Shown here: piece by piece, positions 1 through 64,000 of the stretch | How positions within the stretch are numbered: position 1 is the stretch's first letter | Layout of the letters: every line of letters starts with the position of its first letter | Assembly (NCBI RefSeq): GCF_014925405.1 | Contig: NZ_AQHJ01000035.1 | Span: 372,001-436,000, forward strand | Direction of reading: 5' to 3' | DNA length: 64,000 bases | Source of the DNA: Pseudoalteromonas ulvae UL12 | Lineage (GTDB): Bacteria; Pseudomonadota; Gammaproteobacteria; Enterobacterales; Alteromonadaceae | Translations under genes and position numbers: made by a program | The notes under the pieces: model-generated | What the model was told of the DNA's origin: nothing | What the model saw: only the letters and a program-made list of their open reading frames with translations | Database searches by the model: none

Positions 1-202
1 ATTTCAGACTCAGGCTAATCAGCAACAAACATGGGTGATCAGTGAGCAAGATTTCACCTTACAATTTCGCGGGCGCAAGGTGTCTTCTGATTATCAGCTT
101 AATTTTTCAGACGTACGAGCGATAGGTTTTATGATTAGCGTAAAACAAGCGGGACCCTTTCAATTGGGGATCAACGAGTTGCTGTTTGTTGAACAGGTGT
201 GA
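1..202 (+). CDS. CIA30-family protein, C-terminal fragment
   Basis: This is the 3' end of a gene that begins before the window. The frame read from base 2 to the TGA at 200-202 gives 66 residues. The tail contains FRGR, then GFMIS followed by KQAGPFQL, which is the typical C-terminal signature of the complex I intermediate-associated protein 30 (CIA30) family, a galactose-binding-like beta-sandwich fold. Bacterial members are of unknown function and often sit beside sugar or NAD(P)-dependent oxidoreductase genes. Only the last third or so is visible, so length and signal sequence cannot be judged. The gene converges on the membrane-protein gene at 257-949. Confidence 0.7.
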   Translation, partial: FQTQANQQQTWVISEQDFTLQFRGRKVSSDYQLNFSDVRAIGFMISVKQAGPFQLGINELLFVEQV

Positions 203-256
203 ATGTTGTTAATTAGCATAAAGTTTGTCATAACTCGCACATTTAAATAGATGCTC

Positions 257-949
257 TTACGCAGCATTCGTTTGTTTTAAATGAGTTTCTTTCAGTTTTT
301 CTTTTAACTTAAGTAAATAAGGTTTATTGGCGATGAGTGTACTCAATTGGCCATTAAAGCTATATATCTGATTCATTTTGGGCAAAGTAAGCTGGCCTTT
401 TAATAAACTAAGGGCACAAGTCAAATTGATGAAATTAAAATACAAAATGAACTGCTGTATCAGATTAGTCTTGGTGATCTGTAAACCAAGCTTACGTGCG
501 GTACGAGGGTTTAAAATATAGCTGGTGGCGTTGATTTGAATGTGATCTGGCGGTTGATGTTCGTATTGATTAATTAAAGTAAGCAGCCCGTCAACATAGG
601 CTTGGAACACTTGTTTTTTGCGTGCTTGAGCAGATTGAGTGAAATCGAGGCTAAAGTAATAGTCAAATAGGCTGCCACTATGCAACGTAATGGCGTTATG
701 TTTGATTTTTTCTGCTATTAACAATGGTGAGTAATACACTAAGCTACCATTTTTCACGCCACTGGGGACATCGACAAAAGGAGCAAAAACGGACAGTGAT
801 AAAGCAAAAATAAATAGACTTAAAAATGCCAACCCGCTAACCAACAGCACCATGCCGATCAATAAATTAAAGCCAAGTAATAAACCAGTGAGCTTGAATA
901 AAAATAGCCGCTGTTGACCTTTGGTCAGTGCATAATAACGATGCTTCAT
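257..949 (-). CDS. Uncharacterised membrane protein, 230 aa
   Basis: I do not recognise the family. The N-terminal third holds a long hydrophobic stretch (about residues 18-62), enough for one or two membrane-spanning helices. It is followed by a mostly soluble segment of about 110 residues and a further hydrophobic patch near residues 160-185. The arrangement vaguely recalls DUF1189-like inner-membrane proteins, but no diagnostic motif is visible. The gene stands alone, convergent with the CIA30-like gene and divergent from the S8 protease gene. Function unknown. Confidence 0.6.
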   Translation of the reverse strand: MKHRYYALTKGQQRLFLFKLTGLLLGFNLLIGMVLLVSGLAFLSLFIFALSLSVFAPFVDVPSGVKNGSLVYYSPLLIAEKIKHNAITLHSGSLFDYYFSLDFTQSAQARKKQVFQAYVDGLLTLINQYEHQPPDHIQINATSYILNPRTARKLGLQITKTNLIQQFILYFNFINLTCALSLLKGQLTLPKMNQIYSFNGQLSTLIANKPYLLKLKEKLKETHLKQTNAA

Positions 950-1460
950 GTTTATTCATCCTTTTAATTATAAAATCAATGTGTTAGTGGAAACACCAGC
1001 CAAAGCGCAACTTAAATTATCCCATTGCTGATGCTTTAGCAAATCAATACTTGGTGCTGTTGCTGTGAAAATGTGGCAGCTCAACACAATCTGTTAGTGC
1101 GATAAATCAGCACATTTATCATGTCGCTTGTGTTTTTACCTATTTTCACTCCATCAACCCTTTCTACGGGGGATCCATCACAGTTTACTAATCTGAAATT
1201 ATTGCTCTAAAAGCAAGATTAATGGTATTTTGTATAGATATATTTACAAAATAAGCGTGTTTAGGTTAATTTTAAGTTAATGAAACTGTATTTATCTATT
1301 ATAGGTACTATCTTTTGAACGTGTTTCAAAAACCCCAAAATAGATACATAGGTGTGTTAATCATTTTTGTTACGGTTAAATCAGTATTGCTTTGGGATCC
1401 CTAATTAGGGTTGTTTTTTGGAATACCTTTTAACTAAAAACCGACAAAAAGGATAAAACA
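950..1460. promoter_or_regulatory. 511-bp gap upstream of the protease, two dyad symmetries
   Basis: There is no gene here. Two inverted repeats stand out: a 9-bp perfect pair with arms at 1226-1234 and 1245-1253, and a 12-bp palindrome CCCTAATTAGGG at 1399-1410 followed by a T-rich run. They lie about 210 and 50 bp upstream of the protease start and are candidate regulator sites or leader-RNA hairpins. A purine-rich ribosome-binding region (AAAAAGGA) precedes the ATG at 1461. Function is inferred from position only. Confidence 0.3.
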
Positions 1461-3314
1461 ATGCGTAAATTAAGCACTCTCACATTTGCTATGATGGCTG
1501 GCTTGTCTGCTCACTCGGCCAGTGCCGCACAGCTAATGTCTGTCGACAGTGAACGAGCCATTGAAGGTCAATATATTGTGGTTTTCAAAACACCTTCAGT
1601 TCTTGATATTCAAAGCAGCGAAGCCATTGCAGGCTTTGCAAGTACACAAGCGCAAGGCTTAAGCAATCTTTACAATGTCGATATAGCCAGAGAGTTCGGC
1701 GGTATTTTAAATGGCGTGCTCGTCAATGCCTCTAGCAAACAAATTGAACAAATGCTTAATGATCAGAATATTGACTTCATTGAACAAGACCAAATGATGT
1801 ATGTCACGCCCCTTGCTAGCACCAATGCCAATCAAGCCAATGCGATTTGGGGTTTAGATCGGGTCGATCAAGAAAACCTACCATTAAACAGCACCTACAA
1901 TTATGAGTTCGATGGTTCAGGTGTCACCGCGTATGTGATCGATACTGGTGTGCGTGTTAGCCATAACGAATTTGGCAACCGTGCATCACATGGTTATGAC
2001 TTTATCGATAATGATAACGACGCAACAGACTGTAATGGTCACGGTACGCATGTAGCGGGCACCATTGGTGGTGGCGCATACGGCGTAGCTAAAAATGTCA
2101 ATATTGTCGGTGTACGGGTGCTTGGTTGTAATGGTTCGGGTTCTAATTCGGGTGTTATTGCTGGGATCGATTGGGTTAAAAACAATGCATCAGGCCCATC
2201 TGTTGCCAACATGAGCTTAGGCGGCGGGGCTTCACAAGCGACCGATAATGCCGTTAATAACGCCGTTGCAGCAGGTATTAGCTTTGTGGTTGCAGCCGGT
2301 AATGACAACAGCAATGCCTGTAATTACTCACCTGCACGTGCAGCCAATGCGATTACAGTTGGCTCAACAACCAGCAGCGACGGCCGTTCGAGCTTTTCAA
2401 ACTACGGTAATTGTTTAGATATCTACGCACCTGGCTCAAACATTAAGTCTGCGTGGTATAACTCTGACTCTGCAACGAACAGTATTAGTGGTACGTCAAT
2501 GGCGTCACCTCATGTAGCGGGTGCGGTTGCGCTTTATCTTGACGAAAACCCTTCGCTGAGCCCATCACAAATTGATGCTATGCTGAGTCAACGCAGCTCG
2601 AAAAACAAAATCTCTGATGCAAAATCAGGTTCACCGAATGAGTTACTTTATACACTTGAAGGCGGCGTGATTATTCCACCTGAAGATAATGTACTCAATA
2701 ATGGCCAAGCTGTGAGCGCATCGGGTGCACAGGGCTCAAATACGTTTTACAAATTAGTGGTGCCAGCGGGAACTTCATCGTTGTCGTTTGATACCAGTGG
2801 CGGCTCAGGCGATGTTGATATGTATGTGCAAGTTGGCCAAAAACCAACAACAGGCAACTACAACTGTCGTCCATATCAAAATGGCAACACCGAAAGCTGT
2901 ACCTTTACGAATCCGCAAGCAGGTGATTGGTGGGTGATGCTCAATGGTTACAGCCAATATAGCGGTGTCAGTTTAGTGGGTAGCTATGGCGGTGGCACAG
3001 GTTGTGGCTCTGATTGTTTAACCAATGGTGTGCCAGTGACAGGCTTATCGGCTGGAAGCAATCAAGAATTAGTGTACACCATTGATGTACCAGCTAATTC
3101 AACCCTATCGGTCAATATGTCTGGTGGCACAGGGGATGCTGATTTGTATGTCCGTAAAGGGGCTAAAGCAACCAGTCGAAACTACGATTGTCGCCCATTC
3201 TTAGATGGTAACAATGAAAGCTGTAGCTTAAGTTCAGGTCAAGGCGGTAAATACTACATTACCCTCAATGGCTATAGAGCGTTTACGGGTGTGAGCATTG
3301 TTGCGTCTTACTAA
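1461..3314 (+). CDS. Secreted subtilisin-like (S8A, proteinase K type) serine protease with two PPC domains
   Basis: This is an extracellular endopeptidase. Domains in order are: a signal peptide (residues 1-22, ending SASA), an inhibitor I9 propeptide (about 36-115), a peptidase S8 catalytic domain (about 130-400) and two pre-peptidase C-terminal (PPC) domains (about 410-505 and 520-617). The catalytic triad is visible: D161 in VIDTGV, H194 in NGHGTHVAG and S346 in SGTSMASPHVAG. The order and motifs match the aqualysin / alkaline serine exoprotease group of marine bacteria. PPC domains are usually removed after secretion or help bind insoluble substrate. The Cys pairs in the catalytic domain suggest disulfides. 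It is monocistronic, with a hairpin 44 bp after the stop. Confidence 0.95.
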   Translation: MRKLSTLTFAMMAGLSAHSASAAQLMSVDSERAIEGQYIVVFKTPSVLDIQSSEAIAGFASTQAQGLSNLYNVDIAREFGGILNGVLVNASSKQIEQMLNDQNIDFIEQDQMMYVTPLASTNANQANAIWGLDRVDQENLPLNSTYNYEFDGSGVTAYVIDTGVRVSHNEFGNRASHGYDFIDNDNDATDCNGHGTHVAGTIGGGAYGVAKNVNIVGVRVLGCNGSGSNSGVIAGIDWVKNNASGPSVANMSLGGGASQATDNAVNNAVAAGISFVVAAGNDNSNACNYSPARAANAITVGSTTSSDGRSSFSNYGNCLDIYAPGSNIKSAWYNSDSATNSISGTSMASPHVAGAVALYLDENPSLSPSQIDAMLSQRSSKNKISDAKSGSPNELLYTLEGGVIIPPEDNVLNNGQAVSASGAQGSNTFYKLVVPAGTSSLSFDTSGGSGDVDMYVQVGQKPTTGNYNCRPYQNGNTESCTFTNPQAGDWWVMLNGYSQYSGVSLVGSYGGGTGCGSDCLTNGVPVTGLSAGSNQELVYTIDVPANSTLSVNMSGGTGDADLYVRKGAKATSRNYDCRPFLDGNNESCSLSSGQGGKYYITLNGYRAFTGVSIVASY

Positions 3315-3357
3315 TCATCTTTATGGTGGTTTTTAGGAGCTGATAGCTTCGCACATG

Positions 3358-3393
3358 AGGCGGCTTGCATCTGAAAGACGATGCTAGCCGCCT
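3358..3393 (+). terminator. Hairpin after the protease gene
   Basis: Arms at 3358-3371 and 3380-3393 form a 14-bp stem with one mismatch and an 8-nt loop. The downstream run is only weakly T-rich (AATTTGATT), so this may be a weak terminator or an mRNA 3'-end stabiliser. Confidence 0.5.
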
Positions 3394-3513
3394 AATTTGA
3401 TTCAGATAAAGTTCGCTACAACTGAAAGTCAAATTCATTAACTAAACACTACTTTTTGCTCTCACCCCCGTGGTTTATTTTTTGATAAATATCATTTCCA
3501 AATGGCATTCGGT

Positions 3514-4719
3514 TCAGGTCGTTATCGTCTGCTTTAATTGGCTGACATGGCCCAATAAATACATCATGATCGCAGCTGCCGATACCGTCAGAGCGGCAAT
3601 GGCAAAGCCATATTGGGTGAAGCCGTAGTGGGCGAGTAAGGCAATAATCACATAGCTTAAACTTTGTACTGAGGTCGAAAACAACACTAACCCACCTTCG
3701 ACCCGACCACGCTGGCTAACATCCACAGTATGATGAAGCCAATTTGTGCGGGTAATCCGATTAAGTGCATTGAAAAACCCTAGCAGCACGGTTAAAAGCA
3801 ATAAATAAAGCGGGCTGAGCACCAATGCGATAACAATCAGTACCACTGCAAGCATCGCCATTGAATACACTAACGTGACACGATGACTCGTCAATGCGAG
3901 CAGTTTTGACAGTAGAGCACCTGTCAGTAATGAGCCTAGACCAAATAAAATACTATAGGCCGCAAACCAATCACCAGATATGCCAAGTTCAGCAAACCAA
4001 ATTGGCACTAGCTTGCTTAAAAATGTCAGCACCGGATACGATAAGCATGATAATAAAATGAGTGTGTAAAAGCGGGGCTGCGCGCTAAAAATCGCCTTGC
4101 TCTGCAGCATTTGGCTAATAAAGCGCACTGTGTGTTGCTCGCGTAGTTGTTGGCGATAGGGAGTGACCAGATAACTCACAGCAGCAATGGCCGAAGCACT
4201 TGCTGCAAAGGCTGCAAATTCCATCATGCCCCAATATTTGAGCAGCACGACTCCTAAAGCGCCGGCACCTAATGTCGTGCTTTGCAGCACAATTTCTTGT
4301 TTGCCAGAAATCGAGGCGTACTCATGGCTGTCGTAGTTTTCTTGCGTAAATGCATTGTTTGTTGACCACGCTAAATTGCTCGACACCCAAAAAATAAGCT
4401 GGGAAGTACCAAGCAACCAGTGCGAATCAAGATTGAACATTGCTGCAATCATCACCAGCCCTGCCGTTGCGCTTTGTAAAACCTGCACCCAAATAAGAAT
4501 GGCCTTACGGGAATGACGGTCAATTAAAGTAGCAAAAAAAGGCGTCAATACAAACGACGTGGCGGTACAAATGAGCGCTAACACCGCGACAAACGTGCCC
4601 ATGTTACCAGGCTCTAGTAGTAACCAAGACAGCGCCATCATAAAAAGTCCTGATGAAATACCATCAAAAAAACGCCCAGATAAATAAGGGAGGGTTCTGT
4701 GTTGACTGATCAATTCCAT
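3514..4719 (-). CDS. MFS exporter (EntS/MFS_3-like)
   Basis: A 401-residue protein almost entirely composed of hydrophobic helices, the length and pattern expected for a 12-helix major facilitator. The loop between helices 2 and 3 carries the conserved basic motif DRHSRK (about residues 67-72), and the N-terminus (LPYLSGRFFDGISSG) resembles EntS-like drug or siderophore exporters. The substrate is unknown. The gene is monocistronic. Its promoter region holds a SoxR-like operator in a 19-bp spacer (4756-4786), which suggests induction by redox-active compounds and export of such molecules. That regulatory link is inference. Confidence 0.85.
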   Translation of the reverse strand: MELISQHRTLPYLSGRFFDGISSGLFMMALSWLLLEPGNMGTFVAVLALICTATSFVLTPFFATLIDRHSRKAILIWVQVLQSATAGLVMIAAMFNLDSHWLLGTSQLIFWVSSNLAWSTNNAFTQENYDSHEYASISGKQEIVLQSTTLGAGALGVVLLKYWGMMEFAAFAASASAIAAVSYLVTPYRQQLREQHTVRFISQMLQSKAIFSAQPRFYTLILLSCLSYPVLTFLSKLVPIWFAELGISGDWFAAYSILFGLGSLLTGALLSKLLALTSHRVTLVYSMAMLAVVLIVIALVLSPLYLLLLTVLLGFFNALNRITRTNWLHHTVDVSQRGRVEGGLVLFSTSVQSLSYVIIALLAHYGFTQYGFAIAALTVSAAAIMMYLLGHVSQLKQTITT

Positions 4720-4755
4720 TGCTTTATTCCAACCTAAAAATGTTAACTGACCCGC

Positions 4756-4786
4756 ACTTTAAAACCTAAGGTTAACTTGAGGTAAA
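4756..4786 (-). promoter_or_regulatory. SoxR/MerR-type promoter for the MFS exporter
   Basis: Read on the minus strand there is a -35-like TTTACC (4781-4786), a 19-bp spacer (4762-4780) and a -10-like TAAAGT (4756-4761). The dyad at 4765-4782 reads CCTCAAGTTAACCTTAGG. The published enterobacterial soxS operator is CCTCAAGTTAACTTGAGG, so 16 of 18 bases match. A 19-bp spacer spanned by a dyad is the hallmark of MerR-family promoters. No soxR gene is present in this window. The rest of the 4720-5058 gap shows nothing notable. Confidence 0.6.
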
Positions 4787-5058
4787 GCGCTTTTTGCGAT
4801 TTTAAGCAGATTAATTAGTCACAATGATCTCCAGCCTAATTTTTGATATAGCTACCTGAGGTTTGTTTAAGCCCAGAGTAAAAATCTTAAAATGATAATC
4901 TGGAGGTGAAAATCGCGCAGTGATATTGAGTTCAAACAGAGTGAGTTGTGTGTTATTTCAAATTAAGCCGATAATGGTGTACAAACAAACATAACAAGGT
5001 GTTAATTATAGAAAGTAGACAGTCAATCATGCCTTTAGGTAGGTAACAGCTTATAACT

Positions 5059-5535
5059 TTAACGAGCGTGTTGGGTGTTAGCTTTAAACACGACCTTAAA
5101 CGTTTCGCACACTATTGGCATGGTATCAGTGGGGGTAAATGCTGTGCCAGCAAGTTCGCGGTGATAATAATCCCAGTGCACTTTTCGCCAATACGCGAGG
5201 CTTTTATCTCCTTCGCCTTCAAGGGCGGCGTATTGTTCGGTGATTTCATTAAAGGGAGTAATCGCGACGTGTGTTGTTTCTATGATGCACAGTGCTTCGC
5301 CTTGCCAATTGGTAACAACATTCAAATCACCCCGTTGAGGCAGTGGCTGATGATGTGCCTCAAACCACCAAAGGGAAGGGGACGTTGCCCTTTTTATGTC
5401 ATCGAGCACCAGCTTTGCACAGGCATTGGCGTCAACTTCGTTGTCACAAAAGTGCCAACTGCTGAGCGCAACATAAGGTAAATGGCACTGCTTAAAATAC
5501 TTGTGACAGATAGTTGTGACTGATGGGTGCATCAT
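5059..5535 (-). CDS. ASCH-domain protein (DUF984-type)
   Basis: About 158 residues from the chosen start. The central and C-terminal parts carry the ASCH signature: PLPQRGDLNVVT, then CIIETT, then ITPFNEI and EGEGDKSLAYWR. ASCH proteins have a PUA-like beta-barrel and are thought to bind RNA or nucleotides; some relatives hydrolyse N4-acetylcytidine. A longer in-frame extension upstream is possible, but the AAGGAG directly before the paired ATGs at 5535 and 5532 favours a start here. It is monocistronic. The exact substrate cannot be read from sequence. Confidence 0.75.
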   Translation of the reverse strand: MMHPSVTTICHKYFKQCHLPYVALSSWHFCDNEVDANACAKLVLDDIKRATSPSLWWFEAHHQPLPQRGDLNVVTNWQGEALCIIETTHVAITPFNEITEQYAALEGEGDKSLAYWRKVHWDYYHRELAGTAFTPTDTMPIVCETFKVVFKANTQHAR

Positions 5536-5613
5536 ACTCCTTATATTTAAAGTGGAACAACAGGGTAAATTAAACAACTCGTTGAATATGTGTATTTAAA
5601 GGTGACAACGAGT

Positions 5614-6279
5614 TTATCTATTACTGTACTTTTTAGAGTAAACACGATAAACCACGGCAAGATAAAAACAAAGACCAGCAGGAAACAACAACGCGATAAA
5701 ATTATATTGCCCATACAAAAAAGCGCCCACAGTGCCACCTACTATAAAGCCGCAAATAATCGTTATAAACAAGATAGCTTTGCGCTTATCAATACTGTTC
5801 CCTCGAAGATATTCACCAAACATAATGCCTAAGTCGGTGAAAATCCCCGTAACATGTGTGGTTCTAATGACTGCATTGCTGTAGGTTGTCGCCAAAGCAT
5901 TCTGAAGACCACATGCCGCCGACGCAACTAAATGGCCATAAATTGATCCTTGACTCATAAACCATAAGGTTAGGAGTAATAAAGCAGATTCTAAAAACAA
6001 CGCTGTGTCATAGTGTTTACCTAGTTTCAGCGTTGGGCCATGTAATAAAAAGCCAGCCGTGACTGAACCAAGTAAAAAACAGAGCAAAATTCCCGCTAAA
6101 TGAAGAGTATTGAGCCAAGGTAAATTTAAAAAACCCGCACCTAATAGCGTTGCGGTACCAGATAAATGAGAAACCGATTGGTGCTCAAAACTGAGTAAAC
6201 CGACAGCATTAACAAACCCTGCAACCAGCGCCAAAAGAAACGCGCCAAATTCAACCCATCTGGGCAGTTGTGAGATCAA
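5614..6279 (-). CDS. YoaK/DUF1275-family membrane protein
   Basis: A 221-residue polytopic membrane protein with about six hydrophobic helices. Family features seen are the N-terminal AGFVNAVGLL near residue 20, the HLSGTATLLG stretch near residue 40, and a central segment ACGLQNALATTYSNAVIRTTHVTG with a following D (about residues 120-147), which is the conserved core of DUF1275/YoaK proteins. Their role is unknown; transport is often assumed. The neighbouring genes give no functional hint. Confidence 0.85.
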   Translation of the reverse strand: MISQLPRWVEFGAFLLALVAGFVNAVGLLSFEHQSVSHLSGTATLLGAGFLNLPWLNTLHLAGILLCFLLGSVTAGFLLHGPTLKLGKHYDTALFLESALLLLTLWFMSQGSIYGHLVASAACGLQNALATTYSNAVIRTTHVTGIFTDLGIMFGEYLRGNSIDKRKAILFITIICGFIVGGTVGAFLYGQYNFIALLFPAGLCFYLAVVYRVYSKKYSNR

Positions 6280-6325
6280 TATGCGGTCTCCTTGAGAATA
6301 AAGATGAGCGCTCAGCAGATATCTT

Positions 6326-6847
6326 TTAGGCGGTTATCTTTTTGCGCCATGCAACGGCATGTTGTTCATGTAACTTAACAAACTCGTTTTTGCCGTCACA
6401 GTATATACTATTGTCATTATTACAATTTCTAGCAATATTTCGTTTAAGTGCAGCGTATTCTTTTGCCACTAATGGATGTGCAATTAAATAGTCTCTAAAT
6501 GCTAAGTGTCGCATGGCATTGTCAGAGTCTTTGTGAAATGCATGAATATGATGTGAGCGTTGATTGCCTCCTTTTTGAAAATAACGACGCCCCGAAATAC
6601 CAAACTCACCTTTGCATTCGTAACCGATGGACTCAAATATTTTATTGTATTTATCTAGGTTTTCTATTTCTTCGACTTCGATCAATATATCAATAATGGG
6701 TTTAGCCGCTAGACCACTTACAGCGGTGCTGCCAATATGGTGAACCCATATTTTGTTAATCGGCAAGCGTGAGATTATTAACTGCTTTTCAATTTCAAAT
6801 TGACGTAGCCACGCATCGTTATATTCAACAACTTCAATAATTCGCAT
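6326..6847 (-). CDS. GrpB-family protein (UPF0157)
   Basis: 173 residues, full length for the GrpB / UPF0157 family, which has a nucleotidyltransferase-like fold. The family core HHIGSTAV, GLAAKPIIDI is present at about residues 36-55, and the C-terminal half carries the HAFHKDSDNAMRHLAFRDYL block (described here in parts: HHIHAF, then RHLAFRDYL). The biochemical role is not established. GrpB genes are frequent passengers of gene cassettes and accessory regions, and this one sits next to a decayed cassette region, so acquisition by transfer is possible. Confidence 0.85.
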   Translation of the reverse strand: MRIIEVVEYNDAWLRQFEIEKQLIISRLPINKIWVHHIGSTAVSGLAAKPIIDILIEVEEIENLDKYNKIFESIGYECKGEFGISGRRYFQKGGNQRSHHIHAFHKDSDNAMRHLAFRDYLIAHPLVAKEYAALKRNIARNCNNDNSIYCDGKNEFVKLHEQHAVAWRKKITA

Positions 6848-7172
6848 AATCTATTTTAATACCTCACACGTTTATATCGAGCGATTGGGTCGTTTTTATG
6901 AGTGTTTTCCTGACTATACGAGCAACCGTTAAGCCATGTGACTTTACACCGCCTTCACATCAACGCATTTAAACGATCTCGCTTTTAAAAATGATGGTTG
7001 AATTGTTTAGATAGCAAGCCCAAGCTTACCGATAAAATATTTCAAATACAATAATATACAGGCGGGTTGTGGCTGCAAAATATGGCAGCGCATGCGTGCT
7101 TAATTGAACCATTTCGCTCGCGATTGGGCGTTTGCTTATGCTAAATGTGACATCGAGGGGTTAGGTTTTTAG
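6848..7172. other. 325-bp gap, no gene seen
   Basis: No convincing reading frame is present. At 6880-6895 an imperfect hairpin with a T-run (GGGTCGTTTTT) resembles the arms of the inverted hairpins at 8623-8642 and 8749-8768, so this may be another copy of that small repeat. Just after the stop of the 83-aa gene (minus strand, 7160-7166) is ACCTAAC, which fits the RYYYAAC box of an attC site, but no matching GTTRRRY partner was found. Confidence 0.3.
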
Positions 7173-7424
7173 TCAGTTTTTGGGTTTGAAAGACAATCTG
7201 CAAATACTGACTTTGTTGGTTATTGCATTCGATGTGTTTGGCTTTAGGAAATATTCTTTATCCATTGCCATCTGGCCGTTGGTAATTAGAGCGGAATACA
7301 GCTCTCCGATTCTGCCGCTTAAATGCCTCAATTCTGTTGGGCACACACCCCATTGTAATTCTCTCTCAAACCATGACATAGCCTCACCAAGAGGCTCAAT
7401 TATTTGTATTTGAGTTAAAGTCAT
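7173..7424 (-). CDS. Small cassette-like protein, probably a truncated DUF6998-type protein
   Basis: 83 residues. The first 55 (LGEAMSWFERELQWG, then LRHLSGRIGELYSALIT) look like the N-terminal half of a family commonly found in integron cassettes and chromosomal islands, which I recall as DUF6998. Full members are roughly 130-145 residues, so this copy lacks the C-terminal half and ends in an unrelated-looking tail. The start is well supported by AGGAAGG 5 nt before the ATG. It lies directly behind an attC-like R' box (7455-7461). Function unknown. The family name is from memory and should be treated as tentative. Confidence 0.5.
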   Translation of the reverse strand: MTLTQIQIIEPLGEAMSWFERELQWGVCPTELRHLSGRIGELYSALITNGQMAMDKEYFLKPNTSNAITNKVSICRLSFKPKN

Positions 7425-7454
7425 TTACCTTCCTGAGGTTGAATTCTATTTAGT

Positions 7455-7543
7455 GCTTAACGCCCTGTTAAGGGGCAAATTGTAGTTGGCTAAAATTGTG
7501 AGCGGAGCGAAACAGCCAACTGTAATTTGTCCCGCTTGAACAA

Positions 7544-7551
<8 letters not shown>
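7455..7551 (-). other. attC-like integron recombination site (interrupted)
   Basis: On the minus strand this reads as most of an attC site. An R' box GTTAAGC (fits GTTRRRY) lies at 7455-7461. Inner arms at 7472-7491 and 7514-7533 pair over 20 bp with three mismatches around a 22-nt loop. Outer segments at 7457-7471 and 7537-7551 pair imperfectly, as attC L boxes do. The R'' box is missing at 7551, where IS110-family coding sequence begins. A matching R''-like AACTAAC sits on the far side of that remnant (near 8238-8244). Confidence 0.6.
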
Positions 7552-8209
<658 letters not shown>

Positions 8210-8234
8210 AATTAGCTATTGACGCCATAGTCTC

Positions 8235-8614
8235 TTGTTAGTTGTTTTTATTACAATAAATTAAAATAGTATCACCTTGGGACTGAAATGGAACCTTTAA
8301 GTTTTGCAATAAATTAATAAACTCAGCCTCACAGGAAACTACTTTAGGAGGAACTAAACGCCCAACACTTTTTAGATATTTTGGACGAACACAAAACCAC
8401 TCTATTTTAGTGAAAGGTTGCAGGCAATGAGCTGACCAATCACCTAAGTAGTTTACATTTTCAGAGAATGATAGTGGGAATGGGTCTTCATCAAATTTTT
8501 TGTATTGAAATGGAGGTGTAAATGGTAACTCAGTTTTAATTGAGTTGACCAAAACCTCTATTTGATTAGCATCCATACTTTTTATTTTCTCCAAACTCTC
8601 GAAACAACTAACAA
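8235..8614. repeat. 13-bp perfect inverted repeat bracketing the 112-aa gene
   Basis: TTGTTAGTTGTTT at 8235-8247 is the exact reverse complement of 8602-8614. On the minus strand the cassette-like gene starts with GTTAGTT about 26 bp upstream of its ATG and ends in AACTAAC overlapping its stop codon. This is close to the GTTRRRY and RYYYAAC boxes that delimit integron cassettes (one mismatch each). Confidence 0.5.
8238..8576 (-). CDS. Small hypothetical protein, possible integron-cassette gene
   Basis: 112 residues from the ATG at 8576 (a TTG six codons upstream is an alternative). Conserved-looking stretches are LPFTPPFQYK, then GDWSAHCLQPF, IEWFCVRPKYL and VGRLVPPKVV. I associate this pattern loosely with DUF6678-type proteins but cannot confirm it. 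The gene is flanked by a 13-bp inverted repeat (8235-8247 and 8602-8614) whose cores resemble attC boxes. It is short, has its own ribosome-binding purines and sits in a cassette-like context beside an attC-like site. Function unknown. Confidence 0.5.
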   Translation of the reverse strand: MDANQIEVLVNSIKTELPFTPPFQYKKFDEDPFPLSFSENVNYLGDWSAHCLQPFTKIEWFCVRPKYLKSVGRLVPPKVVSCEAEFINLLQNLKVPFQSQGDTILIYCNKNN

Positions 8615-8622
8615 TTTAATAT

Positions 8623-8768
8623 CGACCCTACGGGTCGTTTTTCTACCCAACATTGGGTCTATAGTAACTTACCCATATTAATAACAAAATATCTTTTATT
8701 ATTCTATATCAAATAGATAACTAATTGACATTTTACTAATAAACCGACAAAAACGACCCATAGGGTCG
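8623..8768. repeat. Pair of inverted terminator-like hairpins with AT-rich spacer
   Basis: CGACCC-TAC-GGGTCG at 8623-8637 is followed by TTTTT on the plus strand. Its mirror copy at 8754-8768 is followed by TTTTT on the minus strand (8749-8753). The 110 bp between them is very AT-rich. This could be two opposed short terminators or a small non-autonomous palindromic element. Confidence 0.4.
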
Positions 8769-8909
8769 ATTTCTTGACTATAGGGGCACTCAAGAAAATA
8801 CTGTTCATATACACAGTTTTTTTGAGGAGACTTATGAAAACGCAATCGCCATTTTTAAATAACGCAAATAACAAAGATACCCACTCTAATTTAGTTTGGC
8901 TTTTTTGCA

Positions 8910-9632
8910 GAGCTTCGCTCGCCTTCGCAAGCAAGCTACACCTACGCAAATCTCGCAACTCAAAACGCTGCCAATTTTCCCCGTGATCACGCCCGAAAGA
9001 TAAGCAATTGATGAGTCAGGCATTTCATGGATGGCCTATCTTCACCATTGACGTTCACATCAATTATTATTTGCAGGATACAGCGTGATGGCGGTGGCGC
9101 TGAGAGTGTCCAGAGAGGGGTCAGCGTCAGCCCCTCTTTGGCTGCCGTCGCCAGTGCGACAACGGTGTTAATTCAAAAGCAGTTATTTATTTGAAAATGG
9201 CTTTTAAATAACTTTCGGGCTAAAGCCCAACCTACAAAAGCGACCGAGCTTCACTCGTTTTCGCAAGCAGGCTTGCACCTACAACCAATTTCAAAACTCA
9301 CGCCGATCAAAATCCCCCCGTGATCACGCCCGAAAAATAACCAATTGATGAGTCAGGCATTTCATGGATGAAATGTAAGGTGAAGCTTGGCCATGGATGG
9401 CCTATCTTCACCATTGACGTTCACATCAATTGATTATTTGCAGGATTTAGCGTGATGTCGGTGGCGCTGAGAGTGTCCAGAGAGGGGTCAGCGCCAGCCC
9501 ATCTTTGGCTGCCGTCGCCAGCGCGACAACGATGCTGATTTAAAAAGCGGTTTTTAAAGCTAAACACTATGGTTAATTTGAAAACGAGGGAAGCTCTTAA
9601 ATAACTTTCGGGCTAAAGCCCGACCTACGATC
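8910..9632. repeat. Tandem duplication of a hairpin-rich intergenic element (two copies)
   Basis: Copy A spans about 8910-9240 and copy B about 9246-9632. They share, in order, a GCTTCGCTC/GCTTCACTC segment, CGTGATCACGCCCG, GATGAGTCAGGCATTTC, GGCCTATCTTCACC, CTGAGAGTGTCCAGAGAGG, TTGGCTGCCGTCGCCAG and a closing TCGGGCTAAAGCCC palindrome. Copy A lacks about 30 bp present in copy B between two ATGGATG direct repeats, as expected from a slippage deletion. Copy B forms strong dyads at 9358-9375, 9379-9412 and 9462-9496. No protein-coding potential is apparent; short frames across it are not conserved between copies. Nothing else was seen in the 8595-9735 gap. Confidence 0.7.
9608..9623. repeat. 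REP-like palindrome
   Basis: TCGGGCTAAAGCCCGA is a near-perfect 16-bp palindrome that closes copy B of the duplicated element. A version with one changed base closes copy A near 9214-9230. Such GGGCTAAAGCCC units followed by CCTAC are a common intergenic repeat type in Alteromonadales (from memory). Confidence 0.5.
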
Positions 9633-9735
9633 AGCAAGCACGCCCAGTCACGACGTAGAGTCGTTGTAAAAAACAACCGGTCCAACATCATTTTTAGTCA
9701 CGACATCAAACTCAGACTGAGAAGGAAGTCATGAC

Positions 9736-10578
9736 TCACTCAGTGCGTTGCTTGTTTGCGAGTTTAAGTTCAATGGCGTGTCTTGCCATCGACACCGCTA
9801 AAGGGATGGCGGCAGAATACGGGTGAAGGGCGTAGATAGTGGATTGTGCCAAACGAGCGATCACTTGCATTTGGCTGTTGTGATATGCAAGCGTATCAGG
9901 GATGAGGCCAATCCCACATCCTGCTTCAATTAAGGCCACCGTTTGCATGAGCGTATTGGTTCTATGCTTGACGTCAAATTGATATGTTTGACCGTTTATG
10001 TGGTGGCTGATGTTGTTTGCCTGCCAATGATTGGCAATGTAACTGACCTTGTGTAAATCAACCTCCATCGCGCGTTTTTGGCAAAGGCAATCGTGTAATG
10101 TGCCAATCGCCGTTTGTCGGTAATTACTGTCGGGGGATTCTCCGACACGTATTGCTAAGTCAATATTGTGCTGCATTAAGTCTAAATGAGCGTCGTCACA
10201 GATTAAGTTAAATTTTACCTGCGTGTATGGCCTAAATGCATCGGTAATGGCTGGCACAACAATCGAATTCATTAAACCATGGGGGGCTGTAATGGTAATT
10301 AATCCCATGGGTTCGTGTTGTAATTCAAAGACTTCATTCCAAGCTTGCTCAGCAACGTTGTGCATCTGATGGCAGTGCTGATAAAACCGCTCACCTGCGG
10401 GCGTCAAACTTTGTCGCCGAGTGGTGCGTTTAAGCAAGGTGATGGCAAGTTCAGCCTCGAGTTTTTTTAAGTGTTGGCTTAAGACCGATTTTGACAGATT
10501 GAGTTTATCTGCCGCTGCGGTGATAGAGCCCGCTTCAACAATGCTCATAAACAGTGACATATGACGAAGCTTATTCAT
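9736..10578 (-). CDS. LysR-family transcriptional regulator
   Basis: 280 residues. The N-terminal winged HTH (residues 1-60) carries the family pattern AGSITAAADKLNLSKSVLSQHLKKLE (given here as SITAAADKL plus SVLSQHLKKLE), and the C-terminal part is a LysR substrate-binding domain. It is divergently transcribed from the SnoaL-like gene at 10688, with 109 bp between the starts. That gap contains a 19-bp palindrome and is the likely regulated region. The inducer is unknown. The length is slightly short for the family (usually about 300), mainly at the C-terminus. Confidence 0.9.
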   Translation of the reverse strand: MNKLRHMSLFMSIVEAGSITAAADKLNLSKSVLSQHLKKLEAELAITLLKRTTRRQSLTPAGERFYQHCHQMHNVAEQAWNEVFELQHEPMGLITITAPHGLMNSIVVPAITDAFRPYTQVKFNLICDDAHLDLMQHNIDLAIRVGESPDSNYRQTAIGTLHDCLCQKRAMEVDLHKVSYIANHWQANNISHHINGQTYQFDVKHRTNTLMQTVALIEAGCGIGLIPDTLAYHNSQMQVIARLAQSTIYALHPYSAAIPLAVSMARHAIELKLANKQRTE

Positions 10579-10593
10579 GTGATAATTCCTAAT

Positions 10594-10612
10594 TGTTTAA
10601 TTTAATTAAACA
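10594..10612. promoter_or_regulatory. Palindromic candidate LysR operator
   Basis: TGTTTAATT-T-AATTAAACA is a perfect 9-bp inverted repeat with a single central base. It lies 16 bp upstream of the LysR start and 75 bp upstream of the SnoaL-like start. Position and symmetry suit an autoregulatory site, though its AT-richness also fits promoter elements. Confidence 0.4.
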
Positions 10613-10687
10613 GTGATTATTGTTTACAGTGTTTTTGCTTGTTAATTCTACACGTAAACTGGTTTTAAATCATTGAGAGGAACAACT

Positions 10688-11059
10688 ATGAATAATTCAG
10701 TTTTAATGGCCTGTAAACGTGCAAGTGCAGCATGGAAAACCGCTTTTAATCAGCAAGATGCAGCTGGTTGTGCGGCGCAATATGGTGAATCGACCACTAT
10801 GATTGCTCATCCGTTTGGAACATTTACAAGCAAAGAGGCGATCCAATCTTTATGGCAAGATATTATTGACCAAGGGTTTAACGAGGTCACTTATTTTGAC
10901 GAAATATGGGAACCTGCAGGAGAGGAAGGTTTTATTCTCAGCGCAAAATGGACAATGAATAAGGCCTTTGGCTCGATACAAAAAGAGCACTGGCAAATTC
11001 AATCAGACGGCCAAGCACGTTTAGTGTTTGATGAGTTTACCGTAGAGGGTGAGCGATAA
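10688..11059 (+). CDS. SnoaL/DUF4440-like (NTF2-fold) protein
   Basis: 123 residues from the ATG at 10688, chosen because GAGAGG lies 7 nt upstream; an in-frame start 15 bp earlier is less likely. The sequence fits the NTF2-like fold: helix with AWKTAFNQQDA, then YGESTTMIAHPFGTFTSKEAI (in parts: AAQYGEST, FGTFTSKEAI), and strands ending in a VFDEFTVEG. Members include ketosteroid-isomerase-like enzymes and binding proteins, and no catalytic assignment can be made here. It is divergent from the LysR gene, which probably controls it. Confidence 0.7.
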   Translation: MNNSVLMACKRASAAWKTAFNQQDAAGCAAQYGESTTMIAHPFGTFTSKEAIQSLWQDIIDQGFNEVTYFDEIWEPAGEEGFILSAKWTMNKAFGSIQKEHWQIQSDGQARLVFDEFTVEGER

Positions 11060-11211
11060 CCCAGTGTCAGCAACACGTTAAGTAATCGGCATCTCACCCT
11101 GAATGTACTGGCTGAGCTGCCGTACTTGGGCGTGAATGCTCTCACTCACTCCAAACGCTGCTGAGTGTCCTTTGTTTATGTTGGCGAATTACCAACATAC
11201 TTGCCAGACAC

Positions 11212-12309
11212 TTATTCGTAACCTGCTAATTCGGCGTAGCCAAGCCCAATAAAACCGCCGCGGGTTTGTACGCGGCCTTCCCAATATGGGATGGTGAGCC
11301 TATTGCGCGAATCTTTGGTCAGGGTGTCGACCACAATCGGGGCCAAACCGGGTAGGTCGATTTGCCATTGGCTCGGGTACTGTGTGCCGCCAAGCTCAGT
11401 ATGGGCTAAAACCTGTAATTTGATATCAGCGTGAGGAATAGGCGTGGCTGCGCCGTGTTCTGTAATGCGAGTGCCGCTGCAGTTGTTGTAGTGCTGTTGT
11501 GCATCGCGGATGCAAAATACCATCAAACCCTGTTTTGGCGAGTCTGTACTGACTAGGCTAAACCAATCCCAGCCCAATTGGCTTTTATCTAATAAACTGG
11601 CTGACCACTCGCGGTCATACCAAGCATTGCCTGTGACTGTGTATTGTTGGCCGTTAAAAGTCAGGGTGCCGCTGGTAACAAGAAAAGGGTAGCTAAAATA
11701 GTAAGAGGCGTGGCCGCTTGCGGTTTTTTGGCTATAGCCGTTGTCGCCATGTAAGACCATTGGGCTTTGTTTGAGGGAGAGATCAATGGCGTAGTTGTCT
11801 TGTTTTGCATGCATTTGTAATGGCAAAAAATCTTGCCCAGAGCTGGTGAGCGACCAGTCATCAAGTTGCGCCGAAAACGGGCTTGCGCTAATGCTAGCTT
11901 GGCCTGCGCGAGCAAAACGCTCAAACGCGACGTGGGATTGCTGGTGTTGCAGCGCAAAATGGGCAAAGTACAGTTGGTTGTCCCACCAAGTGGATTTGAA
12001 AGGCAACGGCATTTGCGTGCGGAACAAAGTCCACTGGGCTCCAAAGGTTTCGCCTGTGTCTGCGGTGAGGTTGGCTGTCACATACCACCATTCAATGCCT
12101 TGTGCTAAGTGCGGGCCATGATCTTGCGGTAATCTCACCCCGCGGGTTTGATCAACAGGTTGGCCGCTCATGGTTTGCAGCGCGTTAGCATCTTGAGGTG
12201 CCGGGGCGGGCTCACATGCTTGCAGCAGTACGATACTGATCAGTAGTAAGGTTAACTTAGTGGCGCACTTAGTGGCATTTTTTGTCGCGCACAGCAGGGG
12301 CAATTTCAT
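11212..12309 (-). CDS. AttH/CrtC-type lipocalin-like lipoprotein (predicted secreted hydrolase)
   Basis: 365 residues. A lipobox (LLQAC at about residues 28-32) predicts a lipoprotein. The body matches the AttH / carotenoid 1,2-hydratase-like family (two lipocalin-like domains): GIEWWYVTANL near residue 70, GAQWTLFR, LYFAHFALQ, GNAWYDREWS near 230 and GLGYAELAGY at the C-terminus. The start overlaps the stop of the upstream permease gene by 4 bp (ATGA), so it is the last gene of a three-gene operon with an FtsX-type permease and an ATPase. AttH-like proteins are often paired with such transporters. The substrate is unknown. Confidence 0.85.
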   Translation of the reverse strand: MKLPLLCATKNATKCATKLTLLLISIVLLQACEPAPAPQDANALQTMSGQPVDQTRGVRLPQDHGPHLAQGIEWWYVTANLTADTGETFGAQWTLFRTQMPLPFKSTWWDNQLYFAHFALQHQQSHVAFERFARAGQASISASPFSAQLDDWSLTSSGQDFLPLQMHAKQDNYAIDLSLKQSPMVLHGDNGYSQKTASGHASYYFSYPFLVTSGTLTFNGQQYTVTGNAWYDREWSASLLDKSQLGWDWFSLVSTDSPKQGLMVFCIRDAQQHYNNCSGTRITEHGAATPIPHADIKLQVLAHTELGGTQYPSQWQIDLPGLAPIVVDTLTKDSRNRLTIPYWEGRVQTRGGFIGLGYAELAGYE

Positions 12310-14702
12310 GATTCATTTCCTTTGGCGTGCAAATGACGAGTCAGTTTTTTAACGGGTAAATAGGCACAGAGCACCGCAGCAAGGAGTAACAATGCACAAG
12401 TCGTCAGGAGCGCTGGCCAATCTAGCGTTAAATGGATTGTCCAACCAAAGGCGATGGGCATGACAAATTTTAACAGGGCTACGCCTAATGCAAACCCTAA
12501 GGGAATGGCAAACAGGCAAGTAAAACCGACTAAAATACTGGTTTGCACTAGCTTGAGTGTGTGTAATTGGCGGGCATCGACCCCAAGATTGTGCAAAACA
12601 ATCAACTGTTTGCCATGTTGCGCACTTAAACTCAGTAGGCTAATACAGAGGCTCACTAAGGCAATGGCGAGTATAAAGCCATTTAAGATTTTGGTGACCT
12701 GAAAGGTGTCGTTAAATAACTGGTTGGCAATGGCTTTAAAGCGTTTGTTCTCGGTTATAAAACTGCTGTCGATGTGGTAATCATTGATCAGTTGCTCAGT
12801 GAGAGCTTCAACGCTCGCGCCTTCATTTAAGGTCAGCGATAAACCAAACACTTGCCAGTGCAAGGAGCTTGTTTTAAGGCGTTGCTCTTGTGTTATTAAG
12901 CCAAGTGCTGTGTTGCCATAATCGTAAGCAAAGGCCGAAATACGACAGGCAAAACCCTGCTGATTTTGCAAAAAGGTGACGGTATCACCGAGTTTATACC
13001 CATATTTGATGGCTGCTTGCTCGTTCGCAATGCAGCCTTGATTGGCAAAATGCGCTGCATTGATTGCCTCTCCTGATGTCAGGTTAATGTGAGCAAATGA
13101 TTGATGACTTTGCCCAAAACTGGCCAGCCTTGCGGGGACTTTATTTAAATATCCTGCGCTGGCCATATAAATGCCAACCTGTTTGATCTGTGGCTCAGTG
13201 CTCAGGCGTGCTCGCAGGGCAGGGTCGAAAGTATCGACATGAATGTAGACATCGGCGCTGAGTTGTTTTTCGAGGTGAGCATTGAGGGTGTTGCTAAAGC
13301 TTTTGACCATAATTTGCATGCCAATGGCACTGCCAAGCGCGACTAAAATCGCCACAATGGCAATGCGTAATTCTTGCAATTGCAGTTTACTGTCGGCATA
13401 TAACCATTGCCACAACGGCTGTTTAAACGGATTGCGCACACTGAGCAGCCCTTGCAAACAGCGCGGGGTCACAAGCACAAACAACCCGAGAATAAACACG
13501 CACAGCAGCAGGGCATCTAATTCTGATAGCGCCTGATTATAAAAGTACACAATGGCCGCCAGTACCGCAGCAACACTTCCATAAAACACTACGTTGCTGT
13601 TGGCTTTTAGGGGATTTTTTTGAGTCAGTAACATAAAAGCCAACGTGCCAAGGTTGACCACAAAGCCGAGTAAAAAAGTATGCCATTGCCAGCGAATAGT
13701 CAGGGCTTGTTCAAGCTGATAGAGCCCCATAAGTGTGCGGTTGACATCGAATACTAAGGCATTGGCAATCACAAAACCAGCAATGCTGCCAAACAGTGCA
13801 GTCACTAGGCTCATCAGGATAAATTCAATCGCAATCGCAGTGCCAATAGCGTGTGGTGTGCAGCCCAAAATAGCAAACTGCTCCAGCAGTTTTTTGCGCC
13901 CCGCAATGGATAGCTTAATGGCATTAAAGCTTAAAAACGCCGCCACAATGTAACCAAGCAAAGCCAATGCGCCAAGGTTAAAAAAGAACGCCTCCGAGAG
14001 CGCATCAAAGTTTTGTTCTTGCGCAGCGACTAACCGAGCCTTGTTGGCCAAAATGGCCTCTATTTGTGGGATTTGCTCTGGGGTTAAGCCAATCATTTCA
14101 ATAAAGCTCAGCTGCCCTTGTGCGTTAAGCAGTTTATCTGCGTATGCGATGTCGGTGATTGACCAAATGCCGATGTTATCAATCAAACGATAATGTGGAG
14201 TGGCCTCGTTATTAGCCAGTTTCAGCGTGGGCTGAACGGTTGTAAGTGCTAATTTTTTGCTTTGTTTGCGGTCGATTAAAATCGAATCAAAAGCCATCCC
14301 TGTGCTGCTTTTTTGTCTGTGCTGTGTGGTGCTTGGCGCGGGATGAGTGAGCCACATCAGGCTATCGATCCCTTGCAGATACACAGTTTTGCCTGAGGCC
14401 AACTTTAACTTTCCACGTAGGACTGGTTGCGCATTGATAAACCCTTGCGAGCGCAGGGTGAGCCATAATTGACCGCTGATAAATTCTTGGCCTATCGGCG
14501 GTTTAATAATGTGGCTGACGGCGGCATCAATCAACGCCGAAGAGTGGTGGTGGCGGTTTTTGGCTTCTTGGTTTAGGCCCGCAATGGCGGTTAATAAAGC
14601 ACTGCCCAAACTGAGGCCCGCAATAAACAGCACCAGTAACCAAGGATGACGCCTAAAATAGGCAATGTGGGTGCGCAGTATGAGGGAGACTTCAGCCATC
14701 AA
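12306..14702 (-). CDS. FtsX-type ABC transporter permease
   Basis: 798 residues with one N-terminal transmembrane helix, a large periplasmic domain, two groups of membrane helices around residues 235-420 and a C-terminal FtsX domain (about 670-790). This is the duplicated-FtsX architecture of LolCE/MacB-like and YbbP-like permeases that act on periplasmic or envelope substrates rather than classical import. It overlaps the ATPase gene start region by 11 bp and the AttH-like gene by 4 bp, so translation is coupled. It probably extracts or delivers a lipophilic ligand together with the AttH-like lipoprotein (inference). Confidence 0.9.
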   Translation of the reverse strand: MMAEVSLILRTHIAYFRRHPWLLVLFIAGLSLGSALLTAIAGLNQEAKNRHHHSSALIDAAVSHIIKPPIGQEFISGQLWLTLRSQGFINAQPVLRGKLKLASGKTVYLQGIDSLMWLTHPAPSTTQHRQKSSTGMAFDSILIDRKQSKKLALTTVQPTLKLANNEATPHYRLIDNIGIWSITDIAYADKLLNAQGQLSFIEMIGLTPEQIPQIEAILANKARLVAAQEQNFDALSEAFFFNLGALALLGYIVAAFLSFNAIKLSIAGRKKLLEQFAILGCTPHAIGTAIAIEFILMSLVTALFGSIAGFVIANALVFDVNRTLMGLYQLEQALTIRWQWHTFLLGFVVNLGTLAFMLLTQKNPLKANSNVVFYGSVAAVLAAIVYFYNQALSELDALLLCVFILGLFVLVTPRCLQGLLSVRNPFKQPLWQWLYADSKLQLQELRIAIVAILVALGSAIGMQIMVKSFSNTLNAHLEKQLSADVYIHVDTFDPALRARLSTEPQIKQVGIYMASAGYLNKVPARLASFGQSHQSFAHINLTSGEAINAAHFANQGCIANEQAAIKYGYKLGDTVTFLQNQQGFACRISAFAYDYGNTALGLITQEQRLKTSSLHWQVFGLSLTLNEGASVEALTEQLINDYHIDSSFITENKRFKAIANQLFNDTFQVTKILNGFILAIALVSLCISLLSLSAQHGKQLIVLHNLGVDARQLHTLKLVQTSILVGFTCLFAIPLGFALGVALLKFVMPIAFGWTIHLTLDWPALLTTCALLLLAAVLCAYLPVKKLTRHLHAKGNES

Positions 14703-15348
14703 ACTGCCCGTTTGCTAACACTTTGACACTATCAAAATACTGAGTTAATCGCTGCGAGTGCGTTACCATGACCAAGTTAATTTGCCGCTCTTTGCATAAG
14801 GTGGTGAGCATCTCCACCACTTGTTGAGCGCGTGTTTGATCTAAGTTGCCAGTGGGTTCGTCAGCTAAAATCAGTTTAGGTTGGTTAAGCAGCGCCCGAG
14901 CAATGCCGACGCGCTGTTGCTCCCCACCAGACAGTTGGCTGGGTAGCTTATTGAGTTTGTCCTTTAAGCCTAATTGTTCTACTAAGGCATCAAATTCGCT
15001 CGCGACTTGGTTTGGATAATTAAGTTGATGTTGAAACAGAATGTTTTGTTTGACGCTCAAGCAATCAAGTAATTGATAGTGCTGAAAAATAAGGCCGATT
15101 TTACGGCGGTAATGAGCCAGTTGCTGCGCATTGTAAGCAGAAATACGTTCACCATTGACCTCAATTTGACCGCTGTTTGGGCTCAGCAAACCTGCAAGCA
15201 AATGCAATAAGGTGGTTTTACCTGAACCACTGTCACCCAGTAACGCTAAATGCTCGTGTGCATTGATAGTAAAACTCAAGCCATCAAACAGGGTTTGCAC
15301 CTCTGCACCATCTTGCCTGCGAAAGCATAAATCGCTCACACTTATCAC
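14692..15348 (-). CDS. ABC transporter ATPase (LolD/YbbA-like)
   Basis: 218 residues, full length for a LolD-type ATPase. Walker [10 protein letters not shown] lies near residue 40, the Q-loop is in LIFQHYQLL, the signature is LSGGEQQR near 140, Walker B is [12 protein letters not shown] near 160 and the H-switch is in VMVTHSQ. It is the first gene of the ATPase-permease-AttH operon, and the permease start lies inside its 3' end. It energises the FtsX-type permease at 12306-14702. Confidence 0.93.
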
Positions 15349-15499
15349 ATTAATTCCTTTAAGCTCAGTGTTTTAGCTAGTCTACAAAAAAAGCTGAGTT
15401 AAAAATAGTGATATATCAAATAACTGAAGGTCATTAATACTTAGGCTATTGGCTCCTTGGCTCAATGAAAGTGTTTGTTGTCGCTGAGCTTATGAGGGC

Positions 15500-16108
15500 T
15501 TAAGTACCTGTTTTCCATAGTCGGTATTGTTTATTTCTATCTGTTAAGGTGGCCATTTTCTCGAGTTTAGCTTCTATTCCTGCCAGAGTAGGGATGCCGC
15601 ATTGCACTCGTTGTTCATCTGAGCGGGCATTTTTGTCAAAATTTTCTAAGTAGTAAATTTCATGTGTCCCTTCGGCATTCATTTTTCTGTACAATTGCGT
15701 TCCCCAGATTTGAGGCTGGTCAATTTTTTGCAGGTGTCTATCTTCAGCGGCGCATGATAACCAGCTCGCATTTTTATTGCTGGGGTCAAGGGCTCTTGCT
15801 TTTTGCGACAGCTCCATGGCCATTTTATAATGCGCAGGATCTGAACCATGTTGCATGATCATGGCCGCAGCAAAGTATTCTTCGGAGGATAAATTTTCTG
15901 TTGTTTTTATTAATTGCTCGACCTGCTCAAGTCTCACTTGATCGCCAGGCAGCATGACTTGCGTTATATACTCTTTCACTTCATTTTTAGGAAGTGTCCT
16001 TAGGTGAGTCCGAACGGCTTGATCGTCTTTATATAACGCGAGCACATCAATTGCGTAGACTGGTGCTGCCCACAATATTAAAGCAATAAACATCCATTTT
16101 ACCTTCAC
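15500..16108 (-). CDS. Exported hypothetical protein, DUF6624-like C-terminus
   Basis: 202 residues with a clear signal peptide (residues 1-19, ending VYA). The middle is helical and TPR-like (YKMAMELSQKARALDPSN near 105-122). The C-terminal third has IWGTQLYRK, then YYLENFDKNARSDEQRVQCGIP (in parts: NFDKNARSDEQR, QCGIPTL), which recalls DUF6624 proteins. AGGAGG precedes the ATG. It is monocistronic and divergent from nothing nearby. The family call is tentative and the function unknown. Confidence 0.6.
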   Translation of the reverse strand: MKVKWMFIALILWAAPVYAIDVLALYKDDQAVRTHLRTLPKNEVKEYITQVMLPGDQVRLEQVEQLIKTTENLSSEEYFAAAMIMQHGSDPAHYKMAMELSQKARALDPSNKNASWLSCAAEDRHLQKIDQPQIWGTQLYRKMNAEGTHEIYYLENFDKNARSDEQRVQCGIPTLAGIEAKLEKMATLTDRNKQYRLWKTGT

Positions 16109-16237
16109 CGAATCCTCCTAGGGTTATTGAGTCTTTATTTTTTAGTATCCATTTTAAATTTTATTTATCAAGTGTTTATTGGTTTAATTGTTTTTTTATC
16201 GGCGGTTTAATCGACGTGGTGTGGGGTTACTTTTGCT

Positions 16238-16306
16238 GTTTAACTGAGGGTTTAACTGAGGGTTTAACTGAGGGTTTAACTGAGGGTTTAACTGAGGGTT
16301 TAACTG
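16238..16306. repeat. 12-bp minisatellite, 5.75 copies
   Basis: GTTTAACTGAGG is repeated five times in perfect tandem, followed by nine bases of a sixth unit. It lies between the DUF6624-like gene and the 3' end of the WYL regulator gene, so it affects no coding frame. Likely variable in copy number between strains. Confidence 0.95.
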
Positions 16307-16338
16307 GCAAACTGTGAGGTTTGACGCTGCTGGTTTGA

Positions 16339-17031
16339 TTAACAGTCGCCATATTGCGCTTTGATTAGCGCGACATAATGGTCGAGATTTTTTTCCTTAC
16401 TTAAACAAAATGCGTCTGCTGATAAATGCGCATCCTGAATTCGATCGAGCCTAAACTCGCGGTAGTTATTTCTGAGTTGGCAATAGGCCACGAGTGTCCA
16501 CTTACCACCCCAATAAACCAATCCTAATGGTTCTACCGTGCGGGTTGTGAGCTGATTGTTGGCATCGCTGTAATGTAAGTTCACTGATCGTTTTTGTTCT
16601 ATCCCTTGGCGTAATGTATAGGTAAATGACTGATGTGCTGAGCTATGGCTCCAGCCAGAAACTAAATAAGGTTGATCGGCGGTGTGTTGCTTTAAATTAT
16701 CAGGAAGTACCGCCTCTATTTTTGTGATGGCACTGTGTGCTTTTTCGGCCAAAACCGGATCTGTCCAAGCACTGACCATTTTACTGCCCAGTAATAAAGC
16801 TTGAAGTTCCTCTAAGGTAAACATCATGGGAGGAAGATCATAATCATCAATCACATAACCAATCCCAGCTTCTCCTTCAATGGGTACGCCAGAATGTTGT
16901 AAGTGTTGGATATCACGATAAATGGTGCGCTCTGACACGTTTAAACGAGCAGCTAAATCAGACGCTCTAATAGCAAGACGACGACTTTTTAGAATGTTGA
17001 CCAGCTGAAATAATCGTTCAGATTTATGCAC
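16339..17031 (-). CDS. YafY-type transcriptional regulator (HTH_11 plus WYL)
   Basis: 230 residues. The N-terminal HTH_11 (about 1-60) includes LAARLNVSERTIYRDIQHL (in parts: LNVSERTIYRD). The C-terminal WYL domain (about 140-220) holds LHYSDANN, then VEPLGLVYWGGKWTLVAY (in parts: EPLGLVYWGG, WTLVAYC) and the REFRLDRIQ motif. WYL domains sense small ligands or nucleic acids. It lies 37 bp downstream of the ABM-like gene on the same strand, an arrangement usual for YafY regulators and the small enzyme they control. Confidence 0.92.
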   Translation of the reverse strand: MHKSERLFQLVNILKSRRLAIRASDLAARLNVSERTIYRDIQHLQHSGVPIEGEAGIGYVIDDYDLPPMMFTLEELQALLLGSKMVSAWTDPVLAEKAHSAITKIEAVLPDNLKQHTADQPYLVSGWSHSSAHQSFTYTLRQGIEQKRSVNLHYSDANNQLTTRTVEPLGLVYWGGKWTLVAYCQLRNNYREFRLDRIQDAHLSADAFCLSKEKNLDHYVALIKAQYGDC

Positions 17032-17068
17032 ACCATTTTCCTTGGGATTTTACCCTTTGATTGAGCGC

Positions 17069-17392
17069 TTAGGCGCTTTGTTCACACGGGGTTTGGCTCA
17101 CTGCATTGTAACGCGCTAACGTGACTCTGTCTTTTTCTATCAGCTGTAAAAATTGCTGACAGATAGGGTGTTCCATAAACGCATCGCCAATGCGTTTTGC
17201 ATCAGCCATGGTTTCAAAGTACACCACATCAACATACTGTGCTGTGTCTGGGTGTGTTGCTAAAGAGCGATACAACACACCAGGTTGTTGATCGATAAAT
17301 TGCTGAAAAGCTGAGTTTGCTTGTTCAAATTGAGCTAAATCAGCGCTTTGTTTTAAAGTAAATTGCACGATTTCAATTGCGTTAGTTGACAT
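17069..17392 (-). CDS. ABM-like dimeric alpha/beta-barrel protein
   Basis: 107 residues from the ATG at 17392, chosen because GGAG lies 8 nt upstream; longer frames reach into the GNAT gene and are not needed. The pattern (IEIVQFTLKQS at the start, QQPGVLYRSLA, VDVVYFETMADAKR) fits the ferredoxin-like antibiotic biosynthesis monooxygenase / stress-responsive dimeric barrel superfamily. Such proteins range from quinone monooxygenases to enzymes without known substrate. Probably co-transcribed with the WYL regulator downstream. Confidence 0.7.
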   Translation of the reverse strand: MSTNAIEIVQFTLKQSADLAQFEQANSAFQQFIDQQPGVLYRSLATHPDTAQYVDVVYFETMADAKRIGDAFMEHPICQQFLQLIEKDRVTLARYNAVSQTPCEQSA

Positions 17393-17546
17393 AATTATCT
17401 CCGTATTTGATGTCGTTTGTTGACGACAACAAGTAAACCACGAGGGGATGTCAGAGAGTGTCAGTAATGATAAAAAATAATCCTTTAACCTCACTGAATT
17501 TGCGTGCAAATAACGCAAGCAATGTTTGATAGCGAAGTTAATGGCT

Positions 17547-17984
17547 TTAAAGAGTGATTCGAGCGAGCATGTCTTCACCATCCTCATCCATGCCAACTTC
17601 TTCAAAACCAAAGCTTGAATAAAAATCCTTCGCGACGGGGTTCATCGGGTTATAGCAAATTTCAATTTCTTTGAGGTTTGCGGTGTCTTTGATGGCGTTT
17701 ATGGCCTGCGCCAGAGCGACTCGACCAATCCCTTTGTTTTGATGATTTTTGTCTACCATGAAACGCCAAATCGAAATTTTTGATGCGGATTCTTGCACCC
17801 ACATAAAAAAACCAACCGGCGCGTTGTCACAGTAAATAGCTTTGCAAGTGTGGCTTGAGTTGTAATGGGATTCGACAAGCGACCACATATTGCACGCCAC
17901 ATAGTCTTCTTGTGCCTCTGTCACGTCTAACTCGCAGACAGGCTCGTAATTTGATTGATCTATATCTTGTAATGAAATGTGCAT
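17547..17984 (-). CDS. GNAT N-acetyltransferase
   Basis: 145 residues, a complete GNAT domain. Acetyl-CoA binding motif A is MVDKNHQNKGIGRVAL at about 84-99 (core QNKGIG), and the C-terminal FYSSFGFEEVG is motif B. It resembles diamine/spermidine acetyltransferase-like proteins. It is a paralogue of the GNAT at 18328: both begin with an LQxI..NY/W..M/VxxLxxTxxQExYVA pattern. The substrate cannot be assigned. Confidence 0.88.
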   Translation of the reverse strand: MHISLQDIDQSNYEPVCELDVTEAQEDYVACNMWSLVESHYNSSHTCKAIYCDNAPVGFFMWVQESASKISIWRFMVDKNHQNKGIGRVALAQAINAIKDTANLKEIEICYNPMNPVAKDFYSSFGFEEVGMDEDGEDMLARITL

Positions 17985-18327
17985 GTTTATCCTGAATATA
18001 AATGCCCTAACAAAAGGGGGAAATTAGTGTGTTAAATTAAGGTGCGTTGCTAACTCTGTGTAGCTGCCTTGATAGATTTGTTATGAGAAGCGGGCACCAT
18101 TATTTTTTAGTCATCGTGGCAATAGAATCAAAGTCATTTAAATCGACCTTCTTTTCACGTTCTTTAAAAACGCTACCAACCTTGTTGGGTAAAGGAAATA
18201 ACCTCTGATGCGGCATACTTTAGTTCGTAACAGATTAAATGATACCAAGGATACATAACCAATATATGCAAAAGGCAATGAGCCCCAAAATGTTGTTTTT
18301 AAATAGTTGAGTGTCATAGATAGCCTG
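17985..18327. other. 343-bp gap between the two GNAT genes
   Basis: It contains a 59-codon minus-strand frame (start near 18316) of unclear reality with no recognisable family. CTAACA/TGTTAG motifs near both GNAT genes resemble cassette boxes, but no attC-like dyad was found. Otherwise nothing. Confidence 0.25.
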
Positions 18328-18777
18328 TTAGGCGTAATGTAACTCCATGATGGTTTCATCAAATTCATCTTGCTCAACAACTTTAAAACTGAACTGTTCG
18401 AAGAACTTTTTCATTAAGTCGTGACCTTCGACGTAACAAATAGAGACTGAATTAAAGCCGTCTAATTGTTTGATTTCGTCTAATACTAACTTAATTGCTT
18501 TTGAGCCATATCCTTGACCTTGTAAGCTGACATCAATCAGCAATTGGTCAATGAAAATTTCGTTAGGCTTTTCATCGTCAAAATTAGGATAATACTGGAT
18601 AAAACCAATGGGTTTATCACCCAAGTAAACGCCGCGATTAACGTAATAATCATAAAATTTGGAAGCTGCAATTGCTTCTGCTGGAAGGGCAACGTATTTT
18701 TCTTGTTCTTTTGTGATTTCAAGGTCAATCATATCAACCCAATTGTCTTTAGTTATTTCTTGTAAATTAACGTCCAT
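18328..18777 (-). CDS. GNAT N-acetyltransferase (paralogue)
   Basis: 149 residues with GNAT motif A LLIDVSLQGQGYGSKAI (core QGQGYG) near residues 80-96 and a C-terminal FFEQFSFKVVEQ. AGGAAG lies 8 nt before the ATG. The N-terminus (LQEITKDNW, then EITKEQEKYVA) is clearly related to the GNAT at 17547-17984, so the two are diverged duplicates separated by about 340 bp. Substrate unknown; similar proteins acetylate polyamines or aminoglycoside-like amines. Confidence 0.88.
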   Translation of the reverse strand: MDVNLQEITKDNWVDMIDLEITKEQEKYVALPAEAIAASKFYDYYVNRGVYLGDKPIGFIQYYPNFDDEKPNEIFIDQLLIDVSLQGQGYGSKAIKLVLDEIKQLDGFNSVSICYVEGHDLMKKFFEQFSFKVVEQDEFDETIMELHYA

Positions 18778-19047
18778 TGTTTACTTCCTATGAGAGAGTC
18801 GTTAGTTTTTTTTGTGCTTTGATTAAATAAGCAAGGTGTCAGATTTGATCTTGTGTTTTTCGCTCTTTATCTGGTTGCAGTATTCGCTCATGATTTACAT
18901 GACCTAATCGCTAAATTAGTCCCAATAATGCCAACTAACTTTATTCGTGTAAACAGGTACTTATGAGGTTGCTTTAAAAACATACAAGGAGTATCCAGTA
19001 GTTTTGGCTAAAGGGACTCAATGTGTTTGCGGCAAGGCAAGGCAAAG

Positions 19048-20559
19048 CTAGCGTGCTCTGCCAATGCCCAATAATGTATCTAACGTGACAAACCGATAAC
19101 CTTCGTTTTGATAATGTTGAATGATGTTTTCAAGGGCTGCGACGGTATTGCTGCGGTTGCCGCCGCCATCGTGCATTAAAATCACCGCTTCGGGATGGCT
19201 GTAGTGGCTGGCAGCAAACTCAATGTCTTGCTGATTCACCACTTGGGTGTGCCAATCACGAGTGTCGATAGACCAATTAATGGTGCGCATGCCTCGGCTG
19301 GCTAGATACTCGATTTGATCGCTACGAATACGACCATAAGGCGGGCGAAAGAGTCTTGGCGCGTAGCCGACTAAGTTAAAAATGATGTCATTGGTGTTAA
19401 TGATTTCGTTTTGCCACAAAAGTGAATGATCACTAATGGTACTGCTGTCGGTATGGCGATAACTGTGGTTGCCAATGAGGTGGCCGTGTTGATGAATGGC
19501 GAGTATGTCGGGGTGGCGGTTTTGAATATTTTGCCCAAGCACAAAAAAAGTGGCCTGAATTTGATGTTTGGCAAGTACTTCAAGGACTTCAGCGGTATGG
19601 GTGGATGGGCCATCGTCAAAGCTCAATGCAACTTCTTTTTTATCATGTAAACCATGCAAGTAATACGTAGGGTGTGTGAGTTGCAGCTGGTGCATTTCGC
19701 TGGCAGGGACTTGATCGTATTCGCTGATATCAGGGGTGCGCAAGGTCACCTCATTGATTGGCATAGGCAGCTCTGCGCTATGGGTTACAAACGGTAAAAA
19801 AGACGCAAGTGGCAAAGTTGATAAACTAATGTAATCACTGCCGGGGTAGTAAATATGGGCTTGTTTAATCGCATGTTGCATCAGGGCATTGCCCATACCA
19901 CTGTTCAATTGGGAGTCCCCAACAAGCCAGCGTGATGTTGGACTAAAAGGTTGCTTGGCTGTCTCGCTAAGTACAGTATGTAGTGCAATAAAGTCGGCTT
20001 CATTGTGGGTCAGGTTTTGATACGGGTTCTCAATGTCAAATTGCGTTTGGGCGATTAGTGATGCAAACGCTTGGCTAAGTAGTACATCGGCTAATGTGAG
20101 TGCTTGGCCGTTGTTATTGACCGAGTGGCGTTTATTTAAGATTAACTGGCTTATTAATTGAACTGTGTGTTCGGCAGCGCTGTCATTAGCGTTCACGGGC
20201 AAATAAAAATAACCAGCTTGCACTGCGATTGCTGGGCTTTGTTCATGGAGATGAATTAACCACGGTTGACGATGTACCGCGAACGTATCGCTCAGTGTTG
20301 TAAGGTTATTGATCAGATCCAGCATCGTGGTGTTATCGGCTGAAGCTAAGCGCTGATCTGAAACGTACACAGTTAAGTCACTGTGGGTCCAAGGTTGATA
20401 AGTGATGCCACTGACTTCGATATTGGCTGGTGGACTCACTTGAGTGGGAAGTGTGGGCTGAGAGGACGGTGAATTAGAGCCACCGCAGCCAAGCATGAAT
20501 TGGCTCAAGCACAACAAACAAGCGCTGAACAGATGGGGGGTTTTAACAGCAAGTTTCAT
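19048..20559 (-). CDS. Polysaccharide deacetylase lipoprotein (NodB homology domain)
   Basis: 503 residues. The signal peptide has a lipobox ending LGC (about residue 25). A roughly 270-residue N-terminal part is of unknown function. The C-terminal NodB/CE4 domain (about 305-495) has all metal and catalytic motifs: SFDDGPS (two Asp), NHSYRHTD (H-x3-H), RPPYGRIR, the W-x-x-D-T-x-D-W stretch and LMHDGGG. CE4 enzymes remove N- or O-acetyl groups from peptidoglycan, chitin or exopolysaccharide. As a lipoprotein it acts in the periplasm or at the outer membrane. It is monocistronic and divergent from def. Confidence 0.92.
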   Translation of the reverse strand: MKLAVKTPHLFSACLLCLSQFMLGCGGSNSPSSQPTLPTQVSPPANIEVSGITYQPWTHSDLTVYVSDQRLASADNTTMLDLINNLTTLSDTFAVHRQPWLIHLHEQSPAIAVQAGYFYLPVNANDSAAEHTVQLISQLILNKRHSVNNNGQALTLADVLLSQAFASLIAQTQFDIENPYQNLTHNEADFIALHTVLSETAKQPFSPTSRWLVGDSQLNSGMGNALMQHAIKQAHIYYPGSDYISLSTLPLASFLPFVTHSAELPMPINEVTLRTPDISEYDQVPASEMHQLQLTHPTYYLHGLHDKKEVALSFDDGPSTHTAEVLEVLAKHQIQATFFVLGQNIQNRHPDILAIHQHGHLIGNHSYRHTDSSTISDHSLLWQNEIINTNDIIFNLVGYAPRLFRPPYGRIRSDQIEYLASRGMRTINWSIDTRDWHTQVVNQQDIEFAASHYSHPEAVILMHDGGGNRSNTVAALENIIQHYQNEGYRFVTLDTLLGIGRAR

Positions 20560-20739
20560 GATATTCCTTTAAAGCCGATCCTAAATAATGCTCAACAATA
20601 CTGCTTATTGCCTTGTTTTTCATATGAAAAAAATTAACGTTGCGTGATGTTGGTTGTGTGTTTGAGTGCGTCGTATGTAATCGTGAGCAACTTTGTTATG
20701 ATAAGCCCCAGAAATGAACCGATTTGAAGAGAAATGCAC

Positions 20740-21234
20740 ATGGCAGTAAGAGAAATTTTAACCGCAGGGGATCCGCGTTTAACAGTTGTGGCGTCACACG
20801 TTGAGGATGTGAGTGCTATTCAGCCTTTAATTGATGATTTGCTCGATACTATGTATGCCACCGAAGATGCCATTGGCTTAGCAGCTACACAAATTGGCAG
20901 CGACCAAGCGGTCGTGGTGATTGATATTTCCCCAGAGCGTAATGAGCCACTAGTGCTGGTTAACCCTGTGGTAGCCAGTGGTGATAACCCAGAAAAAGGC
21001 GAAGAGGGCTGTTTGTCAGTGCCCAATTATCGTGCACAAGTGAGCCGTTTTACACAAGTTAAAGTGGTGGCGCAAGACCGCACAGGTCAAGCCATCACCA
21101 TAAATAGCGATGACTTTTTGGCGATAGTAATGCAACATGAAATTGACCATTTAAAAGGTAAGTTATTTATCGATTATTTGTCGCCGCTTAAGCGAACTAT
21201 GGCGATGAAAAAGGTCAAAAAAGCGACGGCATAG
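20740..21234 (+). CDS. def: Peptide deformylase
   Basis: 164 residues. All three PDF motifs are present: GLAATQIG (motif 1), EGCLSVP (motif 2, Cys metal ligand) and QHEIDHLKG (motif 3, HExxH). It removes the formyl group from nascent N-terminal Met with a divalent iron centre. The ATG at 20740 is preferred over the one at 20734 because GAAGAG is about 8 nt upstream of it. No fmt, smf or dprA follows, so this is probably an additional deformylase rather than the housekeeping def-fmt locus. Confidence 0.93.
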   Translation: MAVREILTAGDPRLTVVASHVEDVSAIQPLIDDLLDTMYATEDAIGLAATQIGSDQAVVVIDISPERNEPLVLVNPVVASGDNPEKGEEGCLSVPNYRAQVSRFTQVKVVAQDRTGQAITINSDDFLAIVMQHEIDHLKGKLFIDYLSPLKRTMAMKKVKKATA

Positions 21235-21285
21235 CGCGGAGAAATGTCTCCATCGCTTTGTGTTTTATGCTCATGATGGGGAGAT

Positions 21286-21314
21286 AAAAAAATCCGCAGC
21301 GAATGCTGCGGATT
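21286..21314 (-). terminator. Rho-independent terminator of the chitinase gene
   Basis: On the minus strand a 10-bp stem (AATCCGCAGC arms at 21291-21300 and 21305-21314, 4-nt loop) is followed by seven T. It sits 35 bp after the chitinase stop and also lies downstream of def on the other strand. Confidence 0.9.
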
Positions 21315-21348
21315 TGGCTCAAATAAACGTCTTAGGGATGTTTATAAT

Positions 21349-22797
21349 TTACGGGATTGCTTGCCAAGGGCCGCCATTGGCAGGGGCATCACCTTTGGTC
21401 CACCATTTTGCTTCATAGTGAGTCGTTACCTTGTTGACTGTCACGCTAACTTTGTCGCCTTTGAGATACACTTTATTGGCTGACCAAGCGGCAATTCCAC
21501 CCGCTGGTGGCTCTACCACTGGCGGCGTTAAATCTTCTTCAACAACTCTTATGGTTGGCCAGCTGGCATGCGAGCCATAAAAGTTAGTCACACATTTTTC
21601 GTAATCGCCCGGTACTAACGCTGAGTAAGCTGTTTGAAAGCCCACTAACTCACATTCAAACGAAAAACCACCAGGTCGGTCGGCATAATATTTCCAGTTG
21701 CCATCCCAGTTGGTGTAAAGCACATCGGTGGCGCCATTGAGGTTTAAACTGCCATAAGGTGTTTGTTGAAAACAGGTGTTTTCTTCGTCGGTTTCGATAG
21801 TGATGTTGTAATGCGCTGCCAGTCCTTCCCAATAGCGGATCCGATTAACGGGCTGGCCTTTGTCTTTATTTTGTGAGCCACACTCAATGCCGCCATTAAT
21901 GACATTGATGGTGGTACCAAATCCATATCCTATGCCTGCATCGGTTTCTCGTTGCGAAGGCGTCCAAGTGCGGTCAATCACGTGCAGCATGGCCGGTTTT
22001 GGCGCTTGTGGGGTTAAGAAAAACCAAATGGCAGAGGCTAAATTGAGCCAAGAATCAGCAACTAAACCTGGGTTTTTAAGTAAGACAGTGGCATCACCAT
22101 CGTACATCACTTCAGAAAACATGCCGTAGTTGAAGTGATACGAAAGCTGCTTGGCACCTCGGCCAAAATACCCTTGATTTTGTGTACAAGGCCAGCGTTT
22201 ATTTTGCCAATCGTTTTGGCCACAGCCTGTGGTGTAGCCCGGTTGCCCTTCTGACCAGCCCATTTCACGCACATGCACTAACGCTTGCTGCCACTCTTCG
22301 AGGCCATTGGGGTTATCGGAAGTATTACTTTTAGCAATGTGGCCACCTGTTTCTTGCGAAAAGTGGGCAAAGGCAGTGACGATTGACTTTTTACAGATTT
22401 CGTCAGCATTGCGACCGTCAGTGTAATCGCCACAAAAGGCAGAAAACTTACCGATGGCTTGTAAAAATCGGGTGTAGGTATATTCAGGTGCGGCCATTTG
22501 CGTTAAAAAATCCCACTCACTTTGTGGGAAGACACGCTCAACGCGTTTGACATTTTCGGGATTTGTCGCAGAACCCGGGCGAATGCCCTCAACCACACTG
22601 TTAGGACGTGTTTCGAGTGCTTTCGCCCAGATATCATACATAGGGTTTGGGGTTTTTGCGTCTTGCGCTGCATTGATTTGAGCGCGCGACACGATATAAC
22701 CATCCGGATTATTCGGATCTATTTGTGGGTTCATTGCATAACAGTTCGCAGCCAGCGAGGTGCCAATGACCACATTAATAAGACTCAGTTTAAACAT
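21349..22797 (-). CDS. Secreted GH19 chitinase with C-terminal chitin-binding domain
   Basis: 482 residues: a signal peptide (1-21, ending CYA), a linker, a GH19 catalytic domain (about 85-340) and a CBM5/12 chitin-binding module (about 436-482) with aromatic WSANKVY and EAKWWTKG motifs. The proposed acid catalyst is E149 in FSQETGG, and the substrate-groove motif GRGAKQLSYHFNYG (about 227-240) matches the plant/Streptomyces-type GH19 consensus. It hydrolyses chitin outside the cell. It is monocistronic with a strong terminator. This fits a marine chitin degrader. Confidence 0.94.
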   Translation of the reverse strand: MFKLSLINVVIGTSLAANCYAMNPQIDPNNPDGYIVSRAQINAAQDAKTPNPMYDIWAKALETRPNSVVEGIRPGSATNPENVKRVERVFPQSEWDFLTQMAAPEYTYTRFLQAIGKFSAFCGDYTDGRNADEICKKSIVTAFAHFSQETGGHIAKSNTSDNPNGLEEWQQALVHVREMGWSEGQPGYTTGCGQNDWQNKRWPCTQNQGYFGRGAKQLSYHFNYGMFSEVMYDGDATVLLKNPGLVADSWLNLASAIWFFLTPQAPKPAMLHVIDRTWTPSQRETDAGIGYGFGTTINVINGGIECGSQNKDKGQPVNRIRYWEGLAAHYNITIETDEENTCFQQTPYGSLNLNGATDVLYTNWDGNWKYYADRPGGFSFECELVGFQTAYSALVPGDYEKCVTNFYGSHASWPTIRVVEEDLTPPVVEPPAGGIAAWSANKVYLKGDKVSVTVNKVTTHYEAKWWTKGDAPANGGPWQAIP

Positions 22798-23134
22798 AGG
22801 AATAATCCTTTTGGTTGGATGAGAAATAGATCACCTCAATCTGACGTATGATTGGCGCAGTATGCACAAATCAGCATTAATGCTTAGCCATCAAAATGTA
22901 CCATTTATGTTAATCAAATGTGCGCAAGGTGTTACTTGTGAACATAATGTTGATAAATGACATCGCTGTCAATACCTGTATTGGGTATTTGTGAGTTTTT
23001 ATCAAAAGTGATGTTTGAACAGTCAGTTTCTGTATTGAAAATGAATAAATTAGAGTGAAAACTCAATTTTGAGTGAGCTGATAGAGGCAAATAGCCCCGA
23101 GTTTTGCGCTAGTCGCCGGATTTTCTTCGCTAGG
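22798..23134. other. 337-bp gap, no gene seen
   Basis: This is the region between the chitinase start and the end of the DUF418-like gene. It presumably holds the chitinase promoter and 5' leader; an AAGGATTATTCCT ribosome-binding region precedes the ATG. No strong dyad or repeat was recognised. Confidence 0.3.
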
Positions 23135-24220
23135 CTAACGCGTTATCTTTTTAAACATCCACTCACAGGGCCCGAGTGTAAAAAATCGAAGCCAAATCAC
23201 GCTAAACACCAGTGCGCTTAAACAGTAAATCAAGGCACTTTGCAGCGCGATCTCAATAGATTGGCCTGAGAGTAAATTAAACGCCTCAAGTAACCCCATA
23301 CCAATAAATACGTGAGCAATATAAAGCGTCAGTGAGAGCTGGCCTGTGCGGTATAAACTTCGGATCAACCATAAATGTGAATACCGCTGCCCAAGGCCTA
23401 AGCAGAGCATTAAAATGAACACAGCACTGCTGCCTGCAGAAAGCATATACTGAGGGAGTGGTGGAATAATATTGCTGGTTAACAATGTATTAATTGTTTC
23501 AACGGGCATTGAAAAGTGTTGTTCGCCTAGCACACGTAACCCCAACAAACTGAGCTCAGTGAATATCAGTATCGCGAGTGAAATGATGGCATAGCGCTGT
23601 TGCACCACAGGATCAGTGAGTGGCTTTCGCCCAAGCCACATGCCAAACAATAAAAAAGCCGCCCAAGGAAAAACAGGATGAAAGCCGTTAAATATCATGT
23701 GTCGCAGCAAGCCTTGCCAAGTCCATAAATCGGTGTAGGTGAGGCTAGCCCAATCCCAACCTTGGTCATAATCAAACACCAGCAGTAACGCCACAAAGCC
23801 AAGTACAAAGCCAACACAGCTAAGTAACACAGTCCGATCAGAGCAAAAACACAACATCGCGGCAATCGCAAAATACACGCCGTAAAAATGCAGAATATCA
23901 GCGGGCCAAATAGGGGTGTAGGCAAGGCCAATCACAAACAATGCCAAAGCGCGTTTAAGTAGCTGGACTTGGGCTTCACGAATTTGGGGTTTATGGGGCT
24001 CAAGCCGGACTTTTTTGGTCATCAGGCTGATACCTAAGCCTGCCAAAATAACAAACAACGCAGAGGCGCGTCCTTCAAATAAACTGGCAAACCCTAACCA
24101 AAAAGCAGCACCCGTTTGCGCTTCCATGGCAATTTTAAAATTTACGATCACCATTCCAAACACCGCGAATGCGCGAGCGATATCAAAACCAAGGATACGT
24201 GATGAAGTGTTAGGTGCCAT
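23135..24220 (-). CDS. DUF418/DUF1624-like polytopic membrane protein
   Basis: 361 residues, about ten hydrophobic helices. The N-terminus (RILGFDIARAFAVFGMVIVNF, in parts: GFDIARAFAVFGM) is the hallmark of YeiB/DUF418 and heparan-glucosaminide acetyltransferase-like proteins, with SLFEGRASALFVILAG and TGQLSLTLYIAHVFIG as further family blocks. These are thought to move acyl groups across the membrane or to transport small molecules; the function is unproven. It is monocistronic. Confidence 0.85.
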   Translation of the reverse strand: MAPNTSSRILGFDIARAFAVFGMVIVNFKIAMEAQTGAAFWLGFASLFEGRASALFVILAGLGISLMTKKVRLEPHKPQIREAQVQLLKRALALFVIGLAYTPIWPADILHFYGVYFAIAAMLCFCSDRTVLLSCVGFVLGFVALLLVFDYDQGWDWASLTYTDLWTWQGLLRHMIFNGFHPVFPWAAFLLFGMWLGRKPLTDPVVQQRYAIISLAILIFTELSLLGLRVLGEQHFSMPVETINTLLTSNIIPPLPQYMLSAGSSAVFILMLCLGLGQRYSHLWLIRSLYRTGQLSLTLYIAHVFIGMGLLEAFNLLSGQSIEIALQSALIYCLSALVFSVIWLRFFTLGPCEWMFKKITR

Positions 24221-24352
24221 GTGTTTAATCTTGTTTCAATCCATTGTGACTGACAATGAGTGTAACAAAGCAGCAAAAGTGAAGTTGTGAGAAAATGTAG
24301 CTAGGGATGCACTGAAAGGAAAGCAGGAGTTCAGAGCAAACATAGACTGTGA

Positions 24353-25990
24353 TTATAATAAAATTAAATTATCGGCATTTGCGATATGTTCTTGTTTATG
24401 CGAAATAATGATCACCGTTTTATTAACTAGCAAGTTGTGCATTGCTTGTTCAATTACCTGTTGGTTTTCGATATCAAGAGCGCTCGTATATTCATCCAAA
24501 ATGACCACTTCTGGTTCATGTAAAATAGCGCGAGCAATTGCGATGCGTTGTTTTTGTCCACCTGAAAGTTGATTTCCTCTATCACAAATTTGAGTAAAAT
24601 ATCCGTCAGGAAGTTGCTCAATAAAATCATGAGCGTTGGCTTTTTTGCATGCACTGATAACTCGGTTCATTTGATCTGGTGTTGGTGTATTTGTGGCTTC
24701 AGGAATAAGGTTTTCTATTATAGATGATGAAAACATAATGGGTTCTTGTTCAACATAAGCAATGGTTTTTCGAAAGCATGCAATAGAGAGTTTGTTTAAG
24801 GAGTGATTTCCAATCATTATTTCCCCATTAGTCGGCAAATAATAACCTAAAAGCAGTTTAGCAAGAGTTGATTTACCGTTACCTGATGGGCCACTGATGA
24901 CGGTTGTTTGCCCTTGTTTTATTTGGATGTTAAGTTTTTCAAATATGTGTTTTTCTGGTTTATTTGGATAGTAGAAACTAACATCACGAAATCGAATATC
25001 CCCGATAAACCGTCGCTTAGATTGTGCTAAGGGCTCGACATCGTTATCGTTATCTAATAATTGAAATAAATAACGGGTGGCGCCTAGAGTGTGGACCCAC
25101 TCCGCCCAAAAACTTGCTAATGAATTAAGGCTAGTAAAGGCCATACCAAGATAAAGTACATAAGATGCAAGCTCCCCAATAGTCAGTGTATTTTGTTTAA
25201 TGAGGTGACTGCCGAGAATGAGCATTATGATTAAACTACTAAAAATAAGAAAATTAAAAAAAGCCTGAAAAACAGCGATTGCCGATATAGTACGTTTTGC
25301 ACATGTAATATAAGACTGGGTTGTATTGTGATATCTATTTTGACTTGAGCCAAACCAACTGTATAACTTGATTAGCGTATGACCATTTAAATTATCAAAA
25401 GCAATCTTATTTGTTTTTGCTAAGGCATCTTGTTCACGCTCCGAAAGCGGCTCTATTTTTTTACTTAATAGTTTTGTAGCAAAAATAAATGTAGGAATGC
25501 AAAACAGTAAAACTAAAGAGAGTGTTGTTGATAGCGTAAACATCATGATGATGCAGCCAATAGTTATAATTGTTGCGCGTATTGCTTGAGCTGCACTTGT
25601 TGTTAGTGCGTCTTTGAGCATTTGTGTATCAGCGTTTATGCGGCTTGCAAGCTCTGCTATGTTTATAGCATCAAAATAACTAGCGGTTTTATGGAGTAAA
25701 GTTTTATGGATAGTGAGCCTAAAATGAGAGACAACTTTAATCCCTAGCCGTTCAAATAAATAAAATCTGACTGCACTCAATAGGGAAAATACTATGATAG
25801 CGAGTAGGGTGTACAAATGAAAAGATGCGAATAATGTAGCAGGGGCGAGTCCATCTACATAATAATTAACTAACTTTGGGAGAGCCAATTGCGCAACTGC
25901 AGTAACCAACATAATAGACAAAGCAAAAAAAACTTCTTTTTTATAAGGCGCGATCAGTTTTAAACGCTGGATATGATCAGATTGATTCAT
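24353..25990 (-). CDS. ABC exporter (fused permease-ATPase) of the RiPP-like cluster
   Basis: 545 residues. A six-helix type I exporter domain spans about 15-300 and a nucleotide-binding domain about 325-545. Walker A GPSGNGKST is at 367-375, the signature RGNQLSGGQKQR near 470-480, Walker B EVVILDEYTSALD after it and the H-switch ISHKQEH. There is no C39 peptidase domain at the N-terminus, unlike many bacteriocin exporters. Its start overlaps the stop of the thioredoxin-like gene by 1 bp. As last gene of the cluster it most likely exports the mature peptide. Confidence 0.92.
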   Translation of the reverse strand: MNQSDHIQRLKLIAPYKKEVFFALSIMLVTAVAQLALPKLVNYYVDGLAPATLFASFHLYTLLAIIVFSLLSAVRFYLFERLGIKVVSHFRLTIHKTLLHKTASYFDAINIAELASRINADTQMLKDALTTSAAQAIRATIITIGCIIMMFTLSTTLSLVLLFCIPTFIFATKLLSKKIEPLSEREQDALAKTNKIAFDNLNGHTLIKLYSWFGSSQNRYHNTTQSYITCAKRTISAIAVFQAFFNFLIFSSLIIMLILGSHLIKQNTLTIGELASYVLYLGMAFTSLNSLASFWAEWVHTLGATRYLFQLLDNDNDVEPLAQSKRRFIGDIRFRDVSFYYPNKPEKHIFEKLNIQIKQGQTTVISGPSGNGKSTLAKLLLGYYLPTNGEIMIGNHSLNKLSIACFRKTIAYVEQEPIMFSSSIIENLIPEATNTPTPDQMNRVISACKKANAHDFIEQLPDGYFTQICDRGNQLSGGQKQRIAIARAILHEPEVVILDEYTSALDIENQQVIEQAMHNLLVNKTVIIISHKQEHIANADNLILL

Positions 25991-26529
25991 TAACTTTCAT
26001 CCATAATTTGCTGTTGGAAAAAACGCCAGTTATCATCATCAATACTTCCTTGTCCTTCAACCTCATTGAGCTCATTAATAAATAAATAAGCAGGTGATAA
26101 TTCATGAGGGTTAATCATTTTATAATCAGAATAACTTAGTTGCCAAATCGCTTTAATTAAGGGAGAGCCATTAAAAAACGACTCTATGTTTTTCATTTGA
26201 TCATGTAAAATGATTTGCAGGTTAACCCCGTTTGCTTGTGTCTTAATGTGTAATTGTTCAAGAATGGAAAGTTTACTTTTGCATTTTGGACAATTGGTCG
26301 CCAAAAAAACTAGAGCGCTAGGTGTCGTTATTTCAGTTGTTATTTTTCCTCGCGAATAAAGGTTGGTGGCGATTAAAGAAGGAAAGGTATCTATATCAAA
26401 ATTTGGTGCACTAAGTTGTGCTTTTGCTTTGACTAGCTTGTTTAATATGATGAGATTAAGTGAAATACTCACAAGTACGAAAAAACTTAATAATGCAATA
26501 ATAAATTGCCATTCATTAGTTGGTTGCAT
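25990..26529 (-). CDS. Membrane-anchored thioredoxin-fold protein (MauD/TlpA-like)
   Basis: 179 residues. An N-terminal membrane helix (about 8-30) is followed by a domain with the redox motif C80-P-K-C83 after a strand (ALVFLATNC), which is the thioredoxin-fold active-site position in MauD/TlpA-like proteins. The C-terminal half is divergent and short. It lies 2 bp after the start of the MauE-like gene and overlaps the ABC gene by 1 bp. MauE and MauD act together in disulfide formation during methylamine dehydrogenase maturation. Here the likely target is the two-Cys precursor peptide encoded upstream (inference). Confidence 0.75.
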   Translation of the reverse strand: MQPTNEWQFIIALLSFFVLVSISLNLIILNKLVKAKAQLSAPNFDIDTFPSLIATNLYSRGKITTEITTPSALVFLATNCPKCKSKLSILEQLHIKTQANGVNLQIILHDQMKNIESFFNGSPLIKAIWQLSYSDYKMINPHELSPAYLFINELNEVEGQGSIDDDNWRFFQQQIMDES

Positions 26530-26531
26530 AT

Positions 26532-27032
26532 TTATTCCGGCCTTATAAAAGCGCTTATAGACTTTAAATTAATCATTAGTACGACTAAACACAGCGCCAG
26601 TAATATTATGATAATTATTGATAAATAAAACATTGGCAATGGAGGGGAAATACATAAGAAAACACTTGCGATTAATAACATCATATTTCGTAGTAAATCT
26701 TCCCAACCTAATGCACTACTTTGTCCAAAACAGTTACACTGGATAGTTTTTTTAGTGAGGACAGCGTAAAGAGGGATACAGAAAAATATAAACATCATAA
26801 AACAAATAATTTGGTAGATGAGTAAGTCATTAGGACCAAAAATAAAGATAGGCAACAGAGATAGCTCGAATGAAATAACCGATATAGCAACAAATTTACT
26901 GATAGATGTAGGTATTTTAAAAGTCATTTCGAGCGTTGACTGAAACTCATCGAATACTTTATATTTTTTTATACCAGCGTAGATAAATGTAAACGCTATC
27001 ACCATTGCAAAAAAACAACTGATTAATGGCAT
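26532..27032 (-). CDS. MauE/DoxX-like membrane protein
   Basis: 166 residues, four or five hydrophobic helices. The diagnostic feature is C99-N-C101-F-G followed by LGWEDLLRNMMLL, as in MauE and DoxX-like proteins (usually CxCFG then LGW..l.RN). A Tyr-Ala-Gly-Ile-Lys segment (about 18-22) ends the first helix, also typical. MauE is a membrane partner needed for disulfide formation in methylamine dehydrogenase. No mau structural genes are present, so the pair has been recruited to another substrate. It abuts the SDH protease gene. Confidence 0.8.
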   Translation of the reverse strand: MPLISCFFAMVIAFTFIYAGIKKYKVFDEFQSTLEMTFKIPTSISKFVAISVISFELSLLPIFIFGPNDLLIYQIICFMMFIFFCIPLYAVLTKKTIQCNCFGQSSALGWEDLLRNMMLLIASVFLCISPPLPMFYLSIIIIILLALCLVVLMINLKSISAFIRPE

Positions 27033-27923
27033 TTATAGACAACCCGTATTAACTGACCAACTAGGATTGAGGCCTTTCATGTCTTTCCAACGGCTACTCA
27101 CCTTAGTTGAAGAAACAATCGTGCTATTACACCAAGCTTGCTCAAGGTCTGAACGATTCCCACCACCTAGGTTTTGGTTGAAATATTCAACAAGGGGCCA
27201 AACAGTTTTGTTTAGCTGGTGGTTATTTTCACAAGGCAAACCGAGTTCAAACAATTGCTTTCCTGTAACAGCATAATCATGGCTGTGAAAACTAAACATT
27301 AGCGTGTCAATAATGCGATTTTGAGTTATCTCGCAATGTTGACCAGTATGAGTTAATAACTCTTTTGCAATCTCTTTAACTTCAAGTACAGAGCGATAAA
27401 ATGAAGTTAAAGTAGGAGGGAATATGTGATCGCAAAGCATAGCTAACATATTACTTTTATCGGAAAGTTCAGTGTTAAACCAATCCTGAGACATATTATT
27501 AAATAATTTGATATCGGCACTCGATAAAGCGGCGCTCTGATCTCCTTGATTGCCATGTAAGTGAGGATCGATGGCAGTAAAAATAGACAAAGGCGAATAA
27601 TAAATTGTTTTAGCGCCAAGTGCCAGTAAGGTTCCTGATGACTGACAATGATAGGGGGCGATGATATTGAGGTTGTGACAAAATTCATGGAGCAACAATG
27701 CGATCCTTCGAGCTGCATTGATATCGCCTCCTCGAGTGTAAAGTAAAACATTTAACGTATCAGCAGATTTTAAGCGATTTAGGTGGCTGTATAATTCAGG
27801 TAAAAGATCCATTTCAAGGTGTGATGCAGCTATAATTAACGTGGCTTGTTCAGGAGATTGCTGGTTTAATGTTTCTATAATGGGATTGGCAATTTGTTGT
27901 AATTTTTGGTTATAATCATGCAT
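27033..27923 (-). CDS. SDH/ClpP-fold serine protease of the RiPP-like cluster
   Basis: 296 residues. It matches the serine dehydrogenase proteinase (SDH_sah) branch of the ClpP/crotonase fold: LYTRGGDINAARRIA (about 61-75, oxyanion-hole region), probable nucleophile S96 in QSSGTLLALGA, and D119 in FTAIDPHL, where family members have an invariant IDP. No signal peptide or membrane helix is seen, so it should be cytosolic. It overlaps the ATP-grasp gene by 8 bp and abuts mauE, placing it inside the biosynthetic operon. Leader-peptide removal is the obvious hypothesis, because the exporter lacks a peptidase domain. Confidence 0.8.
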   Translation of the reverse strand: MHDYNQKLQQIANPIIETLNQQSPEQATLIIAASHLEMDLLPELYSHLNRLKSADTLNVLLYTRGGDINAARRIALLLHEFCHNLNIIAPYHCQSSGTLLALGAKTIYYSPLSIFTAIDPHLHGNQGDQSAALSSADIKLFNNMSQDWFNTELSDKSNMLAMLCDHIFPPTLTSFYRSVLEVKEIAKELLTHTGQHCEITQNRIIDTLMFSFHSHDYAVTGKQLFELGLPCENNHQLNKTVWPLVEYFNQNLGGGNRSDLEQAWCNSTIVSSTKVSSRWKDMKGLNPSWSVNTGCL

Positions 27924-28902
27924 GTTGTCTACACGCCTTTTCTAAAGTCTCTACTAACGTATGGGTAATTTCAAGTTCTGGTACGTTTTCTTCGATAAAC
28001 ATAAATTGACCATTAGGGTTATTTTCTAAGAAAACATAGTCACTTTCCGGTGTGACAATAAAATCTAAAGCTGAGTAATTTAATCCATAGCTGTTCACAA
28101 ATGCTAAGCAAGCTAGTGCTACCTTTTCAGGTAATTCGTAAGAAGACATTGGGATTTGAATATTTAGATTTCTGCAGTCTATTTGTGTCTCGGGGTGTAA
28201 TTGAGAGTCGAGTTTTGCGGTGAAGATTTTACCTGCGATTATGGTCACCCTTAATTCATAGGCTTTTTCTATATAAGCTTGAAATTGATTGGGTAGCAAT
28301 CGAAGTGAATCAGTATCTTCCAGCATCTGTTCGTCAATTAGTGTTGTTGCAACACCTTGGCTTGGTAAATTACCTCCATTAATTACAGGATCAGACATGA
28401 CTTTGTAGATGACTTTCTTATGTTTTAAATAGAAAGCTCTGATTTTTTCCGGATCATTGCTAATTAATGTATCGGGTATATTAAATCCAAGCTTTGAGGC
28501 TCTTTTTAATTGTTCTCCCTTCCACATGGATGCGCGCAAGTCCTTTGGGTGACTAATCCAAAAGCAATCGAGAGAATATAAAGCGCTAAATAATGCATGC
28601 TCCGTCTCTTGGTTTGCAAACTGTAAAGTTGCTCTTTCCATGTCTATTTGTTTATATGAAAAATCAGCTGGTTTACGAAGCCAAATAGCACCAATATTAG
28701 AGAGAGATACACGCTGTTTTGTGTCTGTGTTTTCTAATGTTGAAGAGAAATTTGTGTTACACGAAGTTTGATTTAATAAATACTGCTGTGGAAATCGGTC
28801 AAGATTCAAAACAAAGTAATTGGTATGATTCTTATTCAGGATGTCGAGAACCTTATCAACGTGATAATCCTGAGTATTACTAATGATTAAAATGGTTTTC
28901 AT
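27916..28902 (-). CDS. MvdC/MvdD-like ATP-grasp peptide ligase
   Basis: 328 residues from the ATG at 28902, favoured by GGAG six nt upstream. Features of the graspetide ligase branch are the N-terminal TILIISNTQDYHVD pre-ATP-grasp segment, IWLRKP near residue 80, SHPKDLRASMWKGEQL near 120, IYKVM (ATP-binding Lys) near 170, IEKAYELRVTI near 210 and the C-terminal metal-binding ENNPNGQF near 290. Such enzymes activate Asp/Glu side chains of a precursor peptide with ATP and form ester or amide crosslinks. The precursor candidate is 189 bp upstream on the same strand. Confidence 0.88.
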   Translation of the reverse strand: MKTILIISNTQDYHVDKVLDILNKNHTNYFVLNLDRFPQQYLLNQTSCNTNFSSTLENTDTKQRVSLSNIGAIWLRKPADFSYKQIDMERATLQFANQETEHALFSALYSLDCFWISHPKDLRASMWKGEQLKRASKLGFNIPDTLISNDPEKIRAFYLKHKKVIYKVMSDPVINGGNLPSQGVATTLIDEQMLEDTDSLRLLPNQFQAYIEKAYELRVTIIAGKIFTAKLDSQLHPETQIDCRNLNIQIPMSSYELPEKVALACLAFVNSYGLNYSALDFIVTPESDYVFLENNPNGQFMFIEENVPELEITHTLVETLEKACRQHA

Positions 28903-29048
28903 CGAACGCTCCAATACACTTTCTTAGGCTACGTCAGTGAATTTTCATTTCGGTACCAGTTGAAAGTATCTGTTATTATTATATTTATTTACACTGTAAG
29001 TGGGTGCGCTTTGATTGATAGCAATTGTATTGATATAAAAAATGAAAA

Positions 29049-29075
29049 GCGACAACCTCAAATTAAGATTGTCGC
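29049..29075 (-). terminator. Hairpin between the precursor gene and the ATP-grasp gene
   Basis: Minus strand: arms GCGACAA/TTGTCGC (29069-29075 with 29049-29055, 7 bp, 13-nt loop) are followed by TTTTCATTTTTT. It is a weak terminator 17 bp after the precursor stop. Partial read-through would give more precursor than enzyme transcript, as is common for RiPP operons. Confidence 0.6.
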
Positions 29076-29091
29076 AAGTGATATTGAGTGA

Positions 29092-29256
29092 TTAGCACCA
29101 AATACCATTATCGCGACCTAACCAGCGATGATCGCCTCTAGCCCAAGGTCCTGAACAACCCGCAGTAGCTGCTTTATTGTCAGCTTGCCATTTTTTTTCT
29201 TGTTTCACTTGGTTTTTGTTTGCCGCTGCAAACGCGAATGGTTTTGTATTTTTCAT
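29092..29256 (-). CDS. Candidate RiPP precursor peptide, 54 aa
   Basis: Start at 29256 is chosen because AGGA lies 8 nt upstream; an in-frame extension of 14 codons has no ribosome-binding site. The N-terminal KPFAFAAAN (residues 5-13) resembles the PFFARF-type leader element that ATP-grasp ligases recognise in microviridin-group precursors. The C-terminal part (from about residue 26) is Gly/Trp/Arg-rich, with Cys34 and the final Cys54, acceptors Thr31 and Ser35 and donors Asp42 and Asp49. It carries none of the known TxKYPSD-type or marinostatin cores. It is the first gene before the ATP-grasp, SDH protease, MauE, thioredoxin-like and ABC genes. Chemistry of the product is inference. Confidence 0.72.
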   Translation of the reverse strand: MKNTKPFAFAAANKNQVKQEKKWQADNKAATAGCSGPWARGDHRWLGRDNGIWC

Positions 29257-29855
29257 TTGTATATCCTGTTGTCTTAATGTTGTGACTCTAACGGTCAAAA
29301 TTCACACTACTACTGTTTCTGTTTCTGTTTCGGGTCAATATGTTAAATAAATTATTTTTTAGGTACGAATGATGATGTATAAAAAACGAACTACTAATAA
29401 AGATTACAATTCTTGTTAGTAGTCAAATTTATTAATGAAGCGTCAGTTAGATACGTATTACTCTTAGAGGACGCTGAATTTATGATTGTTTTGTCCAAAG
29501 AGAATGAAGATATAAGAATCTTAAGGATGCAAAAAACTTACTTTGAAGCAGTTTTTGATGCTTTTGAAATCGGATTTGACGATAAAAGATTTTTAGACTG
29601 AACGCCAATAGTTTGGCCACTTTAAGAAACCGCTTTTTTAATTATACATCAAGCTAAAAGAAGAGTGTTCATGGCAGCAATAAAAAATATATCTGGTATT
29701 TTCATTGTATTTTCAATGAATTTTAGTCATATGTTAATAAAAGGTGAAGCTTGAATTAACCTTCACCTTAGGGAGTGATTTTTAAATACGCTTGAATAGG
29801 CAAAATTAAAGATATAAAAATGTAGCTATCAAGGAATCGGAATTATTGCACTGCT
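29257..29855. other. 599-bp gap upstream of the precursor gene
   Basis: It holds the presumed cluster promoter. TTGACC motifs occur on the minus strand about 30 and 85 bp upstream of the precursor ATG, and a short GAAACA triplet repeat lies at 29313-29331. A plus-strand frame at 29413-29601 (62 codons, TTG start, no clear ribosome-binding site) is not convincing. A terminator hairpin is at 29741-29769. Confidence 0.35.
29741..29769 (-). terminator. Terminator-like hairpin after the DUF885 gene
   Basis: Arms AAGGTGAAG (29741-29749) and CTTCACCTT (29761-29769) give a 9-bp perfect stem with an 11-nt loop. On the minus strand it is followed by TTATT, about 87 bp after the DUF885 gene stop. Confidence 0.55.
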
Positions 29856-31124
29856 TTATTTTAGCAGTGATGCGCAGCGAGGGTTTCGTAATAAATCGGC
29901 AAAAATAGCCCAGCGTATTGCTGTTACTTGTGTGGCCGAAACTGAGTCTAACGCCTTGATTTGTTGTTGCACGATACGCTCAACATACGCTTTGGTCATA
30001 TCTTGACCGAGATTATAATTGATCACATAACTGCGGTTTTGTTCGATGAATTTGAGTCGTTGTGTGGATTTTTTCTCATCCGTTAATGCGTATTTCATTA
30101 ATAAACTGATGGCTTGTTCAGCGTCTATTTCACCATCGAGGTAGCGCCGTGCGACCATGTTGTCGACATAGCTGAGTTTTTGCAAAATGGCGAGAATTCG
30201 GTAATAACGGGGCACTTCACTGGCATCTAATCCCGCCAGTGGAAAGAGCACGTCTTGTTCAAAAGCCATGCGGGTTGCTTGGCTGAAAACCACTTCAATA
30301 CCATAATTGGCACTGCCTTCGGCCAGTAAAGAAAGCGGCGAAAAGAGTGGATAAATACAGTATTCAACCCAGCCATTTTTTTTATATAAGTTTTGCTCTA
30401 TGAGGCTATTAAAGACATGATGGCCGGGATACCCTTCATGACAAGCCAGATCGACTGCACGATCTATATAAATAGGAAAGTCAGTGTTCACTTCTATTAA
30501 ACTGTAGCTATCACCTTTAAACCAGTTATAGGCACTCCATACTTGATCTGTGACTAATTCAACATCAAAGTTTTCATTTTCAGGTAAAGGGATATGTTGC
30601 AGTGTCAGTGCTCGGGCTTTATTGATGGCTGTATTGAACACAGTTGCAATGTGTTCTTTTGGAATAATAAACTGACTACGGTACGCAGTTAAGCGCTGAT
30701 TTAAATTCTGCTGGCCGTTATGTTCTGTGGGTAAAACCGCATCAAGCTCGGCAAGTAATGTGTCAAAATCAGGCTCTGAATGGTGAGGAGAGATAGCGTC
30801 GTACAAAGCGCAAGATTCTTCGTCGAAACTCAGGGTGTGCCCTTGTAGCTGAGCAATAAATGTCTTGGCGGCAAATAAATGGCATTTTAATGAATGAATG
30901 CGACACTTCGCCTCTGGAGCTAAAGAGTGTCGAGATTGCTCAAGAGCCGTCACTTTCTGATAGAGAGTGTCCGCTTCTTGGGCGAGCACCTCAAGAGGCC
31001 ATTTTTGAATATTAGATAACCATTCCTTCGGGCCGTAAAAAGCATCCACATACCCATCGTGGTGTTCATTGATATTTAAAGTGAGCTGAACGTAAGCTAA
31101 AGCAAGATCATCAACAGGCATCAT
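29856..31124 (-). CDS. DUF885-family metallopeptidase-like protein
   Basis: About 422 residues from the ATG at 31124. The zinc-site motif LACHEGYPGHHVFN (around residue 235) matches the HExxxGHH pattern of DUF885 proteins, which are distantly like gluzincin carboxypeptidases. Further family features are DGYVDAFYGP at the start, LLAEGSANYGIE near 275 (third ligand region) and VARRYLDGE near 335. There is no signal peptide, so it is probably cytosolic. It is shorter than secreted DUF885 lipoproteins (about 600 residues). Substrate unknown. Monocistronic. Confidence 0.85.
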   Translation of the reverse strand: MMPVDDLALAYVQLTLNINEHHDGYVDAFYGPKEWLSNIQKWPLEVLAQEADTLYQKVTALEQSRHSLAPEAKCRIHSLKCHLFAAKTFIAQLQGHTLSFDEESCALYDAISPHHSEPDFDTLLAELDAVLPTEHNGQQNLNQRLTAYRSQFIIPKEHIATVFNTAINKARALTLQHIPLPENENFDVELVTDQVWSAYNWFKGDSYSLIEVNTDFPIYIDRAVDLACHEGYPGHHVFNSLIEQNLYKKNGWVEYCIYPLFSPLSLLAEGSANYGIEVVFSQATRMAFEQDVLFPLAGLDASEVPRYYRILAILQKLSYVDNMVARRYLDGEIDAEQAISLLMKYALTDEKKSTQRLKFIEQNRSYVINYNLGQDMTKAYVERIVQQQIKALDSVSATQVTAIRWAIFADLLRNPRCASLLK

Positions 31125-31326
31125 TATTCCAATCAATCAAATAGTCGGCATTATACCGCGCTAAATTTTGCATACAATAGTCATATTCACTAAGCTAATG
31201 ACTCGAAATAGTGTCCTCCACTTTTGTGACGGGATTATTGGATTTCAATGATTGAAAAGAAAAAATGCTGGTTATCAGTTCAATTAAACAATGAGCAGCT
31301 AAAGATCATAGTGTTTGTACGCTTGT

Positions 31327-31869
31327 TTAAGGCTGATTTAATGCTGCAGTTAATTCTGATTGGGAGAGTCCGATTTCTGCAATATCTTTGGCAAAAAATA
31401 ATGTAGTGAGACTGGCAATGCGTTGTAATGCAGTGATGTCTGATTCTTGCCACTCGATTGCTTGCTCAGTATGTTCACAGCATATCACGCCAGTTGGAAC
31501 AAAATCATAGTGAAAAATTAGGTCAAGCAAGGAGTGAATGTTCAGTGGCTCAAAGTAACTGTCTGTAAAACATTGCGTAACAGTATGGGTGCGAGCATCA
31601 CCTGCGTTGAGAATGCGGTTTTGTAAAATGTAGTCAAAATATGGAGTGAATTGGTTCTTTTTCAGTATTTGCCCAAACTCAAACTCGTTGGCTTCATTGA
31701 GGCACATTAAGCAAAATATTTCACTTTTTTGTTCGGTAAAAGCCCATAAGCTCACCCGATCAGCACTGGGGACTAACTGCTTTATTGCTTTACAGATAAT
31801 CTTTAATTTTGCACTGACTGATAATGTAGGTTTGCTCAGTTGGATTGTTAGATTTGTAATATTTCCCAT
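31327..31869 (-). CDS. GAF-domain protein
   Basis: 180 residues, essentially one GAF domain: ADRVSLWAFTEQ near residue 36, a central linker, SLLDLIFHYDFVPTGVICCEH (in parts: SLLDLIF, PTGVICCEH near 125) and a C-terminal helix with ALQRIASLTTLFFAKD. GAF domains bind small ligands or cyclic nucleotides. There is no output domain, so it may be a free-standing sensor partner. The neighbours do not indicate a pathway. Confidence 0.8.
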   Translation of the reverse strand: MGNITNLTIQLSKPTLSVSAKLKIICKAIKQLVPSADRVSLWAFTEQKSEIFCLMCLNEANEFEFGQILKKNQFTPYFDYILQNRILNAGDARTHTVTQCFTDSYFEPLNIHSLLDLIFHYDFVPTGVICCEHTEQAIEWQESDITALQRIASLTTLFFAKDIAEIGLSQSELTAALNQP

Positions 31870-32320
31870 CGTACCGTGATCGTTTATGTTTTTTCAAAGT
31901 GTAGAACAAAAATAAACAGATATGTAAATAAAGCCTATTTAAGGGACTGATTTACGGATATTTCATACGTGATTGATCTGATTAATTGGTTTATTTCTTT
32001 TGATAAATTTTGAGGTTTAGCCACACTTTGGCTCAGTATGATGAAGTAAAAGAGCAGCTCAGCGCGAGCGCAATAATCAAGAGTTGAAAGAGACGCTAAT
32101 CCAAAAAATAACCTTTTGCATGACAGAGCATCCTATTTTATTCAACAGATTTAAGCGACTAAATAAAAAGTCTGATCTGCATCTCGTCTGGGTGGTTTTA
32201 TATATTCTTAAGTTTGAACAATAGAATTGATTGAAATAAAAAACACCTAAAATAAATGATCTGAAAAAATATAACGGCGTATCTATTAATGATTTTTTAA
32301 CACAATGGATAGGCAACAAA
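31870..32320. other. 451-bp gap, no gene seen
   Basis: AT-rich spacer between the divergent GAF gene and the DUF4397 lipoprotein gene. It must carry both promoters. No clear dyad, repeat or reading frame with support was found. Confidence 0.3.
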
Positions 32321-33694
32321 ATGAACAAACTCGCAAAAAACTTAGGCTTGCTTGCATTCGCGTCTGTTTTAGTCGCATGTAATGATGATGACAATAAAAA
32401 AGTAGACGTCACGCCTTCAGCGCCTGCCCCGGCTCCTGTGGAAAAAACATACCTACGCGTGCTGCATGCATCGGCGGATGCACCGCTAGTAAATGTGACT
32501 GTGAATGATAGCGCTGTGTTAGAAGGGGTCGATTATGCGGTTGGCTCTACTTATTTTGAGCTGGACGAAGCAACGTATACGGTTGCGGTTGATGCCATCT
32601 TACCGACAGATACGGCAACAGTGATTGGTCCGCTTGATTTAGCCCTTGATGGCAATATGCAATATTCAGTGGTTGCAGTGGGTAGCGTGGCCGATAACAC
32701 ACTTGAGCCGCTGGTGCTTAGCCGAGAAATGAGTGAGTTGGCGGCGGGCTTTATCCGTTTACAAGTTTTGCATGCTGCGCCGGGTGTACCTGAGGTCGAT
32801 GTGTATGTGACTGCACCTGATGTAGTCATTACAAATGAGAGCCCGCTTTTGAGTGCTGTTGGCTATAAGGTAAATAGTGAGGTGTTAGATGTCGCCGCCG
32901 GAGATTACCAAATTCGTATTACCTTAGCGGGACAAAAAGATGTGGTGTATGACTCGGGTACTTTAGCTTTAGCTGCTGGAGCTGATTTGTTAGTGGCCGC
33001 TGTGCCAAATACTAAAACAGGCAGCTCACCGGTAATGTTGCTCGCACAGGGTAACGATTCAACAGGTGTTATTTTAGATAAAAATGCAGGCAGTCATGTG
33101 CGTGCTATACATGCAGTTGCTGACGCACCGCAAGTCAATTTGGTGGTCAATGATACAATCACAGCGTTGACAAATGTTCCTTTTAAAGCTGCCAGCGATT
33201 ATTTACCTTTAGCTGAGGGCGATTACAATTTTAAAGTTGAGCCTAGTGCTGCAATGGGTACTTATGTTGTTGATGCCGATGTGACTCTCGAAAAAGGCAT
33301 GCATTACTCGGTCTTTGTAGCGGGCCAACTTGCCGATTCAAGCCAAGCAGCATGGCCGCTTGTGGATATGCCCAGACGCGTTGCCACAGAAGCGAAAATT
33401 CGCATTTTTCATGCCTCGCCTAATGCACCTGAAGTTGATTTGTACGTGACTGCGGATAGTGACATCAGTGATGATACCGCCGCATTTACCAATGTGCCGT
33501 TTAAAGCTGAGACAGGTTATGTCAGTTTAAATCCTGGTTCGTATTATGTCACCGCTACAGTCGCAGGTACGAAGGATGCAGCGATTGGTCCTGTGATGTT
33601 GACATTCGAAGGTGGAAAAATTTATAGCGCCGCAGCAGTAGAATCTGTGGGCGGCGGTTTACCATTAAGTCTATTAACGATGGATGATTTTTAA
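32321..33694 (+). CDS. DUF4397-repeat lipoprotein
   Basis: 457 residues. The lipobox LVAC (Cys at about residue 20) gives a lipoprotein, followed by a short acidic and Pro/Ala-rich linker. The rest is built from DUF4397 units: RVLHASADAPLVNV near 45, LQVLHAAPGVPEVDV near 148, RAIHAVADAPQVNL near 263 and RIFHASPNAPEVDL near 362, each followed by a beta-rich stretch. This makes four repeats of about 105 residues. DUF4397 proteins are surface or periplasmic beta-sandwich proteins of unknown role. Monocistronic; a MITE-like element follows. Confidence 0.9.
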   Translation: MNKLAKNLGLLAFASVLVACNDDDNKKVDVTPSAPAPAPVEKTYLRVLHASADAPLVNVTVNDSAVLEGVDYAVGSTYFELDEATYTVAVDAILPTDTATVIGPLDLALDGNMQYSVVAVGSVADNTLEPLVLSREMSELAAGFIRLQVLHAAPGVPEVDVYVTAPDVVITNESPLLSAVGYKVNSEVLDVAAGDYQIRITLAGQKDVVYDSGTLALAAGADLLVAAVPNTKTGSSPVMLLAQGNDSTGVILDKNAGSHVRAIHAVADAPQVNLVVNDTITALTNVPFKAASDYLPLAEGDYNFKVEPSAAMGTYVVDADVTLEKGMHYSVFVAGQLADSSQAAWPLVDMPRRVATEAKIRIFHASPNAPEVDLYVTADSDISDDTAAFTNVPFKAETGYVSLNPGSYYVTATVAGTKDAAIGPVMLTFEGGKIYSAAAVESVGGGLPLSLLTMDDF

Positions 33695-33723
33695 ACGACC
33701 TTAATTCCTCTTTCCCTTTGACT

Positions 33724-33975
33724 AGGGGTTGTTGATCTTTTGCGGTTGAATTTTGTTCGATATAAAAGCGTTTTTATCACCGCGAGCAGTGTGTAGCCTA
33801 GTCATTCTAAGCAAATACTGCTCAACAAAGAGAAATACGCTTTTAGCCGAACCCTTCGGGCAGCGTTTGTTGGCTATTTCTACTGCGTTATCGCTAGCTA
33901 CACCACAAAAGCGCTGCCTTGTATCAATACCCAACAATTCGCTGCAAAAATCATCACGAAAGATCAACAACCCCT
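33724..33975. mobile_element. 252-bp MITE-like element with 17-bp terminal inverted repeats
   Basis: AGGGGTTGTTGATCTTT at 33724-33740 is the exact reverse complement of 33959-33975. The flanking GACT and AAGTC extend the symmetry with a one-base offset. The interior has no conserved gene and contains short dyads such as CCGAACCCTTCGGG (about 33847-33860). Size, perfect ends and lack of coding capacity fit a non-autonomous miniature element. No clear target-site duplication is visible. It fills most of the gap between the DUF4397 gene and tdk. Confidence 0.7.
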
Positions 33976-34069
33976 AAGTCGGTACATGTGTTAAACGTGG
34001 TTACCGACTTTTATTTTGCAGTTATATTCTGTAGCATCGAGGCACATACGTTTTCATTAAGTACTTATT

Positions 34070-34666
34070 TTGGCCCAACTGTATTTTTATTACTCTGCAA
34101 TGAATGCAGGTAAATCAACCACACTCTTACAATCTTCTTTTAATTATCAAGAGCGTGGTATGAACCCGCTCATTTTTACTGCGGCCATTGACACCCGTTA
34201 TGGTCAAGGGCAAGTCAGTTCACGGATTGGTTTAAGTGCAAAGGCTGAATTGTTTGCACCTGAAAGTGATATCTATCTCGATATTCAATCGCTCCATCAG
34301 AGTAAAAAAGTAGACTGTGTATTGATTGATGAAAGCCAATTCTTAACCAAAAAGCAGGTAAATCAACTGACTGATGTGGTTGATAAGCTGAATATCCCTG
34401 TTTTATGTTACGGACTAAGAACAGATTTCAGAGGGGAACTGTTCGTTGGTGCGCAATATTTATTGGCTTGGGCTGATAAACTCATTGAGCTTAAAACGGT
34501 GTGCCATTGTGGCCGTAAAGCCAATATGGTTTTACGCACTGATGAGCAAGGTGTTGCCATTGCTGATGGGGAGCAAGTTGAAATTGGTGGTAATGAGCGT
34601 TATGTGTCAGTTTGTCGTAAACACTATAAAAAAGCATTGGAAACATTAGAGGCGGTCATAAGCTAA
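34070..34666 (+). CDS. tdk: Thymidine kinase
   Basis: 198 residues, full length for the bacterial type II enzyme. It phosphorylates thymidine with ATP in the salvage pathway. The P-loop is SAMNAGKST at residues 9-17, the DESQF motif (Mg and substrate region) lies near 87-91, the lasso region has [12 protein letters not shown], and zinc ligands are CHCGRKA near 145 and a C-terminal CRKHY. The start is [19 protein letters not shown] begins exactly like Escherichia coli Tdk, and any ATG start would cut into the P-loop. Confidence 0.95.
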
Positions 34667-34684
34667 TTTATTCACTTCATTGAA

Positions 34685-34700
34685 AAAGAGTGCACTCTTT
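34685..34700. promoter_or_regulatory. 16-bp perfect palindrome upstream of the binding-protein gene
   Basis: AAAGAGTGCACTCTTT lies between tdk and the binding-protein gene, 40 bp before the latter's start. It has no loop and no T-run, so an operator is more likely than a terminator. Confidence 0.35.
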
Positions 34701-34740
34701 ACCATACTAAGTGCACGCTATTGAAGATAAAGGATGAGCT

Positions 34741-35421
34741 TTGTTTAGAGTATTACTGTGCTTGATAGGATTGTCTTTTACACCTTTTGTTCAAGCGAAA
34801 AGCCCTGTTTTAACATTGTCTGTTTCGCCTGAAGTGAAGATCGTTTTTCCATTACTTGAAAGCGCTGTTGAAGAAGCGTTTAAACAATTGAGTATTGAAG
34901 TTGAGTTTATTGAACTTCCCTCCGCTAGGGCAACTAAAGAATCGAAATTAGGCCACTTTGATGGCGAGTTAATTCGTATTGCAGAGTATGATCAGTATGT
35001 GCCGAATTTTATTGCTGTGCCTGAAGCTTATGGTGAAATGGAAATTAAAGCCTATGCGCGCAAAGAGACACAGCTTAACAGTTATGACGATCTTTTAACT
35101 ACAACCGTAGCGACAGCTCGTGGCGCGCGATTTGTTAAGAGCATCCAACTTGAATTCCCTTTTGAGACTTTTGAAGTACTCAGGTGGGAGCAAAGCTTTT
35201 TGATGGTATCGCAAGGCCGAGTAGATGCAACGTTATCGACACCTGTTTATGCTAATTTATTAATGAAAAAATATGATATTGATAATGTTGACGCTAAAGG
35301 ATTAGATTTAGGTGGCATTAAATTTTATTTATGGTTGGACAAAAAACATCAAGCAATTGCTGATAAGCTCGTGCCTATATTTAAAATGATGAAAAAAGAT
35401 CAGCAGCTAGGCTTATTTTAA
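34741..35421 (+). CDS. Periplasmic solute-binding protein, family 3-like
   Basis: 226 residues with a TTG start preceded by AAAGGATGAG. The signal peptide (1-19, ending VQA) is followed by a bacterial extracellular solute-binding (SBP_bac_3-like) domain: ELPSARATKESKLGHFDGELIR (in parts: LPSARA, DGELIRIAEY), the hinge VATARGARF near 123 and a C-terminal KKHQAIADKLVPIF. Free-standing proteins of this kind in Alteromonadales occur without transporter genes and their ligands are unknown. A hairpin terminator follows immediately. Confidence 0.8.
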   Translation: MFRVLLCLIGLSFTPFVQAKSPVLTLSVSPEVKIVFPLLESAVEEAFKQLSIEVEFIELPSARATKESKLGHFDGELIRIAEYDQYVPNFIAVPEAYGEMEIKAYARKETQLNSYDDLLTTTVATARGARFVKSIQLEFPFETFEVLRWEQSFLMVSQGRVDATLSTPVYANLLMKKYDIDNVDAKGLDLGGIKFYLWLDKKHQAIADKLVPIFKMMKKDQQLGLF

Positions 35422-35445
35422 CGCTTTGAAATTAATCAAAGCGTT
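35420..35445 (+). terminator. Hairpin overlapping the binding-protein stop
   Basis: AACGCTTTG (35420-35428) pairs with CAAAGCGTT (35437-35445), 9 bp with an 8-nt loop. It lies between convergent genes and could serve both strands, although the T-runs are weak. Confidence 0.55.
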
Positions 35446-35475
35446 AAAACTAGATACGATTAAAGACAACCTCTT

Positions 35476-36411
35476 TTAGGCGAGTTGCTCGAAAATCTCA
35501 GCACGCTCAGCAGCACCAAAATAACTCCATGCCAAGATACGGCTTACTTTTTGGCCTTGTGCCATATCGATGATTTTTGTTTCTTTGACTCCTTGTTTGT
35601 TTAACAGCTTTCTGAGTGCTTCAAGGTGTTCTTTTTTTGACACTAAACTTGTAAACCAAATAATCTGATCGGCGACGTGTTTGCTTTCTTCTATCATGGT
35701 GCTGATAAATGCAAGCTCTCCCCCTTCACACCAAAGCTCGGCATTTTGGCCGCCAAAGTTAAGCTCATTGCTAGGGGTTTTACCCAAATTTTTCCATTTT
35801 CGCTCTGTGCCTTGTTGCGCTTGCTCTAACGAGTTATGAAAAGGGGGATTGCACATTGAGAAGGTGAATAAGTCTTTGTCGCTTACGACACCATCAAAAA
35901 TATGCTGCTGATTTTTTTGAAGCTTTAATTTAATTTTTAGCTGATTAAATAGAATAAGCTGTTTAGCAACTTTGATGGATATGGGGTCGATATCTGTACC
36001 TGTGAATTGCCAGCCGTAGCAATGTTGCCCTGTCAGTGGATAAACTAAATTCGCACCAGTACCAATGTCTAAAGCGGTAATTTGTTTGCCGGTTGGAATG
36101 ATGTTGTGATTATCTTCGGCTAATAAATCGGCCAAATAATGAATGTAGTCAACGCGACCAGGGATGGGCGGGCACAGGTACCCTGCAGGAATATCCCAAA
36201 AAGTAATACCATAATGGGCGTGTAATAAAGCTCTATTTAAGGTTTTTACAGCCAGAGAGTCTGTAAAATTGATAGTTTTTTGCTGCGCTGGATTGTTGAT
36301 GACAAACGGAGTTAACTCAGGCAAGTGGCTAGTTAAAAGATCAAAATCATAGCCTAAATTGTGAGCGTTTCGTGGGTGAAGACCCTGTTTGATGCGTGCA
36401 GTGTTTGTCAT
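35476..36411 (-). CDS. rlmF: 23S rRNA (adenine-1618-N6)-methyltransferase
   Basis: 311 residues. The N-terminus GLHPRNAHNLGYDFDLL, the conserved WDIPAGYLCPPIPGR and DYIHYLADLL blocks (about 78-105), the SAM motif LDIGTGANL near 118 and the catalytic NPPFHNS near 190 all match RlmF (YbiN). It methylates A1618 of 23S rRNA. The short gap before the divergent hydrolase gene carries both promoters. Confidence 0.95.
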   Translation of the reverse strand: MTNTARIKQGLHPRNAHNLGYDFDLLTSHLPELTPFVINNPAQQKTINFTDSLAVKTLNRALLHAHYGITFWDIPAGYLCPPIPGRVDYIHYLADLLAEDNHNIIPTGKQITALDIGTGANLVYPLTGQHCYGWQFTGTDIDPISIKVAKQLILFNQLKIKLKLQKNQQHIFDGVVSDKDLFTFSMCNPPFHNSLEQAQQGTERKWKNLGKTPSNELNFGGQNAELWCEGGELAFISTMIEESKHVADQIIWFTSLVSKKEHLEALRKLLNKQGVKETKIIDMAQGQKVSRILAWSYFGAAERAEIFEQLA

Positions 36412-36558
36412 AATAAAGCCAATTAAAAAGCAAACGGCGATTATACACCGAATTGGCAGCCCCTAACACACTGTAAAAATGGCTATAAAAATGCCCTGAA
36501 CTTAGCTTGTTGATATTTACCTGTTTACTGGTACGATGTGTGTTAAAAAAGAAGATAA

Positions 36559-37473
36559 ATGCAGATGAACACAGTCTTACAAGAAAGTATTTATATCAGT
36601 CTGTCTGAAGGGCAGCAGCTTCACTTACGCCATATCTATAATCCCGATAATTTGGGCCCTGCGGTTTTTTTCCTGCATGGCGCTGTTGAAAATGGCAAAA
36701 TTTTTTACACTCACTCAAATAAAGGACTGGCTCCATTTTTAGCCGCGCAAGGTTACCAATGTTATGTTGCTGATTTACGGGGGCGCGGTGCCAGCTTACC
36801 TGCAATCAATGCCGACTCACAATATGGTCAAACAGAAAGTATTTTGGAAGATATTCCGGCTTTTATCGCCAAAATCACCGAACATAGTGGGCATTTTCCG
36901 CAATATTGGATCGCGCACTCATGGGGTGGGGTATTGATGAATAGTGCCTTTGCGCGTTTTCCACAATGGATTGAGCGCGTGAAAGCCTGTGCTTATTTTG
37001 GCACTAAGCGTTCTTTGTATAACAAGCATCCAAGTAAACTCTTTCAGGCGAATCTATTATGGTATTTTCTTGCCCCTTTAATCAGTAAGAAAAAAGGCTA
37101 TTTACCAGCAAAAAAATTAGGCTGGGGCTCGGATGATGAAAGTAAAAAGTCTCATTGGCAAAGCATGCAATGGGCAAAAATATCGCCTTGGATTGATAGT
37201 GATGATCAATTTGATTACGCGGATGTGTTACAGGCTCTATCACTTCCGCCTATTTTGCATATTGCTGGAGTGAAAGACAAAGCGCTGGCTCAGCCGATTG
37301 ATATTCAAAAATTTATTGATGAATCAGGCCGCGGAAAGCAAGTAATGAATATTTATGGCAAGCGCTTTGGTCATCGTCATGATTATAATCATATTGATAT
37401 GCTCACTCACCCTATGGCGCACCATGATCAATTTAATGACCTTGTTGCGTGGTTTAAATCTCATCAGAGCTAG
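36559..37473 (+). CDS. Alpha/beta hydrolase
   Basis: 304 residues. FFLHGAVENG near residue 38 holds the oxyanion HG, WIAHSWGGVL near 119 is the nucleophile elbow (G-x-S-x-G type, here HSWGG), an acid is likely in IAGVKDKAL near 235, and the terminal His in FGHRHDYNHIDML near 280. There is no signal peptide. The cap region is long and basic, suggesting a lipid-like or ester substrate, but the specificity is not readable. An alternative ATG lies 6 bp downstream. Convergent with the TPR-sulfotransferase gene, 4 bp apart. Confidence 0.85.
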   Translation: MQMNTVLQESIYISLSEGQQLHLRHIYNPDNLGPAVFFLHGAVENGKIFYTHSNKGLAPFLAAQGYQCYVADLRGRGASLPAINADSQYGQTESILEDIPAFIAKITEHSGHFPQYWIAHSWGGVLMNSAFARFPQWIERVKACAYFGTKRSLYNKHPSKLFQANLLWYFLAPLISKKKGYLPAKKLGWGSDDESKKSHWQSMQWAKISPWIDSDDQFDYADVLQALSLPPILHIAGVKDKALAQPIDIQKFIDESGRGKQVMNIYGKRFGHRHDYNHIDMLTHPMAHHDQFNDLVAWFKSHQS

Positions 37474-37477
37474 CGCC

Positions 37478-38908
37478 TTACTCAAATAACGATAACTCAG
37501 TGACAAATGGTCGGTATTGATCAGAGCGAGCCACGGCACTCTTGTAAATAGGTCGCCTTACTTGCAGCGAGCTGAGTGTATCAACAGCGGACGTGGATTG
37601 GTCATGATGTAAGCAGGCTGCTTCAAAATCAAGTCCACAGCGGTGAATAACAGACTGTAAAGTAGCTGCGGGATCATTGATTAAATTTTCATATTCTAGT
37701 GTGATTATATCGGGGTACAACTCAAGCCAATGATCCATTGTCTTGAGGTAATACTGATTGTAGCGCGCCATTTCTTCCAACGAGCAAAAATAAGGCTCGT
37801 TTTCTGCAAAATAGTTTTCGTAAATAGACCAAGCAACATCTGAGACTCTGCGCTTTAAATCAATCACAATGGCGTTCGGAAAAAGCGCTTTTATAACCGG
37901 AACAGACTGGAAATTAGCGGGCAGTTTATCTATCACAAAGCTTTTTCCTTTATTGAAGCGCCGCATTTCATTGAGGTAATAATGAGCGGCTTGTTCAATC
38001 ACGGATGTACTTAGTTTTGTGAGGCAATCAGGGTAGGGTAGCTGTAATTGGTGCTGAATTAATTCACAGGCGCGAGCTAAAAAAGGTTGTTCACCAGCGT
38101 TACTTATTTGACTATGGCAGTCGAGCATCTGCGCTAATAAGCTAGAGCCTGTGCGAGGAAGTCCGATAATAAAAATTGGCCTAAATGGATCGTTTGCGTC
38201 ATCTCGTTTTAGGTGATGTGGAGCATGAACACGCAACAGTGCCTGGTAAAAAGGAGCCATTTGCACAGTGCTAAACTGACAAAGTTTCAATTGTAATTGG
38301 TTTGCTTGTTTCAAAAAATCAGCAGCTTGCGCCATATTTTTTTGTTTATCGGCACAGTAACCTAAGGTGTAATTCATGACGATTTTTGCATGAATCGACA
38401 GGTTTTTATTTTGTTGAATTTGCAGGCATTGTTCGAACGCGTGGTCAATCGTGTTGGCGTCAATTTTGACTAATTCAAACCAGCAAAAAAGGTGTATTTC
38501 AGAAAAAGGGCTGGCCAATACTTGTGTGAACAGTGCAACAGCAGCGTCAGTCCGCCCTAACACCACACAATGTTTAGCTAAGCGATATTGGATTTCTGCA
38601 TGGTTGGTAAAGCGTTTATGGGCGTAATTGAGCAAGGTGGTGACATCTTGATGCGAACCAACAGCATGAAACGCATCGGCGAGCTGTAACAATGGAGACA
38701 CTTCATCGGGCAATAATTGGCATACAAGCTGAAGATGAGCAATTGCTTGATCGTAATTTAATTGTTGCATTGCAATGGTCGCCAAGCCTAAGTGGGCATA
38801 GGGATCGCGATTATTGTGTGTAAGCCTTTGTTTGTAAAGTGCAGCCGCTTTTGCAAATTGGCCTTGTTGGATTAAGTCATAAGCATGTTGAAGTTCGGTG
38901 CTGGTCAT
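37478..38908 (-). CDS. TPR-containing sulfotransferase
   Basis: 476 residues. The N-terminal half (1-215) is TPR repeats (AYDLIQQGQFAKAAALYKQ and similar, given in part). The C-terminal sulfotransferase_3-type domain has the PAPS 5'-phosphosulfate loop FIIGLPRTGSSLLAQML (core GLPRTGSS, near 240) and a 3'-phosphate region with VIDLKRRVSDVAWSIYENYF (in parts: DLKRRVSDVAWS). The gene lies just downstream of a TonB-dependent receptor gene, with a strong terminator between them. TPR-sulfotransferases often neighbour such receptors in Alteromonadales (from memory); a sulfated substrate or receptor is possible but unproven. Confidence 0.88.
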   Translation of the reverse strand: MTSTELQHAYDLIQQGQFAKAAALYKQRLTHNNRDPYAHLGLATIAMQQLNYDQAIAHLQLVCQLLPDEVSPLLQLADAFHAVGSHQDVTTLLNYAHKRFTNHAEIQYRLAKHCVVLGRTDAAVALFTQVLASPFSEIHLFCWFELVKIDANTIDHAFEQCLQIQQNKNLSIHAKIVMNYTLGYCADKQKNMAQAADFLKQANQLQLKLCQFSTVQMAPFYQALLRVHAPHHLKRDDANDPFRPIFIIGLPRTGSSLLAQMLDCHSQISNAGEQPFLARACELIQHQLQLPYPDCLTKLSTSVIEQAAHYYLNEMRRFNKGKSFVIDKLPANFQSVPVIKALFPNAIVIDLKRRVSDVAWSIYENYFAENEPYFCSLEEMARYNQYYLKTMDHWLELYPDIITLEYENLINDPAATLQSVIHRCGLDFEAACLHHDQSTSAVDTLSSLQVRRPIYKSAVARSDQYRPFVTELSLFE

Positions 38909-38945
38909 GGTTGGCTACTTTTATTTTTTCTTTTTATTATGCAAT

Positions 38946-38973
38946 AAAAAAGAGCCTCAAGAGGCTCTTTTTT
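38946..38973 (-). terminator. Strong bidirectional terminator after the TonB receptor gene
   Basis: AAAAAAGAGCCT and AGGCTCTTTTTT enclose a CAAG loop, with A and T runs on both sides. It lies 17 bp after the receptor stop. Confidence 0.93.
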
Positions 38974-38989
38974 GCGTCGAATTACACTA

Positions 38990-41641
38990 TTAGAAGTTGT
39001 AAGTCGCTTTTAGGTAGTAGAAACCACCATTGAATCCGTATGGAGACGTTTCGTAGTATTGACCACCCCAGTTGTTATTTGGGATCCCGCCTGATTGCTC
39101 AGTGAAGTTAAGTTTTTCAGCTTCTTGGTCAAAGATATTTTGCGCACCAACTGATAAGGTAATCGAATCAGTAACAAAGTAACTGACTTCTGCATCAACA
39201 GTAACTGACGCATCGGCCGTAATCGCTGTTGCATCATAATCCACGTGGACACCTTGATATTCGCCGTAGTAGTTAACACGAGTAAACATGGCAAATTTTT
39301 CCCAGTCTTGAGACCAAGTCAACGTTGCGCGGTGTTTAGGTAAATCGTTTTCTAAACGGTTAACTTTGAAATCACCTGTGATGTCTGACCATTTTGTAAC
39401 GGTTGTTTCATTCCAGTTGTATGCAAGGCTAAATGTAGAGCTACCGCCTAACAAATCATCTGTGTAGTTTGCAACAACATCAACACCTTCAGTGGTAGTA
39501 TTAAAGTCATTAGTAAAGAAACTAACTTGTGCTAAACCAGCCACATTTGGCACACCAGCGGCAATTAATGCTGCTTTATCTGCATCACTCAATTCAATTT
39601 TATCTGATTGGCTGATACGGTCATCCACTTGAATGTTGTAGTAATCAGCTGTAAAGAAGAAATTATCAAATGAGTAAACGGCACCTAATGTATAACTTTG
39701 TGACTCTTCAGGCTCCAATTCTGTACCGCCTAACTGTACTGAGATTGGATTAGTCGGTGGTAATAACGCCGAATCAACTAATACACCGCTGCTTAAGTTA
39801 GTCTGTACGTTACTTACGTTAGCTTGACCAACAGTTGGTGCACGAAAACCAGTACTGATTGAACCACGAAGTGATAAGTCTTCAGTAGCGTGATACTGAC
39901 CCATGATCTTGTAGTTGGTCGTTGAACCAAATGAATCATAGTCTTCAAAACGAAGCGCAAAGCCCATCAGGAAGTCTTCAGTAAAAGGCGCTTCAACATC
40001 AACGTAAGCGGCATAGTTACGACGAGTGTATTCGCCAGCTGCTGACGGTTGAAAACCTGGGAAACCATTTGAACCAATACCAAAACCTTGCTCTGTCAAC
40101 GGACCAGCTTTGAATGATGCTTCATCACCTGCAATAACTTCAAATGTCTCTTCGTGCCATTCAAGGCCACCAGCTACATTGATATCGTCGTATAAATCAA
40201 CATCAAAACCTTTTGATACATCAAAATTGAAGTTTTTCTCAAGTTGGATGTATTTACCTGGGCTGAAATCACGAGGAGAATCAGGACCAAGGGAAGCATT
40301 CAGAGTGTTATAGATGAAAAAACGTGATTCACTGCGACCCACATTACCACTTAAATCGTAGTACATACCTTCAAAGGTACCGTCAGTAATTTCACCTTTT
40401 GTACCAATAGTCAATGAAGTATCGGTAATGTTGCCACCGAAGTTAGGTGTGAAACCACCTGGAATAGCTTGATTAAATGCAAAGCAATTAGCAGCAGTAA
40501 GAGAGTTCAATGCACTTTGATCTGGGGTACCATTTTGTATTTCAACTAATGGACAATTTAATTGTTGATCATATCCATCTAAAGAACCAACCAAAATTGT
40601 GGGTGTTGCAGCATCCCATGCAGCTTGACCTGCAGGGTCATCATCATTAGGACGATATGTGTTAGTACCATTTACATTGCGGATATTTCCACCGTATACA
40701 CCTGGGCGTGTATTAGGATTTCGGTAATAGAATCCACCTCGTACATCACGTTCAGAATAGTTACCAAACATGTAGAATTCAGAATCTTGAGTTAAATCTA
40801 AGCCGACATTACCAAATAAGCTAATGTCATCTTTTACTTCAGGCGAGCCCCAAATTTGCGCTGGATCACCAACACCTGGGATACCTGCATCGATAAAGGC
40901 TTGTGCATCAGGGCGTTGTGTACTGCGACTGGTTGCATCCGCATTTTTATATTGGAAGCTTAAGTTAACAAAACCATCATCAGTAAAAGGCATACCAACA
41001 TTGCCTGATACTTCCGTTGTTGTGCCATCGCCTTCATAGTATTCACCATGGCGCACGACCATAGAGCCGCCTTCAGACGCATCTTTTAATACAAAGTTCA
41101 TCACACCCGCGATAGCATCAGAACCATATTGTGCTGCCGCACCATCACGCAGTACTTCGACTTGTTTTAAAGCAATGCTAGGAATAACTGAAATGTCTGG
41201 ACCTTGAGCACCATCATTGATACCACCTCCTAAAAAGGCAATAACAGATGCACGGTGGCGACGTTTACCATTTAATAAGATAAGCGTGCTATCAGATGGC
41301 AAACCGCGTAAGTTTGCTGGGCGCACTAATGAGGCCGCATCACTGATTGGATTAGTGTGAACATTTAAAGAAGGAACCGATCCTTTCAAAATTTCAAGCA
41401 TGTCAGTGTTACCTGACTTAGTTAGTTCTTCACCACCAATGATATCAATAGGTACCGGTGACTCACCGATTGAGCGAGGTGCAGAGCGAGAACCAACAAC
41501 GGCGATTTTTTCAACGTTTTTGTCAACAACCGTGGTTGATTCTTCTTCAGCGTAAACACCTTGAGAAATTAATAAACCTGCAGTAGCTGTAGAAGTAAGA
41601 GCTATTTTGATAGCTCTGTTAAGCGCATTATATTTTTTCAT
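38990..41641 (-). CDS. TonB-dependent receptor, 883 aa
   Basis: Signal peptide (1-31, ending VYA), a TonB-box-like KIAVVGSR near 45-52, then a plug domain with PVPIDIIGGEEL, LRGLPSDSTLILLNGKRRH (core LILLNGKRR) and VEVLRDGAAAQYGSDAIAGVMNFVL (core GAAAQYGSDAIAGVMN near 160). The C-terminal 22-strand barrel ends in YLKATYNF with the terminal Phe used for outer-membrane assembly. It imports an unknown ligand at the expense of the proton motive force. The closest neighbour is the TPR-sulfotransferase. Confidence 0.93.
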   Translation of the reverse strand: MKKYNALNRAIKIALTSTATAGLLISQGVYAEEESTTVVDKNVEKIAVVGSRSAPRSIGESPVPIDIIGGEELTKSGNTDMLEILKGSVPSLNVHTNPISDAASLVRPANLRGLPSDSTLILLNGKRRHRASVIAFLGGGINDGAQGPDISVIPSIALKQVEVLRDGAAAQYGSDAIAGVMNFVLKDASEGGSMVVRHGEYYEGDGTTTEVSGNVGMPFTDDGFVNLSFQYKNADATSRSTQRPDAQAFIDAGIPGVGDPAQIWGSPEVKDDISLFGNVGLDLTQDSEFYMFGNYSERDVRGGFYYRNPNTRPGVYGGNIRNVNGTNTYRPNDDDPAGQAAWDAATPTILVGSLDGYDQQLNCPLVEIQNGTPDQSALNSLTAANCFAFNQAIPGGFTPNFGGNITDTSLTIGTKGEITDGTFEGMYYDLSGNVGRSESRFFIYNTLNASLGPDSPRDFSPGKYIQLEKNFNFDVSKGFDVDLYDDINVAGGLEWHEETFEVIAGDEASFKAGPLTEQGFGIGSNGFPGFQPSAAGEYTRRNYAAYVDVEAPFTEDFLMGFALRFEDYDSFGSTTNYKIMGQYHATEDLSLRGSISTGFRAPTVGQANVSNVQTNLSSGVLVDSALLPPTNPISVQLGGTELEPEESQSYTLGAVYSFDNFFFTADYYNIQVDDRISQSDKIELSDADKAALIAAGVPNVAGLAQVSFFTNDFNTTTEGVDVVANYTDDLLGGSSTFSLAYNWNETTVTKWSDITGDFKVNRLENDLPKHRATLTWSQDWEKFAMFTRVNYYGEYQGVHVDYDATAITADASVTVDAEVSYFVTDSITLSVGAQNIFDQEAEKLNFTEQSGGIPNNNWGGQYYETSPYGFNGGFYYLKATYNF

Positions 41642-41966
41642 TCCAATCCCCAGTCAGAATTATTATAAGATTCTTTCGCTAAATAGATGTGTGAGATTTA
41701 GCAACAAAGAATTAAGCCTTAATCTTAGGCTTACTCAATTTATACATACAGTTAACAATGATTACAACTTGTAAATTAAATTAATGTAAAACTGTTATAT
41801 AAATGTTCCGAATTAGTATAGGAGATATTTTGAACTTTTTATAAAAATGCTAAGTAATTAATAATTAAATTTTTTTATCTAAATTGTGACAGGTATGAGT
41901 TTGAGCCATGTTACGAGGGAAGCGATAATCGCTTACGGCATTATTGGGCTGTGCAAAAAACAGTGG
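41642..41966. other. 325-bp gap upstream of the TonB receptor
   Basis: AT-rich leader and promoter region of the receptor gene. No clear Fur-like box, dyad or reading frame was recognised. Confidence 0.3.
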
Positions 41967-42128
41967 CTATGATTTTTGATGTGAAGAAGAGTCTTTTAAC
42001 TCTTTGATTTTCCATTCTTTAAGGGCTTGTTTATATTCATCCCAAACACACGGACAACAACTACCACCACCGCAGCAATCGCCTGGGCGTGGTTTTTGAG
42101 GGGCTGATGTGCTGGTAGCGCAAGACAT
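41967..42128 (-). CDS. Small Cys-rich oxidoreductase-like protein, 53 aa
   Basis: A 53-residue frame, ATG at 42128 and TAG at 41967-41969. It contains KPRPGDCCGGGSCCPCVWDEY (in parts: PGDCC, GGGSCCPCVWDEY), matching the oxidoreductase-like N-terminal domain (PF09791 pattern: CC..xCxxCVWDxY), followed by a charged helix LKEWKIKELKD. Such small proteins are widespread in gammaproteobacteria and may bind a metal or be redox-active. Function unknown. It was too short for a routine frame cut-off. Confidence 0.8.
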   Translation of the reverse strand: MSCATSTSAPQKPRPGDCCGGGSCCPCVWDEYKQALKEWKIKELKDSSSHQKS

Positions 42129-42274
42129 ACAGTGTCCGATTTAAAGATAAAAACTACGACCATTATCTAATAAAGAATCTTAAATTTATAGAGCGCAGAT
42201 GATTGTTGTGATTATTTACAGATTATTACGCTTTATTGATAGGGCTTTATTTAAGGGTGTGTGACAATAGTGCG

Positions 42275-42661
42275 ATGAAAATTATCTTATTGTTTCATAA
42301 GTCACCGGTTAGGGTGACAAAAATTACTTATGTTAGAAGCCGATTAAAATTGCGCCGCAGCATGCTGAAATTAAAAGCAGCGCTCGCGCAAGAAAAAGCG
42401 GAGACTAAACAAATGCTCAGCGTGTATAAAAAATATACCCGCCGTCAAGCCACGCCAGAAGAAATCAAATTTGCTAATGAGCAATTTCTCGATATTCTCA
42501 AAGGGTTAGGGCTTAGTGTGTTTGCCGTTCTTCCTTTTGCTCCAATTACTATCCCTATTTTGGTCAAAGTGGGCCGATTAGTCGGTGTCGAAGTGTTACC
42601 GAGTTCGTTTAATAAATCGTCCGCCGCACAGATTAAGTCACAGGATGGTGACAAACCTTAA
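42275..42661 (+). CDS. LETM1-like domain protein
   Basis: About 128 residues from the ATG at 42275 (an upstream TTG at 42236 is possible). The N-terminal half is basic. The C-terminal part ATPEEIKFANEQFLDILKGLGL (in parts: TPEEIKFANEQF, LDILKGLGL) followed by VLPFAPITIPILVKVGRLVGVEVLPSSF (in parts: PITIPILVK, EVLPSSF) matches the ribosome-binding segment of LETM1-family proteins, reduced to its core. Bacterial short LETM1-like proteins are uncharacterised; the mitochondrial proteins take part in ion exchange and translation. Confidence 0.7.
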   Translation: MKIILLFHKSPVRVTKITYVRSRLKLRRSMLKLKAALAQEKAETKQMLSVYKKYTRRQATPEEIKFANEQFLDILKGLGLSVFAVLPFAPITIPILVKVGRLVGVEVLPSSFNKSSAAQIKSQDGDKP

Positions 42662-42742
42662 CCACACAATTGTTTTTTACATACCGCTTAGCCAAAGTTC
42701 TTGATATGCTGCTACAAACTCCATTCGAATTTAGAGTGAACA

Positions 42743-44104
42743 ATGAAACAAGCATTAATTTTTGGCCAACATGGCACCCCTCTACATATTTTCTCTACAG
42801 AATCATTTACATCATGGTCTCAATCGCAAAGTCCTTTTATTCAAAATTGGCTTAAAGCGACTGCTTTTAAAGGCCAAGGGCTAGCATTGGTTCCCGCAAC
42901 TAGTGGCGAGCTTGAGCAAGTGGTTTATTTTGCTGATGATCTAACGTCTTATTGGCTGTGTGGTGATTTAGTTAATCAATTACCCGTCGGCACCTATCAA
43001 TTGATGAATGATGATGCGGCCCTGCGTAAACAAATTGCTTTTAGCTGGGCCCTTGGTCATTACAGTTTTGATACCTATAAGTCGCAAACAAAAGACAAGG
43101 CCCAGCTGGTCTTGAATAACCAACATGAAGTGACAGAGTTTAACCATTTGGTGAAGGGGATTGCGATTGTCCGTGATTTAGTTAACACACCTGCAGCAGA
43201 TATGATGCCACAGCATCTTGCTGAGATAATGCAAGATTTGGCCGAGCAATTTAGTGGCCAATTTAGTGAAGTGGTAGGCGATGAGTTATTAGAGCAGAAC
43301 TACCCGACCATTCATATGGTCGGTCGCGCCAGTGAAAATAAACCACGCTTATTGGAGTTAAACTGGGGTCAAACTGACGCACCTAAAGTGACGTTAGTGG
43401 GCAAAGGAGTGTGCTTTGACTCCGGTGGGTTAGATTTAAAACCTGGCGCGGGTATGCGCTATATGAAAAAAGACATGGGCGGCGCGGCGCATGTAATCGG
43501 TCTTGCGTATTTAGTGATGGCCTTTGGGTTACCCGTATCACTTCGAGTGTTGGTACCAGCCGTTGAAAATGCAGTGTCAAATAATGCATTTCGCCCAGGA
43601 GATGTGATTCAAACTCGTTCGGGGAAAACAGTTGAAATTGATAACACAGATGCAGAAGGGCGCTTAGTATTGTGTGATGCATTAACTGAAGCGCAAGCCC
43701 AAACGCCAGAAATTATCATTGACTTTGCCACTCTCACAGGGGCATGTCGTATTGCTTTAGGGACTGAGTTACCAGGCTTTTTTACCGACGATCGTGATCT
43801 TGCAGCAGGGTTACTCGCGAGTGGTTTAGAGGTTGATGATCCTGTGTGGCACATGCCGTTGCATAAACCCTACAAAGATTATTTAAAAAGTGATGTTGCT
43901 GATTTATCTAATTGCGCCCAAACTCCGTTTGGTGGTGCCATCACTGCGGCTTTGTATTTACAAGAGTTTGTCGCACCGACTACACCTTGGGTCCACTTTG
44001 ATATCATGGCATGGAATAATCGAAAATTAGCAGGTCGACCTGTTGGTGGTGAGGCGTTTGGTGTTCGTGCAGTATTTGAATATCTGTCTAAGCGTTATCA
44101 ATAA
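42743..44104 (+). CDS. Leucyl aminopeptidase family (M17) peptidase
   Basis: 453 residues. The M17 catalytic half has GKGVCFDSGGLDLKPGAGM (in parts: GVCFDSGGLDLKP near 230) with the metal-binding Asp and Lys, YMKKDMGGAAHV, and the signature NTDAEGRLVLCDAL near 315. FGGAITAALYL follows and LAGRPVGGEAFGVR ends the domain. It cleaves N-terminal residues from peptides in the cytosol using two metal ions. The divergent N-terminal domain and length place it nearer the PepB-like branch than PepA. It converges with the RHH gene; a shared hairpin lies between. Confidence 0.92.
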   Translation: MKQALIFGQHGTPLHIFSTESFTSWSQSQSPFIQNWLKATAFKGQGLALVPATSGELEQVVYFADDLTSYWLCGDLVNQLPVGTYQLMNDDAALRKQIAFSWALGHYSFDTYKSQTKDKAQLVLNNQHEVTEFNHLVKGIAIVRDLVNTPAADMMPQHLAEIMQDLAEQFSGQFSEVVGDELLEQNYPTIHMVGRASENKPRLLELNWGQTDAPKVTLVGKGVCFDSGGLDLKPGAGMRYMKKDMGGAAHVIGLAYLVMAFGLPVSLRVLVPAVENAVSNNAFRPGDVIQTRSGKTVEIDNTDAEGRLVLCDALTEAQAQTPEIIIDFATLTGACRIALGTELPGFFTDDRDLAAGLLASGLEVDDPVWHMPLHKPYKDYLKSDVADLSNCAQTPFGGAITAALYLQEFVAPTTPWVHFDIMAWNNRKLAGRPVGGEAFGVRAVFEYLSKRYQ

Positions 44105-44131
44105 GCAAATCTTTCTCGATAGCTAACAAAT

Positions 44132-44162
44132 AAACCTACTCAGGTTTCAAGTGAGTAGGTTT
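44132..44162. terminator. Bidirectional hairpin between the M17 gene and the RHH gene
   Basis: AAACCTACTCA (44132-44142) pairs perfectly with TGAGTAGGTTT (44152-44162), loop 9 nt, flanked by AT-rich runs on both sides. It overlaps the last codons of the RHH gene. Confidence 0.75.
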
Positions 44163-44504
44163 ATTTAATGACGCCAACAAGGCGTCAATATTGTCATCAT
44201 CTAAGTCGGCTATTTGCTCAATCAATAAACGTAAAATTCGCGATTTCGCAAAGCCGGTATGCTCAGCTAAATGGTTGAGCTGTTCAATATGCTCAGGGCT
44301 AAGCGTAAAAGTAGCATTTTTGAACTTTCGGGGCCGAGCGTTTTTTTTACGTTTTTGCTGACTGGGTTTGCTTTGTACTTGTTTTGTTTGACTTAAAATG
44401 GATTGACCTTGTGCGTAAGCCGTCGCATCTTCAATAAAGTCATCGACATCAATTTTCTTTCGGGTCTGTGCGGCCGCTTTTTTCTTTAGATCAGCTAAAC
44501 TCAT
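44136..44504 (-). CDS. Ribbon-helix-helix-like partner of the ParA protein
   Basis: 122 residues from the ATG at 44504, which overlaps the parA-like gene by 14 bp. The first 75 residues are basic, Lys/Gln-rich and probably disordered. The C-terminal part has ATFTLSPEHIEQLNHLAEHTGFAKSRILRLLIEQI (in parts: TFTLSPEHIEQL, SKILR-like KSRILRLLIEQI), a CopG-type ribbon-helix-helix. ParA-type ATPases often pair with a small DNA-binding or adaptor protein encoded next to them. It is the last gene of the PilZ-ParA-RHH operon. Confidence 0.7.
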   Translation of the reverse strand: MSLADLKKKAAAQTRKKIDVDDFIEDATAYAQGQSILSQTKQVQSKPSQQKRKKNARPRKFKNATFTLSPEHIEQLNHLAEHTGFAKSRILRLLIEQIADLDDDNIDALLASLNKPTHLKPE

Positions 44505-45159
44505 GGGAATTTCCAGGTTCAATGGCCAGCATTTCTTCGGCAATGGCGATGATTTCTTCGGCCGCTTTTCCTTTTGGGTCAATTTCAATCACAGATTCGC
44601 CATTTTCTTCGCTATCATCATAAATATTTCGACTATAGGTAATGGCATCGAGCACATTAATACCAAATGAGTCACACACTTCTTTTGCCTCTAAGATACG
44701 GCTAGCTTGATTAGGTAAAGACGGACATTGTGTCATGACAAATGATGCATTGAGTTTGGGATTAACCATTTTACACGTAGATAGAATATCTTCCATATGA
44801 GGCACTGTTTTTAAATCACGGCGCTTAGGACGAAGTGGGATTAAAACATGGTCAGCAACAGACATAGCTGCGCGCAGTGCAAGGTTATCTTGACCGCCAC
44901 AATCGACCACTAAAAAATCATAATGATTCTCTAAACTGAGCAGATCATTGCGGATTTTACCGTATAACTGTACACAGTTGATGATGGGCAATTGTGGGTT
45001 ACTTGAACGGGCTTGGATCCAATCTGACGTTGTGCGCTGCGGATCGCAGTCGACCATAAGGACAGTCGCTTCTTTATATTTGGCGAGGTAAACCGCGATA
45101 TTTTGTGCCAAACAGCTTTTACCACTGCCACCTTTTTCGCCACCAATCAAAATAATCAT
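44491..45159 (-). CDS. ParA/MinD-type ATPase (orphan)
   Basis: 222 residues from the ATG at 45159 with AGGGG 7 nt upstream. The deviant Walker A is GGEKGGSGKSCLAQN near residues 6-14 (signature Lys present), switch I contains DCDPQRTTSDW near 45 and switch II VVDCGGQDN near 85. These proteins position cargo by ATP-driven dimerisation on DNA or membrane. The gene lies 11 bp after a PilZ gene and overlaps an RHH gene. No parS-like repeats or replication gene are nearby, so the cargo is probably not a plasmid; a chemotaxis or pole-related role is possible. Confidence 0.88.
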   Translation of the reverse strand: MIILIGGEKGGSGKSCLAQNIAVYLAKYKEATVLMVDCDPQRTTSDWIQARSSNPQLPIINCVQLYGKIRNDLLSLENHYDFLVVDCGGQDNLALRAAMSVADHVLIPLRPKRRDLKTVPHMEDILSTCKMVNPKLNASFVMTQCPSLPNQASRILEAKEVCDSFGINVLDAITYSRNIYDDSEENGESVIEIDPKGKAAEEIIAIAEEMLAIEPGNSHEFS

Positions 45160-45169
45160 CTTATTGCCC

Positions 45170-45475
45170 CTAATCGTTTGAAAAAATAAGGCCAATATCA
45201 AACCAGCCATGAGGTTGTTGTTGGACGCGAATGACTTTGGCGTGTCGCAGGGTTGTGAGCGCTTGGCGCGGTTTGAAAAAGACCTGTACGGGGGTATCTA
45301 TAGCTATGCTTTGTTCTAAGCTGAACTTTAAGCCACCATTTGAAACATCCACACACATCACATCTCGGCTTTGTGGCTCACCTTGTTGGTTTTGCCACAC
45401 GATTGAAATAAGCTCTTTTTCCATATCGAGGCGCATTGAGGAACGTCGGTCCAAAAAATCTTGCTCATCACTCAT
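45170..45475 (-). CDS. PilZ-domain protein
   Basis: 101 residues, a single PilZ domain. The c-di-GMP binding signature is present: RRSSMR near residues 10-15 (RxxxR type) and DVSNGGLKF near 43-51 (D/NxSxxG). A glycine- and hydrophobic-rich C-terminus (GWFDIGLIF) closes the barrel. It is the first gene of the operon with the ParA ATPase and RHH protein, suggesting that c-di-GMP levels feed into a ParA-driven localisation system (inference). Confidence 0.85.
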   Translation of the reverse strand: MSDEQDFLDRRSSMRLDMEKELISIVWQNQQGEPQSRDVMCVDVSNGGLKFSLEQSIAIDTPVQVFFKPRQALTTLRHAKVIRVQQQPHGWFDIGLIFSND

Positions 45476-45583
45476 AGCAACTTCTCCATTTTTAATTGTG
45501 TTCGCACGTCTTTTAAAAATGTAGCTGATGTTGGCAAAAAAACGAATAATCGTTTCGTTTTGGGAAATAATTTATGCAGTAAT

Positions 45584-45631
45584 AAAAAAGGGTTAGCTTA
45601 TAAAATGTAATGCACATTTGTAAGCTAACCC
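45584..45631 (-). terminator. Terminator of the FabH-like gene
   Basis: On the minus strand GGGTTAGCTTA and TAAGCTAACCC (45590-45600 and 45621-45631) form an 11-bp perfect stem; inner bases ACATTT/AAATGT extend it. TTTTTTATT follows. It lies 27 bp after the gene stop. Confidence 0.9.
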
Positions 45632-45657
45632 TGTTGTTGGTTTAGTATCTCATAACG

Positions 45658-46734
45658 CTAATTTTGATTCGCACACCCTTTAATTGCATCTTCGAGCAAC
45701 TCAAGTGCAGTTAAGTCCGAATGCGGTAACTGAGCACTGGGTGGATTAATCGGCTCGACTCGCTCGCCCCATTTGATATAACTGGCCGCCCAAGTCAGGC
45801 CGGCTCCAAATGCTGCAGACATGATATTTGCATTAGGTTGAATAAGGCCATTTTCGACTGCTTCACATAAAGCAATCGGCACAGTCGCCGCTGATGTATT
45901 GCCGTATTTATTGATATTGACCATGATTTTATCGTCATCAACCGATAAGCGCTGTGCAATTGCTTGTATGATTCTTAAATTAGCTTGATGGGGAATTAAT
46001 ACATCGATATCTGCAAGAGGTAAATCGGCTTGGTTGAGCACATCATCACAGGCGTCACTCATGCCTTTGACCGCACGTTTAAAGATTTCACGCCCTTCAA
46101 ATAAAATATCAGAAGGCCCAACAGGTGCTTGATATTTGTTGATATCACTACCGAAATTGGTGATATGAAGAATGTCACGATCAGTACTATCACATCCAGT
46201 TTTGGTGGCCATTAAACCTGTGGCCTCTTCGGTCGCTTCAAGCACAACGGCGCCCGCACCGTCACCAAATAACACTGCGCTATCTCGACGTGCCCAGTTG
46301 ACATACCAAGTCATTCTTTCTGCGCCAATTACAACCGCTTTTTTGATCATTCCAGCTTGAATTTGGGCAGTGGCGTTTTGCAGCGCATATAAAAAGCCAG
46401 AACAGGCTGCGTTAACATCGCAAGCAGCTGCGCCGGTCGCGCCAATATTTTTTTGCACTAACGAGGCGGTGTTTGCCACTAATGTTGAAGGAGTGCAAGT
46501 CGCGAGTAACACAAGGTCAATGTCACTGCCAGATATATCTGCACAGTCTAGAGCGTTTTGGGCAGCAGCAGTTGCAAGGGCGGCTGTGGAGACATGGCTG
46601 ACTCGGCGTTCACTGATCCCTGTACGAGAAGTGATCCACTCATCGTTTGTATCAACAATTGTGCTGATTGCATCGTTGGTTAAAATTGCAGGAGGTAAAC
46701 ATTTCCCCCAACCAGTAATTTTGCCATATAACAT
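45658..46734 (-). CDS. 3-oxoacyl-ACP synthase III-like protein (FabH family)
   Basis: 358 residues from the ATG at 46734 (GGA 8 nt upstream). It has the KASIII fold with the full catalytic triad: C111 in [11 protein letters not shown], His in IPHQANLRI near 250 and Asn in [11 protein letters not shown] near 282. It starts fatty acid or polyketide-like chains by condensing acyl-CoA with malonyl-ACP. No fab cluster genes are adjacent, so it is likely an additional FabH with its own starter specificity. A 25-residue C-terminal extension goes beyond typical FabH (about 320-330). Confidence 0.9.
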
Positions 46735-46964
46735 GTTGTGTTCCAAAGTGTTTGTTGCTGCATCCAGTGTAGTGGAAGTTCTGCATTTGTGATGTGGTCA
46801 GAGGAGTTATAGCAAAATCAGCACTTGAACTCTAGCGATAATATCGAATTGCCGCTTTTGGCTGTGTTTATTGTTTTATTTGAGGCAATTAGCGCAAACC
46901 TTTTTGATTTAATCCAAGCTGTGATATTAATAAATGCTGGATGAATTTAATGAGTATGCATGTA

Positions 46965-48296
46965 ATGAAAACAATAATAAAAACCGCCGCTTTGACGCTC
47001 AATTTTCTTGCATTGACAGTCGCTTTGGCTGCGTATGGTCAAGTCGATACACTTATTTATGGTGGCACTGTGCTTGTGACGCCGGGCGAAAAACCGTTAC
47101 AAGCACAAACGCTTTTGATAGAAAAAGGGCAAATTGTGCGCATTGACTCTGGGTATAAATCAGCTCTCGAGCTAGAACTTAATGATGTAGATGTTATTGA
47201 TTTAAAAGATAGTTATCTGTTACCTGGTTTGATTGATATGCACGTTCATTTAACTTTCGAGCGAGACCCAAACGCTAATCCCCATCGTTGGTTAACACAA
47301 GAGGATGCCGATCAAGCTCTTACGGCATTGCCTTATTTAGCACGCACGTTAAATGCTGGATTCACTACAGTGCGAGATTTAGGCGGTTCATACAAAGTGA
47401 TTTTCCCCCTTAAGCGAGCGGTGAATGCGCATACGATAAAAGGGCCGCGCATTTTTGCTGCGGGTGATTTTATTTCAGCAAGTGGTGGTCACGGTGATTT
47501 ACATGGTTATCGCCACGACGTCACAGAACTTTTTACTGGGGGCTTAGGCATTTGTAATGGCGCTGATGATTGTCGTCGCGCTGTACGTGAAGTGATTAAA
47601 AGTGGCGCTGATGTCATTAAAATCACTGCGACAGGAGGGGTGTTGAGTAACACGGCTGCGGGGGTAAAACAACAATTAACCGATGCAGAGTTACGCGCAA
47701 TTGTAGAAACGGCGCATCGTTTAGGGCGAAAAGTGACGGCTCACGCCCATGGCACCGATGGGATCAATGCGGCAATTCGCGCGGGCGTTGATTCAATTGA
47801 ACATGGCTCATATTTAAATAAAGAGTCAATCACACTGTTTAAAAAACATGGCACTTATTTAGTGCCTACGCTGCTTGCTGGCGCAACGGTGACAGAGGAA
47901 GTGCTAACAAATCCTGCCATGCCGCCCGCGATCGTAGATAAAGTGAAGCAAGTGGCCCCGTTGATGGAAAGCGCGTTTCGCAGTGCCCTCAAACATCGGA
48001 TTAATATTGCGTTTGGCACAGATTCTGGTGTGTCAAAACACGGTGACAATAGTAAAGAATTTGCTTTGATGGTTCGTTATGGCATGACACCTCAACAAGC
48101 GATTGTCAGTGCCACTCGCTCGGCGGCACAACTACTTGGCCAACAAAATCGTATAGGGGATTTAGAGCCCGGTAAATATGCTGATATCATTGCAGTAAAA
48201 GGTGATCCAGAGCAAAATATTCAACTACTCTCAAAGGTACACTTTGTGATGAAAGAAGGGGTTGTGTATAAACATGAAAAGTCACATTCCGATTGA
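46965..48296 (+). CDS. Exported amidohydrolase (imidazolonepropionase/Xaa-Pro dipeptidase-like)
   Basis: 443 residues from the ATG at 46965, chosen because a signal peptide (KTIIKTAALTLNFLALTVALA, in parts: KTAALTL, LTVALA) starts there; ATGs 9 and 24 bp upstream are possible. The metal site motifs are all seen: DMHVHL near 92, metal-bridging Lys region VIKITATGG near 218, TAHAHGTDG near 258, IEHGSYL near 281 and GTDSGVSKHGDN near 348. Secreted members of this family hydrolyse dipeptides or cyclic amides. It overlaps the DUF4440-like gene. Confidence 0.9.
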   Translation: MKTIIKTAALTLNFLALTVALAAYGQVDTLIYGGTVLVTPGEKPLQAQTLLIEKGQIVRIDSGYKSALELELNDVDVIDLKDSYLLPGLIDMHVHLTFERDPNANPHRWLTQEDADQALTALPYLARTLNAGFTTVRDLGGSYKVIFPLKRAVNAHTIKGPRIFAAGDFISASGGHGDLHGYRHDVTELFTGGLGICNGADDCRRAVREVIKSGADVIKITATGGVLSNTAAGVKQQLTDAELRAIVETAHRLGRKVTAHAHGTDGINAAIRAGVDSIEHGSYLNKESITLFKKHGTYLVPTLLAGATVTEEVLTNPAMPPAIVDKVKQVAPLMESAFRSALKHRINIAFGTDSGVSKHGDNSKEFALMVRYGMTPQQAIVSATRSAAQLLGQQNRIGDLEPGKYADIIAVKGDPEQNIQLLSKVHFVMKEGVVYKHEKSHSD

Positions 48297-48678
48297 ACGT
48301 GAGTTAGCGCAGCAATTAATCACCCTGGAGTGTGCGCTATTAAAACCCAATGTCAGAGCGTCTGCGCAAATGCTTGATAATCTTCTTGCTGATGAGTTTA
48401 TTGAATTTTCAGCAACAGGAAAATGCTTTGATAAGCAACATGTTCTGACACGTTTACCGGGGGAGTTGATGCCTGAGTTCCATAATCAGGATTTTGATGT
48501 TCGCTTGATTAATGAGGGGCTTGCACAAGTGACGTATCGAGCCCGCTTGCAACGAGATAAAGAGCCAAGACCGCAATACTCGAATCGCAGCTCGTTATGG
48601 CGACAAACCGAAGATGGCTGGCAAATGGTTTTTCATCAAGGCACCCCTTGCGCAGAATTTACCTTAAAACATAAGTAA
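48274..48678 (+). CDS. DUF4440/SnoaL-like protein
   Basis: 134 residues from the ATG at 48274, which overlaps the amidohydrolase gene by 23 bp, so the two are translationally linked. The pattern ELAQQLITLECALLKP, LLADEFIEFSATGKCFDK and SSLWRQTEDGWQMVFHQGTP (given in parts: LADEFIEFSATGK, SLWRQTEDGWQMVFHQGTP) is typical of DUF4440 NTF2-fold proteins. Catalytic role unknown. It may support the amidohydrolase or simply share its transcript. Confidence 0.8.
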   Translation: MKSHIPIERELAQQLITLECALLKPNVRASAQMLDNLLADEFIEFSATGKCFDKQHVLTRLPGELMPEFHNQDFDVRLINEGLAQVTYRARLQRDKEPRPQYSNRSSLWRQTEDGWQMVFHQGTPCAEFTLKHK

Positions 48679-48712
48679 ACCTGAGTGAATCAACCTAAAA
48701 ATAAGGACGGAT

Positions 48713-49981
48713 GTGAAGAAGTGGTCGTTTAAACGCGGCGGTGCGATGGATAAACTGCTGCTATTGCGCAGTGGCTCGATTATTATTCAGTTGGCGACTG
48801 TGGTTGGGATATTTTTTCTAATGGATTTGGCCATTGCGGTGATGCCGATTTTATTAGTGATTTTTGCTGAAACAGTGTTTCATTTACTCAGCATATTGGT
48901 GTATCGCCAGCGTCATGTTCGTCAGTTTGATTTAGTGCTGCAATTATTAGCAGATGTCATCTTTTTAACCTTGTTGCTGTCGCTCAGTGGCGGTGCGACC
49001 AATGCTTTTGTGTCTTTATTGCTTTTGCCTATTGTTATCGCGGCAGTGAGTTTGCCTACGCGCTGGTTAGCCTTAGTGTCGGTTGCTGCAATGGCGGCGT
49101 ACAGTGTGATGTTATTAAAAATGCCCACCCACAGCATGCATCACATGGATATGAACAATCATTTCATCGGAATGTGGGTCAATTTTATTTTGTCGGCGCT
49201 GGTGGTGACATTTGTTGTTGGGGCATTGGCTCGTATGATCAGCGAACGAGAGCAAGCCATCGCGAAGCAGCGAGAAGAACAACTGCGCCAAGAGCAATTA
49301 CTGGCATTGGGGTTAGCGTCAACACAAGTCACTCATCAGTTAGCGACGCCACTGGCGACCTTGCAGTTATTGTATGATGAACTGTGTGATAATCAACCTA
49401 ACAACCCCGTTGTCGCAGAAATGGCAGAACCAATACAAGAGTGCAGTTCGCAATTGCGCTCGTTTACAGAATTTGCCACCAGTATTCGCGAAAAAACCCC
49501 TCAGGACTTTTGCGTTGACACGCTTGTTACACAACTCAAAGAGCTGTTTCAGCTGCAGTTTCCGCTTCAGCAGTTTGTGGTGAGTCCGGTAGAATTACCC
49601 GACATGTATATCCAAGGGGATGGTTTATTACTTCCTGCGTTATTTAATCTGCTGCAAAATGCCGTACAAGCAAATGAGCGCGTAAGGCAGCATACCGTAG
49701 AGCTTACACTGACGTTTGATGACGCTTTAAGGGTGCAATTTTTAATACGTGATTATGGGAAAGGGCTCAGTCCACAGCGGCATTTCGCACTGGGTGAGCA
49801 GTTGCAACCAAGTGAACATGGCTTTGGGATGGCACTGTTGCTCTCTAATGCAACAATTGAACGCTTTAAAGGGCATTTATCGTTAACTAATCATCCCGAG
49901 CAAGGGGCGATAGCGTGTGTTGATTTACCTTTAATACTCGCGCCTCATTCGAAAACAATAGCACCGGCAGGTATGGCATGA
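48713..49981 (+). CDS. Sensor histidine kinase, RegB/PrrB-like
   Basis: 422 residues, GTG start with AAGGACGG just upstream. Six membrane helices (about 18-170) precede the HisKA domain with phospho-acceptor H208 in STQVTHQLATPLATL. The ATPase domain has NLLQNAVQAN (N box), DYGKGLSP (G1) and HGFGMALLL (G2). The loop before the last helix pair is Met/His-rich (residues 136-155, MPTHSMHHMDMNNH core), which could bind copper. RegB kinases sense redox state. The stop overlaps the response-regulator start by 4 bp (ATGA). Confidence 0.9.
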   Translation: MKKWSFKRGGAMDKLLLLRSGSIIIQLATVVGIFFLMDLAIAVMPILLVIFAETVFHLLSILVYRQRHVRQFDLVLQLLADVIFLTLLLSLSGGATNAFVSLLLLPIVIAAVSLPTRWLALVSVAAMAAYSVMLLKMPTHSMHHMDMNNHFIGMWVNFILSALVVTFVVGALARMISEREQAIAKQREEQLRQEQLLALGLASTQVTHQLATPLATLQLLYDELCDNQPNNPVVAEMAEPIQECSSQLRSFTEFATSIREKTPQDFCVDTLVTQLKELFQLQFPLQQFVVSPVELPDMYIQGDGLLLPALFNLLQNAVQANERVRQHTVELTLTFDDALRVQFLIRDYGKGLSPQRHFALGEQLQPSEHGFGMALLLSNATIERFKGHLSLTNHPEQGAIACVDLPLILAPHSKTIAPAGMA

Positions 49982-50496
49982 AACTGATGGTTATTGAAGA
50001 TGATCGTGCCTTTGCCAATGTACTGACACGCCGATTTTCTCAGCAAGGCTTTGAATGCCAACAAGTCAATGCGTGGTGTGATGCACTGTGTGCTTGCCAG
50101 CAATTTAAGCCTAGTCATATTTTGCTTGATATGAAATTAGCACAAGACAATGGCTTGCAGTTGATCAAACCATTGCGCGCTGCCAACCCTGCTGCGCGCA
50201 TTGTATTATTAACGGGCTTTGCCAGTATAGCCACCGCCGTGGAAGCAATTCGCCTTGGCGCCGATGATTATTTGGCAAAACCAGCAGACACGCAGACAAT
50301 TTTTAAAGCTTTAACCGGCGTATCCCAGTTACCTGAGCTGGCTGATGAAATCATGTCGGCAGAACGGTTAGAATGGGAGCATATCCAGCAAGCGCTCAAT
50401 GCAAATGATGGAAATGTCTCAGCGACAGCGCGCCAATTGGGTATGCACCGACGTACTTTACAGCGAAAATTACAAAAAAGGCCCGTACTGCGTTAA
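49978..50496 (+). CDS. Response regulator, RegA/PrrA/ActR-like
   Basis: 172 residues. The receiver domain (1-115) has acidic residues E7-D8-D9, phospho-acceptor D51 in ILLDMKL, the switch Thr in LLTGFAS and Lys in YLAKPAD. The C-terminal Fis-type HTH ends with ARQLGMHRRTLQRKLQKRP (core GMHRRTLQRKL), the RegA hallmark. It is coupled to the kinase gene by a 4-bp overlap and controls transcription in response to it. Targets probably include the convergent TonB receptor region (inference). Confidence 0.92.
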   Translation: MKLMVIEDDRAFANVLTRRFSQQGFECQQVNAWCDALCACQQFKPSHILLDMKLAQDNGLQLIKPLRAANPAARIVLLTGFASIATAVEAIRLGADDYLAKPADTQTIFKALTGVSQLPELADEIMSAERLEWEHIQQALNANDGNVSATARQLGMHRRTLQRKLQKRPVLR

Positions 50497-50513
50497 TCAG
50501 CACGGGCTTTTTA
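50481..50513. terminator. Terminator between the response regulator and the TonB receptor
   Basis: GCCCGTACTG (50481-50490) pairs with CAGCACGGGC (50498-50507) with one mismatch, followed by TTTTTAG on the plus strand and an A-rich run on the other side. It overlaps the regulator's last codons. Confidence 0.85.
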
Positions 50514-50526
50514 GTTATCGGCATGT

Positions 50527-52584
50527 TTAAAACTGATAACTCAGTGCCACATAGCCATTGCGACCGATTGCTGTAATTGGCTTACCCACAGCCATTGCAT
50601 TCCCTGCTGCTCGGTTTAATCCCGCTAAATGTTCATGGTAGGTTTTATCAAGTAAATTACTGATCCCGACACTCAAAGTAAACGCCTGCTGGGTGTAATA
50701 ATCTAAATGCCAATTCAATAAAGCATAGCCTGCAGAGGTTTTTTCATTATTGATTTCACTGACTCGGCTTTGCTTGTGATAAGCGGTCACATTGAATTTA
50801 GTTTGCCAATTACTCGCACTGAAATGCAGATTCACTTGGCCGTTGAGTGGAGCAATGCGATATAAGTCATCGTTAATATCATCACGTGTGCCTCGTACAT
50901 AACTGGCTAAGCCACTGAGTTGCCAGTGTTGATTGACTCGATATTGCCAATTGAGATCTGCGCCGTACAAACTAGCATCAATGTTACTAAATACCAGTGG
51001 AGAGGAGTCTCCCATCATGTTCGCGGCCATTTTTACATGACTGCTCTCTGCTGGTGTACCTTGAATATAATCATCAATTTGTTGATAAAAAATCTGTGGG
51101 GCCACACTGAAATTGTCGCTTTGATAGTTAAAACCTAAATTCGCTTGGTAGGCGGTTTCGGGGGCGAGATTAATGTTACCAATATAGGTTTTACCATCGG
51201 CAAGTCCGCCGGTTGCTTGCATAGGCAACCAAAGATAGCGTTCTTGATAACTGGCCGCGCGCTGTTTAACGGCCAACGCATAGTTCAACAATAACGTATC
51301 TGAGTACTGATACTGGCTGTGGTAAGACACATCAAACGTAGTGTCAGTGACTGATTTATCGGCTTGATTAAATGCATCTTGGAGCATTTTAACATGAGGC
51401 ATCATCATGGCCATTGAGTGGCTAACATCGTGTGCATCGGCGTTGTTTTGTTTGATGCGAACTCCAAATGTATTGGTCAGTGCAGCCGCTTTATGTTGAT
51501 ACTGTGCAAAGATCGAATGGCGTTCATCGCTCACTTGGTTAAAGTTAACCAAGTTAAACATTGGATTAGTTGGGTTGGTAATCACGGAATCATGCTCGCT
51601 TGTGATGCCTTCTATCCCAAACTGCCAGTGCTGGTTTTTGGCGTTGAGCGCATAGCTATGACCCGACATGACGGCGGTGTTATAGCGATGCATTGTAGGC
51701 ATGTTGTGCATACGTAACGAAAAGTTATCCATACCATGCCTTGCATCTTGGTAGCTGTAACGCCAATTGATAGACCAATCTTGAACCGTTGACAATCCAT
51801 TGGCTGACCAGTGTTCTGTGTCGATATAATCAATATCCATCGGTAAAGCGGCTGTGCCAGATGGCCCGGTATCAACCTTATCCCATTTTAATCTGGCTGT
51901 GTGTTGCTCGTTTTCAATCGCAACAGCTGCACCCATCATAGTTTTGTCATACTCACTAGGCGTTATTTTGTTGTTTGAACCATCGGTAAAATTATCGGCT
52001 TTTTGATGATTCAAATACGCAAACCCCGCCATACCTTGCTGGCTAATATTGATGTCACTACTCAGAGTATGACCATGTGTATTTTGATTATAACTGCCCG
52101 TTAAGTGTCCAGAAATATCCATTTCATTACTGTCGCTGCTCACTTGCGCGGTTTTTAATTTCACCTCGACGGTTCCCCCTAATGAATCTAATGCACTGCT
52201 CACTGGAGAAATCGAGCGGTAAACTGAAATAGATTCGACCAAATTAGGGTTCACATAACTGAGTGGCGCGTCCATGGCATTGGGACCTGCACCACGAATG
52301 GTTTGACCCGATAACGTGGTTGCAACCCGATCGCCATACAGGCCGCGATATTGCGCAATACCAGTGATCGGGCCGTTACTGTTACTGTTTGCACCAGGAA
52401 CCGATTTAAGCCATTGGCTGACTTCTGGTGTGTTGACATCCGCTTGGGCGTGTTCGATAGAAAAAGAGTTAAGAGGTTGATGCTGACCACTGATAGTAAT
52501 AATTTCAATCCCTTCAACGGTGTTGGCGTTAGCTGGTGCAATCGAGAGCCCGAGCATTGCTGTGCAAATGAGTGACAGTTTCAT
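50527..52584 (-). CDS. TonB-dependent receptor, Met/His-rich (possible copper receptor)
   Basis: 685 residues: a signal peptide (1-20), a plug with YRGLYGDRVATTLSGQTIRG (core YRGLYGDRV) and LDSLGGTVEVKL, and a C-terminal barrel ending VALSYQF. Extracellular loops are unusually Met/His-rich, for example LRMHNMPTMHRYN near 285, SHSMAMMMPHVKML near 395 and HVKMAANMMGD near 520. This recalls OprC/NosA copper receptors. The adjacent RegB-like kinase has a similar Met/His patch. Ligand identity is inference. It converges on the response-regulator gene. Confidence 0.88.
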   Translation of the reverse strand: MKLSLICTAMLGLSIAPANANTVEGIEIITISGQHQPLNSFSIEHAQADVNTPEVSQWLKSVPGANSNSNGPITGIAQYRGLYGDRVATTLSGQTIRGAGPNAMDAPLSYVNPNLVESISVYRSISPVSSALDSLGGTVEVKLKTAQVSSDSNEMDISGHLTGSYNQNTHGHTLSSDINISQQGMAGFAYLNHQKADNFTDGSNNKITPSEYDKTMMGAAVAIENEQHTARLKWDKVDTGPSGTAALPMDIDYIDTEHWSANGLSTVQDWSINWRYSYQDARHGMDNFSLRMHNMPTMHRYNTAVMSGHSYALNAKNQHWQFGIEGITSEHDSVITNPTNPMFNLVNFNQVSDERHSIFAQYQHKAAALTNTFGVRIKQNNADAHDVSHSMAMMMPHVKMLQDAFNQADKSVTDTTFDVSYHSQYQYSDTLLLNYALAVKQRAASYQERYLWLPMQATGGLADGKTYIGNINLAPETAYQANLGFNYQSDNFSVAPQIFYQQIDDYIQGTPAESSHVKMAANMMGDSSPLVFSNIDASLYGADLNWQYRVNQHWQLSGLASYVRGTRDDINDDLYRIAPLNGQVNLHFSASNWQTKFNVTAYHKQSRVSEINNEKTSAGYALLNWHLDYYTQQAFTLSVGISNLLDKTYHEHLAGLNRAAGNAMAVGKPITAIGRNGYVALSYQF

Positions 52585-52826
52585 GGTGTTTTCCTATACA
52601 TATTAACGTCATGAATTTTCACAATAAAACGGTATTAAAACAAAAGGTGTTAGCAAAAGTGCGACAATATGTCGCACCTAAAGCAGCCGCTCACTAAATT
52701 AATTAATGCGCTTTTGGCAATAAACTTGTTTTATCTTGATCTCAGCACTAGCTTTGAAGTAATAACTAACAGCAACAGTCCTCATATCGGTTGAGGTTAC
52801 TTGACTCTAATGTATTTTTTGAACTC

Positions 52827-53240
52827 ATGACTATCGATTTAACACATCTTAATTTTGGTGCCATATTAGTGGCTTCCTGCTCCTCATTTTTATTATGGGG
52901 GCTGTGGTATTCACCTTGGTTGTTTGAAATATCTTGGCTGGAAACATCGGGCCTAACACCATTTGATTTACAAAATGCCGATCCAAAAAAAGTAATGAGT
53001 GTGTCGTTTGTTGCCGCAGTAATGATTAGCTGCTTGTTTGCGATTTTGATTGGTCCAAGCCCGCATCCGGGCAGTGCGGTTTTGTTTGGTTTTGTGACCG
53101 GGATAGGCTGGATTTCCAGTGTGCTGGCCATTAATTATGTATTTGAGCAAAAACCGCTAAAGTTATTTTTAATCAATGCTGGCTACCATACTCTGCAATT
53201 TACTTTGATTGGCGCGGTGTTTGGCTTTTGGCCTTATTGA
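52827..53240 (+). CDS. DUF1761 membrane protein
   Basis: 137 residues from the ATG at 52827. Four hydrophobic helices, with the DUF1761 features LWGLWYSPWLF near 24-34 and a central FVAAVMISCLFA (about 60-71), then GFVTGIGWISSVLAINYVFEQ (in parts: GWISSVLAINYVFE) and LFLINAGYHTLQF. These are small inner-membrane proteins of unknown role. A following small zinc-ribbon gene lies 40 bp downstream and may be co-transcribed. Confidence 0.85.
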   Translation: MTIDLTHLNFGAILVASCSSFLLWGLWYSPWLFEISWLETSGLTPFDLQNADPKKVMSVSFVAAVMISCLFAILIGPSPHPGSAVLFGFVTGIGWISSVLAINYVFEQKPLKLFLINAGYHTLQFTLIGAVFGFWPY

Positions 53241-53280
53241 TCTGTTAAACTGCTGACATCTACTTTTACCACATTTGATT

Positions 53281-53532
53281 ATGGCTAAACCAAATAAAAC
53301 AGGGCCGAGTAAAACCGTCGATATCTTTTGTAAAAAATGCAAAACACCGCTTTATAAATATCGCAAAGGCGGTAAAGGGGCGCTGGTCAAATGCTTTATT
53401 GAGCGGATCAGCCAAGATTATACTGAGCAAGAAGGTGTGTGCCCGGGGTGTGAACAACAATTTGCTCGGCGCTGCCTGATCCGGGGTGTGCCGGCCTTAA
53501 AAATAATGGGTGGTAAAGTCCACCATAAATAA
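53281..53532 (+). CDS. Small zinc-ribbon-like protein, 83 aa
   Basis: 83 residues from the ATG at 53281 (an ATG two codons upstream is an alternative). Two CxxC pairs are seen: CKKC near residue 17 and CPGC near 57, with an additional Cys between and after. The spacing fits a zinc ribbon or rubredoxin-like knuckle. The protein is basic and may bind nucleic acid. Similar small proteins are widespread in Alteromonadales and Vibrionales without known function. Confidence 0.75.
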   Translation: MAKPNKTGPSKTVDIFCKKCKTPLYKYRKGGKGALVKCFIERISQDYTEQEGVCPGCEQQFARRCLIRGVPALKIMGGKVHHK

Positions 53533-53738
53533 GTTTAATCGGTTTATTGCATCAAGAGGCAAAACTTCATCGTCGAAGCGGATAAATGTCCTTATGTGTG
53601 TCGATTATTACTTTTAGAATAACGCGTTTTGTCGAGCTCATACTGAGTTCAACTACAAGCTGTTTCATGGAATAGAAAAACGTCCTCCCCATGGATAGGG
53701 CCAGCATATTTGGACGCATCACAAGCTTGGAGTGTTAA

Positions 53739-53996
53739 ATGACGGATTTACTGTTTGATATTATCGGAATGTCGGGAACCTTTTTGGTTGTCGGTTCTTT
53801 TTTCTTGTTGCAGTTAGGAAAAGCCGATCCTACTGGTTTAAAATATAATTTGATGAATTTGACAGGGGCTATCTTATTATTGATAAGTCTCTGTTATAAT
53901 TTCAATTTAGCCAGTTTTGTAATTGAATTATTTTGGATTGCAGCCTCATTGATTGGTCTATACAAATATTGTACTAAACCTAAGGTGGCAGCTTAA
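53739..53996 (+). CDS. Small membrane protein, CBU_0592-like
   Basis: 85 residues with three hydrophobic helices: DIIGMSGTFLVVGSFFLLQ (in parts: GMSGTFLVVGSFF), LMNLTGAILLLISL and FVIELFWIAASLIGLYKY (in parts: ELFWIAASLIG). This is the pattern of CBU_0592-like proteins, where a conserved Glu-x-x-W lies in the last helix. It may share a transcript with the gene at 54023, which follows after 26 bp. Function unknown. Confidence 0.8.
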   Translation: MTDLLFDIIGMSGTFLVVGSFFLLQLGKADPTGLKYNLMNLTGAILLLISLCYNFNLASFVIELFWIAASLIGLYKYCTKPKVAA

Positions 53997-54022
53997 CCTA
54001 ATCAAAGGAGTGATTGTTATTT

Positions 54023-54949
54023 ATGTCTTTTTCAGGTCACTCCTTTGCCTTTTTACTCATTTTGTTGTTTGTTTGTCCCCCGACATTTGCCGAAAATAAC
54101 TCCGAAGACTCTCAAGAATCAGATACCTTAGCAAGCGTTCGTGATGGGATTAATATCCGCATGCAAAGTACGGCGCAATGGCTTGATGCGCTGATGGCGG
54201 ATGAAACGCTTGACGATAAAGCGCATGCCAAAGGATATTTGCGGCTTGGCTGGCTGCCAAGAAGTGCCGATTGGAGTAAAACTCAGGTTCGATTTACGGT
54301 GCAATTAAGCTTACCAAACTGGGAAAACCGTTTAAAACTGATCATTGATAATGATGCTGATGAGCTTAATCGGTTGCCATTTGAAACTGAAACGCCGTTT
54401 GCTAGCAATACAAATGCCGAAGATGAGGTAAATGCGGCAATTCAATATTTATATGAAAGCACAAAAAATATTGAAATAGATAACCGATTAGGGGTTTCAA
54501 GAGGGCAGTTATATGGCCGCAGTGCAGCAAAATGGCAACGTCAGATCAGTCATACACTCTATTCAGCCTCTGCTGGGCTTGAGTATTATTTTTCCGATGG
54601 GTTTGGTCAGTTCATAAAACTAGCCGCCGATAAACAATTTGATCAGCAACTATCGCTCAATTGGTCTGCCAACCTTCGTAATATTGAATCGGAAATAGAC
54701 ACTGAGTTTCGCTCAGGCCTCTATTTGAGCTACCTTCCTGATAACAAGCGCGCCATGGTCATGGGCATGAATGTTAAAGACAGCTTTGATACATTGCGCA
54801 GTTATAATCTTTCTTACCGATATCGTCAGCAGTTTAAACACAGTTGGCTTTTTTACGAAATCGAACCGTTTTTAGAATACAGAGAAGAATTTGATTACCG
54901 TGATGAAGTGGGCATAGCGGTGCGTTTAATTGGTTACTACGGCCAATAA
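54023..54949 (+). CDS. Exported protein of unknown function, probably outer-membrane associated
   Basis: 308 residues from the ATG at 54023; AAAGGAG lies 12 nt upstream, and a TTG at 54014 is an alternative start. The signal peptide (to about residue 22, ending TFA) is followed by a linker rich in Glu/Ser and a region of alternating polar and aromatic residues ([54 protein letters not shown], in parts) that suggests a beta-barrel. I recognise no named family. Confidence 0.65.
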
Positions 54950-55023
54950 ACCTTGTGATTGAACGATGTGCTTACCAGTGCCTTGTGTTAAAATACCGCG
55001 TTTTTTATTTTCAGAGAATTCCT

Positions 55024-55302
55024 ATGGCCAATACCGCCCACGCATTACACATCTTGGTTAAGCATAAAGAGCAGGCCGAAGATATTATTAAACAGTTAAA
55101 CAAAGGTGCGAAATTCCAAGTTTTAGCGAAAAAGCATTCTACCTGTCCATCAGGGAAAAGTGGCGGTGATTTAGGTGAGTTTAAACGCGGGCAAATGGTG
55201 CCACAGTTCGATAAAGTCTGTTTTTCAGGCCCAATTTTAGAACCTGTGTTAGTGAAAACTAAGTTTGGTTGGCATGTTGTTAAAGTACTTTACCGTACTT
55301 AA
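55024..55302 (+). CDS. ppiC: Parvulin-type peptidyl-prolyl isomerase
   Basis: 92 residues, the same length as Escherichia coli PpiC. The rotamase domain is complete: [15 protein letters not shown] at the start, [25 protein letters not shown] (in parts: [19 protein letters not shown]) and [12 protein letters not shown] at the end. It accelerates cis-trans isomerisation of X-Pro bonds in the cytoplasm. The start at 55024 is supported by AGAG 8 nt upstream. A strong terminator follows. Confidence 0.93.
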
Positions 55303-55347
55303 ATAATAGATAACCAGTCACCTTATCGAGTTGATGAATTATTGAAT

Positions 55348-55374
55348 AAAAAAGCGCCTGAAGGCGCTTTTTTT
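55348..55374. terminator. Bidirectional terminator between ppiC and the giant surface protein gene
   Basis: AAAAAAGCGCC and GGCGCTTTTTT enclose a TGAA loop (55348-55373) with A and T runs on both sides. It lies 45 bp after ppiC and 21 bp after the stop of the convergent gene. Confidence 0.93.
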
Positions 55375-55394
55375 AAAGTTCAAAGACGCAATCT

Positions 55395-58300
55395 TTAAAA
55401 CTGGTACCCTAAATTTAACGATAAGGTATTGGTGTTATTCTCATTAATAAAGTACCGAGAAATTTGCAATCCAGTTTGCCATGATGGATTGATTTGGTAG
55501 TTAAGTCCAAGACCTAAAAATGGGTCGACTCCATCGAATGATTCTTTTATTGTCGTTTGAGCATACTGACTATCTGTATCACTATGCCAAACATAAGCAC
55601 CTAACGTATAACTGAGTAGCCAATCTTGATTCAATTGGGCCAGATAGGAACCTGAAAGGGTGATGCCATGTGTGAATAATGGCATATTTCTACTTTGTGT
55701 CGGAAAATAGGCATCAGGATTGAGCTGAGCACTCAGAATTCGAGTATCACTTTCACCCAAATCAACATAACCAAGCGATAAAGCCCAGCTGTTATCAAAG
55801 TGATAACTTAACTCAATGCCTCTTTGGGTTCCCGTATCATCGACCGTAATGAAGGTATCCTCATCGGGATGTTGATTGATAGATGATTCAACCTTTGATT
55901 GACCAACACTTATTTCTAACAACCAAGGAGTGTTATCCGCTGAGATTTTAGACGAAAAAATAGCCGCACTAAATATCAGGAGCGCAATAGGTGCTTTTGC
56001 CTTTTGCTTAATTAACATGACTGTCGCTAGTAGTAGTATCAATAGTGAGTTCAAGCTCCCTCCTGAATGATTTTTTATGATTACGTCTTGATATGCCTCG
56101 ACAGAAATAGTGACATAACTGGTTGATGTGAGCTGGCCATCTGAAATTTCATAACTCAAGGTGTCGATCCCCTCAAAGCCGATTTTAGGGGTATAAGTGA
56201 TACTTTGATCTGAATTAATGACAGCCGTGCCTTGCTCAGCATTAATTGATGTTATGAACAGATCTTGGTTTTCAGGATCTTCATCATTGGCTAACACACT
56301 GATGGTGATCACGGTTCTATCATTCGTCTGAGCTGTATCGGGATGTGCTATCGGAGCAAAGTTGGCATTCACAATAACTGATACCGTGGTGGAGCTTGTT
56401 CCTCCTTGGCCATCGGAGATACTGTATTGAATCGTCGCAGTGCCATAAAAGTGTGCGGCAGTTTGATAATAAAGTTGGTTATCAACAATGGAAACCGCAC
56501 CAAAATCAACACTGGCAGCACTAATCATTAATGAGTCGTCATTGTCATCATAATCATTTGTAAGCACATCAATGGTGATATCACTATTCCAATTGATCTC
56601 AATGTGATCACTGATAGCTTTAGGCTGAGTATTTTGGCTTTGATAAACAGCGACGCCACTTGGGTCGACGATAGTACCATTTTTAATACCATCCGCATCG
56701 TTTTTACCGCCATCTTGTATGGTGAGCTGAACACACCATGCGCCTTCTTGTAAACCTGCTCGCCATTGAGGATCACCAGTTGTAGGGCAGTAACCGGGCT
56801 CTCCGGCAGCAGAATGAATTGCGTTATGCTCATCAATTAAAAATTCAGTCCATTGATTGTTAATTAATTTACGATAAACCGCATTGGCAGGTATAGCACT
56901 TACTTGAGGTAAAACAATTCGATATGACTCACCTGGCGTAGGCAGACCTTCAAGAATAAAATCAAATATTCCACCTAAATTATCTGCTTCGGTATCAGTT
57001 GGAAGTTCACTCGCTAATAATTCAATGCCACCGGTTTGATTATTGGCAATGGTTGAGCCTTTTCGCATACAAATACCCGGCTCACTTTCAACAAGAAATG
57101 AATTTGATTGCATGGCTTGTTCTTGCATCACATTACATTCACTGATTGCATCGAGATAATCAGGGATACCATCTTGGTCTGAATCTTTAAAGCCTTCTAG
57201 GTGATCAGGGATTAAATCACCATCACTGTCGAGATCAGTGAGCGATGTTAACTCTGTGGTGACTTCTAGGTAAATTGTTTTTTTACTAGATAATGCTGGC
57301 TCTGCGTTATCCGTGGCAACGAATTCGACAGTATAAATTCCCGGTAATAACCCCGTTGGATTAAAAGTAAAGGTTTCGTCATCGCTGGAGATATTAATGA
57401 TATTTTCTGAATCTGTATGCCATGCTAAGGTTACGACATCATATTCATTAGGATCGTTAACCTGACTGGTTATTGATACTGTTTCATTTGAATTGGTGAG
57501 CACGTTTCGTTGTTGTCCCGCTTGTATGACTTGATAATCAATAACTGGCGGTAAGTTGTGTTCGACAATGGTGATGGTTTGTTGTGCGTTATCGCTGATA
57601 TTTTGACCTTCATTTAGCGTGATTATAATCGTTTCATTCGCTTCACTGATCCCATCATCAAATGTGTTAACACTTAGGTAGGTTTTTGTGCCTTCATTAA
57701 ACGTCACTTCTCCATCGATTAATGCATGATCAGCTCCTGTCGCTGTGCCACTTACGGCATAGGAAACAGTGAAAGGGTAACTTGCTGGCTGTCCGTTTAA
57801 GTGAAAAGTGACCTGATGAGTTGACCCTTCCGTTATTGCAATATCTCGGTCAATTGAAATTAGCGGATTGACAGTGACTGTCTGTTTAACAATTGTCTGC
57901 CTATTGTCAGCATCTACAGCTTGCCAAAAAACTGAGTGTGCGCCTGGGCGAAAATGTGTCCTAGGATTTATTAACGAGACAGCAAGAGGGTTACCTGCTT
58001 GATCTGTTGCAGTGGCGACACCTAAATCCACTTTTGTCATTAGGCCTGTCGCATTAACAATAAGATCGTCAGGTACATTTAAGTGAGGGTGCAGATCCAT
58101 TTGACTGTCTTTAATGTGCAGTGTCACGCTTGTTGCCGATAATTTGTCTTCAACATCTGTAATACTGTACATCAGAGTAACAGTATTAGAGGTACCCGCT
58201 AATGCTTGATAGAGTATCTTGTTATTTTCAATGGATACATTTCCAATCTCTGCAGACACACTCGCGAGTCTAAGTTCATCCTCGTCCACATCAATATCAT

Positions 58301-61300
58301 TCGCCAATACGTCTAATTCGTAACGTTCAGAAGCGTCAAATGGTAACGTTATATTATCAGCGACAGCGATTGGCGCGTCATTCTCAGGGTTAATCGTTAT
58401 GGTAATTAAAGAGCTGTCAGATGTTAACTCCTGATCGAAGGCATGGTATGTGATGGTATCTACACCATGTACATCTTTATTCGGTGTATAAAGCCACTGA
58501 TCACCCGACTGGGAGAGTGTTCCTTTTGTTGGTTGTTTAACAACAACAAATGAAAGCGCATCTTGATCGATATCGTGCCCTTTAGGATGAAAATACACGC
58601 CTTGATCTTCTTTTGTATTGAATGATAAATCTTCAGATGTAGGTTTATCGTTGACGTTCTTGACAGTAATTGAAAATAACGGCAACTGGGCTGTTTGGGT
58701 TTTATCTGTTACAGATAATTCAATATCGTATGTAGTGCCAACATCGTCATTGCTTGGCGTACCTGAGAGGCGACCCGTTTGTGTGTCAAAACTAGCCCAG
58801 CTTGGTTTATTGGTAATTGAAAATGTAAGCGTATCGCTAAGATCTTCATCGTGAGCGGTCGGGGTAAACTGGTACTGCATATCTTCATTCACTGACGTTT
58901 GCGGAGTACCTGAAATAGTCGGCGCATCGTTGGTATTAACCACTGTTAGCGAAAAAGGAGGCAAAGAAGTTTGTGCAAGTAAATCCTTCACGCTGATAAC
59001 AATGTTAGTGGTTTCGACAATGGTGATGGTTTGTTGTGCGTTATCGCTGATATTTTGACCTTCATTTAGCGTGATTATAATCGTTTCATTCGCTTCACTG
59101 ATCCCATCATCAAATGTGTTAACACTTAGGTAGGTTTTTGTGCCTTCATTAAACGTCACTTCTCCATCGATTAATGCATGATCAGCTCCTGTCGCTGTGC
59201 CACTTACGGCATAGGAAACAGTGAAAGGGTAACTTGCTGGCTGTCCGTTTAAGTGAAAAGTGACCTGATGAGTTGACCCTTCCGTTATTGCAATATCTCG
59301 GTCAATTGAAATTAGCGGATTGACAGTGACTGTCTGTTTAACAATTGTCTGCCTATTGTCAGCATCTACAGCTTGCCAAAAAACTGAGTGTGCGCCTGGG
59401 CGAAAATGTGTCCTAGGATTTATTAACGAGACAGCAAGAGGGTTACCTGCTTGATCTGTTGCAGTGGCGACACCTAAATCCACTTTTGTCATTAGGCCTG
59501 TCGCATTAACAATAAGATCGTCAGGTACATTTAAGTGAGGGTGCAGATCCATTTGACTGTCTTTAATGTGCAGTGTCACGCTTGTTGCCGATAATTTGTC
59601 TTCAACATCTGTAATACTGTACATCAGAGTAACAGTATTAGAGGTACCCGCTAATGCTTGATAGAGTATCTTGTTATTTTCAATGGATACATTTCCAATC
59701 TCTGCAGACACACTCGCGAGTCTAAGTTCATCCTCGTCCACATCAATATCATTCGCCAATACGTCTAATTCGTAACGTTCAGAAGCGTCAAATGGTAACG
59801 TTATATTATCAGCGACAGCGATTGGCGCGTCATTCTCAGGGTTAATCGTTATGGTAATTAAAGAGCTGTCAGATGTTAACTCCTGATCGAAGGCATGGTA
59901 TGTGATGGTATCTACACCATGTACATCTTTATTCGGTGTATAAAGCCACTGATCACCCGACTGGGAGAGTGTTCCTTTTGTTGGTTGTTTAACAACAACA
60001 AATGAAAGCGCATCTTGATCGATATCGTGCCCTTTAGGATGAAAATACACGCCTTGATCTTCTTTTGTATTGAATGATAAATCTTCAGATGTAGGTTTAT
60101 CGTTGACGTTCTTGACAGTAATTGAAAATAACGGCAACTGGGCTGTTTGGGTTTTATCTGTTACAGATAATTCAATATCGTATGTAGTGCCAACATCGTC
60201 ATTGCTTGGCGTACCTGAGAGGCGACCCGTTTGTGTGTCAAAACTAGCCCAGCTTGGTTTATTGGTAATTGAAAATGTAAGCGTATCGCTAAGATCTTCA
60301 TCGTGAGCGGTCGGGGTAAACTGGTACTGCATATCTTCATTCACTGACGTTTGCGGAGTACCTGAAATAGTCGGCGCATCGTTGGTATTAACCACTGTTA
60401 GCGAAAAAGGAGGCAAAGAAGTTTGTGCAAGTAAATCCTTCACGCTGATAACAATGTTAGTGGTTGTGCCAACATCGTCATTGCTTGGCGTACCTGAGAG
60501 GCGACCCGTTTGTGTGTCAAAACTAGCCCAGCTTGGTTTATTGGTAATTGAAAATGTAAGCGTATCGCTAAGATCTTCATCGTGAGCGGTCGGGGTAAAC
60601 TGGTACTGCATATCTTCATTCACTGACGTTTGCGGAGTACCTGAAATAGTCGGCGCATCGTTGGTATTAACCACTGTTAGCGAAAAAGGAGGCAAAGAAG
60701 TTTGTGCAAGTAAATCCTTCACGCTGATAACAATGTTAGTGGTTGTGCCAACATCGTCATTGCTTGGCGTACCTGAGAGGCGACCCGTTTGTGTGTCAAA
60801 ACTAGCCCAGCTTGGTTTATTGGTAATTGAAAATGTAAGCGTATCGCTAAGATCTTCATCGTGAGCGGTCGGGGTAAATTGGTACTGTGTATCTTCATTC
60901 ATTGACGTTTGCGGAGTACCTGAAATAGTCGGCGCATCGTTGGTATTGCTTACTTCAATGAAAAAAGTCGGTAATGAGACCGATGAATTTGAATCGCTCA
61001 CCGATATTACAACATTGTTATAAGTACCAACATGCTGGTTCAATGGCGTGCCATATAACTCACCTGTAGACGGATTAAAATTAGCCCAGTTCGGTTTGTT
61101 TTGAATGGAGAATGTGAGTGAGTCACCTACATCTTCATCATAAGCAGATGGTGTAAACTGGTAATAACTGTCTTCGTTTATTTGCGTAACTGGTTGACCA
61201 AAAATGCTCGGTGAGTCATTGGTATTAATTACGGTTAGTCTGAATGTAGGGAGAGAACTCACAAGCTGCCCGTCAGACACTGAAATAACAATATTATCTG

Positions 61301-62834
61301 TACTACCAACATGACTATTTGTCGGAATACCACTTAATTGACCATTGACTGAGTTAAATGAAACCCAAGCGGGTTTATTGGTAATACTAAAGGTTAGGTT
61401 GTCACCAGTATCTACATCATTCGCATTGGGTGTGAATGTGTAGCTACTGTCTTCTAAGACACTAGTAAGTGGTGTGCCTGAAATACTGGGCGCGTCATTG
61501 ACATTTTGTACGCTAATAGTGAATGCACCAGTACTCGCAGAACCGCCGTGATTATCAGTGACTGTGATGTTGATATTTGGGTAGTTGCCGACATCAGAGT
61601 TAGTCGGTGTGCCACTGAGTAGTCCGGCCGCGGAGAAAGTCGCCCAGCTCGGTTTATTTGTAATAGAAAATGTGTGTGTGTCTCCAGTGTCAGCGTCAGT
61701 TACTGTCGTTTGAAAAGCATAAGCGGCATCTTGGGCAATTGTTGTTGCGGGAGAATTAGTAATAACCGGCAATTGATTTGGCTGAGTCGTGGTAAATTGT
61801 CTTGTAACTGCCCACAACTCGCCTTCGGCATTGATTGCCTGCAAGTTCCAATAATATACTTGGTTGCTTTGCAACTCACTCCCAGATGGAAGTGTAAAAC
61901 TAGTTAATCCAGCATCGATAGCGTCATTTTGGTAAACAATGTTATTTAAGTTTGAATCAGTTGCGACAATTAACTTGTACGTCGCGACGTTGTCTGATGC
62001 ACTCCATGTAAACGTAGGCAGGACTATTTGGTCGGTTGCACTGGCGCTTGGCGAAGTAAGTGCAAAGGCGCCTGGCGGAGGCGAACTTACATATAAAATG
62101 CCATTATATGCAATACCCGGGTTTGGGCCCGAAACATCATAATTACTGCCATTCGGGGTGTATTTAATATTTTGTAATCGATCTAAAATCGGTGAGTTAT
62201 GAGATGTTTGGACAAACTCAGTTCCACCAGTAATGCCTATTGTTGCTTCTGTTGCCTTACTGCGTTCATTTGGTAAATCTACATAGTTGAAATAGATTTC
62301 GTTACTGCCACTGACCAATACAACTTGGATGGTACCTAAGCCTAATGTTTGGCTATAAAAACCATAATTTGAATATTGAATCGCTAAAATATCTGTGCCA
62401 AATGAGTTACTCGGGTCGTTGTGGGGGACCAATAATGATGTGACATGTTGTTTAGCATCTTTAGAGACGAGATCATCCCAAAAAACATAAAGGTTATAAC
62501 TATCTTGCCCGCTGCCCGTTAGCGTTAATTCAGAGAGGGGTTGATTGGTATAATAGGAACTAACAGGCGCAGCATCCGCTCCTGGATCACCAATATTTCC
62601 TTTTCGAAGCGCAATGACACCATTGGAGGTAATCGAAAAATGGTCAACTGTTTTACCAAACAGTTCAAAATTAAAACCAATAGGGGTTCGAATGCTCTCT
62701 GCCACGTCATCGATAGTAGAGCCGCTGGATGTGACTTGCGAATGTAATTGCGCTTGTAAATAATATGTTTCAGAGTTGGCTTTGCTAAAACCAAATATAC
62801 ACATTAGGTATACAATATAGAGAAGTTTATTCAC
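55395..62834 (-). CDS. Giant repeat surface protein with cadherin/He_PIG, Calx-beta and C-terminal beta-barrel parts
   Basis: 2479 residues. A signal peptide (1-20) is followed by a beta-rich head, a fibronectin-like unit (about 255-350) and about six He_PIG/cadherin-like repeats of about 93 residues (NDAPTISGTP, ED..YQFTP, DTLTFSI, GRLSGTPSN..VGT). A 484-residue block (791-1274) repeats exactly at 1275-1758; each copy holds He_PIG, VCBS/Ig-like, HYR-like and Calx-beta segments. A calcium-type DSDGDLIPDHLEG stretch lies near 1870, then VCBS-like units. G2258-G2259-S starts a GlyGly-CTERM-like tail, followed at M2273 by a second signal-peptide-like segment (to A2299) and an eight-strand-type barrel ending LGYQF. 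Likely an adhesin. Confidence 0.85.
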   Translation of the reverse strand: MNKLLYIVYLMCIFGFSKANSETYYLQAQLHSQVTSSGSTIDDVAESIRTPIGFNFELFGKTVDHFSITSNGVIALRKGNIGDPGADAAPVSSYYTNQPLSELTLTGSGQDSYNLYVFWDDLVSKDAKQHVTSLLVPHNDPSNSFGTDILAIQYSNYGFYSQTLGLGTIQVVLVSGSNEIYFNYVDLPNERSKATEATIGITGGTEFVQTSHNSPILDRLQNIKYTPNGSNYDVSGPNPGIAYNGILYVSSPPPGAFALTSPSASATDQIVLPTFTWSASDNVATYKLIVATDSNLNNIVYQNDAIDAGLTSFTLPSGSELQSNQVYYWNLQAINAEGELWAVTRQFTTTQPNQLPVITNSPATTIAQDAAYAFQTTVTDADTGDTHTFSITNKPSWATFSAAGLLSGTPTNSDVGNYPNINITVTDNHGGSASTGAFTISVQNVNDAPSISGTPLTSVLEDSSYTFTPNANDVDTGDNLTFSITNKPAWVSFNSVNGQLSGIPTNSHVGSTDNIVISVSDGQLVSSLPTFRLTVINTNDSPSIFGQPVTQINEDSYYQFTPSAYDEDVGDSLTFSIQNKPNWANFNPSTGELYGTPLNQHVGTYNNVVISVSDSNSSVSLPTFFIEVSNTNDAPTISGTPQTSMNEDTQYQFTPTAHDEDLSDTLTFSITNKPSWASFDTQTGRLSGTPSNDDVGTTTNIVISVKDLLAQTSLPPFSLTVVNTNDAPTISGTPQTSVNEDMQYQFTPTAHDEDLSDTLTFSITNKPSWASFDTQTGRLSGTPSNDDVGTTTNIVISVKDLLAQTSLPPFSLTVVNTNDAPTISGTPQTSVNEDMQYQFTPTAHDEDLSDTLTFSITNKPSWASFDTQTGRLSGTPSNDDVGTTYDIELSVTDKTQTAQLPLFSITVKNVNDKPTSEDLSFNTKEDQGVYFHPKGHDIDQDALSFVVVKQPTKGTLSQSGDQWLYTPNKDVHGVDTITYHAFDQELTSDSSLITITINPENDAPIAVADNITLPFDASERYELDVLANDIDVDEDELRLASVSAEIGNVSIENNKILYQALAGTSNTVTLMYSITDVEDKLSATSVTLHIKDSQMDLHPHLNVPDDLIVNATGLMTKVDLGVATATDQAGNPLAVSLINPRTHFRPGAHSVFWQAVDADNRQTIVKQTVTVNPLISIDRDIAITEGSTHQVTFHLNGQPASYPFTVSYAVSGTATGADHALIDGEVTFNEGTKTYLSVNTFDDGISEANETIIITLNEGQNISDNAQQTITIVETTNIVISVKDLLAQTSLPPFSLTVVNTNDAPTISGTPQTSVNEDMQYQFTPTAHDEDLSDTLTFSITNKPSWASFDTQTGRLSGTPSNDDVGTTYDIELSVTDKTQTAQLPLFSITVKNVNDKPTSEDLSFNTKEDQGVYFHPKGHDIDQDALSFVVVKQPTKGTLSQSGDQWLYTPNKDVHGVDTITYHAFDQELTSDSSLITITINPENDAPIAVADNITLPFDASERYELDVLANDIDVDEDELRLASVSAEIGNVSIENNKILYQALAGTSNTVTLMYSITDVEDKLSATSVTLHIKDSQMDLHPHLNVPDDLIVNATGLMTKVDLGVATATDQAGNPLAVSLINPRTHFRPGAHSVFWQAVDADNRQTIVKQTVTVNPLISIDRDIAITEGSTHQVTFHLNGQPASYPFTVSYAVSGTATGADHALIDGEVTFNEGTKTYLSVNTFDDGISEANETIIITLNEGQNISDNAQQTITIVEHNLPPVIDYQVIQAGQQRNVLTNSNETVSITSQVNDPNEYDVVTLAWHTDSENIINISSDDETFTFNPTGLLPGIYTVEFVATDNAEPALSSKKTIYLEVTTELTSLTDLDSDGDLIPDHLEGFKDSDQDGIPDYLDAISECNVMQEQAMQSNSFLVESEPGICMRKGSTIANNQTGGIELLASELPTDTEADNLGGIFDFILEGLPTPGESYRIVLPQVSAIPANAVYRKLINNQWTEFLIDEHNAIHSAAGEPGYCPTTGDPQWRAGLQEGAWCVQLTIQDGGKNDADGIKNGTIVDPSGVAVYQSQNTQPKAISDHIEINWNSDITIDVLTNDYDDNDDSLMISAASVDFGAVSIVDNQLYYQTAAHFYGTATIQYSISDGQGGTSSTTVSVIVNANFAPIAHPDTAQTNDRTVITISVLANDEDPENQDLFITSINAEQGTAVINSDQSITYTPKIGFEGIDTLSYEISDGQLTSTSYVTISVEAYQDVIIKNHSGGSLNSLLILLLATVMLIKQKAKAPIALLIFSAAIFSSKISADNTPWLLEISVGQSKVESSINQHPDEDTFITVDDTGTQRGIELSYHFDNSWALSLGYVDLGESDTRILSAQLNPDAYFPTQSRNMPLFTHGITLSGSYLAQLNQDWLLSYTLGAYVWHSDTDSQYAQTTIKESFDGVDPFLGLGLNYQINPSWQTGLQISRYFINENNTNTLSLNLGYQF
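57561..60464. repeat. Perfect 1452-bp tandem duplication inside the giant gene
   Basis: Copy 1 is 57561-59012 and copy 2 is 59013-60464, head to tail with a 1452-bp period (484 codons, frame kept). Sampled segments across both copies are identical. The junction on the protein level joins the Calx-beta ending TIVE to TTNIVISVKD. The match ends within two bases of these borders on both sides. Confidence 0.93.
60187..61023. repeat. Tandem 279-bp repeats encoding 93-residue He_PIG units
   Basis: Units at 60187-60465 and 60466-60744 are nearly identical for most of their length. A third at 60745-61023 is nearly identical over its first 200 bases and then diverges. 279 bp equals 93 codons, so each unit adds exactly one domain. 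Part of this array is also included in the 1452-bp duplication. Confidence 0.85.
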
Positions 62835-63049
62835 GAATAGCCTTATTAAATATTTAAGTACTTGAATAATAAAGGGTGCGAAGAATACATCGTTTGATTA
62901 AATATGGTAGGTACAAAGGCTATTTTAGGTTATTACATACTATTACACGGGTTACACGGTAGGAGAGCGAGAGTGATGAGGTAGGGAAAATAAGAATAAT
63001 GGCCAATTACACATTGGCCATCAGTAACAAGTATCTCGTTAAGCTGAGG

Positions 63050-64000
63050 CTAGCCCGTTACAGCGGTTGGCTGGACATCTAACCCGTAGCCAAACATCAC
63101 CGCCAGTACTAACACAATCGAAGCTGCGAGCATTAATTTTAGTAGCAACGGTAAACAAAAACGGAACCAGTGGCCATACGGCACCCCCGCCATTCCTAAA
63201 ATACCCATTAATACGGCATTGGTTGGGATGATCATATTCGAGAAACCATCGCCAAATTGATAAGCTAACACAGCGACTTGACGTGGCACACCGACTAAGT
63301 CACCTAAAGGTGCCATTAATGGCATCGTGACATAGGCTTGGCCAGATCCCGATGGAATAAAGGTATTGAGGATGGTTTGAATCACGAGCATACCAATGGC
63401 TGAAATCTCGGCACTGACATATGACAGTGGTAAAGACATACCATGCACTAAAGAATGAAGAATTTGACCATCTTCGAGAATGAGTGCAATACCGCGTGCG
63501 ACACCAATTAATACCGCAGTGGTGACCAGATCAGAGACTCCTTCAATGAAGCGGTTCGCTGTTTCATCAGCACTTAAGCGGCCTAACACAGCAATGACAG
63601 CGCCCCATGCGATAAAAACTCCACCTAACTCATATAAGTACCAGCCTTGGGTCGCGATGCCCCATACGGCAATAGTTAAGGTAATAATGAAGCTGCCTAA
63701 AATCAGTTTATGACGTGTTTCAAGTTGTGGATAGCTTGGCTGCTCTTGACCTGCTAATGGGCAAGGGACATCAATCATCATCGACTTGCTTGGATCTTCA
63801 GAAACCTTCTTAGCGTATTGCCAAACATGATGAAAACCAATTAATACAAAAGGAATGAAAATCGCTAAGCGTAACCATAAACCAGAATAAACAGGGATTT
63901 CAGCAATTTGTTGCGCAATCAGCACAGTGAAAGGATTAAATGCCGACACACCATAACCAATGCCGTAGCCTGCGACAATCATGCCCACAGCTGTCATGGC
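63050..64000 (-). CDS. YfcC-family membrane transporter, N-terminus outside the window
   Basis: The last 316 or so residues are visible; the start lies beyond base 64000. About eight hydrophobic helices are seen. Family blocks are GYGIGYGVSAFNPFTVLIAQ near the visible start (in parts: GYGVSAFNPFTV), GVARGIALILEDGQI, IQTILNTFIPSGSGQAYVTMP (in parts: LNTFIPSGSGQA) and QFGDGFSNMIIPT, which match the YfcC/DcuC-like ion transporter superfamily. Proposed substrates are dicarboxylates, amino acids or peptides. The terminal Gly follows a short periplasmic tail. It is upstream of the giant surface protein on the same strand but separated by 215 bp. Confidence 0.85.
   Translation of the reverse strand, partial: AMTAVGMIVAGYGIGYGVSAFNPFTVLIAQQIAEIPVYSGLWLRLAIFIPFVLIGFHHVWQYAKKVSEDPSKSMMIDVPCPLAGQEQPSYPQLETRHKLILGSFIITLTIAVWGIATQGWYLYELGGVFIAWGAVIAVLGRLSADETANRFIEGVSDLVTTAVLIGVARGIALILEDGQILHSLVHGMSLPLSYVSAEISAIGMLVIQTILNTFIPSGSGQAYVTMPLMAPLGDLVGVPRQVAVLAYQFGDGFSNMIIPTNAVLMGILGMAGVPYGHWFRFCLPLLLKLMLAASIVLVLAVMFGYGLDVQPTAVTG

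Follow-up and report, generated by a model that had tools for sequence, protein, structure and literature searches.

A conserved gene cluster of Pseudoalteromonas ulvae likely to direct synthesis of a bicyclic graspetide with one ester and one disulfide

In Pseudoalteromonas ulvae UL12, we found a set of six genes that likely makes a bicyclic graspetide, combining one Ser/Thr-Asp ester with one Cys-Cys disulfide, whose leader would be cut off by an SDH-type protease. All six genes lie on the minus strand at positions 24353-29256 of the window, by which we mean the whole stretch of 64,000 nucleotides that was analysed, in the order precursor, ATP-grasp ligase, ClpP-fold SDH protease, MauE, CPKC thioredoxin and ABC exporter. 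In the proposed pathway, the ligase would bind the leader and link Ser/Thr-2 of the core to the Asp of a D-x-G motif by an omega-ester (-18 Da). MauE and the thioredoxin would form a disulfide between Cys1 and the C-terminal Cys by oxidation (-2 Da), probably at the cytosolic face, with electrons passing from the CxxC of the thioredoxin to the CxC of MauE and from there presumably to quinone. The soluble SDH protease would remove the leader, probably after Ala-Gly, and the peptidase-less ABC exporter would carry the product out. For the core encoded in the window, the predicted bridges are an ester between Ser2 and Asp16 and a disulfide between Cys1 and Cys21. Its calculated monoisotopic mass is 2441.10 Da in linear form, 2423.09 Da with the ester and 2421.08 Da with both bridges. 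On sequence comparison, the best reading is that the cluster represents a candidate new graspetide family.

The original prediction had put a 54-aa, two-Cys peptide gene ahead of five tightly packed genes, and this layout was confirmed. The precursor gene (29092-29256, minus strand) encodes a 33-aa leader with a FAF motif and an Ala-Gly end (29158-29256), followed by a predicted 21-aa core, CSGPWARGDHRWLGRDNGIWC (29095-29157), in which Cys1, Ser2, Asp16 and Cys21 occupy conserved positions of the 101 precursors. Downstream on the same strand follow the genes for the ligase (27916-28902), the SDH-type protease with ClpP/SppA fold (27033-27923), MauE (26532-27032), the membrane-anchored thioredoxin-like protein (25990-26529) and the exporter (24353-25990), joined by an 8-bp overlap, no gap, a 2-bp gap and a 1-bp overlap, respectively. 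Directly past the precursor stop codon, between precursor and ligase, lies a hairpin of 12 base pairs with a T-rich tail (29075-29049, minus strand), absent from the original prediction, which is a possible partial terminator. In eight hand-picked loci (the window and seven relatives), folding without a shuffle control gave a hairpin 3' of the precursor of -8 to -18.6 kcal/mol, and T-tailed hairpin sites in the region showed no excess (2 observed compared to 3.2 in shuffles).

By sequence, the ligase is of the graspetide type. It matches the MvdD pre-ATP-grasp domain of Pfam (49.5 bits, cut-off 27) and, in NCBIfam, scores 216.9 bits against GRASP_SAV_5884, 208 against MvdD and 186.7 against MvdC, compared to 24.7 against the RimK family; the solved structures closest to it are those of CdnC, MdnC and MdnB. 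In a phylogenetic tree, the cluster ligases form one clade adjoining the microviridin ligases; the RimK-like proteins L071, L075, L078 and L082 did not match the family profile and are absent from the tree. Scores, solved relatives and this tree without RimK outgroups all place the enzyme on the side of the peptide ligases, the grouping on which the original prediction had been staked. The comparison it drew with MvdC/MvdD-type enzymes stands as to graspetide-type relatives and not as to the subfamily, as the scores stay under the curated cut-offs for MvdD (475) and MvdC (425).

A profile search of genome contigs with the SDH alignment A1 gave 52 loci, while an earlier contig scan with a single SDH protein as query had confirmed 0 relatives. 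Since the loci were retrieved via SDH, its own conservation is circular. The ligase was present at 48 of the 52 loci, a homologous precursor at 48, MauE and the thioredoxin at 47 each and the exporter at 45, with the complete six-gene set at 40; these loci are spread over several bacterial phyla and many unrelated bacteria. The enzymes and the short reading frame are thus linked in related genomes, as the original prediction had expected, and the precursor is found in 51 of the 52 genomes once matches elsewhere in those of L034, L056 and L057 are counted. MauE and thioredoxin are missing from five loci, namely L041, which stops at a contig end, and L016, L017, L019 and L031, whose genomes carry a second site with ligase, precursor, MauE and thioredoxin. 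A ligase search of 60 relatives returned 8 matches, G035 holding the only family ligase among 35 same-genus genomes, and the ligases of L004-L007 fall outside the family clade. A precursor search of 398 Pseudomonadota genomes, the own genome included, matched the own genome only, which indicates that the family is sporadic. Two Chloroflexota loci deviate: L058 has no recognised precursor and instead a 6-Cys ORF of 73 aa, which the leader profile missed and which matches a single database entry, an identical protein, and L134 has a ligase fragment, an 8-Cys core without the motif, and neither MauE nor thioredoxin at the profile threshold. Five further Chloroflexota SDH matches (L135-L139) were rejected as members of this cluster because no ligase matched at E 0.001.

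With that of the window counted and one spurious ORF excluded (L016, 8813-8908, E 0.008), 51 loci hold 101 homologous precursor ORFs. Together with the comparison to the P. ostreae precursor, in which 13 synonymous and 9 non-synonymous differences occur over 53 codons, this indicates that the precursor is more than a chance reading frame. All 101 share the core consensus C-[ST]-x(n)-[D/E]-x-G-x-x-C(A), which is not of the microviridin type. GC[ST] and a C-terminal C or CA occur in every precursor, D-x-G-x-x-C(A) in 100 with E replacing D in the remaining one, and AG precedes the first core Cys in 100. The leader motif FAF..LA and the core are conserved jointly with the gene set. A leader-only profile, made from the leaders of those same precursors, retrieved 106 matches at E 0.001, 104 of them with the core, the two core-less ones both belonging to L032 and resembling pieces of a split reading frame; at E 0.1 there were 109 matches, 106 with the core, L134 being the third exception. 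Up to E 0.1, neither Pfam nor NCBIfam gave a match for the window precursor, and nine precursors scanned against both collections fell into no family, the single weak matches of L041 lying under cut-off. Names visible among the 120 matches listed for precursor relatives read hypothetical or uncharacterised protein. If the leader is cut after Ala-Gly, the product would start with Cys and in most members also end with Cys, and since the spacing from Ser/Thr-2 to the D-x-G Asp ranges from 10 to 27 residues, the two bridges would enclose a loop of variable length.

The SDH protein matches PF01972 (SDH_protease; 43.9 bits, cut-off 31.3) and stays below the NF047768 equivalog cut-off (55.8 compared to 250 bits). 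A fold search with its structural model placed SppA, 1510-N and ClpP among the nearest, though remote, folds, and the SDH profile matched no PDB sequence at E 0.001. The protein is proposed as the leader protease, cutting probably after Ala-Gly. Its precursor-like C-terminal Cys had raised the idea of a fused precursor, which was rejected as in A1 this Cys occurs only in the closest relative, P0001. The exporter contains ABC_membrane (132.1 bits, cut-off 28) and ABC_tran (107.4 bits, cut-off 25) domains.

MauE matches PF07291 with 80.2 bits (cut-off 27), and its CxCFG motif is present in 47/47 homologues of the 52 loci. The window thioredoxin carries CPKC and scores below the Pfam cut-off for AhpC-TSA (18.2 compared to 26 bits), and all 47 open frames of its homologues hold at least one CxxC. 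In L025 and L059 both proteins form a single ORF, the L059 fusion passing the AhpC-TSA cut-off (31.4 bits, cut-off 26), and in a structural model of a fused homologue the thioredoxin part appears ResA/TlpA/CcmG-like. The charge around the membrane anchor is reversed in 42 of 44 cluster thioredoxins (of 47; two fusions and a protein in which no helix was called were left out), compared to 1 of 28 DsbE/CcmG controls (of 29 TIGR00385 matches, 12 of the 29 below the TIGR00385 cut-off). This unexpected reversal indicates that the two redox proteins are probably oriented towards the cytosol, where they may form the disulfide ahead of export. Loop charges of MauE, counted in 33 of 48 proteins (L003 included, 15 dropped), weakly favour the same face. 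Topology prediction by charge rules is imperfect.

A tentative proposal, possible rather than probable, is that the MauE/MauD-type pair acts as an inverted, cytosol-facing membrane thiol oxidase that forms the disulfide in the reducing cytoplasm while the peptide, already ester-linked, still bears its leader and has yet to be cleaved and exported. An unlikely alternative is a one-ester graspetide whose disulfide is made by the general Dsb system after export, MauE and thioredoxin keeping the core thiols reduced or repairing wrong disulfides during ligation. Both Cys are retained in the precursors of L016, L017, L019 and L031 despite the lack of the pair in cis, and a cytosol-facing thioredoxin is as compatible with reduction as with oxidation; against this, these four genomes carry the pair at their second site, a reductase working in the cytosol would have little use for a membrane partner of its own, and the MauE-thioredoxin fusions suggest electron exchange with the membrane.

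Likewise unlikely is that the SDH protein serves self-protection, as a protease-like target or decoy, with the leader removed by another enzyme. Serine proteases are known to be inhibited by microviridins and plesiocin, and PMC13097080 proposes a self-resistance role for some clustered proteins; yet in most of the 52 loci the SDH gene comes directly after the ligase gene, all 40 rows of A1 keep the putative catalytic Ser95, and no C39 peptidase domain was matched in Pfam scans of the two exporters examined, those of the window and L014. Most improbable appears a ligase joining other residues, by a Cys1 thioester or by amides or esters with variable acids, without a nested ester/disulfide bicycle. 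Additional acids in 96 and additional Ser/Thr in 76 of the 101 cores make other bonds possible; only the position-2 Ser/Thr and the D-x-G acid, however, occur in all 101 members, and 85 cores lack Lys. In favour of the predicted ester, Ser/Thr-2 is the sole Ser/Thr/Lys in 20 cores and the D-x-G acid the single Asp/Glu in 5; no core combines both. Of the side-chain crosslinks plus disulfide originally predicted, the conserved core residues fit both kinds of bond, family-wide support extending to one ester only.

If the bicyclic graspetide reading is true, a widespread peptide family would brace one loop, variable in length and sequence, by an enzymatic ester and a disulfide, offering a natural scaffold open to engineering, and an SDH-type protease and a MauE/thioredoxin pair would gain candidate functions. 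The predicted cytosolic orientation renders the side of MauE/MauD action testable.

Compared to microviridins and other graspetides (MdnB/MdnC, CdnC; TIGR04184, TIGR04185, TIGR04187), the cluster has a ligase homologous over nearly its full length and a leader-core precursor whose core offers Ser/Thr and Asp as candidates, but the ligase lies under the curated cut-offs in a separate clade, and two conserved Cys, MauE/thioredoxin, SDH and an exporter without C39 domain are added. Proteases are described as common in graspetide clusters in PMC8939145 and PMC13097080, the latter reporting a serine proteinase in over half of graspetide group 9. The main texts of both surveys had no match for MauE, thioredoxin or disulfide, and the literature searched, main texts of accessible papers, gave no description of the gene set. 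PMC7794033 describes decRiPPter candidates from Streptomyces with mauE, one also with mauD, and proposes that MauE (and MauD) modify a RiPP precursor containing Cys; those precursors have at least 8 Cys, whereas the cluster core has two conserved Cys, the passages on them do not plainly place an ATP-grasp in the same clusters and term the ATP-grasp candidates unlike those of known products, and they mention no SDH. Sublancin-type glycocin clusters, according to PMC6405829, similarly join RiPP genes to a dedicated thiol-disulfide oxidoreductase pair, BdbA/BdbB, possibly disulfide-forming, but their peptide is S-glycosylated and their exporter described as a transporter/peptidase. Stryphnines, which PMC13418204 presents as sponge knottins with a side-chain Ser-Glu ester, come from a sponge in whose transcriptome no grasp enzyme was found. 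With methylamine dehydrogenase maturation, the cluster shares the MauE family, while its thioredoxin has no match to the MauD model TIGR02661 in NCBIfam up to E 0.1. MauD-model proteins from the ten best loci, two of them dropped, nevertheless display the same anchor charge pattern as the cluster thioredoxins, which suggests that the wider MauE/MauD group, methylamine dehydrogenase maturation included, may work at the cytosolic side.

The original prediction of a RiPP-like cluster, in which the gene of a 54-residue two-cysteine peptide is followed by those of an ATP-grasp ligase, an SDH protease, a MauE/thioredoxin pair and an ABC exporter, proved to be real. All six genes lie on the minus strand (24353..29256) of this 4.74 Mb genome, and checking of the ORF coordinates in the window confirmed both their positions and the spacings given for them (overlaps of 8 and 1 bp, gaps of 0 and 2 bp). 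The family assignments were likewise right, with the MvdD pre-ATP-grasp domain, SDH_protease, MauE and the ABC membrane and ATPase domains all scoring above the Pfam cut-offs; the thioredoxin stayed below its cut-off in the Pfam scan, yet possesses the CPKC motif. Elsewhere in the window, a 2479-aa ORF (55395-62834) was seen by eye to contain long internal near-identical repeats, and a short ORF (7634-8059) resembles, also by eye, a transposase fragment.

To map the family, a collection with one genome per species (84,980 species) was searched with an SDH alignment of 40 rows, which retrieved 52 loci, so that the presence of SDH at 52/52 holds by construction. Profiles grown from the window's own proteins detected the ligase at 48 of these loci, MauE and the thioredoxin at 47 each and the ABC exporter at 45; a precursor is present at 48 and all six genes at 40. 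Most often the precursor or precursors come first, followed by ligase, SDH, MauE, thioredoxin and exporter. The exporter is encoded on the strand opposite to SDH in L040, L042, L051, L054 and L056, as are the ligase, MauE and thioredoxin in L051. Three loci (L034, L056, L057) are without a precursor, which is found elsewhere in each genome, and the contig of L041 stops inside SDH. MauE and thioredoxin are absent from L016, L017, L019 and L031, the first two of which also lack the ligase; in each of these four genomes, ligase, precursor, MauE and thioredoxin occur together at a second site. We have high confidence in the conserved gene set and precursor core of this cluster family.

No Pfam or NCBIfam family matched the 54-aa window peptide, nor seven of its eight scanned relatives, the precursor of L041 giving one weak match per library, below cut-off. 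An iterated precursor profile search yielded 102 ORFs, spread over 51 of the 60 loci searched, and removal of one spurious ORF left 101 precursors (100 distinct). Every one of them contains Gly-Cys-[Ser/Thr] and ends in Cys or Cys-Ala; the terminal D-x-G-x-x-C(A) is present in 100, the remaining one having Glu in place of Asp, Ala-Gly precedes the first core Cys in 100, and exactly two core Cys occur in 98. A leader-only profile, made from leaders of the same precursors and ending before x-Ala-Gly, gave 106 matches at E 0.001, 104 of them with the core; hence ORFs in these loci that combine the leader with a different core will seldom have escaped the search. When 5.8 billion proteins were searched, the precursor alignment found 443 relatives; the names visible among the 120 listed are hypothetical or uncharacterised. 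Nine precursors apiece were found in Massilia sp. BJB1822 (L020, 4907-6925) and Pseudoduganella violacea (L023, 4909-6925), where genes with differing cores precede a single ligase.

Additional acids occur in 96 of the 101 cores and additional Ser/Thr in 76. Despite these, the core sequences point to one ester, between Ser/Thr-2 and the Asp of D-x-G (10-27 residues apart), because the former is the sole Ser/Thr/Lys in 20 cores and the latter the single Asp/Glu in five. With moderate confidence, we predict both an ester and a disulfide in the product.

The window ligase scored 216.9 bits with TIGR04187, 208 with MvdD, 186.7 with MvdC, 115.5 with the grasp-with-spasm model and 24.7 with the RimK family (NCBIfam), all five below the curated cut-offs. 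At E 0.001, its relatives of known structure are CdnC, 5ig9 and 5ig8 (which we take to be MdnC and MdnB, respectively), AMdnB, 9bou and 7drm. For the ligase tree of 71 rows no RimK outgroup was alignable, and the program flagged long branches, including L058. A branch with support 97/88 separates the 53 family members from the other rows, and adjoining them is a group that contains the microviridin ligases. The placement of Pyxidicoccus among Caulobacteraceae, and of Pseudoduganella and Massilia BJB1822 with Kangiella, Bowmanella and Rheinheimera, suggests horizontal transfer. The family is rare: a precursor search of 398 evenly drawn Pseudomonadota genomes found it in one, the window's own, and among 35 same-genus relatives only G035 has the family ligase, nearest to which in the tree is that of Pseudoalteromonas caenipelagi; on this ground the host probably belongs to Pseudoalteromonas.

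The AlphaFold2 model of the window SDH (pLDDT 88.4) has remote fold matches to SppA, 1510-N protease and ClpP, with TM-scores to the query of 0.25-0.45 among the 50 matches listed. Ser95 lies in C-x-S-x-x-T; the Cys, Ser and Thr of this motif do not vary across the 40 alignment rows, and Ser95 is by family membership the putative catalytic residue. Pfam scans of the exporters of the window and of L014 found no peptidase domain. SDH as the leader protease is the economical reading, proposed with lower confidence than the ester and disulfide.

In the redox pair, CxCFG stands in 47/47 MauE frames, and 47/47 thioredoxin frames have one CxxC or more. In L025 and L059 both are a single protein, and the alignment puts the last MauE helix where the thioredoxin anchor otherwise sits; the confident model of the L059 fusion (pLDDT 91.5) best matches soluble thioredoxin-like domains, e.g. 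ResA, TlpA and CcmG. Across 44 thioredoxin anchors, 3 Lys/Arg and 43 Asp/Glu precede the helix and 117 Lys/Arg and 38 Asp/Glu follow it, the after-helix side being the more positive in 42. In contrast, this holds for only 1 of 28 DsbE/CcmG-type control proteins from relatives; DsbE/CcmG proteins are periplasmic. The MauE loop charges agree, less sharply: the two long loops hold 123 and 109 Lys/Arg, the short loops 17 and 20 (33 of 48 proteins), and the second long loop, where CxCFG sits, also holds 88 acids. By the positive-inside rule applied to these charges, the thioredoxin and the MauE CxC loop would face the cytosol. A cytosolic site of disulfide oxidation is again held with lower confidence than the ester and disulfide themselves. 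A MauD-model search of 289 genomes from the class of L040's genome gave eight counted matches, six above cut-off. These proteins (L171-L176, L179, L180) have 0 Lys/Arg and 6 Asp/Glu before the anchor helix and 16 and 8 after it; like the cluster thioredoxins, and opposite to DsbE/CcmG, they are acidic before and basic after the anchor.

Two Chloroflexota loci carry variants. L058, from a Ktedonobacteraceae genome, retains ligase, SDH, MauE and thioredoxin, and upstream of the ligase has a 73-aa ORF (4911-5132) with six Cys, three within CPEGCRC, whose sole database match is an identical protein. By eye only, this ORF resembles the family leader and its Cys spacing recalls knottins. In L134 (155-553), an 8-Cys core follows a FAF-type leader beside a ligase fragment and SDH, with neither MauE nor thioredoxin found at the profile threshold. 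Additional cysteines in the neighbourhood of these enzymes would be consistent with a disulfide role, but there are two such cases, of which L134 is without the redox pair.

A literature search of the main texts of openly accessible papers found none containing both 'graspetide' and 'MauE'. The main text of Makarova 2022 (PMC8939145) names no MauE, thioredoxin, SDH, ClpP or disulfide, and places the group 8, 9 and 11 motifs within one precursor cluster with a common leader. That of Carter 2026 (PMC13097080), a survey of 21,584 predicted graspetides, names no MauE, thioredoxin or disulfide, and reports a serine proteinase in more than half of group 9, a group that may or may not correspond to this family. 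Excerpts of a review of RiPP leader proteases do not mention ClpP, Clp or SDH, and those of decRiPPter (PMC7794033) describe Streptomyces RiPP candidates having at least 8 Cys and accompanied by MauE, in one case also by MauD. Within its scope, the search turned up no account of the gene set of the cluster family. As far as the excerpts of these sources go, separate elements of the family have precedents: sublancin-type clusters (PMC6405829) for a dedicated redox pair, stryphnines (PMC13418204) for an ester within a knottin, and NosP for a dedicated microviridin protease.
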